Assembly: GCA_018296165.2 (NCBI GenBank)
Contig: JACKQL020000004.1
Span: forward strand, 1,240,001-1,304,000
Direction of reading: 5' to 3'
From: Termitomyces sp. T153
Lineage: Eukaryota > Basidiomycota > Agaricomycetes > Agaricales > Lyophyllaceae
Length of the DNA stretch: 64,000 bases
The notes beneath the pieces were generated by a model, which was not told where the DNA came from, did not search any database, and saw nothing but the letters and a program-made list of their open reading frames with translations. Position numbers and translations under genes: made by a program. This document shows, one piece after another, positions 1 through 64,000 of this stretch. The first letter of the stretch is position 1. Each line of letters opens with the position of its first letter.

Positions 1-1180
1 ACCTATCTCTATATATACAGCCATAGCCGCAGAGAATCCGACAAGGGAGAATTATTTATGATTGGCACTTAATGTTTGACTTGATTCTCAAGTGACATCT
101 TTCGATCTGTCAAATAAGTGCAATAAGAATGACCTCGGTGGGCCAACTCACACTAGCAATCTGATGAGGCAGGAAACAGCGAACACCTAAATACGTCCCA
201 AGTGCGAAGAAAAGAGAAGCGTCAAAACTCACATGTAGAAATTCAATGTGTCGATGGTAAGCATGGTATGTTGTCGAAGCCAAAGAAACTACTCTACGAG
301 CACGAGATTGAAGTGCTTCTTCAGAAACATCGATTGACAAAAGGGGTTCGCATGGTGTATATAACAACGCATCTTATTGCTTCTAGCATTCGACGTCATG
401 GGACCACATGACACATGTGTTCGATGGAGGAACTTGAAATATCAACGGGCGCTGTCAGAAAAATTACAAATTTAGCTACAAATGCCTGTTGGTTAGTATT
501 CCGTCCTGGATCCCTCAGTTGTGCAACATCGGATGGAATTGAGATCATAGCTTATAAAAGAGAACCTGCGCAACTGCGACATGAGAAAGAGGGTCCGGTC
601 TTATGGGCTTCGCGTTAATGCGAGTACACAAGGATATCTGCCAGCGTGTACAGGAACCTCCGGGCTTGCTAATGCCGCTCCAATCACGGACTAAACATCG
701 GCCCACCGCACGACAAGTATGGAAATGCCGTAATTTGCGACTAAGCTTCTGTCTTCTTATCTGAGCAGACGGCGCTAAAACTAGTGCCGGCGCATATTGG
801 AAGTTTCCAACGGAAAAGGTGACTGATCAGGTGAACCAAAGCGTTGTAGACGGTACATAGCCAGACTTCGGAGCAACCGACGAAAGTTGAGTGAGTAGAC
901 GCACTGTAAAACCTGAATATTATTCAAGCATTGTAACTGCCGTCGTAAGGAGTGATTTTTGTTGTCGGCCACGATAAGTCGTATTGAAGAGGGGAAGGCA
1001 CATTACGTAAGTAACTTAGAGAGATAGATCTCGACATGATCGCTCACGTGACACTAGTGCAAATGGAAGCTTCCTGGTTTCTTTTCCTCAGCTGGCTCGT
1101 ACATATTTATTTTGTATCGCTTTCTTCACTTGTAATTGTCTCTTTATCTTGTTGTATCTCCACCTGCTGTTCCCAGTACC
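1..1180. other. Upstream region without a confident gene
   Basis: I recognise no complete gene here. A minus-strand reading frame at 110-367 encodes 85 residues and contains a usable splice donor (ctacat followed by gtgagt near 233) and possible acceptors near 186 and 209, so it could be an exon of a gene running off the left edge. I recognise no domain in it. The stretch from about 1030 to 1180 is T- and C-rich just before the Galpha start codon and is the likely promoter and 5' leader of that gene. Confidence 0.4.
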
Positions 1181-3731
1181 ATGAAAACTAATAGGCCAGA
1201 GCTCTACACGTCACGGCGGCGGCGCTCTCTGTCTGATCCACTTGCCGCCGTTCTCCTCCCCCCGCCCAATGAGTCGCCCATCCAGCGCGAGGTTCGCATC
1301 AAGGCCGAAACTGAAGCTAGAAGGGTTAGTGAGGGCATAGATGAGATGATCAGGAAAGAGCGTGCTCAGAAGAAGAGGGCCAAGGCAGACGTTAACGTAC
1401 TACTTCTTGGCCAGTCTGAGTCTGGCAAAAGCACGACTCTTAAACGTGAGTTTCCCTCTTGGTTTGCCTTTTTCCCTTCTGTCGAATGCCCAAACGCTTC
1501 CTACTATGATATAAAGAGGGTCGCCCTCGTGTCTATCGTAGCTCTTGTAAGCTGCACTGTCAGAAGCATTGCGTCCATATCCACTCCTGCCGATTCTAAA
1601 AACTGATGCCAAGGAGAACATCAATCTATTCTTTATGGCCAGCGCAAGGGCAAGGGCTTTGGCATTTACGTGGAATACATGGCATCTCCCCTGCACAGCT
1701 GACATACGCACATTCCAGAATTCCAACTTCTTCATGCACCCGCAGTCTTTCGTTCTGAGCGAATGGCGTGGCGAACCGTAATCTACCTAAATTTAGTCAA
1801 GTCTATAACCAGGCAAGCTCACACATATCACATGTTTCACACATTTTAAGTTGCTTATCCATGTAATTAGAATATTAGAAGCACTTGGCCCGGAGTCAGA
1901 TAACATTGATGACCATGATGATGACGATTCGGAGACAGACTCGGTCATCATCATATCGAGTGGACGGCCGCCCTCAGCTATCAGTGGTACACGAGTTCCC
2001 AACTATGAATCTTATCGCACCCGCTTAGCCCCGCTCATTGACTTGGGAGATCGCCTGACACATATGCTTTCGTCACCTGACGAGGAGCCTACGCGTCTCT
2101 CACTTTCTCCCAATGGAGATAGCATTGTTCATCCCAATGGATATCAGGACTATCACTCTACCTCACTGAGGAATGGTACACGTCCTGTACCCACGATATC
2201 TATTCCTCATAAGAATTTCTCCGCTTCTCCGATCTCTTCACCGAATAACGTGAACTCAAGCTATGGTCACGATTTTACAACGAATGCGATCGGTAGTAGG
2301 TCCAGAGGAAAAGAAGTGACAGTTCATGCTCATTCGAGCTGGAAGCGGTTCCCCTTCAGCGGGAAGGCAAAAAGTCCAAAGACTCCTAATTCTGGTGAAA
2401 TTCAAGGGTGGTGGGAAGATCCTGATGATCCTGTGCATGTTTTGAATGCTTGCAGCGGCGCAATGCAGGAGCTCTGGAGAGACCCCAGAGTCAAGCAACG
2501 CTTGCGGGAAAAACGGATACGGTTAGAGGAAAGCAGTGGCTTGTGCGTAAAGATCTTTTTTTCCTCTTGCATTGGGTTCATATATAATGTCGCCCACGGG
2601 CAGCTTTCTCGATGATATTCCACGAATTACGGCTAAGAAGTATTTCCCTACTGACGGTTCGTTGGTTTCCACGATGATTTGATTCAACACTAGCTGATCT
2701 TTTTACACAGGGGATGTACTTAAGGCACGCCTGAAAACCACTGGCGTCGTGGAGCATACTTTCTCAGTTTCATACGGGAATAATCAGGGAGTTCAGTGGC
2801 GTATCTATGACGTGGGTGGATCCAGGAATCAGCGGCAAGCATGGGCGCCATATTTTGATGATGGTATGTCCATTACTAGTTATTCTTGTCACTTGTACTG
2901 TGGAGCCTTCCGTTCTCCGATAGCTGCTGATATATTGTGCCACAGTGAATGCCATCATCTTCCTGGCGCCCATCTCCGCCTTTGATCAGGTCGAGTTTCA
3001 TCTCTATATTTGCAGTTTTAAGCTGTTGACTTACAGGAACATAACATGTCTCATCAGGTCTTGGCGGAGGTAGAATGTTTTCTTGAGTTTTGTTCCGGAT
3101 TTGTGTTCATTTTGTTCCCCTGAATATAGGATCCTCATGTGAACAGACTAGAAGACTCTCTGCTTTTATGGAAAGCTGTTGTGTCTAACAAGTTGCTTGC
3201 GAATGTCAGCCTGGTGCTGTTCCTGAACAAAATTGATCTCTTGAAGGTATCTTATCTAATACTAACATGCCCATAGTTCCATTGCACTTTTACTCATCAC
3301 ATTGTGTTAGGCAAAATTAGCAGCAGGGGTTAGGTTGAATCGTCACATGAGAAGCTATGGAGACAGAAACAACGACTATGATTCAGTGTCTAAGTGTATG
3401 TCTTTATAAGGATGTTCACGGTGATAAATACTCACGATGCCGCAGACTTTCGACATAAGTTCGCTGCCCTACATCAGAGCTATACACCTAACAAGGAACG
3501 TGAAGCATATAGTACGTCAATTTATACAGTCAACGCCAGGAAACGGATGTCGTAACCTGGCGGAAATCTAGTCCACCTGACTGCTGTCACTAATACACAA
3601 AGGACGACGATGATAATTTCGACCGGTAAGTCTGTTCTCAGGAAATTAATAACTCTCGCAGATTGACTTCGTTCGTCGTAGTTCGGGACATCATCATCAG
3701 ACTCAATCTCCGTAACATGAAGCTCGTTTAA
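1181..3731 (+). CDS. Atypical heterotrimeric G-protein alpha subunit with large insertion
   Basis: GTP-binding alpha subunit that couples receptors to downstream signalling at the membrane. Proposed exons are 1181-1445, 1719-1812, 1871-2542, 2604-2656, 2711-2863, 2946-2989, 3037-3069, 3130-3246, 3311-3395, 3446-3511, 3572-3625 and 3682-3731; they sum to 561 codons plus stop. Visible motifs are the P-loop GQSESGKST, FQLLHAPAVF, switch I KTTGVVEH, switch II DVGGSRNQR, NKID and the C-terminus IIIRLNLRNMKLV. Canonical alpha subunits have about 350 residues; the excess is an acidic and serine-rich insertion in the helical domain (about 1890-2440). There is no Gly at position 2, so no N-myristoylation, and no cysteine near the C-terminus. 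The usual catalytic Gln of DVGGQ is Ser. Exon 7 could instead be only 3058-3069. The intron at 1813-1870 appears to be GC-AG. Confidence 0.9.
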
Positions 3732-4378
3732 GTCTGTGAGGCCGATCCTGTCTTTTTTGTCAACCGATTTCCCTTCCTCATGGACTACATGATATGGAAA
3801 CTTTGCTAACGCTCCTCTTTTTGTTGCACGATCTCTTCTATCAAAGTGCGGACTTGTACGTACATCTTTTCTCTCTTCCATTGTCGCAAGTGCTCCTTCC
3901 TTCAATCGCTAATCGTCAATACTTGCATGGACCCATTAAACATAACATTCCAAGCTTGCGCTTTCCTTTTGCCACTATATCATACTTCGATATAATTGAT
4001 CCCTTATCCTAATGATCTTTCAACTACACTGCCTCTTACTTTTTGACCTAATATAATTTAATATGAGACAGATCCGACCTCCTAGTACCATATGTTGTTG
4101 CGTTTTCTCGATAGTCTGCTTGAAAGAAAGTTGTTTTGTTGACGTCGCAGAGGGAAGTTTCTGCTCTATTTCAGACAGTTCCCTTATTCGCATCTACGCC
4201 ATCCTGACTGCCCTGATTTCATGTTGTCTCGACCTCGACTCTACAACGTCACGGTGCCATTCTGAATTGACTGTGACAGGGATTCTCTAATTTTGGAACG
4301 TGCTGAGAGTTGACCTGACTTGTAGCTCGTCAAAAGCTATCGAATTTATAATCATTTAGTGGCAGTCAAGATCACGAC
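3732..4378. other. Intergenic region between the Galpha and RidA genes
   Basis: No gene recognised. It holds the 3' end of the Galpha transcript and the promoter of the RidA gene. Short open frames on both strands show no domain or good start context. The part around 3960-4060 is AT-rich. Confidence 0.4.
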
Positions 4379-5073
4379 ATGTTTTCAAATCTCTCCGCGC
4401 TTTATAATCGGACTTTTCGAGCTTCTGTCCTCAAGGTTGTTCTTGCTCACACCTCGTCCCACTCAAAGCAACACTTTCATCGCTCGTTCCTCAGAATGAC
4501 ACAGACACACTCCACGCTCAACGTTGTCTCCACATCTAGTGAGTCTCGACGCGTTACGAGAATAAATACCAACAAGATACATAGGTACTGATACGTTCAT
4601 CCAGATGCTCCCGCTGCTATTGGACCCTACGCGCAGGCCATAAAGGCTGGCGATCTTCTCTTTTTATCAGGATGCATCCCTCTGAACCCGAAGGGTGAAC
4701 TTGTGGGCGAGGGCGACGTTGTGGTACAAACCCGTCAAGCTCTTGCCAACCTCAAAGCAGTTATCGAGGCAGGCGGATCCGAACTAGGCAAGGTCGTCAA
4801 AACGACTGTGAGTTTTTCTATCTACTTGCTCCATGATGGGCTGGAAGTAATGAGCTCTATGCGACATAGGTATTTCTCAAATCGATGAACGATTTCGCCA
4901 CAGTCAATGGTATCTACGCTGAGTTCTTCGGAAAGCACACTCCTGCACGATCTGCTGTTGAGGTTGCACGTTTACCAAAGGATGTCCTCGTAGAGGTTGA
5001 AGCTATTGCCAGGTATGTGGTTTGTCAATCGTAATGAAACATATGATTCGATCATACTATCAGCTTGAAGTAA
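4379..5073 (+). CDS. RidA/YjgF/Mmf1 family reactive-imine deaminase
   Basis: Hydrolyses reactive enamines and imines released by PLP enzymes such as threonine dehydratase, protecting branched-chain amino acid metabolism. Exons 4379-4538, 4605-4807, 4870-5012 and 5064-5073 give 171 residues. The core begins after the first intron with [12 protein letters not shown], and runs through [28 protein letters not shown] and [16 protein letters not shown] to [14 protein letters not shown], which carries the conserved substrate-binding Arg. The family core is about 125-130 residues; the extra N-terminus is rich in Arg, Ser and His and lacks acidic residues, as in a mitochondrial presequence. An internal ATG at 4496 would give a cytosolic form starting MTQTHSTLN. 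It converges with the proteasome gene, 221 bp apart. Confidence 0.93.
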
Positions 5074-5294
5074 ACGGGAAGAAAACAGAACTTCTGGAAT
5101 ATTATCGAATACAATGCCGATACCTCACAGATCGATAAGAAAGAAGTCAAAAGAAATCTGTATACAGAATTGATTGCCTTGCACATATATGATCCCACGA
5201 GACTTGCGAGCATTGCTTCGAATCTTCGAACTTCATTGAGAATGAGTAAACCGACACCACTCCTCCTGATCATATTTACCAAGATGGACTGTGG

Positions 5295-6356
5295 TCACAT
5301 AGCCTCGATCAAATCCTTCAATCTTGTTTCATCTAGTATTTCGAAGCCCGATGTTGGTGTAACCTGTGATATTACCTCAGGAAAAAACAAGAAGCAAAGA
5401 ACACAGAGCATACCTGTGCCAGCTGAACATTATGATGATCCAGCTTTTCCTCCATGACCTGCTTTAAGACACGTAAATTTAGTATGTGGGCTTCGCGGAG
5501 TGTCATTTGCTACGATAGAAGGGATAAGCTTCGCTACCACATAAATAGTGACACTCACCTTATGCCATTTATCTTGAAGCTCACTTTGCGCAGCTTCTGA
5601 ACCTGAACCTATGGCCTTAGCGTCGTATCGTACGAATGTTCCTGAAGGATCTGTGTGGTATCTTTGAGGGTAGAATAGTTAAATTGGATAGATGAGAGGT
5701 GGGCGGATGCACTCACAATTGTGGCCCTAGCTCATCGATTCCCGCAATCAGAAGCGCTACTCCAAACGGTCGGCTCATCATCGCCTCCTCATCGTGGACG
5801 CTCTCTCCAAACCTCAAAGCAAGGTCACACACAGCTTGCGTTACACTTTCCACTTTGATTCGCTCATCGTATGTGAAAGCATGATTCTGCGCCGTGACAC
5901 GTGCGTGGTCAATCATGGTGCGGGCGTCTGCAGTCAGGCCAGACATGGCGCAGCCAAGGTGGGTGTCGATCTCCATTATCTTCTCGATGGAGCTGGATTC
6001 AAGTAAGGGAGATTGTACACGCTTTTCGACGGCCAGGACTACGCCATTGGGTGTCCGGATGCCTACGGTTGTTGAGCCTAACTGTTAACAGTTCAGTCAA
6101 AACACTTGTCTTAGTCAAGGCGTGTTTTGGGGCGTACCTTAATGGCTTCAATGGCATATTCGACTAGAGCGACGGCCAATATTAGTAATTGTAGAGTATT
6201 TCCCATGGCTCAAAGATTGCTTCGCCACATACCCTGAAAGAGACGTCCTTCTGGTGAGAATGTGTTGACACCTCGATCTACAACACCAGAAGATTCAGCC
6301 TGATAACACAGATTTCAGCAAGAGAACAGACCATATTCTGAACGCGTCAAAAACAT
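5295..6356 (-). CDS. PUP2: 20S proteasome subunit alpha type 5
   Basis: Alpha5 subunit of the outer ring of the 20S proteasome, which gates substrate entry. Seven exons (6356-6332, 6277-6233, 6163-6138, 6081-5717, 5661-5559, 5509-5414, 5363-5295) encode 242 residues, matching the usual 241-260. The N-terminus [19 protein letters not shown], then [20 protein letters not shown], is diagnostic of alpha5, as are [20 protein letters not shown] and the C-terminal [12 protein letters not shown]. The first exon is only 25 nt, and the start was chosen because it yields the family N-terminus exactly. The gene diverges from the inositol monophosphatase gene across 329 bp, which must hold both promoters. 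Confidence 0.96.
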
Positions 6357-6685
6357 GTCGACTGGAGATTATAAAGAATACAATGAAGAAGGGATAGAAT
6401 CTAATGAGGAGACAGCTTGCGCGTTGTCGACGCGCGTTCGACTGATCGTGGGAAATCAGACCTTTCGTCTGATTCTTGATCTTATCGCGACCCCTCATTT
6501 TTTCAGCTTGTAGATACGATCTACTTACCTTCCTTTGTTATGTAGTCTTGTATAATGATTTCTTACTTTATTTCAATGGCCGTAAAGATCTCTGGTTGAA
6601 GACGTTTTTGATCCCCCAGCAACCTTGCAAACTCTTGGTGCCACAAACACATCGCAGTTATTGCTTATTTAATCCCTCCGTGCCG
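6357..6685. promoter_or_regulatory. Divergent intergenic region between proteasome alpha5 and inositol monophosphatase
   Basis: A 329 bp stretch between two divergent start codons, hence likely a shared or back-to-back promoter region. I see no clear named element. An open frame runs through the right part upstream of 6686, but it lacks family similarity and is treated as 5' leader. Confidence 0.45.
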
Positions 6686-8026
6686 ATGTCTGATCTCGTC
6701 ACAACTAGTATGGTTTCCACAGAGCTGACAAGCGCAGATCTAGAATCTATTCTACAATCCACTATTCAACTGGCCAAGACCGCTGGGAAGTTGATCCTCG
6801 AGGGTTCCCAAGCCATCCAATGGGCCTCCGATAACAATGTCAACGAAAAGAAGAACGCGGTGGATCTAGTCACGGAATATGATGTGAGAGTTGAGGAACT
6901 AGTGAGGAAAGAGATTCAGGAGAAATACCCTCACTTCAGATTGTGAGTCCTACGGGCCGTCTACTGAGACTTGCAGCCTGAGCGCTGATGGCTGGATGAA
7001 GCATCGGCGAAGAATCTTACTCTGCCGGCACGCGCCCTCCTCTGACCGATGAACCCACATACTGTGTGGATCCAATTGGTGAAACTAAGCCCATGAAAGT
7101 CAGGAAGTGATGGCTCATCTCTAACAGATGGGACTACGAACTTTGTCCATGGGTTTCCTTTTGCTTGCATTTCACTGGGGCTGATTTACAAACGCCGACC
7201 TGTCCTGGGAGTCATCTACAATCCATTTTTAGACCATCTTGTATGTGCATTAATTCATCTGCTTAACCGAGCTCATACAGTCAACAGTACTCGGGTGTCA
7301 AGGGGCAGGGGTCATACCTCACTCGGGGCTCTGCACCTCCTCTCAGATTGCCTCTCTCAAGTCAGCCCAAGCCCCTCCCCTCACTTTCTAAGGCTGTAAT
7401 CGGTATGTGAAGTTTCTTCTTCACATATCTCATCTCCTCCGATCCATTCCTCGTAGCTGTGGAGTGGGGTTCAGATCGATGTGAACGAACGATAGCCGCC
7501 AAGGCTCGCTCGTTCGCTCGCCTTGCGGGGAATCCTGTGCAGGGCGTGACTGGGGGAAAGATGACTCACTCACTTCGATCTATGGGTAGTGCGGCCCTTA
7601 ACTTTGCGATGGTAGCTCAGGGTGGCTTAGACCTTTATTGGTGAGTCCCAGGTAACAAAGTACACTCTCTGTGTGTCATGGTGCAATGCATACATTTTAG
7701 GGAAATAGGCTGTTGGCCCTGGGATGTCTGTGCTGGTATCGTTATTGCACAGGAGGCAGGAGGACTTGTCACTGGATCTCACGAAGCTTTCGCTGCCACT
7801 GCCTCGTCTAGCGCATTTGGTGATGTTACTGAGGAGATCCTCACAGGGAGAAAATATGTTGTGGTACGGGCGATTTCAGGAGACTCGGTATGTCGCAATA
7901 CGTTGTCTGTTGCTTGACGAATTTGGATGAATTTATTTGTGCTTGTAGGGCGAAACTAGTACTGACGCACAGAAACGTATCATTAGTGAATTCTACGAGA
8001 GTGTTGAAGATGCACCTACGAACTAA
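6686..8026 (+). CDS. Inositol monophosphatase
   Basis: Mg2+-dependent phosphatase that releases inositol from inositol monophosphates, feeding phosphoinositide synthesis. Exon 1 is 6686-6942 and exon 2 starts at 7002; further introns follow the [12 protein letters not shown] motif, after DHL near 7240, near 7403-7456, near 7641-7700 and near 7889-7948. Signature motifs are all present: GEES (metal-binding Glu-Glu), [12 protein letters not shown], and [15 protein letters not shown] near the C-terminus. An exon near 7459 begins with VEWGSDR. The product is about 300 residues, the normal size. An upstream in-frame ATG at 6476 would add residues with no family similarity, so the ATG at 6686 ([10 protein letters not shown]) is preferred. 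The protein ends [11 protein letters not shown]. The gene lies about 0.9 kb from the left edge of the transposon island. Confidence 0.92.
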
Positions 8027-8922
8027 CCAAATTGCGGCCATCTGTGATATGATTTGTCGCTCAGGAGCCCTGACTATAGCTACTATATACTTAATCTTCT
8101 TAATTTCTCTAGCTGAATTTCACAAACTTAAATGAATCTACGTATGGCTACATCCATTTTTGGTTCAGACTCGAAGAACGCGGAGCGAAACGGCTTATTC
8201 CCGGATCTTGCAATTTAAAGTGCCCGAGTGGCTTAACTTCAAGATCGTGGTACATGCTCAAGCCCAGTGAAAAGTCGGTATGGGGAAACAAGGGGGATCA
8301 AGGTGAACAAGTAAAATCAAGTAAAATCAAGTAAAATCGAAGCAAGATCGAGACACCATCGAGACGTCAAGTTCACGTCAAAACTCATAATCCTTCAACT
8401 TGTCAACGCGTCGTGTCATCGTTGCATATCGTTGCATCATCGTTGCATCTTTGTACCATTTTCCTTAGCTAAATTTGATTGATTCCTTTCGTCTCAACCG
8501 ACTTTGGTGAGATTGTGCTGTTCAAGTTGTAACGTTTACATGGTCCTCGAGCCCAGTTTCTCGACCTTACGGAAAACTATGCTAATTCTGCGACTGTCCC
8601 CTTTATTGCAAGCGTAGAAAGCAAGTATCCAAAGCGACATACTATCCCAGCCCCGTAGTTCGGAGTACCCCCTGAGTCGGACGTCATATTTAGTCACACT
8701 TAGTCAAACACCCTTTTCAAACTCCGCCCAGAGAATATTATGGGGCTATATTCTTGCGTACACACAGATACAGAAGTATCACAATCATTAGGATTCCTGT
8801 ATGTAGTATAGAACAACAATATCTGTCCTTATATAAGCAATAGTGTATATGTAAAATGTGCAACATGTAAAATACAAGCTACGGTCTGTGCCTTCAGCAC
8901 GGGCCTGTAGCTCTTGCTTCAT
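8027..8922. other. Intergenic region left of the transposon island
   Basis: No gene recognised. There is a short direct repeat of the 10-mer gtaaaatcaa in three tandem copies (about 8309-8338) and a cluster of gttgcat repeats around 8424-8450. CpG dinucleotides are still common here, unlike the region to the right, so this is ordinary host sequence. Confidence 0.5.
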
Positions 8923-9145
8923 CCCAGACCCAACCTCACTTTGTTTGATTAGGTCCTTGTATTTCCAACTCCATGCTAAGTCACTGACCCAACCTCACTT
9001 TGTTCAGTTAGGATTTTGTATTTCGAACTCAATGCTAAGTCCCAGACCCAACCTCACTTTGTTTGGTTGGGTCTTTGTATTTGTTAACTCAATGCCAAGT
9101 CCCAGACCCAACCTCACTTTGTTTGGTTAGGTCTTTGTATTTTGT
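8923..9145. repeat. Tandem array of about 60 bp hairpin-forming units
   Basis: Almost four direct copies with starts near 8923, 8983, 9041 and 9101. Each contains acccaacctcactttgtt followed by a g/t-rich half that is roughly complementary to its beginning. In the last unit (9104-9134) agacccaacc pairs with ggttaggtct across an 11 nt loop with one mismatch. A single diverged copy of the same hairpin occurs at 28613-28651. Such hairpins recall the subterminal hairpin of Helitron 3' ends, and a Helitron helicase relic lies just to the right in the matching orientation, but the assignment is inference. Confidence 0.75.
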
Positions 9146-9575
9146 TGACTAAGTGTTGCTTTTCTCTAACAATTCAATACACTGAGATTTCATGTATAAA
9201 CCAATCAAGTATCTATATTACATCATTAACAAAATACTACAATGTCCACTAGTATATATTAGAGATGCTGAAAATTATAAAAGTTAGTACTAACCAAGCA
9301 ATTATTTAAACTGTCACACTTACATTTGTAAACCATTAAGAATATCTATACTACATGGTCCAGCTATATACATTAGGTGCTGAAGTTAATAGAAGTTAGC
9401 AATTTGTTGCTTGTATCCATCAAAAATTATACTTACATTTGTAAACCATTCAGTATTTCTTGATAGACAATATTTGCAGTCTTTCTTGATGTGTTTTCTG
9501 GGTCCAAAATCACTTTGATACAATCTCCTGATGTGCACAAGAAAGTGCAACATAAAGTTGGCCATGTGCAAAAAC
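9146..9575. other. AT-rich transposon-derived spacer
   Basis: No coding potential. A diverged direct repeat built around cttacatttgtaaaccatt occurs near 9321 and 9432. The stretch has no CpG that I can find and links the hairpin array to the helicase relic, so it is probably part of the same mobile element. Confidence 0.4.
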
Positions 9576-9579
9576 TTGT

Positions 9580-9722
9580 AAGGGCAACCTCTGGAGGCTG
9601 GGGCTCAATCACACAGCTGGCAAAGGGAAATCCAAAGTCTATTCAGTACTGTACAGTGTCTACTGAGATAACTACTCACCTGGCAAAGGGAAATCCAAAG
9701 AGAACAAGTCTGGGGTTTCCCT
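9580..9722 (-). repeat. Truncated LTR-like fragment, inverted relative to the Gypsy element
   Basis: Reverse-complemented, this stretch resembles the right part of the Gypsy LTRs at 15176 and 20594. Both carry two copies of the core ggaaatccaaag (ggggaatccaaag in the LTRs) about 58 bp apart, followed by agaacaagtct. The left part of the LTR is not present. It is therefore an LTR fragment or a sequence shared by both elements, lying immediately downstream of the helicase relic. Confidence 0.6.
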
Positions 9723-9879
9723 AGGCCAGGTGTGACACTTTAGAGGCTTCAGAAGCATGAGAAACAACTGTACAGTATGACAGAGAAAAAAGACACAAGT
9801 GATGTGTCAGCAATTGGTCAGCAGTTACATAAGCCAGTGGCAGTGTCAAAGGGCCACACTTGTCTGAATTATTGACAGA

Positions 9880-11340
9880 GAACCAGTGCAGCCTGAGGGC
9901 TGAAACTAGGACCAATAGATAGGGAAAAGGAAGGAGAATAAAGGAAAACTATAACAGAGCAAATCTGACAAGAACTGGAGGAGAAGGGGAAACAAGTGAG
10001 ACATCCCCTGACAAAACTCCTGATTGAAGGTCCAATCCAACATGCTTGACCAATTGATCCTGAGACTTGTTGATTGTCATAGCAAAGGCCAACCAAACTG
10101 AGAATTGTTTCCTGCACAATGGAATTGGCAAATCTGCTTCAGAAACATTCATGTTGACTTGGAATCAAAACAATTGATCCTGCAAACTTGGCATCCCCAC
10201 TGATGATCCTATATCTGAGAACTCTGGTGCTGATGTGGGTGACAATCATTCTTGTCCCATTGCAAAGTCCTTTAGTTGTATACAGATTCCTGAGCAGCAT
10301 GACAGGAACACCAATCTTCAGAGCCAATCTAGCCAAAGGCAAACTGCTGGCTCTGAGAGAGTTGAGGTATTTCATTGGACACAATCCAAGGCCATTAGGA
10401 TTCCCATCATCAGATATACTAGAGTCTGCACTCTACAAGATTTTCTCTTCCTCTGGACATTTCTGCAGAACTTCTGAGTTGATATCCTCTACATCAGAGT
10501 TCTTGCCAGAAAGAATGGTACAGTCCAGGTAATATTGATCATCTTGATGGTGATCAATATGAGGATAAGTGAAAGAGATCAATCCAGTGACAGAATTGTC
10601 ATCACAGATCATGGTTTCTGGAAGTTGTACTGTTTCTCCAGGCCCAAGGTTTTTTCCAGCACCAACATCCAATAACCAAGCTGCATGAGCAATGTATGTG
10701 ATCAGGAGTCTGATCCAATCTCATGTTTTGAACCAAGTAGTGAACTTGAATCTGATCCCAAAGTCTTCCCCTTTTGAGTGAAGCAGCAACCATCTGCTGC
10801 CTGAGTCCTTCCCTTGTTGGATAACTGGGAGAGTTTGTCAAAAATCTCCTCCAAACACCACAGTCATTCCACCAAAAGGAACATCTTTTTTCAGAATGTC
10901 TCTGAACCCTTGATCCACAGAGTCAATGGCATTTTTGTGTTGCATTGGGACTTCATCCCAGATGACAACTTTGGTTCAGAGTAAGAATTGAGACAATTGA
11001 GTTCCTCTTTTGATATTGGCAATGGATGTATCCAGAGCAGGAATGGGGATTTTTAACCTTAAATGTGCAGTTCTACCACCCTCCAGCAATAAGGCAGCAA
11101 TTCCAGATGATGCTACACATAATGCCACATCTCCATTGGACTGAACAGCAGAAGCCAAAGTGTTGCCAACAAATGTTTTGCCACATCCACCTGCACTGTG
11201 AACAAATATTATCTTGCCTAGGTTGTTGTCCACAGAGTCCATAACTCCATTGAAGGCCCCAGCTATTCATCATTAAACCTGGCCTTGTTTTCATCCACTC
11301 TTCTCTTCAACTCCTCAACATCATAATCAGTTTCTTCTTG
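9880..11340 (-). pseudogene. Helitron-type PIF1-like helicase relic
   Basis: The C-terminal helicase half of a Helitron Rep/helicase, broken by several stops and frame changes. Reading on the minus strand one sees a Walker A motif, HSAGGCGKTFVGN, near 11170-11210, then ASSGIAALLLEGGRTAH, IWDEVPMQHK near 10950, FGGDF followed by a TGA and QTLPV near 10830, then LKIGVPVMLLRNL, GLCNGTRMIVTHI and the late motif AFAMTINKSQDQ with KHVGLDL near 10040-10100. The TGA after FGGDF stands where the family has Arg (FGGDFRQ), which fits a CGA to TGA change. I see no Rep domain upstream, so the element is 5'-truncated or has been rearranged. Confidence 0.82.
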
Positions 11341-12214
11341 CAAAAGCCTATTTCCTGAAATCATTTGATCAATAACAATGTTATGTAAAATATAATAATT
11401 GAATAAATAGAATATAATTTAAGGGGCTTAGCCCAGTTACAAGCAATCTTGCAATGTACAAGAAGACTCAGAGCCACTACTAATTTATTGAAAGCCACCA
11501 AAATGACCAAGGGCTGCTACAGGCCACCAAGGATATGGCAGATCAAGTGGTAGATGGATACCACAGACAGTCAACAGTCAGTGAGTTCCCATCTGCAGTT
11601 TCACTCCAAGAGGTGCCAAATTGGGCAATCTTGGTTGATTGACATGGTCCTCCCAGATAAGGACATTGTTGTTGTATGTGTTGACAGCTGGCAAAAACAG
11701 CAAGGCCTGAATGGCACCTCATAGCATCAACCCAATGCATGAATGAACTCTGTTTATGTCACTGGCAAGTCACTATACAGGGCTAAGAGATGGGGGTAGA
11801 ATAGTGACTCTACATCAATAGTAAGTACTGGTGGGCATTGTGATGTGTCTGTATCTGTATAGTATCTAGTAGCAGAATTCTCCTTGCAGAATCTTGTGTG
11901 GCTAGTGTATGGCACAGTTATGTTGTGGAAAGGTAGAACATGAGGTACTGGGTGTCATTTTGGTTGGGATGATTAATGGCTTGTGGCAGGGCCTAACATG
12001 ATGTGTTCTTCCAGAGTCTTCATGTACATGGGGTATCTTGACCTCCCATGGTGTGTGGTTTAATGCCTTGCCCCTTGCATCCTTCATTCCTTGGTTTCCT
12101 CTGGTACTTCACAAATTTGCTTCTGCATCCTCCTCCTCTCCCCTTCCCAGCTCTTATCTCCTATCCCCCCTCTTGGCATTCCTCCTCTTCCCCATGCCTC
12201 TCCAATCTATTCCA
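11341..12214. other. Unassigned transposon-derived sequence
   Basis: It lies between the helicase relic and the end of the LINE reading frame. A minus-strand open frame at 11543-11740 (65 residues) has no domain I recognise. The stretch has essentially no CpG and belongs to the island. It may be the 3' tail of the LINE or a 5' segment of the Helitron. Confidence 0.4.
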
Positions 12215-14995
12215 CTATCTTTCCTCTTCTTTGTCATTATCTTCATCCTCTGCTATTAGTCCATTTCTTGGAACCCATGAGTACCCCATTTTGGTAAATG
12301 CGCTGGTCTTGCTTAGGATCTTTGCCATTGCCTCTAATCCATCCTTTGTTCCCAGCAGAATCCCAATCTCCAGCTGTTTATTGACTATCCTCAATACTCC
12401 CTGTTGTTCCTCATAATTCAAACAGTGCTGGATTATGTGTTCCCTTGTCTGGAACCTCTCTCCACATATGCATCCTATACTCTCATTAGGCACAAATTTT
12501 GCACAGTACTCACCTATGAATGTGTGTTTTGTCCTGCATTGTGTGAGTCTGCTAAACACTTCCCTTGGCATGTGTACCACATGTTCTCTTGGCTTCCACC
12601 TGGGAGGAAGATTATTCACAATTGCAAATCCTCCTGTTCATGGTGCTTTCTGCCATTCCTTGGTATACTCTTCTAGGGCATTCTCCTTTACACTCCTTCC
12701 TTTATTTGTGTGGACAGTGTGATCCAGTTTTCACATCTCTGGTCTCTTTGCTTCTTTGTCTGCCTTTTCATTGCTCCCCACATCCTTGTGTCCTGGGCAC
12801 CATTTGATTCCCACCATGTTGTTGGCCCCCCTGTTGAAGAAGTTGTCCACAATATAGTGATGTTGATCATGTGTGATTGGCCAGGCTTTGGTTTTGGTCT
12901 ATATAATGACATCACTGCCACTGTATTGTCAGCAAATATGTGAATATGTTTGACTTGCCTTTGTGTCTTTGCATATCTTGTAGCTGCCCTAGCTGCCTTC
13001 ACTATCTCCATTAGCTTGGCATTGTATACTTTGGCCTTGTTACTGAGTCTGCTTCTCTCCACAAACACCTCCATGCCCTTGTGATATCCAACTATGCCCC
13101 ATCCTACTGTTTTAGCCTCACTTAGAGAGTCTCTTACATGGATCTGTCCAAGTATACCAGTATTTGTATTTAGTCTGCTTCAAGTATTTTTATCATTTCA
13201 TTGTGTCTTTTTTCCTCTTCCTTTTTCTGGGCCTTTTTTTGGCATGCTGGTGATTGTCAGTCTGTTCCCAAACTTCTCTGCTGTGCTATGCCATGGAGGT
13301 GAAAGGAATGGGTCAATGTTCTCACCCTCCATCAGTTTGTATGTTATCTTTGCAATTTTTTTGAGTTGATTGAGTTTCTAATTTGTCTTCTTCCTTCTTG
13401 GTTTCTTAGATGGCAGTGGTAGTGGGCTGATGGCCTGTCCCATCTGCCTCTAGTCATCCAACAAACATTTGAGGTTTGGGTTTGATGCCTTGAGTCTGTG
13501 CAGTCTGTTAGTGTATCCAACTGACTGTTGTGCTTAATACTATTTTTAGAGGTGGTATAGCCATGTCAACTTCTAGTGCCTTGGTCAGTGTGGTTCTAAA
13601 GGCCCTCACTATATATCACAGTGAGTCATTCTGAATCTTGGTCAGTTTCTCCATGTGCACCTTCTTACTTGTCCACCACACCAGACATTGATGTGCTCCT
13701 ATGCCACCTAGTGCCAAACAGGAAACCCAAAAAGGAAGACCTATACACTAGCAACTAGATAGGGTAGCTGATAGTAGGAAGTTAATAAGAGGGTGAGTCA
13801 GTAACTGTCCCAGAGAATGAGAGCTAATGGGGGTGGAGTAATTGAGAAGTGGAAGGAGTCACTATTGCTAGCCTAAGTTGCTATATGGTAATGAAGGGTT
13901 GCTAGGTAAAAGAGAGGGAAACAAATGAAGACAAAATAGTTGCTAAGAAAAGGGGAACTAGGCAGTAAAGGGGGAGTTGGGAAATAAAGGGAACAGTGAA
14001 GACAACAAAGCTGGGGAACAAATGCAAACTAGTTGCTAACTGTAGTTGCTAGCATTGCTAAGTCAAAATAACACAAAGGGCACCCATAGCCAGTACTACA
14101 TAAAGTTGAAATCAAGGTCAGCAAGACCTGTCACTGAGTTATTGTTGATGGCAAGCAAAAGAGCAAAAAGAGATCTTAAGCTAATAAGCTTAGAGCTAGT
14201 GAGGAGGAATGGTACTCTGTTCTGTTCTCTTGTCTCTATGTACAGGCAGTATTTATACTGTTTGTAGGTATAGTATTAAAAAGGAAATATAAGTTGCTGC
14301 CAGCAACAGCATCTGCCAAGGTGTTTATGATACATACTGAGTGTCAGTCTGGTAACCAGGTAAAAGTATGCAATGTCAATATGATGTGTAAAAATTGTCA
14401 ATCACAGAAAAAGAGCATTTCTGACATCAATACCTGAAGTGTAGACACTATTCAAGTCTATTTGTAAGCTCAACAAGAAATATGATAAGTAAGAAATCAC
14501 ATGACTGTCAATATATCCCTATTTGGAGAGGAGGTGGTGTTGTTGCCAAGTAGTGTTGCTAGCAGTCATTGCTAAAGAAGGTCTCAGCCTTATCATTCTA
14601 GATCCAAAGTCCAGACTTCATGTGATGTAACTCATGATCAATAAGTCTCATGGTTGCTAAAATCCCATACAAAGGCTACATTGTTCCAGACCTTGGGGCT
14701 AGGCTTCACATGCTGAGTATCATGACTTGTGCCATGTCATGTACAATATAGTCAGCTGCTGTCCAATCAGAGATGCCAAAAATGGTGCTCAGCAATAAGT
14801 GGGTCTTATCAACATGCATACATCATAATTGGTACAATACATGCTCTGTATGTTGATGCCTCTTATTGTGCTGGCAGGGATGAAAGACTCCATTGCTGCA
14901 CTCTTGGCCTTCTGGATTATCTTGTGGATGTGTTGGTTGAATGTGAGTTTCCTATCACATTTTTGATGTAAATGATAGACAAGTGGACAATGCAC
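12215..14995 (-). mobile_element. Degenerate non-LTR (LINE) retrotransposon, RT C-terminus to RNase H and zinc motif
   Basis: Fragments in consistent minus-strand order. At 14995-14810 is a segment ending the reverse transcriptase, with DRKLTFNQHIHKIIQKAKSA. Near 13700-13540 follows CLVWWTSKKVHMEKLTKIQN, then FRTTLTKALEVDMAIPPLK. At 13110-12700 is an RNase H domain with GWGIVGYHKG and IHIFADNTVAVMSLYR. At 12619-12215 is a zf-RVT-like finger (CICGERF, then HIIQHC) and an acidic tail. The frame is broken by stops and shifts. About 1.1 kb of unrelated sequence (about 13720-14790) separates the first two fragments and looks like a later insertion. The order and domains match fungal LINEs that carry RNase H. 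Confidence 0.78.
13720..14790. repeat. Putative nested insertion inside the LINE relic
   Basis: This block has no coding potential and interrupts the LINE reading frame. It is marked by many scattered gttgcta and ttgctag motifs (for example near 13740, 13870, 13890, 14030, 14050 and 14550) and has a TATA-like ggcagtatttatactg near 14240. It could be a solo LTR or a non-autonomous element. The edges are set only by where LINE similarity stops on either side, so they are approximate. Confidence 0.4.
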
Positions 14996-15022
14996 AATTA
15001 TCAGCCAATGCAGTCAAATTGA

Positions 15023-15135
15023 TGCATTATTGTGTCTAATTAGAGATGGTACATAATGCATTTTTCTGTATAATCAGTTCTGTAATGCATTATGCATGAT
15101 GCCAAGTACAAAAGTAATGCATTAATGGCATTAAA
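15023..15135 (+). repeat. Left inverted arm of a small TIR-like element
   Basis: This arm is matched in inverted orientation by 21322-21430. The best-conserved core is atggtacataatgcattttt, flanked in both arms by tgtctaat and by several taatgcat words. The two arms bracket the complete Gypsy element plus about 0.5 kb of other sequence, as expected if the retrotransposon inserted into a MITE-sized DNA element. Confidence 0.65.
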
Positions 15136-15170
15136 TTAAACAATAAGTACAACAACTTGGGATTAATCCA

Positions 15171-15175
15171 GCATC
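15171..15175 (+). other. Probable 5 bp target-site duplication, left copy
   Basis: The bases gcatc directly precede the 5' LTR. After the 3' LTR the corresponding bases at 20963-20967 are acatc. One mismatch in five is compatible with an aged 5 bp duplication made by a Ty3/Gypsy integrase. Confidence 0.5.
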
Positions 15176-15543
15176 TGTCAAAGGACTTCCATTTTCAACC
15201 TCTGCAGCTTGCTCCAGCACATCCACAGCTTGTTTGACATCTCCAGGGCTCATTCCAGACCTCCAAAGATCTCTGGAGACTCACAGGACTTTCTATATTA
15301 CCTCAATAATCACTTCCCTAGGTTAGGGCTAGCTCCAGCCTTCTGTATAGCCATTCCCATGCCTTTGCCACCTGCTGACACACTGCACCAAGCAGCAGGG
15401 ATCCTTAGACTTGTTCTCTTTGGATTCCCCTCTGCTAAGTGATTAGTTACTGCTGTATTGTCATCTACTTTGCTAATATACTTTGGATTCCCCTCTGCTA
15501 GCTGCATGACTCTGAGCTGCCACTCCCAGAGGTCACCCTTATA
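15176..15543 (+). repeat. 5' LTR of the Ty3/Gypsy element
   Basis: About 368 bp, beginning TGTCA and ending ttata where the 3' LTR ends ttaca. It is nearly collinear with the copy at 20594-20962. The differences I saw are mostly transitions plus one or two single-base indels (for example cctagg versus cctaggg). It contains two copies of ttggattcccctctgcta about 60 bp apart. Confidence 0.88.
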
Positions 15544-18500
15544 GCAGAACAAGTGTCTAAAACTGGTCTGGAAGCCCCTCATAGCCTACAAGGAATTTCC
15601 AAGCTCCTATTTGTTGCTTCTCTACCAGGATCAAGCACTGCAGAGTTCTATGTCTCAGCTTGCCAACCCAGACACCCTCTTGGGGGCTCCAGCCCCACAG
15701 GACAAAGCCTGGACTTGCCTGCTACACCTAGAAAACCAGGTGCAACTGACACAATCATCTCTCACTCACCACACAACCAAACTCTTGACCCTCCATCAAA
15801 CCACAGATCATATTTCCCAATCACTCTAGGCATTGCTTGAGCACCTACCCCCTATCTCCACATCTCCCCTAACAGTGGAACCAATCCCAGCCATTCTGGT
15901 AATTGCTCCCACAGCTCCAGTGACCCTATGGCTGCAGATTCCACATTCTGCACTCCCAGACATGTATGATGGTGCTCGCTCCAGTGGGGAGTGCTTCCTC
16001 CAGTCCTGCCTCACCTACATCCACCTGAGCAGGGATGCCTTTGACTCTGACATGCTGAAGATAGCTTGGATACTGTCATATATAAAGACTGAACATGCCT
16101 CCACCTATGCATTGTGGGTTTTCTGATGCCCCAGAGGTGTTAGAACTTTCATGGACTGGGCAGCCTTTAAAAAGGACTTTTGCATGGAGTTTTTCCCACT
16201 TGACCCCACCAAAACCACTGCCTTAGCACTATGTGACAGGGAGCAGTATGGGCAAGAGAATCAGATGCTGGACAAGTACATTGACTCTTTCTGGGCATTG
16301 GTCAAGCAAGCCACCTACCCCAATAGCCTTCAACTGTGCCTCACATTCCAGGATGGCCTGCACTCCATGTTGATAGAACACATCAACAACCTTGCAGAGG
16401 GCTGCCCAGACAATGAAAGGATTGCTTCCTGTTACAAGGTAGCCAGAGATCAGTGGCAGCTTATGGAGATTTGTTGGGAGCACCACTGTGTGCACCCCAT
16501 GTAATGCCCCACTCTGGTTGCCAGCCTCCAGTACCCTGCACCTGCTCCAACCATCCCTATACCACACCCCTTGCTTCTAGGCATTCCCATGGACATGGAC
16601 ACTGCCTGACAGCTCCATGCTGCACCATTACTGTGCTGGAGATGCAAGAAACCTGAGCACTTTGCATGACACTGCCCATTTGGGCTGGAGGTATGCTACC
16701 TCTCTATAGTGGAGCAGAAGGAACTCCTCATGCAACTGTTGACCACAAAGGATACCACTGGAGCTCTGTCACCTGACAAGCTAGCACTGGAGTCAACTCC
16801 AGAGATCAATGCCTGCACATCACCCCTGGAGCTAGAGAAGGATTTTTGATTATGCAATGGATAAGGTGTATGCCTCTGTTGCCAGGTACTAACAGGTTCT
16901 CATGTCTGTCATTAGAAAATGAAATTGTCATTTCTGATGCCCATCATTCTAAGACAGAAGAACCTCAGGTTCCCCCTCTAGATGTACAAACACCAACTCC
17001 AGAGTCCAAGCCAAGTTCCCCAATACCAGCTAGGACTTGCTGGCACTGCTCTGCCTGAGAGTGCTAAATGCCCTGGCAGTACATAGTGGCCTTGAGCCCC
17101 TCCACAAACTCACTGTGCCTCAACATAGAGATTGAGACTACGGACACCCAGCAAACTTGCAGAGTCACTGCTCTCCTAGACAGCAGAGCAACAGGACTGT
17201 TCTTGGACTTGGAGTTTGTCAAGCACCTTGGCCTGACTATGTAGCTACTTTCCAAGCCTATTCCAGTATTCAACATTGACAAAACACCTAACAAAGCAGG
17301 CACCATCAGCTCCATAGTCAACCTCATCCTCCACTACCAGAATCATGTGGAATGTGCAGTCTTTGCTGTCACTAGTCTGAGCAAGCAGGACATGATTCTT
17401 AGTTTCACATGGCTCAAGAAGCACAACTCCAAAGTAGATTAGGCCAGGTATGAGGTAGCAATGAGCCAGTGCCCTCAGAAGTGCTCTGCCTATACCACAG
17501 AGGTCAAGAAAGAATGCTAGGCTCAAGTTCAAGAGCATGTGGCCATCCATGCATGCCACACTGGCCCTCTCTCCTCTAGACCTCCTGGATCCCCCATACC
17601 CCTGGCATTCCCCAGTAGAGGGGCCCTCTACAAGGACAACCAGAGTAGCAGCAGAGCTCCAGAGGAGGAATGCAGAGAGGAGTTTGGAGGTGTACATGAC
17701 CTGGAGCTCCTGGACAAAGCAGTAGAGGTTGGGGACTGAATTTATGCCACCACCTTACATTTGCCACCCTCCATCATGGAGATCCAGGCTAGCCAGACCA
17801 CATCCCAGCAGCTGGCCCAGGTGTTTGCTGCCAACTCTATGCCCCAGGCATTCTGGGACATTGTGTCTCCATACCTCCATGTGTTTGAGGATGTGTTCTC
17901 TAAAGCCTTGTTTGACTTACTCCCAGAGTGCAAACAGTAGGACCATGCCATTGAATTAATGCCAGACTCTAAGCCCTCCAGCTGTAAGGTCTACCTGCTA
18001 GCACCCAAGGAGCAGAATTAACTCAATTCCTTCCTGCAAGAGAACCTAGACTCCAGTCAGATCCACCCCTCCAAATCCCCAATGGCTTCTCTAGTCTTCT
18101 TCATTAGAAAGAAGAACAGCTTGCTTTGACTGGTTCAGGACTTCCAAGTTCTCAATGCCATGACCATGAAGAACCACTACCACCTCCCCCTCATCTCTGA
18201 GCTCATCATCAACCTCCAGGGTGTGCAGTACTTCACCAAACTGGATGTCTGGTAGGGATACAATAATACATGCATCCAGGAGGGAGACAAGTGGAAGGCT
18301 GCCTTCCAGACCAACTGGGGATTGTTCAAACCTCTTGTTATGTTCTTTAGACTCACCAATAGCCTGGCCACCTTCCAAACAATGATGAACAACATCTTCC
18401 AAGACCTTATTGCCAAAGGCATAGTGTGCATATACCTCAACAACATTCTCATCTACACCAAAACACTGGAGGAGCACAGCCAGATCATGTGCCTCATCTT

Positions 18501-20593
18501 GGAATGCCTCTGCCATCACCAGCTCTATCTCAAACTGGAGAAGTATGAGTTTGAGCAGATCCAGATTGAGTATCTTTGCCACTGGGGCAGTTCTCTTGCA
18601 ACAGTATCCAGGAGATGGGAAGTGGCATCTAGTGGCCTTCTACTCCAAGAGCCTGAATGTGATAGAGCATGACTATGAGATCCATGACAAGGAGATGCTG
18701 GCCATCATCTGGTCATTCAAGGAATGGCAGCATTTCCTAGAAGGTACATGACACAAGTTCAAGGTCTGGATGGATCACAAGAACCTCAAGTACTTCTGGA
18801 TGGCCAAGAAACTCAAACACCAACAAGCCCAATGGTCCTTCTATCTAGCCAACTTCAACTTCTCACTGCACCACAAGCCAGGCTGGAGTATGGGAAAACC
18901 AGATGCCCTGTTCCAAAGAGCAGACCATGGCACTGGAGGAGAGGACAATAGCAACATTGTGCTCCTCTGTTCTGAATTGTTCACAATCTGAGCCATGGAA
19001 GGTCTAGCTGTCAAGGGAGCAGAGGTGGACATACTCTGGGACATCTGATGATGTAACCAGGATGGTTAGCTGTTGCTCAGGCAGCCTGGGTGCTGAAATT
19101 GAGATGCACCACTGGTGCCAAGTTGGTATACACAGACAAATGGGCCCTCCAGGATGGGATCTTGACTTTCTGGGATTGCATCTACATGCCCAACATTCTG
19201 AAGCTCTGTCAGAGGATTGTAGAACAACACCACAATTCCCAGATTGCTTGACACCCTGGGCAATGGAAGATGCTGAAGCTAGTATCCTGGAACTACTGGT
19301 GGCCCCAGATGTCTTGATATATTGGGTCTTACACTAGTACATGCAATCTCTGCCTCTGGACCAAGCCCCAATGCCATCTCTCCTCTGGACAGCTGCATCC
19401 CCTACCTGTCCCTGCAGAGCAATGGAGTGTTGCCTCAGTGGATTTCATTGTAGAGCTCCCCAACACCCACAGTTACAATGCTATCATGGTAGTGGTGGAC
19501 CTGTACAGCAAACAAGCACACTTCATTCCAACTCACACTGCCTGCTCCACCATGGGCACCACAAACCTGTACTGGAGGGATGATTGGAAGCTCCATGGCC
19601 TCTCCAACACCTATGTATTTGACCAGGGACTGCAATTTGTAGTGGACTTCACCAGGGAACTCTACCAACTACTTGGCATAAAGCTCCACACCTCCACTAC
19701 CTACCACCTGCAGTCCAACAGCCAGACCAAATGTGTGAACTAGGAGTTGGAGCAGTACCTCCACCTCTTCTGCAATGAGTGCCAGGACAACAGGACAACT
19801 GGGACAAACTCCTTCTCAACACCAAGTTCCAGTACAACAACTATGTACACACAGCCACCCAAGTCTTGCCCTTTTTCCTTGACACCAGATGTCACCCATG
19901 CATGAGTTGCAAGCCCTGGGCCTGGCCTTCAGAGAATGAGGCAGTGAACAAGTTTGTGGACTGGATGAAGAGATCACAGAAAGAAGCCCAAGTGGCTCTG
20001 GCAAAGGCAAAAGATGACATGGTGTGATACTACAACCACAGAAGGACCCTGGTGCCCAAATACCAGCCTGGAGATTGAGTCTACTTAGATGCCTCCAATA
20101 TTATAACTACCCGACCATCAAAAAAGCTTTTGCACTGTCAATTGGGCCTTTCACAGTAAAATAGCAGGTAGGGCCCCTAGCCTATTGACTCCAGCTCCCT
20201 GCAGGAATGTGCCAGCTCCATCCAGTGTTTAATGTGGTCAAACTAACTCCAGCCCCAAAGGGACCTATTCTGGGGCAACACCCACCACCCCCACCACCCC
20301 TGGTAGTGGTTGATGAGAGCAAGAAGTATGAGGTGGAGGAGATCCTGGATAGCCATTTATTCTGACAATGACTACAATACAAGGTCAAGTGGAAAGGTTA
20401 CAGAATTGAGGACATTTCCTGGGAACTGTGGAAGAACATGCACACTCTGGGGCTTATCAGGGAGTTCCATCAGAAGCACTCAGATGCACCACATGCCATC
20501 CAAGGAATCAATCCCATCTCACCAGTGTACTGGGCAAACCAGAACTTTTTCTTTTCCCACATGTTGAGATGTCACACACTAGAGAAGGGGTGA
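15544..20593 (+). pseudogene. Ty3/Gypsy chromovirus internal region (gag-pol), inactivated
   Basis: The domain order is that of a chromodomain Ty3/Gypsy element. Gag lies about 15830-16650, with PDMYDGARSSGECFLQSCL and a CCHC knuckle CWRCKKPEHFA (16644-16675) interrupted by TGA. The aspartic protease near 17165-17200 reads ALLDSRATG instead of DSGATG. Reverse transcriptase (about 17990-18560) has YLNN instead of YLDD at 18433-18444, and a TAG where Trp is expected in KLDVW. RNase H covers about 18590-18900 (FYSKSLNVIEHDYEIHDKE). Integrase (about 19180-19980) has DFIVELP and VFDQGLQF but a stop just before the catalytic Glu region. A chromodomain (YKVKWKGYRIEDISWE) lies at about 20320-20470. 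At least ten stops or frame changes break it, so no active protein can be made. Confidence 0.92.
20580..20593 (+). other. Polypurine tract of the Gypsy element
   Basis: The purine-rich run tagagaaggggtga immediately precedes the TGTCA start of the 3' LTR, where plus-strand priming takes place in this class of element. The assignment rests on position and composition. Confidence 0.6.
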
Positions 20594-20962
20594 TGTCAGG
20601 TGACTTCCATTTCCAACCTCCACAGCTTGCTCCAGCACATCTGCAGCTCATTTGACATCTCCAGGGCTTGTTCCAGACCCCCAGAGATCTCTGAAGACCC
20701 ATGGGACTTTCCATATTACCTCATCAATCACTTCCCTAGGGTTAGGGCTAGCTCCAGCCTTCTGTATAGCCATTCCCATGCCTCTGCCACCTGCTGATGC
20801 ACTGCACCAAGCAGCAGGGATCCTTAGACTTGTTCTCTTTGGATTCCCCTCTGCTAGGTGATTAGTCACTGCTGTATTGTTGTTTACTTTGCTAATATAC
20901 TTCAGATTCTCCTCTGCTAGCTGCATGACTCTGAGCCACTGCTCCCAGAGGTTGCCCTTACA
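20594..20962 (+). repeat. 3' LTR of the Ty3/Gypsy element
   Basis: About 369 bp from TGTCA to ttaca, matching the 5' LTR at 15176-15543 over its full length. The many transition differences between the two LTRs show that the insertion is old or has been heavily deaminated. It is followed by acatc, the probable right target-site copy. Confidence 0.88.
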
Positions 20963-20967
20963 ACATC

Positions 20968-21321
20968 CTCACATAGCATAATGGTTTAATAGAACAACAT
21001 TAACAATTACACCAAGCAATTGTTACAACAAAAAGCAAAGGACACTTTAAGTAGGGGGAGGAAGATATACTGTCCTAAATCTTAACCAAACATTAACCCA
21101 AACCACTAACAAACTGAACAACTTAACTGCTCACCTTAACAATCACCAACTAACCAGCTAACCTGTGGGAGCAGTAAACAGGTCTTTCTTATGGTATGTA
21201 CCATCTTTGACTTCTGTTGTTTTAATTGTTCTGTTGGTGTAATGGTTCTTGTAGAACCTTGGTCAGATTATGTATACATAAGGCTGTTGGTTCAATCCTT
21301 TCTATTTGTGTTCTTATTTCC
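20968..21321. other. Interior of the small TIR-like element, with a tRNA-like promoter
   Basis: Non-coding sequence between the 3' LTR and the right inverted arm. It contains an A/C-rich stretch near 21060-21150. Near 21235-21298 it holds tggtgtaatggtt followed 42 bp later by ggttcaatcc, which resemble the A and B boxes of a tRNA or tRNA-derived SINE. No clean cloverleaf can be folded by eye. Confidence 0.4.
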
Positions 21322-21430
21322 TAGGTAATGCATCACCATCCTTAATGCATTACTGATATGTACAACATCCACTAGAGAGAAAAATGCATTATGTACCATG
21401 TGTGATTAGACAGGATCATGCATTGTGATG
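21322..21430 (-). repeat. Right inverted arm of the small TIR-like element
   Basis: The reverse complement aligns with 15023-15135, best over the core containing acataatgcattttt. CpG-rich host sequence resumes at about 21461, so this arm is close to the right edge of the transposon island. Confidence 0.65.
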
Positions 21431-21460
21431 CCTCCATCTAGTGCAATTATGCAGTAAGTA

Positions 21461-21918
21461 TCGCCTTTTTCTCCATATGTTCCATCTCAGGTCTTCTCAA
21501 ACCAACCGATGATCAATTCGACTCCATAAATGGCCGTTTCCGCTCAATCAAAATGGACGGCAAAATGGACGGCAAAAAGATAAGGCTGTTAGTAGCATGC
21601 GGGCCGCCGAGAGGTCAGAGCACTCAGCGTTCAAACCACAAGGGCTCCAAGTCTACTGGAGAACATCGTCAATGGGACCTTAGTACAGCTGACAAACCCA
21701 TACATAATCTTCTGGCAATAAGTCGATTCTACCAACGTTGTACCATACATAGTCCTGCGTTCGCTGCGAAATTTACGCGGACCGCGTGACGGACCGTATC
21801 ATCAGCTGATATTTTGTACCATGGGAAGGAGACCCTTAAAACCTACTGGGAAGCATAACATGATCTCCCTGCTTCTTTTCTGCATCTTTCTGGCTAGAAA
21901 AGTGAAAGCGCTCTTGCT
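21461..21918. other. Promoter-side region of the sugar transporter
   Basis: Host-type sequence with frequent CpG. No gene recognised. A short direct repeat, aaaatggacggc, occurs twice near 21550-21573. This stretch must hold the promoter of the sugar transporter, now directly next to the transposon island. Confidence 0.45.
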
Positions 21919-24486
21919 ATGGCCAGATCGCTTCCCAGTAATACCAGGGCTATTCAGCTCGCCATTTTCATCGCGTTTGGTACGTCTACCATCAGCGGTC
22001 AGTCAACTCTAATGTCAAGTTCTAAACATCATCCTAGGTGGTAAGCATGCGACCTATCGTTTGATTGGACAGGTAAACAGTCTTCTTCTCTGGCAGACAT
22101 TGATCTGATGCATTCCAGAATAATAACATTGATTCCTAGGCTTCTTGTTCGGTTATGACATTGGTGTCATTTCGGTTGGTTTCCCCGCCTTTCAAGGAAT
22201 TCTCAGCGATGAAACGATATATAATAGGGATGTTTAATCATGCCAGACTTCATTGATCGTTTCGGTGAAATAGGACCCGATGGGGCGAAGTTCCTGTCGA
22301 GTTCTAGGCAATCCATCATAACGTCACTTTTATCTGCTGGGTCAGGAAAATTTCTACTTCGCAAAGGTTTCTCTGAAATTGAGTGTGTCCTGTAGAACGT
22401 TCGTGTAAGTCACTTGTTACTTTTGCTAGCGTTTTTTCCATAAGTCTCGGAAGTGGAGCACTGGCCCAGGCATTCACCTCTGATCGCTTTGGACGTCGTG
22501 GTTCCATCCTCATTTGGGCTGCTATTTTCACGATTGGAGTCGCTGTTCAAACGGGTACCACATTTTCCATCGTCCAAATCACTATTGGTCGTTTCATTGC
22601 TGGACTTGGCGTTGGTGCACTCTCAGGTACGGTAGGCGAAACATCATTTGCTTTGATACTCAATCATAAGGTTGACTGTAGCAATTGTCCCGTTGTACAA
22701 TGGTGAGACTGCACCGAAAGCACTCAGAGGTACTTTCTTAGTACTCTACCAATTACAAATCATCATTGGGTATGATCAAGTCATCCCCGTCCTATTTCTG
22801 ATTCCCATCTCATAAATAATGCCTGTAGGATATTCCTCAGTTATATACTCGATCTCGCGACACACAGCATTAAGAATTCGGCTTCCTGGAGGGTTCCTGT
22901 TGGGCTCCAATTGGTTTGGGGCCTCATCCTGTTATCCGGCATTTTCTTCTTGCCCGAGTCGCCGTACGTGCAATCCATCATTGCATGTGATATTCTGAAA
23001 GATTGACGCATTCTCCAGTCGTCATCTCTTGGGACGTGATAGAGAAACAGAAGCTCGGACGGTAATTGCAGAGTTGAATGCAGTTCCGGAGAGTGATCCC
23101 CTAGTTGACGAGATTGTTGAAGAGCTCGACTTCGCTATCAAGGCAGAGAACGAGGGGGGCAAGGCAACTTGGGCAGAGTGCTTCTCCACTAGAAACAATC
23201 TGTGGAAGCGTACCGGGAATGGTATGATGCTGCAATTCATCCAGCAACTCAATGGGCAAAACTTTTATTGTACGCCATACCTTGATACTGATTTTCCTCG
23301 CTGACATGATTTCTAGATTATTACGGGGACACGTTCTTCCAGAGTGCAGGAACAGAGTAAACCACAACCTCAACTCTATGATCTTTGTTCATCATTATCC
23401 AGATTATCGCCCTATGTCATCCAAGTGATCCTCGGCGCAGTTTCTGTTGTGGGAACTGTCCCTGCACTGGTGCGTTCACTTATTGTGGATGAGAAGTCAA
23501 GTTTGGCCCATTCTTCTCCACAGCGTTTGATAGAGACTTGGGGTCGACGTCGCGTGAGTGACCTATCATAGAAGATTTTTCCATTCAATGACGACTTCAT
23601 AGTCCCTCCTTACGGGAGCTCTGCTTGAGGCTGCCTGTTCAATCATCGTCTGTTCACAAAATGTCAAAATCTCTGACTATCCGCTGATGGACTAACATGT
23701 TTCAGGCTGGACTTGCTGGACATTTCACACTTGCACCGACAGGCACACAAAAAGAGTTGCTCACCTCTCGGAACAAACGAGGAGGTAAGTTGGCGTGATT
23801 ATTGATTCACTTGTTGTCTACATTGCGCCCATCTCAGGTGATACACTTATCGCGTTTGCTGTGCTACACGTTTTCTCTTACTCGATGTTCTGGGGGCCAA
23901 CCCCGTATGTTGCTGCTATATCTCGAATTTTACTGCCAGACTTAATAGATTCCTACTGTAGATGGGTTTATCTCGGTGAATCCTTCCCCCTTCGTGTTCG
24001 CCCAAAAAGTATTGCGTTAGGCAGCGCAACCAACTGGTGAGTCCTAACTTCTTGCTGTGGCATGCCCCGATCTCTATGCTGTTCATTAGGCTGTGGAACT
24101 TTCTATTGTCATTCTTTGCGCCCAGGATTGCTCAACGGTTCGTATTTTTATTCGTCTGTTATTGTTCAGCAACTGAGCCTGCACCTCAGCATTGGGCCGC
24201 TCATTCTGCTGATCTTCTTCGGAATGCTTCTCTTTGGCTATGTCTATGTCTATCTTTTCATCCCTGAAACCAAAGGCCTTAGTCTTGAAGAGGTAAAATG
24301 CATCACCATCATGTTTGAACAGGACTGACTGCATTGGTCCCGCTATCCCAGGTCGATGAACTGTATCGATCTGGAGTCAAACCCTGGAACTCAGCTGACT
24401 GGAAACCACATTTGACCGATCAGCTCCACAAGGAGCATCCTGCTGAAACAAAGCACGTTGAAGATATGGAAAAACAAAGTGTGTAG
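21919..24486 (+). CDS. MFS sugar (hexose) transporter, Hxt-like
   Basis: Twelve-helix sugar:H+ symporter of the plasma membrane, about 530 residues. The start MARSLPSNTRAIQLA leads into the first helix. Motifs seen: GGFLFGYDIG (with a microexon), LSSSRQSIITSLLSAG, DRFGRRGS, GRFIAGLGVGALS, VPLYNGETAPKALRG, LPESPRHLLGRDRE, QQLNGQNFYYYYGD, ETWGRRRSL and the C-terminal PETKGLSLEEVDELY. PESPR and PETKG are signatures of the sugar porter family. Early exons are 21919-21979, 22038-22040 (3 nt), 22140-22174, 22228-22340, 22396-22404 (9 nt), 22454-22626, 22682-22769 and 22829-22963, then 23019 onward with further introns. It ends MEKQSV at the TAG at 24484-24486, 78 bp from the stop of the convergent DUF5695 gene. 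The specific sugar cannot be told from the sequence. Confidence 0.92.
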
Positions 24487-24564
24487 GTCAGACCAGTATA
24501 TAGTTTGGACGCACGATATTTGGATGACAAATTATCGATACTACTTTCCCTTTTGCATTGCCCC

Positions 24565-27536
24565 TTACATTGCCAATGTGAGAGTCCCTGAGCCAGAAGT
24601 AAAAGGCACAGTGTACGCCCCTGCATCAAATGCTAAGTTCGCCGTTGGTTTGAGAAGTGCGACTCCGGAAAGCATGGCCTTTTGTTCGATCACCAGACGG
24701 CCATTGGGTGCAGCTGCAGTACCTGTCACGCCGTCAGGAACTGCAGTTATAGTGATGATTACTGTTTGAGCAGATGGGTCATAAGAGACCAAGGAGAAGG
24801 CGCCAGCATCTACGGAGAGGAGTGTTCCAAGGGCGGCAATATATACACGACGACGGGCAGAGTCACGTATCTGCACTTGAACGGAAGGTGAGGTCGATAT
24901 AACATTCCCTCCAAAGGCTTGCCATCCGAAATCTGGGTGATTGACGATAAAAGTTCCAATTCCCATGGAATGCCCAGAAAAGTTAGGACCATAGTCTCCA
25001 GAATATGCGTCCCATTTCAAGGTATCTGGGAAAGAGTGGAATGATGCGGATGCGAAACCGCCCTGGTCGATATTGGAAAGTGGGCCGCTGAGACCGCCAT
25101 ACCCCACACGTAGTAGGTAATAATCAGTTGGAGAAGCTTCGAATGCAGATATCAAGGGAAGAGCATTCAGACCACTGCCATAATGATGGATCTGACGCTC
25201 AATTCGCTGTAATTTCCCTCCATATATGTTGTCCCTAACGCAGAGAAATCAGAATATGTAGATGGGCCTGGTCAATTGAACTTACCAATAACGTCGAGCA
25301 TTTCCGTTGTATCCCCAATGGGGGATGAGGGGTTGATATGCAAGGATAGAGTTCAGGGCGTTTGTAGCGGTTGTTGTGTCATTGAAATATGTGGCCCATA
25401 GATAAACGCCCTCCTGACCAGTTGAATCCCACGCCATTTCAGACCCAAACCTTGAAAGGCAAACTTTGAGTAGACGAGACGATCGATCACGCACACTACT
25501 CACGGATATCGTTCTCCAGCCCAGACATTTTCTCTGGCCCGCATTCTACTTTCGATGAGGGTCGCATTGACCGTGAGGCCCTCGCGTTTGAGATCGTTCA
25601 GAAGATAGCGAATCACGGTTTCACCCATAAGCCCATCGTTTGCAAAACCAACGCGACCACCGGTCATTATGTCGACCGTGAAAACGGCCTGGTTTAGATA
25701 CCACTGCCAAGTCTGAACGCTAACAAGGGAGGGATAATTACGAGCAACACGGTAGAGTGCCCAATAAGCAGCAGCAACGTGAACATAATCATACGCGCGA
25801 TCGGTGGCGAAAGATTCTGCCCTGTTCCAAGACCACCAGTTTCCCCAAAAGATAGTAGTTGGGTATGGATATGAGGGCAGAAGAGTAGGTTCGTAAAAGT
25901 AGACGGACTGATGACAAAGGTCACCTCAGTGAAATGAAAAGCCACTTAGTATGTTTTTACCTTTTTTACAGTTCCTGAGGGTGAAAATCAGAAAAAAGCT
26001 TCAGTAACAAGGTAATTGATTGAGCAGCATACCATTCTCGTTCTGTATGGATCCCCATAGAATTTCTGTCGCAAATTGTTCTAATTTCGCGACCTCCGCT
26101 GCATTTGGCTGGACAAATTGTTTCATAGTCGCTGCCAGCCATGAGCCAGCACCAGCTTCGTCACTCAAACCTGGAATCCAGGCTCTTGGATCGTCTTTGA
26201 CTACTGCATCTACTTCGCGATCGTAAGATATTACGGATGGTGACCTAAGGAAAGGATCAGTGGTAGAATTGAACCATTGCGAGGTAGTCAAGAAATCTCC
26301 TAGGTCGCCAATTGCTTGGGTAGCACCATTTGTCATGTAGTAATGGACAGTCTGCAATGTACCATCTGTATATGTGATTGACAGACGGGCGCGTCCCCAT
26401 ATACGAGGAGTGATAGAGTACCCCACCCAACCCGCGGTTTTTGCGTCGGTGTTTGTAGACCATGTTAATGCGCCAGCAGGGCTAACACTGATAGACTGCA
26501 CCGCGGAAGAATAGTTCAAAAACAACTTTCCAACCTGATCCATAGGAAGGATGTAGCCAGGAATACCGACTGCGACAGGACGATTAGCGCTCCTGACTGT
26601 TCGTTCAATATCTCGAATCGAAGGAGCTAGGCGAAATTGCACTCCATAGGTACGAGTCTGGCCAGGCTGAAGGGTTACAGATGTGGCGGCATTCCAAGGC
26701 GTTACTGCGGACCATTCGTTTTGAGCATACGCCAAAGTATGAAACTGCCATTCGTATAAACCCTCAAACGTCTGCGATTGATAGAAAGGATCAGCTGAGG
26801 TAGATTCTGGAAGAAACCTCCATCCTTCAAGAGGCGACTGTCCAACTGGAAGGACAACAAGAGGGGGAAGAGTGCCGAGAAGAGGAGTCACTTGAACATA
26901 GCCTGCATCTTGTCCGATATATGGGTCAAACAAGCTGCATAGTGTATTCGTTTGGGCGGCAGTACGGTCAGTGAAGATCTGTTTCAAAAAGGAATTACAT
27001 CTCGTAAACGAAGATTTGACCGAACGCACATTGTTAAACTCAAGGGGAATACCAAGCGCGCCAATCTCGACTGCAGTAGTCTGAGAGTTGGTGACGTCAA
27101 ACAAAAGCTGAAGAATGTTGTCTTCAACAATCCAACGACGGGTAATGTTCAATAAGGATGACGTGGGTAACGTAGGGGTGAGATTGGCAGCTGCCAACGT
27201 CGTCCCCGACGTTGATATGGCAGTGACTGGACTTCTGGCAGTTGAAGTGTCTCCGCTGACCCACGTGGTAGAGCCGACCTTGCGCGCACGAAAGGTCAAA
27301 TCTCCCAGATGATATTGACCATTACTCTGGCGCTTTGCCATCATATCTCCAGGAATGAAATCAAACGAGGAACCGACTGGCCTCAATGAGTACAAAGTTT
27401 GAGAATCCTTGACCAGCTCAATAGAAAAACCCGGCGAGGTCAAGTTCAGAAAACCATGGGACAATCCAAGCTGAGCCCCTACAAGTTTCCCGGTCAAAAG
27501 AGATATACTACAAGCCAAGAAACTCCTCAAGTTCAT
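24565..27536 (-). CDS. Secreted DUF5695-family protein, possible carbohydrate-active enzyme
   Basis: Exons 27536-26033, 25924-25504, 25450-25286 and 25234-24565 sum to 919 residues plus stop. The N-terminus MNLRSFLACSISLLTG followed by KLVGAQLG is a typical signal peptide, with cleavage likely after GA. The mature start LGLSHGFLNLTSPGFSIEL, and later WWSWNRAE, MGETVIRYLLNDL and SGLNALPLISAFEA, match what I recall of fungal DUF5695 proteins, which are large and extracellular with a supersandwich-like N-half and a helical-barrel-like C-half resembling glycoside hydrolases. Several NxS/T sites fit secretion. The function is unproven; the neighbouring sugar transporter makes polysaccharide use plausible. 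Family assignment is from memory. Confidence 0.82.
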
Positions 27537-28517
27537 TGTGGCTCAGGATATTTGTTCGTCAAGGTTGGACTTCAGAGGCTGACGTATCCTGGAGGTATAT
27601 ATACCAAGAAAGATCATATTTTGATTTGCCCAACCCAAGACCTTCCGGAGGTCCTCATGACGCATTCATGTGATGCCGGACCGCCATCTGCGCGAAGCGA
27701 CCATACTTTATGAGCTATAATGAGCGAAGAACCTCAGGATTCGTAGGGCATGTGTCATTGGGGTACGCCTTGAATGATCGTCGGACAGTCGGAAGTCATT
27801 GTATTGGACGATGTCCTAAATCATGCATTGGGCTAGGCGAATATACATTGAACCCTGTATTTCTCACAGAACGCTCCACAATCATTGCTCCTCTGGATAC
27901 CAACTTTCAATAAAGCAGTGAATCGAAGGGAGCCACTATACTCGGAGTAACTTACCAAGTAGAACAAGCATACTCCGAGGTTATGACATTCCGAGATCTT
28001 GTGTCAGTTGCATCCAAATTTACTATTCACTCTCACTGTTTTTAGGAGCACGTGTTTATCATCAATTGGAGGCGATTGTAAAGAAGGCCTGTCTCTCCAA
28101 ACTTTAGGCCCAGTGCGGGAACATCGAGGATCGATTTGTGAGCTCCGAATTGTCAAATCTCAAGCATACTTACTATTCAATCATTTGATATTCGGGATTC
28201 AGGGGATACCTTCAAGCCTGAGTGAGGAGGAGACGTCTCCTTGCTGGCTTAAGTCGTAGACTACTATGTCAACCGGTAGTCGAAAGTTAAGACAGTTTGC
28301 TTCAGGAAAACTTCAAGTCTGGGAGATGTTCGTGGTTGGCAGGCCCGCGACCGCCTGCGAGGGTTTGTTCGGTGTCTCCGGAGCGGGAGGAGCCGGTCAT
28401 TGGTGTCACTTGCATCAAACTCTGGTCAAAGTCCAAAGTGGTGCGCTGGGAGGACGGCTCCAGATTGTGCAATCACGTGATCCCAGTGCAAGGGCAAGAT
28501 TATATTTTCGGCATCCT

Positions 28518-28534
28518 CTCTCCGGACCGGAGAG
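28518..28534. promoter_or_regulatory. Palindrome with CGG-N-CCG core
   Basis: The bases ctctccgg and ccggagag form perfect 8 bp arms around a single central a. The centre, CGGaCCG, has the inverted CGG triplets favoured by Zn2Cys6 factors, though a 1 bp spacing is unusual. It lies about 1 kb upstream of the secreted-protein gene and 430 bp upstream of ASK1. A regulatory role is inference. Confidence 0.35.
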
Positions 28535-28612
28535 CCGGTCACTAAAAATCACATCACGCGGCAAGCGCACGCCATCAGGATTTTACGACCATGTCGTCCT
28601 GTATCTCTTGCT

Positions 28613-28651
28613 AAGACCTAAACCTAACTTCACTTCGTTTGGCTAGGTCTT
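28613..28651. repeat. Solitary hairpin related to the 8.9-9.1 kb array
   Basis: The arms aagaccta and taggtctt pair around a loop containing cttcacttcgtttgg. The array at 8923-9145 has cactttgtttgg in the same place, so the CpG retained here is TpG there. It is followed by a T-rich run. Confidence 0.65.
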
Positions 28652-28964
28652 TTTATTGACTCAAACACATAGTATTATGATTCATTGCAACCTATGTGTT
28701 GGAAGTATTGTCACAATGCGATAGTACACAGCATGATCAAGGCATGATTCCGAGTTTCTGCCGGAATGATTATGGTTCAATGATCTTCATGTACTTTTTT
28801 ACGAGAAATTAAGAAATTATTCCATGCATGGATTATTGTAAACAGTAGAACATATGATTCATCTGTTTTCTTTGTCACTCTCACGCGTTTGTCACTTGTG
28901 ACTTAACGCGTCTATGCACCCTCAGGACTGAGGCCTGAGGACTCACTCCAACTTTGCAACATCT

Positions 28965-31038
28965 ATGGATTCGCGAACAAGAATTCCCGAGAATCCTGCT
29001 AGATGGAGACCAAATCCAGATCCTGCCTCAATAGCTGTCCCAGGACTTGACACTTCGGCTCCAGTCCTCGACCAGATCGAACAGATGGAACAGCTGATCA
29101 CACTGAAACTTCAGGTTCTTATTATGTTGCCTCCTTCTGGATTGTGTTGACCCCAATGTATAGAATATCGACGCAAATTTTGCAAAAATACATCATCTTC
29201 TTGCAAACAAAGTTCTGCCTGCACTTAAGCGATATGCAGTTTCAACAGAGCCTGTTCGAGAGGCAGCCAAGGTGATAGGGCCACAAATACAGATATCAAA
29301 ACTTTCCTTATTTTTTCTCTAGTTCTGGACGTCATTCTACGAGCAGGCTGCGCAAATCAAAATCCCGACTTTTGATGATTATTCCACTGTCAATGAAGAA
29401 TCTCAACAGCCAGAGATGACCTCGACCTCGACAATGCAGGACCAATCCTTGGAAACATCATCTTCATTGTCGAAATCCCATCATATAGAGTCTAGCATGA
29501 CGTCCACCAATGTGTCCTTCAGGCCTGGTCAAGACGCCTTCTCCTCTACTCCAGCAACTACGCGTATGACAAGATCGTACAGGACCTCATTAGAGGAGTC
29601 CGAAGATGAAGCCTCATGGAATGCTTCTCTGGATCCATCTATGATCAGGAAGAGCCAATTTTCAGCCTCTCAGCAAGGATCTATTGTAGAGGATGCGACC
29701 ATCCTTGAGTATTCAAAAGCAGAGCAGGGTCCATCGATGCATATTGATAAACCTACCCAAATCCCAACACAAAGAGAAAGTCGACTTCAACCTCATGACG
29801 AGAAAGGGAAGGCTAGAGACACTAACGAACCACTCCTCCACAATGTTTTGCGCCATAGTCTCTACCCAATCGACACTTCCTCAGCGAGCGCGATCTCTGC
29901 AGTTACTTCGCCTCTTAAATACAGAGGAAAGCCCAAGACGCCAGTGCCGAAGAAATTTAATCCCTTCCTTTCGCCTGATAAGGATCCTTCTCAATGGGAT
30001 GGCATTGTTGATCTTACAGACTCATCTGCTATGACCCCTCAAAGGTTCAGGAAGAACAAACTCACATCATCTCATCAAACCCCTGCTCGGGAGGCTGATG
30101 ACGACTCTTTCGATGGATTGCCTCCAGGCATGTCACCTCCAGTCTTGATGTCTCCAGCTCGTCCACCACGTTCGACGGCTGAACTTGGCTTCCTGAAATT
30201 AGGCCAAACCCCAAGACGGGATGCCTCAGTCAGGATCACACGAGATCTGGTGAGGGACGTTCAGTTTAGGAGTGGCAATGCGTCCAGAGATGGTCATTTC
30301 CACAGCAGAAATGAATCGACGATGAGCACTATGCCCACTCCACCTTCTCTCTCACGGTACCGTCGCGACGACACGAGCGATAGTATTGTTATTGACTCTA
30401 GCCTGGAGAGCATGATGCGGAGGGTTGGCTTGAATGTGCCCTCTAGCGTCAGCACCACCGGCTCAACTCCTGGTCTGCGACTCCGGTCGCATGGATCCTT
30501 GAAAACAAGCGAACTGATTTCAGATGATCCTGCTACATCTTCACCGATCTTTGATGAAGAAACCATCACCCCAGTCCATCAGCATGAAGACTTGGGTATG
30601 GATTCTGATTCTGATTCTATGGATGAAATCAACAACACCGCACACCCATCCCATGCATTCCTCATGGCGTCCGCAGGAGCCCGCGACGATTCAGACGATT
30701 CCTTTGGTTCCAATCATTCTAGCGACTCTCTCAATGATGAAGGCGCCAACCCGGATTTCGCTCCCGTCCATCCCTTCGCAGGCAGTGTTGAAAATGACGG
30801 TTTTGATGATTCTTATGACGATGAGATGTTTGATCACCTTCATGGGGAGGTGCAGGAAGAGACTTTGTTCGGGGTGCCACCTCAACAGCGTATGCAAGCT
30901 CAACAGCGTTCAAACCCAGGTAATGCAGGTCAGGGTTTGCGAATGTTGGGTGAAGATTTGTTACAGGACACTATTGCCATTGGATCTCAAATCGATCGTA
31001 TCGAGAATAGCCCCACGCCTGCCCCGAGTCGTGAATGA
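28965..31038 (+). CDS. ASK1: DASH complex subunit Ask1
   Basis: Component of the DASH/Dam1 ring that couples kinetochores to spindle microtubules. Exons 28965-29114, 29164-29271 and 29323-31038. The conserved N-terminal domain reads DQIEQMEQLITLKLQNIDAN, then FAKIHHLLANKVLPALKRYA and REAAKFWTSFYEQAAQIKIP, which matches Ask1. The rest is long, acidic and Ser/Thr/Pro-rich, with several S/T-P sites that would suit Cdk phosphorylation. The C-terminal motif EEETLFGVPPQQR-like region is unusual in being partly duplicated downstream of RVB2. Length about 657 residues, longer than the yeast protein, as is common in basidiomycetes. It ends IENSPTPAPSRE, 198 bp before the first ATG of RVB2. Confidence 0.88.
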
Positions 31039-31190
31039 TGTTAATTTGTAACTGTGAACCTATGTATAGATCATTTATGGATTCTCCGCTGCTTGAAGTT
31101 GTCCTTACCTGTATTCTGTGAGAATCCGTACCAAAATATTGGTATGGAAAAATCCTGTTCTTTTTTCAACTCGAAAGGACACGAGAAGAA
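30837..31190 (+). repeat. Source copy of a decayed direct duplication (ASK1 3' end plus downstream DNA)
   Basis: This covers the last about 65 codons of ASK1 and about 150 bp beyond. It aligns with 33335-33660. Shared words include agagactttgttcgggg, gcgaatgttggg, gatcgtatcgagaatag, tcatttatg and aaaaatcctgtt. The pair flanks RVB2 in direct orientation. Confidence 0.85.
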
Positions 31191-31235
31191 CTTTTTCTTT
31201 GTTTGGCCCGAAAACAGACGCGTTATTCTCCAACC

Positions 31236-33025
<1,790 letters not shown>

Positions 33026-33334
33026 AAGACTGGGTGTAGGGCTAAAAGACTAGACAGTGTGTTGTATGTATCTTTGTACCATATAATTTCTTGAACCTAT
33101 TTGACGCCTACGCCATGAAAATCTTCCATAGTCCATGGCTAAGTATTCTGGAATCCCATGATATTCGTAAATTTACGACTCTGGAACTAGATCGATAAAG
33201 TCAACAAGATTACCGATGCTGTTTAGGGAAGCCTGAAAAGAGAGCGACGCCACGGAACGCCCTCAAAGAATCTTTAATAGTCGATGAATATTGCATCTAT
33301 CTTCCCACCCAGGAATTCGAAAGCATCAAACACT
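33026..33334. other. RVB2 downstream region
   Basis: No gene seen. It holds the 3' end of RVB2 and leads into the duplicated ASK1 fragment. Confidence 0.4.
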
Positions 33335-33660
33335 AACCCTGCACCTCGATCGCCTTTGTATGGAGGTGCAAGAAGAGACTTTGTTCGGGGGTGCCACCGT
33401 AACTGTGCAAACCCAATACTGTTCGAATGCAAATAATGCAGGTCAGGATTTGCGAATGTTGGGCGAGGATTTAAATATTTATTACAGGACACTATAGTAT
33501 TGTCATTGGGTCTCAGGTCGATTGATCGTATCGAGAATAGTCTGGGCCCGTCAATGACGTATCATTTATGATTTGTTTGCTGCTTGTTGTTTTGTGGGAA
33601 TCCGTCCTGGAGATATTGGTACGAAAAAATCCTGTTTTTTTTTCAGCTCAACAGGACGCC
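33335..33660 (+). pseudogene. Truncated, decayed duplicate of the ASK1 3' end
   Basis: Recognisable remnants of the ASK1 C-terminus (MEVQEETLFGGATV, then NAGQDLRMLGEDL) are followed by frame-shifted bases and by the non-coding downstream sequence of ASK1, ending in a T-rich run and aacaggacg. Small indels and substitutions break the frame, so it is not translated as Ask1. It ends 20 bp before the stop codon of the convergent dynactin gene and thus lies in the shared 3' region of RVB2 and that gene. Confidence 0.85.
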
Positions 33661-33679
33661 AGCATGGCAGATCATTAAG

Positions 33680-36600
33680 TCATATTAAGTTCGCTCGGTC
33701 TCGTAAACCTTGGACCCGCCTACTCAATCGCTCCGCCTCCATCTTGCGTTCCCAAACTTGGTGGGCAGGTGTTTGTTTCTTGGGTAACCACACCTTGCCA
33801 CCTTTAGCCTCTGCTCGCTTCGAATTCAAGACGGATAGATCGACAACACGAGGTGAAGATGAAAATTTGATGACATCTCGGTATAATTGCTTCGTCTCCG
33901 TCGTGAGAGAACGTAAGGTTAGCGATGGCAAGGGCGCTTCCGTATCTGAGTCGTCCGAATCGGAGAGCCCAGAAGGATCGAGCGGAGGTGTTGGCATGCG
34001 ACTGAGCGGCCCAAGAAGAGGTGGAAGGCTCTCAATTTCTCTGAGCAAATCCTGACCCTTGAGATATGAATTCTCCGTCCGAAGGAAGCGTACGGTCCCT
34101 CTGAGCGCGTCAATTTGCTCCAAAAGGTGCGACGTCTCTAGGCTCCCTTCGATAGGAATAATTTCTGGCTCTGGTTGCCGAATACCTGGAGAAAATCCAG
34201 GATTCAATGAGGAAAAGTTTTGGTCAGGATGATATCATAATCGCACCTTGTCGTTCTTGTCCAGCTGCCAAAGTCTTGAGTTTGGCATTGTCCTGCTCCA
34301 AAGCATCCAAGTCCGCCTGGAGTTGCTCCATCGCTTCTTCGTATGCACGTTCCTGTCGTTTAGCCTTCGTAATCTCATTTTCAAGATTGGTGATGGTGTC
34401 TGTCTGTCTCCTGGCCGCCTCGAGTCTGCGCTCCATGAGTTCAATCTTCACGGAAGTCTCCTGAATGCTCTGATCCCTAGTCTTGAGAGTCCGGAAAAGA
34501 CCTTGCATCTCGTCGTTGAGCTGAGCCACTTTGCGTTCAGCTTCAACATTGACTGCTAAGCTGGCTTTGATTTCTGCAACCCTCTTGATCCAAGGGGCCG
34601 TGCCAGAAACTAAAGAGCCGTCAGGACCAGCAAAAGAGTACTCAAAAGTATCGCTGACTTTTCTGAACATTCTCGTCTTCCAACGCCAATGGAAGGAGCT
34701 TGCTACCTTCTTGCACAACAGTCGCTATCGAAGCTCCGATAGCATCCCAAACCGATTCCCCAGGCTTGATGTTCTTAGCAACTGTGGCAGCAGCTGTTTG
34801 CTTCACGATGGGAAGTAATGTCGTCAATTGGAAAGAAGACTTTCCACTTCGCGCGGCACTCAAGTGAGGCATAATTTGTTGAGCCAGCTGAGATGTATAG
34901 ATTCAGTAATTGAAGTATGGAAAGGACACAAAATATACGAACCGAAATACCAAAATTGACCAACTCAGCAGCGAGGTCACTGAGAGATTTCATCTCTGGA
35001 ACTAAGTGAACCTTGAGTGCAGAGGAATCTTCAGTGAGGTCGTCCATTCGCTTGGTCAATTTCCTACAAACCAATCAGAACAGGGACAATATCAGAAAGC
35101 ATAACATAACGCACTTAGACACACTTTTGGCACTTTTGCTATTGTCTAAGAGCGTCTGGAGAGGTGCAAACAGCTCTGTCTCAATGTCATAGCCTCCCAT
35201 ATCGAAAATGACCTCTAATAACTACGTGTGAGAACGAAACCCAATGTCAAGGTTTGTTTCGTACCTTCTTCCTTGAGAATGGATTCCACGGAAGTCTTGG
35301 CAAGCCCGATTGAAGCAGCGAACATGTCGAGGTCATGATCGAAGGACAACACATAGCCAAGTTCACGTTCGCCCAAATCATGGTCAAAACCGTCGAAGTA
35401 AGTCTCTGCAAGGTGATCGAACTGCGCCTGGATCCTGAGGAAGGCATCCAATAAGATTGAAAAACGCATAATGGGATATGTCTTACTTTATGATATCACT
35501 GACACACTCCATCTCTCTGAATTCGTCTTTTCTGAGGAGATTGATGTGCATATCAATCCGCTTTTCCATAGGTGCAATTTCAGGGAAAATCCGTCCAATG
35601 GTGAGGAAAGATTCTACATCACACCGCCGCAAGACGGCAGCGAAACGTTTGCACAAGGTTGAGAGTCCGGAAATGCGTGCGCGCATCTAAAAGTTGACCA
35701 TCAGACATGTCTAACGCTACGTAAAAACAACACATGCCTCGCAGACACCGACAAGTGTTTCAGAAACAGAACCATTGAGAGAGTCCGGTAAACCATGAGC
35801 CTGAGCCACCACATTGTTGATGAGGTCAGCTTTGTGCGCCAATCGTTGGAAGAACATGTAACAGTTTGTCGCGTCCGTGTCTGACTCGACGTAGAGCTCA
35901 GGCAGGTAGGGCTGCAAAAGGGTGAGAGTAAGAAATGTTCCCAATGTATGTATGGCAGTATATCTATACCTGGACTATACCAAGGAGCTCCTTCGTCTCC
36001 CGAGTTTCTAATCCACGAATCTCAAGGTCAATATTCTTCGCCTGATTCTTCAAAGCAGACGATTGAAGCTTCAGATTGAGTGACATCATTGCTGCAGTCT
36101 GCGATGCTGCTGTCGCCGACTCAGTCTGGGCAGTTTGAGTTTGTGTTCGAAGATCATCAAGTTCGCTGGGTCGCTAGTTGATACCATGTGGTTAATAAGA
36201 GAAGAGACTCACTGTTGTAATTGAAGAACGAGGTCCCGGAACTTGGTTATAGTGTTCTCGAGATCTTGGCAGGTGTCTTCGAGAGCCTCGACCCTTTGGA
36301 CGTGCTGGTGAATCTGAGCATCCTTCTGGTCTATAGATTGTATGAGCAAAGAGCCTGAGATACAGAAACATCCTCGTACTCAAATCTTCGTTAAGCTGCT
36401 TTTCTGTCTCGATATGATTCTCTTCGAGTTCATCACTGAGTTCTTTCAGAGCTTCAAGATCCTCAATCGTAATACGCATCTCTTCAATTTTCTAGGCCAA
36501 GCCTGTGAGCAACCTGCATAATAACAGGAGGTTTCAGCCAATACCTCTCCAAGCACGAGATTACGCTCGGTCAACTGTACCAACATCTCCTCCGCACCAA

Positions 36601-38323
36601 GAGCATCGTCAAGCTGCAGCTTCAAGTCTTCAATCTGAACCTCGGCATTTGACAATTTGATGAGAGTAGATTCATATTGCGCTGAAGGTGACTGCTAAAG
36701 AGGAACGGGGAAAATGGACAAAAAAAACTTACATTGAAGATCGTCGAGTCCTATGATATCCTTCTCCATCTCAGTTATTCGCCTCCGCTGGTCCTGCTCT
36801 GTCTCTTGAGTCATATCCCGTAGCCTTTTGATCCAAAGTAGATAAATCAGTCTCACGCCAACTATTATGATTTATGCAAATTACATACTTAATAAGAGCC
36901 TCTTTCAACCGCTCGTTCTGCTTCTCAAGCTGAATGTAAGCCAACGAGGTCTTGCCAGCGTCAGGATCACCCTCCTCTGTAATAAGGATTTTGTAAAGGT
37001 CGGAAGAAGTTTCTTTCTGTGCATGGTCGTGTACGTACCGCCACCTTCTCTGAGTACCTTGGTCTCGACCTCAAGAACTGCAAATTTCTCCTTTAGCTCT
37101 TCCAGCTCCGTTTCGGCCAACTCGGAGCGCTCTTCAGCAACCTCCTTGTCTAACATGGCCATCTCAAGTTGTTCTTGAGCGTCAAGAAGTCGTGTCTCGG
37201 ACAATTGCGCCAATTGTTGTGCATCTGCAAGCTCCCGCTTCGCAGCAGCAAGCTCTGTTTGTTGCGACATGAGTTTTGCCTGGAGCTTTGGACGCAATGC
37301 TACGAAAGATTCAGCTTCGGAGAGGCGCGTTTCGAGTTCTTGGACATGTCGCGAGTCGTCGGCGCGTTTGGCCTCCAATACACGGATTTTGGCACGCAAT
37401 TCCTGCATTTCTTGATCGTCCTGCACGTGTTCCTGAACCTTCCTCAATGGACTTAATGCAAAGTCACCAACATGGTTATTTTTTCGACTTACTATTGGAG
37501 TTTGAAGCGATGAAGGAGGGCGTGAAGGGGATTTCGATTGTTCTGAAGGCGTGACCTGGAATGAAACGGGAGGCGGGCGTGCGGATGTTGAAGTGGGGGA
37601 CCGCACAGGCATTTGAGTTGTTGGAGGGGATGCACTGATCGGCGGCGCGTTTAATGGTGATGATGTACGTCTCACAGGTTGGCTATTGGAGGAACTGAGC
37701 AATCTCGGCGGAGGACTGGGACCAGGTGAGCTACCGATGCCTTCGGCGGAAGACGCAGAGGTTGTGAGAGACTTCCTGGGTTGCAGAGAAAGGGAATTGC
37801 GCTTCGTTGGAGACCCTCGCCGGGACATGCGCAAAGTGGTCAGAGAACTTGATGGTGCTGCTATTGACGAGGTTGAAGCAGCAACTTTCGCCGGGGTTGC
37901 AGGTTTCGCGGGACTTGTTGAGCGGGATGCATTCGAAGAGGGAGGTGTGCGTATTGAACTGGCTCGCAGAAGCCCTGAGCTACTTGTCCGTTGGTGGCCT
38001 ACAGTTGGTCGGGCAGCAGGGGCTGTACGCTACAGAGTACTCAGCTCATTTGCGATTCATGCCAGTAAAAATTGCAATACTTCGAACTCAGAACCGTGCG
38101 TGCTCTTGATTTGGCTGGCACGGACAAAGATCCCATGTCCCATCTTACAAGTGAAATAAGACACGCCTTGAACCGAGCCGTCGTTCTTGCCATTCGTTTC
38201 GTAGAGCTCTATGCCCACCCATTTTCCCTTCGAAAATGAAGTTGCGCCTGAGTACCGGACAACGCCTTTCCCTTGTGCTGTGGTAACGATTGTTCCAAGT
38301 GCTGGCCCGTCGGCGGTGTCCAT
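33680..38323 (-). CDS. DCTN1: Dynactin large subunit p150-Glued
   Basis: Subunit of dynactin that tethers dynein to microtubules. The N-terminal CAP-Gly domain reads [18 protein letters not shown], then [13 protein letters not shown] and [16 protein letters not shown], including the glycine-rich signature. The next exon is a basic Ser/Pro-rich linker, then long coiled coils ([39 protein letters not shown]). About ten exons follow, with a dynein-associated domain in the middle (for example near 35074-34900) and a C-terminal coiled coil ending [14 protein letters not shown] chose the ATG at 38323 ([10 protein letters not shown]) because no ATG lies in frame further upstream. It diverges from KOG1 across 391 bp. 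The yeast counterpart is NIP100. Exact internal exon edges were not all resolved. Confidence 0.92.
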
Positions 38324-38714
38324 CCTGAGCCTTTGAGACAAGCTCAAAATCTAGTGGATATTCTTGTGAGAGATTTTCCCCAATACGTGTCGCCGAGGCG
38401 CGTCGCGCGTATACAGGATAAGCAGGCAGCACACAGTAAACAGTTTAAGTGATCGTGTATAATTCGGGTCTTAGCGAGGATCACAAATCGGAATCGGAGT
38501 TGTCGCTTCCGTTTCCTCAAGGTTGCATTGTGGCACTTCCTCTCGTGTTGTCATACGTGCGCGTGAAAGCTTGCTTGACTTGTTTCCGGGTACAGTTTTC
38601 GTTGTACTATCCAAGCATCTGTTTGATCGCAATCCATTTCCAGGGAGCGTGCGAAATAAGTACCAGTACGGCTGAGTACCTTTCGCAAACTCAAGAGCAA
38701 GCTGTGAGGGGATA
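38324..38714. promoter_or_regulatory. Divergent intergenic region between the dynactin and Raptor genes
   Basis: A 391 bp stretch between two divergent start codons that must contain both promoters. No specific motif stands out. Both genes serve basic cell functions, so shared constitutive expression is plausible. Confidence 0.45.
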
Positions 38715-41700
38715 ATGTATGCAGAGCAGGTGCAGGCACAGCAGCCGCGTCGTAATGGTCATCTGTTTACAACAGGTGAGTGGCCGGCTTCGTCCCAGGA
38801 GAATTCCTTGGCTGACTTGTGACAGAGGGCTCGTGGGGCAAGGGTTCGCGTTCCAGAAACGGCCGGAGCACCCCGTCGGAAACTGACCATGATTATGGTT
38901 CCATTTCGCGGTCTGATAACTCAAAAGTTCATGGATCGAGGGATACAGCAAGTCCTGACGGGCGGTTAGGCTCCGTGGAAACTCTACCTGATGCGACACC
39001 CTCAATACCTTATTGGTCTGCTAAACGACATTTAACGTGTGGTAATCCCACTCCTGACCCTCCGTGGTCTTCAAAACCCATCCCATGGCGTGGTTCCTCG
39101 CCTGGGAGAATTCGCACGGCGCACGCGGCTTTGGTTTTGTGTCTCAATATCGATGTCGATCCTCCGGACATTATCAAAACTAACCCATGTGCTGTCCTCG
39201 AATGTTGGGTCGACCCGCACACCATGCCTTCACACAAGGCTCTAGAGGCAATTGGATCGAATCTACACCACCAGTTCGAGGGGCTCAGTGCCAAAGTCGG
39301 CTATAAACCCATTCTGGACCCTTCCCAGGACGATTTGAAGCGCTTTTGTCAGACCGCCCGTCGACAGGCCAAGGAAGAAGCTGTGCTATTCTACTACAAT
39401 GGACACGGAGTACCCAAACCCACCGCAAGTGGCGAGCTATGGTGTTTCAACCGTGACTACACGCAGTACATTCCGGTGTCCCTCCAGGAATTGCAAGGTT
39501 GGCTAGGCTCTCCGTGTGTATACATTTGGGATTGCTCCGCTGCTGGCCATCTTTTGAACAACTTCAATCTTTTCGCTGAACGACGCGACCACGAAGTCAA
39601 CATGATGCACGGTGGATATGCGGACGGCACTCAACCCTTAATGAATTCCATACAGCTCGCCGCGTGTGCAGCAAACGAACAGCTTCCCTCATGTCCAGAA
39701 CTCCCCGCTGACATTTTCACATCATGTCTGACTTCACCCATTGATATCGCCTTACGATATTACTTGATGAATCACCAATTGCCTAACATGGTCACTGCCG
39801 ATATGGTCCTCCAGCTACCTGGCGATCTGAAGGACCGACGTACGCCACTTGGAGAACTTAATTGGATATTCACTGCTATCACTGATACAATTGCATGGAC
39901 CACATTTTCACGCGAGATATTTACTCGCCTATATAGATGCGATCTCTTAATCGCCTCGCTATTCCGGAACTTCTTACTGGCAGAACGTATTATGAAAGAC
40001 CATCATTGCACTCCTCACACATACCCATCTCTTCCTCCTACCAACACGCACCCACTTTGGGCCACCTGGGATCTTGCAGTTGATACCTGTCTCCGACAAT
40101 TGCCCGAACTTTTGAAGAAAACAGGTACAAACCTAGATGTTGTGGGCGCACCGACGCCACAACCCGTCACAGCTAGACCTGGTCGTGTGGGCGGTCGTCA
40201 GAGCACATCAAAAACTGGGGAGCAGTCTTACCAATATCAGCGCAATCGGTTCTTTGCTGACCAACTTACCGCTTTCGAGGTATGGATTTCGAGGGGTGGA
40301 TCAGCTTTGACCAAAAAAGGTCCTATGTCCCTACCGCCTGCCGGAGACAGGTACAATGGAGCTCCGGAAACTGTGAGTCAGCAGAGAGGCGTAGACCAGC
40401 ACCTCGTCCCGCGCAAACCACCAGACCAACTTCCGATCGTGCTTCAAGTCCTCCTCTCTCAACCCCATCGTCTTCGTGCTCTCATTCTCCTTTCTCAGTT
40501 CGTAGATCTCGGTCCATGGGCAGTTCATCTTGTCCTAACCATCGGTATCTTCCCGTACATCTCTAAACTCCTCCAAGCTCCAAGCCCCGATCTTCGCCCG
40601 GTGCTTATCTTCATCTGGGCGCGCATTCTCGCTGTCGATTCCACCGTGCAGGTTGACCTCATCAACACACAGGGATACAAATACTTCGCTAGCGTTCTGG
40701 GTGCGAAGAGCGATGACGTGCTACCTAATAGCTCAGAGCATAAAGCTATGTGCTCGTTCATCCTCGCTGCGATATCTCGCGATCATCCTCTAGGCCAGCA
40801 AGCATGCTGGAGTGAACGTGTCTTTGACAACTGCTACGAACGTCTAGACGAGCCCGACTTCCTATTGCGGCAGTGGGCGGCCCTCTGTATTGCACAGATG
40901 TGGGATGTTAACGACGAGATCAAGGTCTACGGTGTTGACCGCGGCACACAGGACAAACTCATTGCTTTATTGTCAGATGACGCGACAGAAGTGCGTGCAG
41001 CTGCACTCTATGCACTAGGCACATTCTTGGGTGCTAGTGGTTCTGAGTTTCCTGATCGACATGGTGGAGGTGGAACGGGAACTATGTATCAATTGGAAGA
41101 GCGTGTTCACTTTCGGATGGAGGTTGCGGTAGCTACGGGTGCTACTCTCGCGATCAAGGACGATGCGAGCCCCATGTGCAGGAAGGAGCTGCTTGTTGTG
41201 ATCAGCTGTCTCGTTAAGGAGTGGAGGGGGTACTTCGTGGTCTGTGCTTGGCTGTACTGGGAAGAAGATCGCAGGTGGCGCGCTGGCACAAGCGGACAAT
41301 CCCACATGCACGACGAGGATGTGACTAACCAGGCAATCGGCGAGTGGCTAGACTCGTTCAATGATGACGAGATGTTAAGGGAAGAGAACCGAGTCCTTCT
41401 TTCGTCTTTCTTCACCATTTTTGTAGTCCTTTTGGATCTTTCCATCGACGCATATCAGGAAGTCGCCACCCATGCTCAAACGATTGTGGATTATATAATG
41501 GCGCTTCTCCTTGAGTCCCCCTTCACGAGGCTCGAATCATCTTCCCTCAACGCTCCACCTACTGTACCAGTAGATCGCAAAGGCTCGCCACAGACGAGTG
41601 GATTGAGAACGCGCACTCCATCTTTGCAATCTTCTGTTTCTCATCACCTTCCTCCGCCATCTCCAGGTGGCCTTCGATCTTCTATCTCGCGAAGTGAGAC

Positions 41701-43871
41701 AATGAACACGATTTCCAGTGGCGTCACTAACACGCTCCGACGCACCACGTCTTTTGCGAGCGCTTTGAAGTCACTAGCAGGCGGTATCGCATTCCCTTCT
41801 TCAGAAGACGGACACGTCTCTCCTGCCACAAGTGTCACTATCACACTGCACAACGATGTTTCTAGACCACCATCACCCAACCTCAACTTCGCTCAATATA
41901 CATCCCCATACTCACGTCCACCGACACCCCAGGGCGCTTCATCATCCCGACACCCTCCTTCGCCAAAATTGACAGGACATGAACTACCTGAAGCCTCGCA
42001 AGCACCGATGGATTTCCTTCCTTGCGATGTGATGGAGGCACTGATGGAAGAGGATATGGAACGCCTACGATCTCGCCGTCGAGCTGCTAGTCATCCACGT
42101 AGACACCATCACAGTAGTCACGGCGGTCATCATCGTGACCACCATCATCACGGAGGCATTCCAAGTCCTAATGGTAGTACATTCTCTATTGATTCAAACG
42201 GCAGTGTCATCCTTGGTTTGGGAACTGGATCGGGGATTCGTGACGTTTTGCCTTTGAAGAGCACGTATTTTGATTGGTGTATGGAGTATTTCAAAGAGCC
42301 ACAGATGAGGGTAGGTCCCTGATTTATTCAAATCGGGGTTAGCATCGACGTGGAGTTTTACAACAGCAAGCCGAACCCGATGAGCCTGGAAGTGTGCAGT
42401 ATAACTACCAGGTCTGGCGTCAACAGAGGAATGAACAGATCCATGCCGAGACCTTGCGCCACAGTGCCACCGCCGGTGAGTGTTATCAGAGATTTGTACC
42501 CAAAACCTGACGTTAGACAACAGAGGAACGTGAATGGAAGAGACCAGTTGCCACAGTTCAAGCTACTGGCCACCCTCTGACCATGGCTTTCCATTCGTAT
42601 GATCAGCACTTGGTAGTCGCCAACGAGACTGATATGATATCGTTCGTCCGCCTAAAGTTTCTCTCCGGTGCAGGTTGCTTGACTTCCATGTAGCGTCTGG
42701 GACTGGTCACAGAGAAAGCGCTTGAACTACTTCTGTAACGGTAATCCCAGGGGTACGAGTATAACCTCCCTTCATATCATAAACGAAGACGTGGGAGGGA
42801 TTATCGTTACTGCTTCTGGTGCGAGTCGGCCGTTTCTTCATGATTTACGTGATTGACGAAAAAACATTCAGCTGAGGGTACTATTCGACTTTATCGCAAC
42901 TACGACCCTACTTTGGAACAAGGCCCGGTGCAAATGGTCAGCGCTTTCCGTGGACTCAATGAGGTTATCCAGCTGCGACAAGGAGCTGGTGTCATCACCG
43001 ACTGGAGGCAGTCTTCTGGGCACTTGTTAGTTGGTGGTGACTCTCGTATCATCAGATGTTGGGACGCACAGACAGAGACTTCGGGTCTGGTACGTTATAC
43101 TCAAAGCCTTGTAGATCACTATATTGACGTGACTAGGATCTGGATACTGGCTCTGAGAGTCCAGTGACTGCTATCGTGTCGGACAGTCTGTCAGATCAGA
43201 CTTTCATCGCCAGTTTTGCGGATGGTGTTGTAAAGGTGTTTGACCGTCGCCTGGAGGAAGAGGACGCTATTGTCAGGACCTACTCTGAGCACACTGCGTG
43301 GGTTCAAAATGTACGATGGCACCCTACTATCAGGGGACAGCTACTGTCTGCGAGGTAGAGTCAATTGTAAACATGTCCTTTTCAGTCTCATTTCTGACCG
43401 TTTGGCAAGTTTGGACGGCCAGGTCAAATTATGGGATCTCCGTGGTTCAGATGATGCAGTAGAGACCATAGATCTTCTACCAGATGGTCTTTCTGCCTTT
43501 GATGTACACCCTGCCTCCGCAGTCTTCGCAGTGTTGGTACCTTCAGTCTTGTCTTGATGTATTCAATTGACATTATCATAGCACTTCGGCCATCAACCCC
43601 ACTCAGTGGAGATCTCAGCAAATAGTTGTTCATTCTCTGTCCCGTAACAAGAACCTATCAGACCATACCACCGCTACCGGGCTCTCGAGCCCCCCTTCTC
43701 GAGCCCTACCCTCGACCTTTATTCCAAGATTGAGTTCCCTTGTTTTTCATCCCACTGAGATGCTGTATGGTATTGGTGAACCGGATGGTACTAGTGAGTA
43801 TACGGATTCTCCCTGTTTAAAGCAAGACTCTGATTTGCTTTCTAGTCCGAATTTTTGGTTGCAAACTTTAA
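38715..43871 (+). CDS. KOG1: Raptor/Kog1, TORC1 scaffold subunit
   Basis: Scaffold that presents substrates to TOR kinase in TORC1. Exon 1 (38715-38775) encodes MYAEQVQAQQPRRNGHLFTT; the main exon is 38826-42310; seven or so short exons follow. The raptor N-terminal caspase-like domain is clear: RTAHAALVLCLNIDVDPPD, CAVLECWVDPH, VLFYYNGHGVPKPTASGE and YIWDCSAAGHLLNNF. HEAT-type repeats follow (HRLRALILLSQFVDLGPWAV, LLRQWAALCIAQMWD). A low-complexity Ser/Pro and His-rich linker lies near 41550-42180. C-terminal WD40 repeats include SQRKRLNYFCNGNPRGTSIT, FADGVVKVFDRR, DGQVKLWDLRG and the end YGIGEPDGTIRIFGCKL. About 1,480 residues, normal for the family. Confidence 0.95.
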
Positions 43872-44228
43872 TGGACTCCTCTCTGTAATGGTATATACAT
43901 AGTCATAGTCGTCATCTTGCTTTCAATCATAGATCTAATAGGAGTTTAACTTTCCTAATTTTAACATATAATGTTTTCAATTTCTAATTTTTTCTCAATG
44001 TTGCAAGGAATATGTGCCTGACTGCACAAGATACAACCAATGGGCAATTGTTCTATCACAAGTACAATAATCCTCTCATATTTTGTATACTATATAACGT
44101 ATATACGCATTCCTGTAAACCGAGATCCGATGATCGTTCCGAGTGGAGGACTAGAGGGCTGTTCAACATTTTTTATGAATTTGAAGTTCTTGACGAGTAT
44201 CAGGGCCCTTCGCTTTTCTTTCAACATA
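43872..44228. other. AT-rich intergenic region
   Basis: A 357 bp spacer between tandem genes. It is AT-rich around 43900-44010 and 44080-44110 and should hold the KOG1 terminator and the DUS2 promoter. No gene seen. Confidence 0.4.
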
Positions 44229-45742
44229 ATGGCTCGCTCACGATCTGCTTCTCCTGATCCTCGAGTGACGAAAAAGCCAAAGATTGATCATCTTACTCCT
44301 GATGACTTCAAGAACGGAATATTTCTTGCACCCATGGTCCGTTCTGGCACCTGTGCGTTCATACCTACATCTTTACTTCTCGTCTCATATCTATATAGTA
44401 CCAACAAGACTATTCGCTCTCAAGCATGGAGCCACCTTGGTATGGGGACCGGAGATGGTGGATAAAGCAATTCTTCACGCAGAACGGGTTGTAGATCGTC
44501 CGTACGACTTTGCATGGCCATGATTTTCATGCTAACAACTTCCTTGATCCAGCCATAACTGGTGTGATATCCTACAATGGCAAATCCAGAGCAATGTTCA
44601 CCACCCATCCAATCGAAAAACCATATCTCATATATCAAATCGGTTCTTCCGACCCAGAGCTTGCTGTCCAAGCTGCGAAGACCGTCATGCAAGACGTATC
44701 TGGAATCGATCTTAACTGCGGCTGCCCGAAGCCATTTTCGACACACGCCGGCATGGGTGCTGCTCTTCTCACAAATCCTGACCTGCTGTGCTCGATACTC
44801 ACTGCCTTGCGGAAAGCAATGCCGCCAGAGATCACGGTTTCTGCGAAAATCCGCTTGCTACCTTCCCAAGAGGACACACTCAAACTCGTAGAGCGCATCG
44901 TGAACACAGGCATCAGCGCGTTGACCGTTCACTGTAGAACGAGGAACATGAGAGACAAAGACCGTGCAATGATTGAACGTCTGCGGGAGATTGTAGACTT
45001 TGTAGAGGGGATGGGAAAGGGGATCGCTGTCATTGAGAATGGAGATTGCCTTGGATGGAATGATGCTCAACGAGTTCGCGCCGTTACAGGTGTGTTAATC
45101 TACATTTGAAGCCTTGAGTTGCTTGATATTCATGATCGTTCACAAAGGAGCGCATTCCGTGATGATTGCGCGCGCTGCCGAAGCAAACCCATCTTGCTTT
45201 TCGCCTTGTCCTTTAGAAGATATTGAGCAGACACTTATACCCTCATATCTTCGACTTGTACGTTTCCTTTTTTTATCACTATTCCCCAACTTATCATCGG
45301 ACAATAGTCGAAATACTTTGACAATCACTGGGGTCTCACTAAGTTTTGTACCGCCCAGTTCAAAGCTCAGCATATCAACGTTAAAAAGACAGACGCCGTA
45401 GCCATGCGACACATGCTTGCTCAATCCAAAAGCTTTGACGGGATGAATGAGGCCGTTAGAACTTGGTCTGGCAAAGAAGAGTTCGATGAGATCGTTCGTT
45501 CCATAGAGGCAAACCCTCCTCGTAAACATCGTCTCCCTCCGCCGCCTCCGGTGGTTGTCAAACAAAAAGAAGTGGCAGACACTCCAGAGACCACACCACC
45601 TGGCACTCAGAATCCTGAGCCCCCTGGGTCTGGTGCCCCCCTTCTGCCGAATACCCACCGGACTGTGTTACCACCAATGGCCACTGGGCACGATGCAACG
45701 ACCCCGACCCCTGGTGGGGGTGTCTCAGTGGTTACTCAGTAG
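44229..45742 (+). CDS. SMM1: tRNA-dihydrouridine(20) synthase
   Basis: FMN-dependent reductase that makes dihydrouridine at position 20 of tRNAs (Dus2/Smm1 class). After MARSRSASPDPRVTKKPK the domain starts IFLAPMVRSGTLPTRLFALK, with the first intron splitting GT and LPT, then HGATLVWGPEMVDKAILHAE, YQIGSSDPELAVQAA, the active-site region GIDLNCGCPKPFSTHAGMGA with the catalytic Cys, SAKIRLL, LTVHCRTRNMRDKD and VMIARAAEANPSCF. The C-terminus is a Pro-rich tail (PPPPPVVVKQK) without the double-stranded RNA-binding domain found in animal DUS2. Its stop lies 145 bp from that of the convergent mccA gene. Confidence 0.92.
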
Positions 45743-45887
45743 TGCCATCATTCCTTGTATAATATATCTCCATATTCTTGTAGCGTTATCCTCTACTAAT
45801 TACTCAAATACACAAGTACACAGATCCATGAACACAGAGGGGAATTAGCACCAAGTTTCTAGTGTCTCAACGCCGATTCGTCTCGTC

Positions 45888-48800
45888 TCAATCCGACTTC
45901 TCTATATCTACCAATTCTCTGCCTTCCTCAACCATTTCACCATTCTTGCACCCAATGGCCTTGACGATACCGGCGGTATTGGCTCTAAGTACAGTTTCCG
46001 TCTTCATACTCTCCAGAACAATGACAGTCTGACCAGCCTCCACGCGATCACCAACTTTGACACGTACATCTACCACCAAGCTGGGCATGGGCGCCTTCAA
46101 AGCACCTTTGGTTGCACTCAAGACATCGCCTCCAAGGGAGAGAAGCCAATTCGGCGGTGACACGACCAGAGTGGTTTTGTGATGACCACAAGCGAAGATA
46201 TGCAGGCGCTCCATCGTGGTAGGATTGGTCGATACAGGGACAGTTGATGGTGGAGGTTGGGACACAATTGTTGTATTCAACGATTGCGCATTGATCGTCG
46301 AACACAATGTTGTTGGAGAGGAGAGAGACGCGGCCACGGACGGGAACGCTGTGCTACCAGCCGATGTGCTTACAGTGATATTGAAATATCCAGGTGCAAT
46401 TGAAACGACATGAACAATAAAATGCTCTTCGGCACCATCCGTTTGTAGAGTGATAGTGCGCTCATATTCATCCCCACCAAATCGACGAGAAGTAAGTGAG
46501 GTCCATGGTGAGACATTACTAGGTGGTGGAGGAGTTGTGTGGTCACGGAGTGCAATGAACAGAGCGGCTTGGGCAAGAAGTTCTGGCTTCGGTTCTTCAA
46601 TGGCAGGAAAGAGTTCTTCAAAATATTTCTGAAGGATTACATACAGTCAATGATGATGAAACTATCAGACTCCATGAAATTTCCCACCGGAATGAAGCCT
46701 GTTTCGAGTTCTGCGTTTACGAATGATGGATTACCAGCCAATGTCTGGAGGAAGTCAACGTTTGTCGAAACTCCAACAACATGATACTCTGACAGAGCCT
46801 GCCGAAGCATCCGTAATGCTTCTGTGCGATCTTTACCATGAACGACAACTTTTGCAATCATGGGATCGTAAAAAACGCCAATCTGAGAACCTTGTAGGAA
46901 ACCTTGTTCAATGCGCAATGACGGATTAATTGTCGTTGAGTCATGCGATGTCAGCGAAGGCTGGAGATCGGACACTGTTGGCCTAGCGGCTATGGAGGAA
47001 TATTCGGGTGCAAAAGTATGTGTCGGTGAAGGAGTGGACAAATAGAGGAGTGAACCGGAGTCTGGAAGGAACTTATTCCGTGGGTTTTCAGCATATATAC
47101 GGGCTTCAAAGGCGTGGCCGACGAGGGGTATTGACGCCTGGGTGAGGGGAAGAGGATTGCCCGCTGCCACCTATCGTCAAAATTAGCGACGAGAAGGGAA
47201 AAGATAGGGAATCACTAGCCTGCAATTGCCAGTCTACAAGGTCCAAACCAGTCACCATCTCAGTCACTGGGTGTTCAACTTGAAGTCGTGTATTCCTATC
47301 GTGCCTTTGTTCAGTAGACGGCGAAAAAAATCGAGGACCGCAACCAACATTTCCATGAAGTAGAACTTCTCTGTATCAGTGTCGAATATGAATTCAACAG
47401 TGCCAGCTCCAACGTACTTCACAGCTTTTGCCGCGGCAATAGCTTTTGAGCTTAGATCGGCGCGAAGTTCGGATGAGAGGCCTGGTGCAGGCGCCTGAGC
47501 AAGAAAGGAGCATAAATTGACTTCGCATTTGCCTTATGATTGAACCCATAGGATGGCTAACCTCCTCTATAATCTTCTGGTTTCGTCTCTGGACTGAACA
47601 GTCACGTTCCCAAAGGCTGACTATGTTCCCATGCGTATCAGCAAATACTTGGACTTCCACATGTCTGGGACGTTCGATGTATTTCTCTATAAGAACAATG
47701 TCATTGCCAAAGGCCTTCAGCGATTCGCGTTGGGCAGATGAAAGGGCTTCGTAGAAAGCGGCTTCGGAGGTGTCGCTAACAATTCGCATTCCCTTTCCCC
47801 CACCTCCATGAATCGCCTTGATTAAGACAGGGAAACCTATAGTTAGGTCAGTATTATAATTGTTCATACGACAGCTTGCATCACCTATGTCTTGCGATTG
47901 CCTATACAGAAAAGCGGGATCTTGATCATGCCCGTGGTATCCTGGTACACACGGAACACCAGCAGCTGGAAGGACCTGTCAGGAGAACTCCATATTCTGC
48001 TGGGGAGTATTACCTGACATGATATTCTTTGATTCACTGAACAGATCCTCAGACTCACCCGAGTTGCTCATTACAATGACAACTTACCTCTTAGAACCCA
48101 TGCTAACGATAGCACTTGCAGGAGGGCCGATAAATATTATGCCTTCCTCCGCAAGTTTCTCCGCAAATGTTGAATTCTCACTCAAAAATCCGTAGCTGAA
48201 GGATTATCAAGAATCGACTCTGAGTTAAGCTTTATATATATATACCCGGGATGAACAGCCTAGGATATCTTCGTAAGCACATGAGAGTTCAAGAAACCTC
48301 TGATGCGCACCTGTGCACCACTTCTACGACAGACTTCTACAATCTTGTCTATTCGTAACTGCAACATGTTTTACTTGAACTGGAGAGAAAACGAGGAACT
48401 GACTGACATAACTTTCGGCGGAAGGAGCAGGTCCAATGCAGTACGCCTCGTCAGCCTGGATTACAATCAGTACAAATCATAGATAATATCAACAGTGGAA
48501 AGATGACCAATTTGACATGCAGCGCATCTTTGTCTACCTCGCTGTACACCGCAACAGTCCTTATTCCGAGCTTCTTTGCTGTTCGAATGACCCGGCACGC
48601 GATTTCTCCTCTAAAACTTGTGAGCGCGTCCTTTAGAAGATATCGGCATACCGGCTGACCTATTCGCAATCAATATCTTGTCAAAATAAGAGTTGCGTGT
48701 GGAGGGTAGATTCGCCGCAGCTAATCAGAGTAGTAATTGAGGATAAGGAGTAATGATAGCTGTTCTACTTCTACTCACCTGCTGCCTGAAAGGCATAGCT

Positions 48801-48992
48801 TCGTATAGAACCGCTGGAAGGGTGAACGATAGAGTTTACATACGCGCTTGGTTGTAAACCAAGAGTGCTTCTCGAAGCAGACGCCGTGGATCGCGTTGAT
48901 TGCTTGCGTGGAAATCTCGTAGAGGCGCAGGCAGACAGACGAGGAAGAGTATTGGGGAGGGATCTAACCGCTGTGTATTTAGCTTGGAGCAT
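45888..48992 (-). CDS. mccA: 3-methylcrotonoyl-CoA carboxylase, biotin-carboxylase (alpha) subunit
   Basis: Mitochondrial biotin enzyme of leucine breakdown. The N-terminus [19 protein letters not shown] is Arg- and Ser-rich without acids, a clear presequence. Biotin carboxylase motifs follow: [23 protein letters not shown] sequence at the second exon ([20 protein letters not shown]), [34 protein letters not shown] (ATP grasp), [52 protein letters not shown] and [12 protein letters not shown]. The biotinyl domain has [11 protein letters not shown] around the biotinylated Lys, where many family members have AMKME. About a dozen introns. It ends [11 protein letters not shown]. The combination of carboxylase, BT-like linker and short biotin domain without a carboxyltransferase fits MCC alpha better than pyruvate or acetyl-CoA carboxylase; propionyl-CoA carboxylase alpha is the alternative. 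Confidence 0.9.
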
Positions 48993-49878
48993 AACTTTCT
49001 ATTTTACTCGATAGGGGAGGCAAGATAACAGAGACAATAAAGAAACCGAAAAGAAATAAGACCTCTCTTCAACGTTGTCAACGTTGACTGAACGCCGCTG
49101 GCCACTGAGATCCGTGTCACCTGATCTGGGGTAATGGGACACGTGGAAGCGATCGCGATGACATCACTCAGTTCATCAGTATCATGAGACGCGCCGGCGA
49201 GGTCCTCATCAGTCGCGTTCGCGCGTTCAACACGTGGATGGGCTACTTCATCTGAAGTTATCGTGTTACTTATGGCCAGGTGCAGAACATGGTGGTCTGA
49301 AGTGATGGTAATGGCAGGAGGTGTAGATATCAATAAGTACAGTATAGCATTGTTTGAAGCGCTTTTTATACGCAATATTCCAGAGAAGCAGTGTACATGA
49401 TTGAGGCCAATGACTTCGTCCAAGGGGCTTTGTCGTCATGACGTCAATCCCAAGCTTAAGCTCCGTCCAGCGTTAAGCTTACTTACCCACAACAACAGAC
49501 AGGAGTGACTAAGAAAATGGTTGAAGTGACGATTGGTCCCCGTTGTTAATTGTGGGCATATTGGCGATATGACGGTATAGCTGGAAGACTTACCTACACC
49601 TCTTTAGTATGCGCGAACCACGGCCCACAGCCACGGCTTTAAGTATCATTTGGATGTTGAGGAAAAGCTCTTTGGGCTCGGACCATAAACCACCGTATCT
49701 TGACAGTATTGGCAATTGCAGAGCGATCGGGTGGTCAGTTCATAAACCGAGGCCATTTGCTACATTCGTACAAAGTGAAGTATCAGAGATATGGTGCCAG
49801 TCAAGATGGGAAAGCCATAGAAAATCACTAGAAAAGATCATTATGACCAAGTCAAATCAAGGTCTTTGAACTGTGGGG
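48993..49878. promoter_or_regulatory. mccA upstream region with CACGTG and CRE-like palindromes
   Basis: Two perfect CACGTG palindromes (49140-49145 and 49231-49236) and one TGACGTCA (49439-49446) lie upstream of mccA. They match bHLH and bZIP binding sites respectively. An open frame at 49004-49423 (-) covers the same DNA; it encodes 139 residues with no domain and is probably accidental. From 49450 to 49878 I see nothing else. Confidence 0.45.
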
Positions 49879-51959
49879 CTAGAACAACTCAAATGGGAAC
49901 CAAACTGGAATAATGGAGTCATTCTGGTCAATCTCAATCCATCTTCTCCCGTCCTTATCAATGACACCCATCGCATCCACCTCACCAAATGATGCGTCCC
50001 AGCCCAAACCTACAGCAGCCAGTTTACAGACATTTGAACTAGGAATAATCGATCGAAATTAGGACAATAACAAAGAAAGTACACATACCTGAATGTGCAA
50101 ACTACTGCCTGAGGGGTGAGATTATCTTCCTTTGCCCACATTCCGCTCAAAAGAGCGAAATCTACAATCATTCCTCGTGTTGCCCGTATCCTTTCCTCAA
50201 CATGGAACAGGTCAAATTTCTTCTGCACATAATCTCCAGGGCTGGCCAATGCACGGAGTTCCTCATTTGAGCTTTGAAATAAGGAGAACACAGTGTAGCT
50301 TGCCGATGTGAGATCAATGATTTCTCGAAGGGCAAGCGCAGAGTCCGTAGCGACAAATAAGGTAAGCTGCTCTAGTGATTTACCCTGGCTCAGGCGGCTC
50401 CAGGCAGTAGTCGCGGCCTCAACAAATTTCTCTGCTGGAACATGATCACCCCTGTAAAAAGCTGGTTCGCGATCGCCCCTCCGTAGATGTAGAGCAATGT
50501 AAGAATCGAATTGTGAGAAAACTTGTAGTTCTGATCGCGCGTTCTGTACTAATCGGGTATTTTCCACGTTAAGACGTATTGTGTTATAGAAAGATTCTTC
50601 AGAAAACTTGAACATTGGTTTCAGGCGATTAAGCTGATGAGCATATCTGCAAGTAGTTTAGATCTAGCAGCACTGCCCCAATATAGACGGACATACGGGT
50701 CTTCATAGGCGTTTGAGTAGGTATGACCTAAATGGAATTTTGCAGTGCGAGAATTGACCACCTACAGAGGACATTACTATGGTGGGTTTGAGAGTGGCCA
50801 AGGGCAAGCTTACCCAATGTCTAGTGCAACACAAGTCAGATTAAGATTTACAACACTCAACAATGGATCGCACCTCGCCAACCGAGGACAAGCCACAAGT
50901 TCTATTAACATGTATCATAGTACGCGATGTACAAGAGGTTACTAACAAACCTTCGGGTGGAGGAGCTTTGCACCCTGGCTCCGGTCCAGGCTGGGTACTA
51001 CGGACATCCATAAAGTGATCTAACCATCTTCGCAGTAAGGTCAGCATCGGGAAGTAAACACAGCTTGGAATACGCACTTCCCACGATTCCAGTATGTGTC
51101 GTCAACAAAAAATGTTCTATTCCTCTAATATTTGTCAGTTAGTTATAGGGCAGAGGAGACAAGAAAGTGAAGTAACCTCACGAGCGAGTGCTGCAACCTG
51201 AGCCAGCAAGGCTAGGTCTGCTAGTAGACCAACTTTTCCATCTAGCATATAGGTAATTGTACTCGCACAAACTTCCTCATTACCCACTCTATATGGGTGT
51301 AAAGTATCCATCACGCCCATTTTATGCGGCTGCCAGTAGTCACCATGTGACATATAGCCCTTGTTCAGTTTTGCGCATTCGATGAGGTATTCCACGGGTT
51401 TAAGAGGGAAGCTTGTATAGTTTGCATATGAGATAAGTAGATGAGGGTCAGTTGGGCCTGTTGAAATGTTATGATGCGAGGTCGTCAAGTTCGCTGGTGA
51501 GATTGTCGTATTTTCTGTTACGATGCCCAAGTAGCTATGTAGTTTCTCCGGTCGATAGTACGACATATAGATGAGGAACAAGAGGAACCCAGCACAAAGA
51601 CACCCCATAGCCAGAAGAGAATTATAGAATAAAGTGCTCATTAGCATTTTCCCCCTTTCCTCTCCCTCTTTATCCCGTCCTGTCCCATTAAAGTTATAGT
51701 GGCCTCCTCGGCTTCGATATCTTGTCGTTTGTTCGGCAGGAAAGTTGTTGCTCGCTGATGATGAGAGCAATGGAACGGATTGAATTTGGTGTCGATCGCG
51801 CCAGTCATCGTCCTCACCAAACTGTTGTAGCTCAAAGTCGGTGTAAGCTTCTTCTGCTCTCCCGCAATGGCTATGTGGGGTCCGAGGTATGAGCAATTGG
51901 TTATCGAGCGCGTTTGGTCGTGCAGAGGTGATATTCGTCAACGAACGAGGTCGGTACAT
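49879..51959 (-). CDS. Type II membrane protein, putative fucosyltransferase-like glycosyltransferase
   Basis: Start MYRPRSLTNITSARPNALDN. A cytosolic N-terminus of about 110 residues precedes one membrane segment (SLLAMGCLCAGFLLFLIYM), then a lumenal domain with several NxS/T sites, as in Golgi glycosyltransferases. The lumenal part has FFVDDTYWNRGKW-type sequence, and then SYIALHLRRGDREPAFYRGD. The HLRRGD motif matches the HxRxxD/E nucleotide-sugar-binding motif of the GDP-fucose O- and alpha-1,6-fucosyltransferase superfamily. It ends SIIPVWFPFELF at a TAG (49879-49881). Roughly 550-600 residues with several introns. The acceptor is unknown and the assignment to a fucosyltransferase rests mainly on one motif and topology. 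Confidence 0.72.
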
Positions 51960-52454
51960 ACAGATTCAAAGGAAAGGAGAAGATGGAGCAAAATTGATAG
52001 CTTTATCACCATCACCGTATCTGGCTGTGTTAAGTACTCAGCCCTCAGCCCTTAGCCACATCGTGTTCGTCGCCAAGGGCACTTCACGTACACGTGCTTT
52101 CTGAAAATGCCATCGTGGAAAATTGAGTCAGGAATTTACCGTAACGGGTTCTGCCTAAAATGGAACACGCCGGAATTACACACGACAAACCAGTTGGACT
52201 ACCTGTCCCTTTAGAACAAAGCACGTTACAACTCCCGTTGCTCTGGCAACTGCCGGTCATTCAAACTCCGTGGCGGGTAAACCCGAGCCGCTACATTTCC
52301 CATACAAACATATACTTTCGTACGCAGTGGCACTGAGCACCCCATTCATGACATACAAGAATACACGAGGGAAAGAACGAGCGACCAGATAGTGTAGAAC
52401 TTGGAATAATGTAGAATTAAAGGTCCGAATAACCCGTATCTCAATAGAGACAGC
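51960..52454. other. Intergenic region
   Basis: About 495 bp between the divergent-side start of the glycosyltransferase gene and the stop of the small secreted protein gene. It must contain the promoter of the former. No gene or distinctive repeat recognised. Confidence 0.4.
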
Positions 52455-52999
52455 TCAATCTTGTCCATGGGAGGAACGAGGGTATCGACCAAAAGCAGCT
52501 CTAGAGGGTTGACCATCATTGGCGGAATTCGAACGGTCTCTCGGCAAGCGTGACTCGGACGAGCGCGATGCTTGGGCTAGAATGAAGGATCCCGTGGTGG
52601 TCAGCCATCGCCTCTTCTTGTGACTAATCGCTTACAATCGACATTCTCAAATCTCTTCTCGTGTCCGGAGGCCTTGTCCTTAGACGGATCGCGCCGGTTC
52701 AACAGTTTGTGAAGCAGCTCTCCTAGAGCGTCGAGAAGGCCCTTCTCTGCAACTTGCTATGATAAGCGGTCATCGGAAGGACAACAAAACTCACTGCCTC
52801 CGCCGTCATCTGCTTTATGTACCTCATCTTTCTCCGCTGCACTGTGGGTGATATTCTTGCTTTGTGAGGCGACAAACTGATTGCCAGAGGATATCGCCAT
52901 GTCGCTGTTAGGTATAGCTGTCGGAGCAGCAAGGCTCGGGATTGAAGAGGAGGCTATCAAGGCGGCGGCGACGAAAGACGAACTTGAGGGAAGTTTCAT
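52455..52999 (-). CDS. Small secreted protein, unknown function
   Basis: Exons 52999-52795, 52752-52636 and 52576-52455 give 147 residues plus stop, with in-phase junctions. The N-terminus MKLPSSSSFVAAALIASSS then IPSLAAPTA is a strong signal peptide with a likely cut after SLA or AAP. The mature part is short, polar and rich in Ser, Asp, Lys and Arg, with a helical stretch IAEKGLLDALGELLHKLLNR and one Cys near the second junction. I recognise no family. It ends FGRYPRSSHGQD. Without cysteine pairs it is unlike classical cysteine-rich effectors; it could be an orphan secreted protein or a peptide precursor (LNRRDPSK and KRF offer basic cleavage sites). The model is unsupported by homology. 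Confidence 0.6.
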
Positions 53000-53770
53000 G
53001 ACAGATAGTCTGGTGTATGTGATAGGACACTACGATGGAATAGGTAAAGCAAAAGTCAATGACGAAGCGCGAGGCTGCACCTTGGAGTAGCTAATGCAGT
53101 TATGGAAGAAAGGAGAAATGAGAGCTGAAGGCTGACATCTTGCATTTTATATGGAAGTACCTGTCCTAGTCAGCCATCTTTTTGACAAATTGACGAAGCG
53201 TGTGCGTTGATAGGGAAAACTGGCCCGTTCAAACTGCCACTCACAACAGCCTGAAATCAATTTATGAATTTGCTTGAATTGCATAACAAATATAGCAGTG
53301 AAATAAGCAACGTTTTGTTGAGAGTGACAACAGAACAGGAACGAATCTCGCACTTCCAAAGAAATGCCGTAGGTCAGAACACGGCGTATGAGGCAAAAAG
53401 GATATCAATTCTAGAAGTTCTGAGTATACGTGTACAGCAAAGATAGAGCACAAAAAGCACGGGGAAGATATATTTCAAACTTTTGCCAAGAAGCGATCCC
53501 AAGCAGTGTATCAGCAGTAAAGAACGAGTTCCTCCTTCGATGTTTTCTATTCGGCATGCGATCCTTGCTTTTGGTGAAGGTTGAGGTCGAAAAACCATTG
53601 TGTCGAGTCTGGAACAGCACTTCTACGTCTCATGAGATCAGGGGATCGATGTATGAAGGGAAGTGCAGAGAGTTCCATGTACAAAGAGTCATGCGAAAGT
53701 TGCGTATGTGAAGAATAGCCTAAAATCGTTGGGGAAGACGAACTTGATGTCGAAGCATTTGGCATTATGT
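53000..53770. other. Intergenic region between the small secreted protein and homeodomain genes
   Basis: No recognised gene in about 770 bp. It holds the promoter of the secreted-protein gene at its left end and the 3' region of the homeodomain gene at its right end. Short open frames on both strands overlap one another and show no domain. Confidence 0.45.
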
Positions 53771-54592
53771 CTAATCCTCGAAACTGATGTAAGTTTCAGC
53801 ATACATACAGTGTGTTCGAATGATAAAACCTGGAGTGCAGAGGGCGCATGTAAAAGGTGTTTCAGGCGACGAGGCGTGAACTTGTAAACACCAATCATAT
53901 TCTGAAATTGTCTCCATAGCATGAGGACGATGAGGCAGAGATGGAGAGAATACAAGAACTGGAGACATATGAAAATCTGGAGCAGGGAATGGAGGTGATA
54001 GTGGAGAGCTAGGTGAAAGCGGGGACGAATTTCCTGTCACCTGAAGGACGTTTTTCTGTTCTGGCTGAGGCGAAGCAACAAGAGTGTCTGATGTAGGCGC
54101 ATGACAATCGTCCGAGTTCAAGGACGTTTCGAGATTTTCTGCTTTGACATTTGAGTGAACTACTGGTCGACGCGGTTTCGAACAAGGCGCCTCTTCTTCC
54201 TTTTTGATGACTGGAGGAGTACCGACAGGAAGTGTGTACGTGCCTTTAGGAAGACCTTTACGAGCTTTCCTTCTCAAAGCTTTTTGACGAGAGAAGAACC
54301 GATGAACATCTTGAGGCGCAACATTCCGTGCAGCCGCCCATTCACGGCGACTCTCGACAGTAGGTATCCGCTTGTCAGCGTCCCATATTTTGAACAGTTC
54401 ATCAAGGTTGGCCAGAGGGAGAGGGCGTAAGACAGTAAGCACATTTTCCTTGTCTTCGACCTTTTGAATTTGGGTCGGCCGATTTGTCGTGATGGTTGTC
54501 TTGAGTCGTTTCCTGGGTCGTACTTTGACAGCTTCAGAGGTCGATGTATGCTGTGCAATTTGAATTGCAGATCCGGCTTTCTTCTTCGCCAT
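53771..54592 (-). CDS. Fungal homeodomain transcription factor
   Basis: An uninterrupted frame of 273 residues. A basic N-terminus (VRPRKRLKTTI) precedes a homeodomain-like fold: LPLANLDELFKIWDADKRIP (helix 1), VESRREWAAARN (helix 2) and APQDVHRFFSRQKALRRKAR (helix 3). This is the fungal pattern with WAAAR and a downstream GTYTLPVGTPP block. Helix 3 has FFSRQK where canonical homeodomains have WFxNxR, so the DNA-contacting Asn is replaced by Ser and the Trp by Phe. The C-terminal half is Ser/Pro-rich with a run of SPLSPSSPLSP. It diverges from the AP-3 delta gene across 420 bp. Target genes are unknown; it is not placed next to a partner homeodomain gene, so a mating-type role is not indicated. 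Confidence 0.8.
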   Translation of the reverse strand: MAKKKAGSAIQIAQHTSTSEAVKVRPRKRLKTTITTNRPTQIQKVEDKENVLTVLRPLPLANLDELFKIWDADKRIPTVESRREWAAARNVAPQDVHRFFSRQKALRRKARKGLPKGTYTLPVGTPPVIKKEEEAPCSKPRRPVVHSNVKAENLETSLNSDDCHAPTSDTLVASPQPEQKNVLQVTGNSSPLSPSSPLSPPFPAPDFHMSPVLVFSPSLPHRPHAMETISEYDWCLQVHASSPETPFTCALCTPGFIIRTHCMYAETYISFED

Positions 54593-55012
54593 TTGAAATA
54601 TGAAGGGATGTCGGCCTTGTGCGACCTTGATTGAATTATTAAGTGTGAGAGCAGTCTCCGTTCCACAAGCCAGGCGACCGGTCGTACAATCAGCAGCCTA
54701 GGTAGTAACAAGACACCTGGCAGAAGCGAAAACCAAGGGTAGTATATGATCGCAAGAATATAACGTGGCGATGGCACAATCCACGCATACGTTAGTGAAG
54801 GTTGAGAAAAGAAAGGGTTTCCCGTGCCGCGTTCGCGTTGCCTAATTCACGTGAGAATAGGTTATCTACATATACCTTGGTTACTCAGTGCTCTCTTTCA
54901 CTTTACCTCCTCAGCCTTCTGCCACGTAATCCGTTGCGAAATCTATTCTACGACGTGTATTCCACAAAACGCGCGAACTCTTATAGCAGGGAGCATCTGA
55001 CGACTTCCCTGC
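54593..55012. promoter_or_regulatory. Divergent intergenic region between the homeodomain and AP-3 delta genes
   Basis: A 420 bp stretch between two divergent starts. A long minus-strand open frame through it is out of frame with the homeodomain gene and overlaps its coding part, so it is a shadow. No named element recognised. Confidence 0.4.
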
Positions 55013-58000
55013 ATGTGGGAGCGAACACTGCAAGACCTCATTCGTGGGCTTCGTGCCAACAAGAAGGACGAGACGAAATTCATTTCCAAGGCAGTCGATG
55101 AAATAAGGAATGAGATCAAGAGCGATGATATGGAGCTCAAAGCTGGGGCTGTCTTGAAACTCACCTATGTGCGCTATTGCACCTTTTCGTCATGGCTTTA
55201 TTGAGTGATTTGTGTATACTTAGCTCGAGATGCTAGGATATGATATGGGATGGGCTTCATTTCACGTCGTAGAGGTCATGTCTGCGTCCCGAGTCCATCT
55301 TAAGAGTGTTGGGTATCTTGCGGCTGCTCAATCGTTCGATCAGGAGACCGATGTCCTGATGCTCACCACAAATTTGCTCAAGAAGGTGAGGCAATCTACG
55401 AACGTCTTCAATTCACGAACGCCCTCATGATGAGCCTGATAAATGCCTCAGGATTTGGGCTCTACACCAACAGACGTTGCTGTTACGTTGAATGGGCTTG
55501 CTCACTTTGTGACTCCAGATCTTGCACGGGACCTTTCGCCAGAAATAATCGCGATGTTAAACCATTCACGACCCAACATTCGGAAGAGGGCAATATTAGC
55601 CCTATACAAAGTTCTAATGAAATATCCTGAAACCGCGACACATGCGCGTACCCGGCTAGAAGAGAAACTAGAGGATCCAGACCCTGGTAACATTCATAAC
55701 CTTTGACTGAACTATTACAGGATAATAAATCCCTTTCAGGTGTCGTCGCGGCTACCGTTAACGTTCTCTGTGAACTTGCACGTATCTATCCAAAAGACTA
55801 CTTATCACTAGCCCCTCAATTCTTCCATCTTCTCACCACTTCATCCAATAACTGGATGTTGATCAAAATCATCAAGCTGGTACGAAGGTCCTCTAGCTGT
55901 CATTTTCTTCCTCTCATCCTCTTAGTTTGGTGCCCTTTCCCCGTACGAACCGAGATTAGTCAAGAAACTGCAGCCTCCTATAACAGAACTTATCTCGAAC
56001 TCCCAGGCTGTGTCATTACTGTACGAGTGCGTTCATACTTGTATCATAGGTGGCATGCTTCAAGGCCCAAATGGTGATTCTTTGGCGCGCTTATGCGCTT
56101 CGAAACTTGCTGCATTTATTCAGGATCCTGATCAGAACCGTATGTCGTCAATGCCAGCTAGAATTGATCCTTACTGAATTTATGCGTTTCAGTGAAGTAC
56201 ATCGCGTTGCTAGCCATGACCAAGATCGCTCCTTCTCATCCGCATCTTGTTGCCGAATATCAGAATACGATCCTTGCAAGCGTCAGTGATCAGGATATCA
56301 GTATCCGGATGAGGGCCCTCGATCTCGTTTCCGCAATGGTTTGAAAAAATATTTGATTGTCATAGGGTACTGACCTCCTTTTGCTTCCAGGTTGACCGCG
56401 ACAATATTCAGTCTATAGTCCAGCAACTTCTATCACATCTAGTGCCAGAGAATTCCTCTTCAATGTTACCCTCCGCCACCCAAGCCCTTGCTCAGCACAC
56501 CGCAAGTACACCGCGGCCCTTCTCATCGCCCAGCCAATCTCCTGCCTACCGGCTTGTTCTCTGCCAACGAATCCTTGCCATGGGTTCTCAATCAACTTAC
56601 GAGAATGTAAACAATTTTGAATGGTACATCTCTGTACTCGTTGATCTTGCCCATGTCGCGAACGTCAATGTAGGAGCTGAGATATGCAATCAAATTGTGG
56701 ATGTTGTAGGACGTGTCAAGGGTGTTAGGCGATATGCTGTGAGGTTGATGTACCAGCTGATCAGCGACGAGACTATGCTCCGGAATGCCCACGAAGAGGG
56801 AAGCTGCTCTGAAGTTCTTTGGGCCGCAGCGTGGGTATGTGGTGAATATTGCGAGTAAGTTTATGGGTCTGCTTCGTTACAGTTTCTCGTGACTCAGTCG
56901 TCTAGGGAGTTGGCCGAACCCCATAAATTATTGTCATATCTTTTGCACCCGGGGGTTTCATCTCTGTCACCTGAGATAGTTGTGGTGTACATCCAAGCTG
57001 CCACAAAGATCTTTGGGACTTGGGCGGCAAGTGTGGCTCAAAGATGGGAGGAAGAGGACTTGGCGGAAGTCAAAAATGTTGTCGAGCAGTTGAAAAATAG
57101 GTTTAGTGGGCTTCTCAGCAGTCCACACATCGATGTGCAAGAGCGAGTAAGGTTCTCGTTACAAAATGCTTGCCATTGGTTGATATTTTTTTCGGTCAGG
57201 CTGCGAACTTTATACAACTTTTCCGCTTCATCCAAGCCGACCTTGACGCTCACCGACCGAAGCCTTCGACACCATTATCGTCAGACTATTCCGGGCTGGA
57301 TACCCCCTCACCACGTTACCCAAAGAGCCTGTACCTTATCGAACCTCTCACCACAATATATGAACTCAATCCAGTCGCTACAAATGCGCAGGCGAGCGTG
57401 CCAATACCGGAAGGCCTGGATCTCGATGCATGGATAGTACCCCCTCCACAACAAATTGTTGCCGATCCACCCCCAGACAAGAAGAAGGGGAAGAAGGGGA
57501 AGGGGAAGGACAACAAGCCTAAGAGCTCTAAGAAGAAGAAAAAGGTCGAGGTTGAGGATGGGGACGAGCTCGCGCCAGTTGAAGAGACCCCGGAAGAGAT
57601 TGCGGAGCGAGCTAAGGTGTGTTATGTTGCTTCAATATCTGACCTTCTGTATGCCGATTGATCTGACTTCGGCAGCGCAAAGCAGAACGGTTGGCACAGC
57701 TACGAGACGATCCATATTATATTGGCATAGATACCCCAAAGACGGTGGAAGAGGATATTGATTCAATTCCCATCGTACAATTAGAGGGAATGCCATCTCT
57801 TGCAGGTTCGTCTATGTTGGTTTCTGTCGATCATTGTTCGAACTTATTTTCAGGTCCTTCGGCATCGAACCCACCAATTCTCAAGGCAACGTCACAGACG
57901 TTCTCCACCACCTCTTTCGTGATCGATCGTGAAGGCGAGATGCCTAAAGGCGCCATAACTCCACAGCCGGTGCTAGTGCCCGTTTCACGACAGCACACGC

Positions 58001-58179
58001 CCATTCCTCGCGAAAATCATGCACCTGTCTCAACTCGACCATCGCCTCTCCCGTCATACGGGATCTCTGGCGAAGATGTCCGGACAATTACGCCAGAACC
58101 CATCAAGGTGACGCGGTCTAAGAAAAAGGGTACTGAGAAAAAGAAACGGACACCGGTTGCTGCAGTAGCTGAACCATAG
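55013..58179 (+). CDS. APL5: AP-3 complex subunit delta
   Basis: Large adaptin of the AP-3 coat, which sorts cargo from Golgi or endosomes to the vacuole. Start MWERTLQDLIRGLRANKKDE is the family N-terminus. The adaptin solenoid follows: IKSDDMELKAGAVLKLTYLE, EMLGYDMGWASFHVVEVMSA, KSVGYLAAAQSF, TDVAVTLNGLAHFVTPDLAR, HSRPNIRKRAILALYKVLMK, LEDPDPGVVAATVNVLCELA and MRALDLVSAMVDRDNI. The hinge is Lys-rich (DKKKGKKGKGKDNKPK) and is followed by an ear-like region RLAQLRDDPYYIG and a Ser/Pro-rich tail ending RTPVAAVAEP. About ten introns, roughly 850 residues. It converges with the Ste20-like kinase gene (191 bp). Confidence 0.94.
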
Positions 58180-58370
58180 GTAGCCCTATGTTATCTTGGT
58201 CATCCTCTGTTGAATGTTAAAGTACTAGGGATGATGGTTTGGTATATCAAGAAGGGATGCCAATTGTAATACAACTTGCAATGTGATTGAGGATATCAGG
58301 GACATCCGCCTCAGCCGAATCGACACTACAGTAGTGGGTGGTTAATAGTCCAAACATGAGGGTATCCCCG

Positions 58371-60529
58371 TCATCGGTCTTCCTCAACATGCTCAACCGA
58401 CTCTACAATTTCATTCACCAGTTCCATCGTCACTCCTGGTATAATTCGTTCAGCGTCTGTAAACGCTCGTTGGAGTGCGCTGAGTGCTATCCGTGCCTCT
58501 TGTGTCGAAACTCGAGGGAACAGCTATGCAACAGTATAAAATGAAACACTGAAAATCCGAGAAATCCACTGACCGATGCTATTGCTGGCAATATTACTGA
58601 ATCGAGCATCGTGGTATCCGGCAATTCATCATCCACATGCAAATCCTCCATTCTTTCCAGTGGATCAGATTTAGTGGGGCAGTCTACATACTGATCGTCA
58701 TAGTCTTCATACTCATCTGAGGGCTCCCTTTGAACGATCCTTCGGCTGCCCTTCTGTGGTGAATGACTTGGAGGCATGTGCCGTATAGTTGACTGTGAAA
58801 ATACGCTGCTGTTACTGGGTGTGTGAAGTGAAGATGGAGGGGGCAATGGGGGTAGTTCTCCCTTTGTGTTGGGGGACGAGATATACTTTGAAGATCTGGA
58901 CCCGGATTCTCGAGGAGTAGCAGGATCCGATCCAACATTGTGCTTCTCCCAGGTCAAAGGAGGACCAGACACGGTCCCCGACCGCCCAATGGTTGAAGGA
59001 CGATTGTTGTGACGAACAGTGCCAAAATCCCACAGGTCTTCGGGATCTCCATTGATGGGTCTATAGGTGGCATGAGCATCATGAATCACGAACTGCATTG
59101 GCGACCTACAGATCAGAAACAAGGTCCTGCTCTTCGTCAGCTTGACGTTCGCCGCCTTCGGCTTTCCATCGCTCGTGCCGCTCAATGAGTTCGGTCAAAT
59201 AATTGGTTTTTTTGGCCATCCGTACAAACTTGTGCTTGAGCAGTTCTTTTGCAGACGGACGCTATAGTATTTCAATCAACACGTCGATAATCGGCGTGAT
59301 TGAGAAATGAATAAGAGCGTACGTCTCTTGGATCCCTTTGAAGGCAGTAAGATACAAACTCCCGGAAAAGCTTCGAAAAGTTTCCGTCCAGAGTTGGAGG
59401 GGGGTTCTTGGGTATAAGGAACAAAACCTATACACACTGGCACATCAGTAATCGTCCAACCTGACCCACAAGAGAGTATAGCAGCTTTCGCCGAAAATAC
59501 ACACCTTCATAGGGTGTAGTTCAGCATAGGGTGGTTCACCTCTGGCCAATTCAATAGCAGTGATACCCAAGCTCCATATATCAGCCTTGTGGTCATAGCC
59601 ACTCTGCTTGATAACCTCCGGTGACATCCAGTAAGGTGTCCCAACAAATGTATTCTTCTTGGCGGAGAGCGTGCCTGAGAGCTGACCAGAGACACCAAAA
59701 TCAGCCAACTTGACCTCGCCACCAGCAGAGAGCAAGATATTCGCGGCTGAAAGATAAAGTATGGTTTCTGATATCTTCAAAAAGCAGTGCATAAGATTAC
59801 CTTTAATGTCTCGATGAAGTTTCCCTTCCGAATGAAGGTACTCGAGGCCGCGAAGAAGCTCTCGAACGATAATCGCGATGTACTCCTCCCTGAATACACC
59901 GGGCTTCATCTGAAGTAGAGAAAAGCACAATCAGGGAAAGAACACGTCTAAAAAGTCGGGAAAAACTAACGAGGTCTGAACATGAGCCACCCGAGCAGTA
60001 CCTTATCAAAGTCAGTTGTATGATGATTCCTTCTATGTTCTGAAGTTACATACTCCATAACTATCCAAAGATTGGACCCCTTCAAGAAAGATCCGTGATA
60101 CCTTTATGTAGATGGTCAGCCTCAAGATATAATCGAATGCGCAGGTGCTTGCTTGGTGACATGAGGAGAATCCAACTGCGAAAGAATCTGAATCTCCTGT
60201 TGGATATCCTCTATCTCATCTTCTGCACTCTCGAGATCTATGATCTTAATGGCAACAGTTTTCTGAGTTCGCTTGTCATAGCTGTGAAGTGATTGAACGC
60301 TGAATTGAGATGGCATAAAAGTAAACATACCCTTTGTAAACCTCCCCAAACGATCCCTTGCCTGAGAGATACTCAGCCTGAGCATAACCAGAGCGTAAAA
60401 ACGAAATCTAACCCACCGATCCTAGCCTGTTTGACATAGAGCTCCTCTGGATCTTGACTGTGGGCGTCCTGATGGTCAAGTTCATATCGAGAAGGATCAA
60501 AGACATTAGAGTACAGTGAAACATACCAT
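58371..60529 (-). CDS. Ste20-like protein kinase, germinal-centre kinase group
   Basis: Serine/threonine kinase of the GCK-III type. Reading: [20 protein letters not shown] with the Gly-rich loop, [20 protein letters not shown] (catalytic Lys and helix C Glu), [33 protein letters not shown] (catalytic loop), [31 protein letters not shown] (activation segment), [20 protein letters not shown] and [13 protein letters not shown] Ser/Pro-rich and acidic C-terminus ends [13 protein letters not shown]. The ATG (60529-60527) is directly followed by a gtatgt donor, so the start codon forms the end of the first exon and joins [11 protein letters not shown]. It is probably the counterpart of U. maydis Don3 or S. 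pombe Sid1/Ppk11-like kinases that act in septation and polarity; which one is not decided here. Confidence 0.9.
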
Positions 60530-62551
60530 AACGCAAAAAAGAAGCCTTGGTAGGTGTGTCCAAATGATTCTTGTCGCGTCGTGAAGAACGTCTTGCCAGC
60601 TCGTATACAAGCCAAATGAAAACAATGACGCGATGACCTATACAAAGAATGAAGAAATGCTGGTTAGAGGCGCGCAACAAGGACGTGGCTAGGGTGAACG
60701 ATTCTGTGAAAAGAAAGCTTGTGGATCTTTGGGCGGGGCTTGATTGCCTCGGCAAGCGTGACCTCCATATTCGGATAATTCAACGGACCTTCCGAGTCTC
60801 ACCATTGCAACCAACGACCAATTATTGACTTCTCATGACTGTGTTACAAAGTGCAGCAGGGCATAGCAGGAAGGCTCGGGTGTAAGAGATACATCACTAC
60901 TATCTCTAATTGCAAGGGATTTCAGGCGGTCCCGAATCCTGATGCACTTATCTGGATTGGATTTCTCTCAAGACTGCGCCCTGTACGTGTATGTTTTCAT
61001 TGTTGATATAGTGATATCTACCTACTCTGATGTTGGCCAAGAAGATGATTGTGGAGAGAGGGATGGTTCTTTTGAGACGCACGGTGAATCTTGAAATCTT
61101 CGCTTTCACAACCACCGATGAAACCACCACTGCTCGTCAACAAATAGAGTGATTGAAAGAGCATGCCTACTGGGCTAATGGTCTCAAAAGTGTATGCCTC
61201 ACATCACATTTGCGTTTCCGCCATCAAACACAAAGTCGTGTGTCGTTAGCAGCTTCCGTCGTGCTCCCATAATGTACTTAGAGCCTTCGCAAGGAAATCG
61301 CGCTTTTAGTATCCAAAGAATGTGTGGAGATGCTGGCTCTCGGTGACGATAGGAGGAAGGCGACAAGCGATAGTCGAGGTGTGATTTGCACAAATGGTAC
61401 TCAGCGTTGAACGTTGAACGTTGAAGCTGAAGCTTCACTCAAGGCTCGACCGACCAATTTCTCCAACAATTACGTGGGTGCGTCTAGAGATAGAATCAGA
61501 AACGAGTCCATACTAACGCTGCGATACTTCAATACGAGTGCTAGATATTGTTACGTCCTCTATTTATCAATCTGTACATATCTTACAGTAGTGTTTGAGC
61601 CGTTTACTGTGTCAGTGTTAGCATAGGCAGGAATACATAATTATTGATGGTAGTCCCGGAAGTTGGACCAAAGCAACAGACATTTCGTGTCGTGGCGCCA
61701 GCTTTTCCAAACATGCATATAATATATATAACATGGTCAGGTGAGTACTAAAGTTGGCGCAAATGACATAGGTACAGGGCAGGTTCAGGTTCGGACCTGC
61801 CAACTTCAAGGCAGCCGTTCCAATACTTCGGGACTTGTGTCCCATGTTCTCAATTAGATCTGCGACCTCGATACCCGGCTTTGGTAACTTACAAGCAATC
61901 TGCCCCTGTCTGCCCCAATGGAATGGTACGTTCGTTTGCATAGGCTTGTTTTCGGTTCTCTGCCTTCACCAATGCGCATATTATTGCTTGAGATCGGGTA
62001 CATACATTTATATGTAAGTACGGTACATCGACCCCTCGTGCGCCACTGTCACAGGCATCGGTATTAGCAGAGGATTTGTATGTGGCCGAGAGGAAGTTTT
62101 ATTAGGGAGCTGCAAGTTACTCAAGTTATTTTTGAATCAACCACAGCTAACTAGATATGTACCCTGTCTTCAAGGCCGCAATACCTGTTAAAAGTCTGGA
62201 TCTTCAAGTAGTCAACTCGGAACGTATAAATATTGAGGCTGTGGTAACGTATATACTCATGTGAGTGAACAGTATAGATCAAGGGTTAATTACCGAGACG
62301 ATAGGAGAGAGCTCATAAACAGCAATGTTTCCAGAAAATGTGTGTTGAAATTTTCTAACAGTACGGTTGATAAAAACAACTGAAAAGACCCAATTGTATC
62401 ACAAACAATCTATGAAGATATAGTCTGTCAGTGAATACATATTTCTTGTTAGCAACAGCCCGAGTTGGTTTGTGAGACAGATTCTACGGGAAGGCAGACC
62501 TAACATAATACTGGCGCAACGTAGAGGTCGTGATATTGAGAAATGAATAAG
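60530..62551. other. Long intergenic region
   Basis: Two kilobases without a recognised gene. Its left part contains the kinase 5' leader (a T-rich, long upstream exon) and promoter. An open frame at 61618-61941 (-), 107 residues, has no known domain and a poor start context. The CDF gene ends at the right edge. Confidence 0.45.
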
Positions 62552-64000
62552 CTAGATCGGGATCAATTTGCGGTGTTCCTACATTCCAAGGAAGGGCTTG
62601 TCAGTCTTTACATGGTCCACTATCATAAACCACGTACAGGCATATGAGTACTTTCGTGATCGACGTGCACAAATGCTCGCTCGACATCAGGGAGGGTTTC
62701 TATCTTATCCTGTAGCTGTTGACAGAGATCGTGTGCTCTCCATAGTGGGGTGTTCGGATCCAGGACGACGTCTACTTCAACGAAATAATCCTATTTTACC
62801 AGTTCAGCATGCTGTGTTCTTACGAAGAAAGAACACTCACAGGTCCACTCTGCACGGAAAGAGGAAGTACTTAGCAGGAACACGAGGGCGTAAATAGAAC
62901 AATGGTCTCACATGGTATGCTCGCACAGTATCGACCTTCAGGATGTCGTCACTGAAAGTCACAGCCTTGTAAATGATAAGCTGCAAGAAGTCATGCGGGG
63001 CCGATTTCCCGGCCAGGAGTTCAAATTCTTTGTAAATAGTGCGGCCCCAGGCAATGATAACACCCAAAGCGATCTGAGCAGGGAAGGGAGAGATTAGAGT
63101 CACAAGTGAGGTAACAAAGTCGAGTCAAAACACACAATGATAGCTCCCATGGGATCCAAAACTACGCGTTCACGTCAGAGGCCATTGATCGCAGTCGAGG
63201 AAACCGTCCACTTACACCATACCCATTTGCTTCCGCCAGCTGACATGAGGAGACCTATATTGGGGTGAGGATAATAATCGAGTACAAGCCGAAGGGAGGA
63301 ATTACCAAAGCCGTTGATCCACAAGTCGTTGCGATGGTCCTCCCAGAGGACTCTTACTTGACTTGATTTCGAACGAAGGGAGAAGCAGTACACGAAAAGC
63401 ACAAATTTCACGCCTGGTAAAAATGACATGAGCCCAGGACACATGCAACGGCTGCAGATGATGACATACCTAAAGCAACCGCGACAGCAATGATTGACGG
63501 CAAATGAAACTTCTTGACGTCCTCCTTGGTTACGATGCTCCGGACGGATTCCACGACAACGACAAGGTTCACAGAATCCATACTAGAAAGAAGATCAGAA
63601 ACACGTAGCGGAAGACTACAATGTTCGTACAGAAAACCTGCGAAGAATTTTTCAACAACTTGTTCAGACAATCTTCGATGATAAACAGACCATATACCAC
63701 ATTGCCAATTGTTTCAAGACGAGCACCACCTACAGGCCACCGATTGACGTCGAGCTTTTCCGCTTTTCTGTGGAGCCAAAAGAGAAGAACATTGCTTCCA
63801 ATATCGAACACCGAGTCGATTCCCGTGGCCAACAGAGACAAGGAATCTGAAGAAATTGCGGCGTACACTAATGCATAACATTAGTGGTGATTCGTCAAAA
63901 GTGGTATACACGTACATTGCAACACACAGAGAAAAAAGTTACCGATAAGACTGGCATATATAGCTATCTTGACCTGTAATTGACCCTTAGTCACAGTGCC
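62552..64000 (-). CDS. Cation diffusion facilitator (metal efflux transporter), 5' end outside window
   Basis: Membrane transporter that moves Zn, Mn or Fe out of the cytosol or into organelles. The gene is cut by the window end. Reading from the right: VKIAIYASLIGNFFLCVLQ, YAAISSDSLSLLATGIDSVF (the HxxxD-type helix II region with D in place), DIGSNVLLFWLHRKAEKLDV, RWPVGGARLETIGNVVYG, then VLWEDHRNDLWINGFG (the DHRND motif of helix V), ALGVIIAWGRTIYKEFELL and the cytosolic domain YFVEVDVVLDPNTPL, LPDVERAFVHVDHESTHMPE, ending HRKLIPI. At least seven short exons. The RYPVG-type block (RWPVGGARLE) and the DHRND motif fit the fungal Fe/Mn-like CDF group (Mam3/Mmt-like or Mn-CDF), but metal specificity is not settled. 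Confidence 0.9.

Follow-up and report, generated by a model that had tools for sequence, protein, structure and literature searches.

The interval 9030-21460 of the window analysed here (a 64,000-nucleotide stretch of Termitomyces sp. T153, contig JACKQL020000004.1, positions 1,240,001 to 1,304,000) is a nest of repeats that has been almost emptied of CpG. Judged from comparisons of sequence copies, this desert is very probably what methyl-CpG mutation, carried nearly to completion, has left of transposable elements (TEs) in an Agaricales fungus, and part of it appears to have been inherited by transposition instead of being made in place, because young copies of one of its resident families, a Helitron, are already nearly CpG-free at synonymous sites. 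A direct count gives four CpG dinucleotides in the interval (12301, 15977, 17141 and 20112), exactly the number and positions listed in an earlier sequence-only reading, whereas 618 are expected under independence and 538 at the observed/expected ratio (o/e) of the flanks. The CpG o/e is 0.01 within the interval, 0.89 in the left flank and 0.87 in the right flank. The windowed ratio and the GpC, CHG and CHH controls proposed in that reading all set the desert clearly apart: among 200 bp windows taken in steps of 50, 229 of 245 in the island are free of CpG (maximum o/e 0.14), compared with none of 1024 outside (minimum o/e 0.12), while GpC is normal (o/e 0.97 in the island, 0.98 and 0.95 outside) and CAG, CTG and CHH are not depleted. 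The loss is thus specific to CpG, and CCG and CGG, each present once in the island, are depleted because both contain it. TpG and CpA, described earlier as abundant, are indeed raised, to o/e 1.53 from 1.13-1.14 outside and to 1.42 from 1.12-1.14 outside, respectively, and TpA shows no rise (0.68 in the island, 0.70 outside). In three open frames of the host, CpG o/e is 0.70-0.98 in each codon phase. The nearest proteins of a 513-aa host open frame, among the best 120 of 1032 matches, come from Arthromyces (82% identity over 97% of the query), Tricholoma (77% over 100%) and Termitomyces (85% over 87%).

The island comprises two remnants, one of a Helitron and one unclassified, together with an LTR-like fragment and a Gypsy element that has both of its LTRs (Table 1). 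The terminal palindrome is placed at the 3' end of the Helitron because the helicase lies on the minus strand; the same pattern occurs in 27 of 30 Helitron loci, with pairing judged by eye. Helitron homology breaks at 9576. The helicase remnant contains no CpG and carries 15-18 stops in each frame of its strand, and the solved structure nearest to its pieces is Helraiser, which an open helicase copy elsewhere in the genome matches at 3.3e-68. In copies of this family the Helitron_like_N (Rep) domain precedes the helicase on its strand by approximately 1.36 kb (e.g. C2, C4, C46, C69, C200, C282); none of its 150 matches (150 of 281 candidates scored) falls inside the window copy. The unclassified remnant has 45 matches in the genome and four homologous proteins, two of which are hypothetical proteins of Termitomyces sp. 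J132, and Pfam gave no match above the cut-off for this remnant or for the other small frames. The Gypsy element is delimited by two LTRs that start with TG and end with CA, with reverse transcriptase, RNase H and integrase pieces in order, the last one under the Pfam cut-off. The bases adjoining the two LTR ends show no visible match as a target-site duplication; the element is old and diverged.

Table 1. Features in and around the CpG desert (positions within the window)
Feature	Position	Strand	Remarks
Terminal palindrome, Helitron-like 3' end	8878..8917	-	CpG 8882 and 8900 kept; copies match from 8872-8877
59-bp minisatellite, four units, in Helitron end	8908..9142	-	desert starts within, past CpG 9024
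LTR-like fragment interrupting the Helitron	9576..9720 (to at least 9720)	-	inverted relative to the Gypsy LTRs; inverted repeats
Broken Helitron helicase (PIF1) remnant	10100..11400	-	PF05970 3.7e-24, PF21530 7.6e-20, on two pieces
Unclassified repeated coding remnant	12215..13074	-	two open frames, 134 and 128 aa
Inverted-repeat pair around the Gypsy element	15022..15072 and 21373-21423	.	arms 84% complementary
Gypsy 5' LTR	15176..15546	+	no CpG
Gypsy reverse transcriptase and RNase H pieces	18322..18751	+	PF00078 1.2e-9, PF17919 3.3e-17, PF17917 4e-17
Gypsy integrase piece	19438..19743	+	PF00665 1.3e-5, under Pfam cut-off (25.8 of 32.6 bits)
Gypsy 3' LTR	20594..20965	+	no CpG; 11 TG/CA swaps vs 5' LTR
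Repeat with copies elsewhere sharing its end point	20966..21444	.	right border of desert

The claim that the desert marks the edges of the island to within tens of bases stands on one side only. The right desert edge is sharp and coincides with a repeat edge: judged by the ends of its copies, the repeat stops near 21444, CpG is back at 21462, and the CpG o/e is 1.0 in 21445-21644. The left desert edge, in contrast, lies about 150 bp inside the Helitron-like element and not at its end. Many Helitron-like copies elsewhere match from 8872-8877 inward and the element has a terminus at about 8878, while 8877-9029 still holds three CpG (o/e 0.39), the final one before the desert being at 9024. Searches with both edges for a second haplotype or an empty site matched the unique parts of the flanks in the window only (40 of 2394 and 40 of 850 candidates scored).

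The genome searched for further copies comprises 72.4 Mb on 307 contigs, and a 2 kb query from the Gypsy interior gave 77 matches in it (40 of 1369 first-look candidates scored). From 29 fetched loci, the 22 that cover one 1.1 kb half were aligned with the window into 23 rows and 1130 columns, the other seven covering the other half. Mixed TG/CA columns number 101 of 1130, compared with 5, 20 and 31 for the AC/GT, CT/TC and GA/AG controls; these columns were picked by their TG/CA/CG content, and the copies are best-scoring matches, not a random sample. The 101 columns contain 1088 TG, 1031 CA, 13 CG and 141 TA. The mixture of TG and CA within single columns indicates that the common source had CpG there, which was lost on either strand in each copy. 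Both strands contributed about equally and each site was lost independently. A strand-run test, for which a duplicate row was dropped and TA was included when applying the threshold, covered 22 rows and 108 columns; in it the lag-1 autocorrelation of strand choice along the element is -0.010, compared with 0.005 +/- 0.023 after permutation, and the agreement between copies is 0.571, compared with 0.593 predicted by column frequencies. Each codon phase holds a share of these columns (35, 27 and 46), so the founder of the Gypsy family was CpG-normal, at synonymous sites too. Two LTRs of one element are ordinarily identical at insertion. Over 361 columns the LTR pair in the window now differs by the TG/CA swaps given in Table 1, 14 transitions, one transversion and one indel.

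The Helitron family presents CpG decay in a graded form. A query from the helicase stretch gave 42 matches (40 of 328 candidates scored), of which 30 loci were used, with the window among them. The other 29 copies share 93.8-94.8% identity with the window copy, have mean mutual identities of 95.9-98.3% and contain 0-5 CpG per 1261-1274 bp. Six columns were taken as ancestral CpG, and CG persists at four of them; zero, one, two, three and four CG are kept in 7, 1, 6, 6 and 9 of the 29 copies, respectively. The number kept falls with non-CpG divergence, which was used as a stand-in for age (rho -0.77, p 1e-6, 29 copies). A separate set of sites is offered by the minisatellite, whose unit has two CpG positions that in other copies are present at every stage of decay, and CpG in this set also falls with divergence in the same copies (rho -0.76, p 2e-6, 28 of the 29 copies, at least six scorable sites); as the copies are related, both p-values are too optimistic. 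These graded intermediates are easier to reconcile with gradual deamination than with a RIP-like burst. Additionally, 114 of 150 Helitron_like_N matches contain stops, with 194 TGA, 33 TAG and 16 TAA (281 candidates, codon use uncorrected), and this wealth of TGA agrees, as predicted, with the decay of CGA codons. The minisatellite totals are 191 CG, 159 TG, 70 CA, one TA and one GG. Here, the excess of TG over CA departs from the ratio of about 1:1 in the Gypsy family, and a common history of the units may be its cause.

The helicase frame is open across the whole stretch in six of the 30 Helitron copies, and their CpG content depends on the codon position. Among 2540 codons, 25 CpG lie at positions 1-2, i.e. 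in arginine CGN codons, one lies at positions 2-3 and none at 3-1, with 0 of 2534 codon-boundary dinucleotides being CpG; the six copies are near-identical, so the 25 CpG amount to about five distinct sites and not to 25 events. AGA and AGG encode 139 of the 164 arginines. This codon-phase pattern indicates that the source of the young Helitrons had already been stripped of CpG almost wherever the protein allowed, while the terminal palindrome and the minisatellite still contain CpG in many copies. For the Helitron part of the desert, much of the CpG poverty most likely arrived with the element, a reading drawn from relatives: the window copy itself is diverged and broken.

The earlier description of the desert as a footprint of CpG methylation and deamination remains the best explanation and agrees with the comparison of copies, but not all of the footprint would have been made in place, as the Helitron relatives were CpG-poor before they spread. 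That it is confined to the island does not hold, as the element families share it on many contigs. Among 650 windows of 400 bp at 70 loci, which were mostly picked as transposon copies and are no genome sample, 324 have a CpG o/e below 0.02. It is proposed that CpG in the elements is methylated by DNMT5 and DNMT1-like enzymes, and that deamination of 5-methylcytosine then yields T, so that TG or CA remains. The Gypsy element landed with its full set of CpG and lost them at this site. For the Helitron, much of the CpG poverty most likely travelled in with the element, and the remainder of its CpG, in arginine codons and terminal repeats, would have been lost after landing. The flanks, presumably unmethylated in the germ line, retain their CpG, which would set the borders of the desert.

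Candidate enzymes are encoded in the genome, where PF00145 gave four matches at three places (six candidates scored). One place is a DNMT5 piece, with a match of 1.7e-81 to PDB 7r76 ('DNA repair protein Rad8'), which is presumably Cryptococcus Dnmt5; the other two are DNMT1-like by their nearest structures (5.7e-11 and 2.2e-8). By the same measure none of the four matches is a RID-like methyltransferase in this exon-wise search, in which introns could hide such a gene. A search for Tet_JBP gave no matches, with a control that likewise matched in no genome. Reviews name DNMT1 and DNMT5 as the main CG-methylating set of Basidiomycota, with methylation favouring TEs (PMC7862722, PMC13297926). Roughly estimated, CpG loss per strand exceeds other C-to-T change 15-fold in the helicase, 23-fold in the minisatellite and 30-fold in the Gypsy family, ratios that assume star-like descent and extend beyond the published vertebrate range. 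Vertebrate CpG suppression likewise turns methyl-CpG into TpG and CpA; there the CpG-to-T excess is given as 5-20 fold, and in plants as 1.5-4.5 fold, estimates made from polymorphism and thus by a measure different from the copy differences used here (PMC12994199). The loss in the present case differs further in affecting transposons only and in being deeper, with an o/e of 0.01.

A RIP-like process of the kind proposed for Ganoderma, in which a repeat-recognising enzyme of the sexual phase would mutate CpG over one generation or a few, could account for CpG loss being limited to repeats. The name itself has precedent, as the CpG bias of Ganoderma sinense TEs is termed RIP in a study that found almost all such TEs methylated as well (PMC4457147). 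A process of this kind is nevertheless improbable here: there is no CpA-to-TpA signal, strand runs are absent in the Gypsy family, partial states are common among the helicase copies, and the PF00145 matches resemble DNMT5 and DNMT1, although a RID-type gene could be missed exon by exon. Ascomycete RIP mutates in strand tracts. The Neurospora type shares with the island C-to-T change in repeats but differs in targeting CpA where CpG is hit here, and in place of its tracts the island families show graded states; with neither a CpA/TpA signal nor strand tracts, ascomycete-type RIP is rejected.

Selection might act beside mutation if low-CpG Helitrons escape methylation and spread, so that CpG-poor lineages are favoured. 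The young open-frame copies, nearly CpG-free at synonymous sites, are what such selection would leave, but the same Helitrons retain CpG in the terminal palindrome and the minisatellite, the codon pattern is equally expected from passive mutation where purifying selection guards the protein, and the Gypsy family would stay unexplained; a selective contribution is therefore unlikely, if less so than a RIP-like burst. The composition, sharply unlike that of the flanks, might also point to DNA acquired from another organism poor in CpG, or to errors of assembly or base calling where CpG is methylated, and this is the least credible reading by far. TG/CA swaps in one LTR pair and across the Gypsy copies imply CpG at insertion, and foreign origin as well as compositional accident is rejected on this ground; the loss of CpG follows divergence and codon phase, which are invisible to read errors. 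Gradual decay of methylated CpG is thus preferred, and within it the chances are about even that an active Helitron lineage has been chronically methylated and has lost CpG wherever its protein permits, yet keeps amplifying, while the Gypsy family began CpG-normal and was erased. If this is true, founder CpG by codon phase would distinguish transposons able to endure methylation from transposons that expand briefly and then die out, and a CpG desert would in part be a trait that the invading element carried in.

Transposons of basidiomycetes were already known to lose CpG, and the desert is an extreme, near-complete footprint of this process. CpG-biased C-to-T change in basidiomycete TEs has been attributed to methylation followed by deamination (PMC4352252), CpG hypermutation in Rhizoctonia solani is reported to include genes (PMC4014442), and CpG depletion in the rust Austropuccinia psidii depends on age, its authors inferring 5mC deamination and not RIP (PMC12774611). 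The TEs of Microbotryum, rusts and Ganoderma resemble the present case in the CpG target, the affected elements and the DNMT1-class enzymes (PMC4352252, PMC4457147); what is described for them are fractions of biased TE copies, whereas here 99% of CpG is lost over 12.4 kb, with an age series within one family and strand independence. In A. psidii, as here, younger TEs are richer in CpG, but the correlations given there are genome-wide and weak (r 0.18 and 0.12), while the present loss is sharply bounded and the young members of one family are CpG-poor already (PMC12774611). Literature listings that mostly excluded subscription journals showed no account of CpG being purged by codon phase in fungal Helitrons, which is weak evidence of absence.

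The measurements that this genome allows are unusually clean: loss runs almost to completion, the intermediate stages are graded, two sets of CpG sites can be read in the same copies, and two families contrast in codon phase. Gradual deamination and a RIP-like burst in mushrooms can thereby be tested against each other from sequence. A further question is whether some transposons are worn smooth by host methylation or adapt to it while active, and the inherited CpG-poor layer of the Helitron family deserves to be followed up. Mutational bias is not limited to CpG methylation, since C-to-T change outside CpG is raised as well, to approximately 3-5 times the A/T transitions, with CpA, CpC and CpT alike.

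The end of the Helitron family with the PIF1-type helicase (loci L043-L072) is capped by a 59-bp minisatellite, of which individual copies carry between 1 and 14 scorable units. CpG decay within this minisatellite is uneven, with 159 changes to TG and 70 to CA, whereas the two products occur 1:1 in the Gypsy alignment. Several Helitron copies lie less than 1 kb from a contig end; they may be subtelomeric, or the assembly may have broken at repeats.

Positions of the Helitron terminal minisatellite and of Helitron copies near contig ends
Feature	Sequence	Position
59-bp minisatellite	window	8908-9142
Helitron copy	C5	187
Helitron copy	C29	6
Helitron copy	C69	957
Helitron copy	C303	956

Outside CpG, C-to-T change in the Gypsy and Helitron copy alignments is approximately 3-5 times as frequent as A/T transitions, and this excess is similar across the CpA, CpC and CpT contexts. 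Two of the Gypsy stretches, L033 on contig C264 and L034 on contig C83, are identical in sequence, representing either a recent duplication or an assembly piece present twice. Around the second DNMT1-like gene (L011, L012; contig C121), GC content is 0.52-0.58, higher than that of the window (0.45-0.48).
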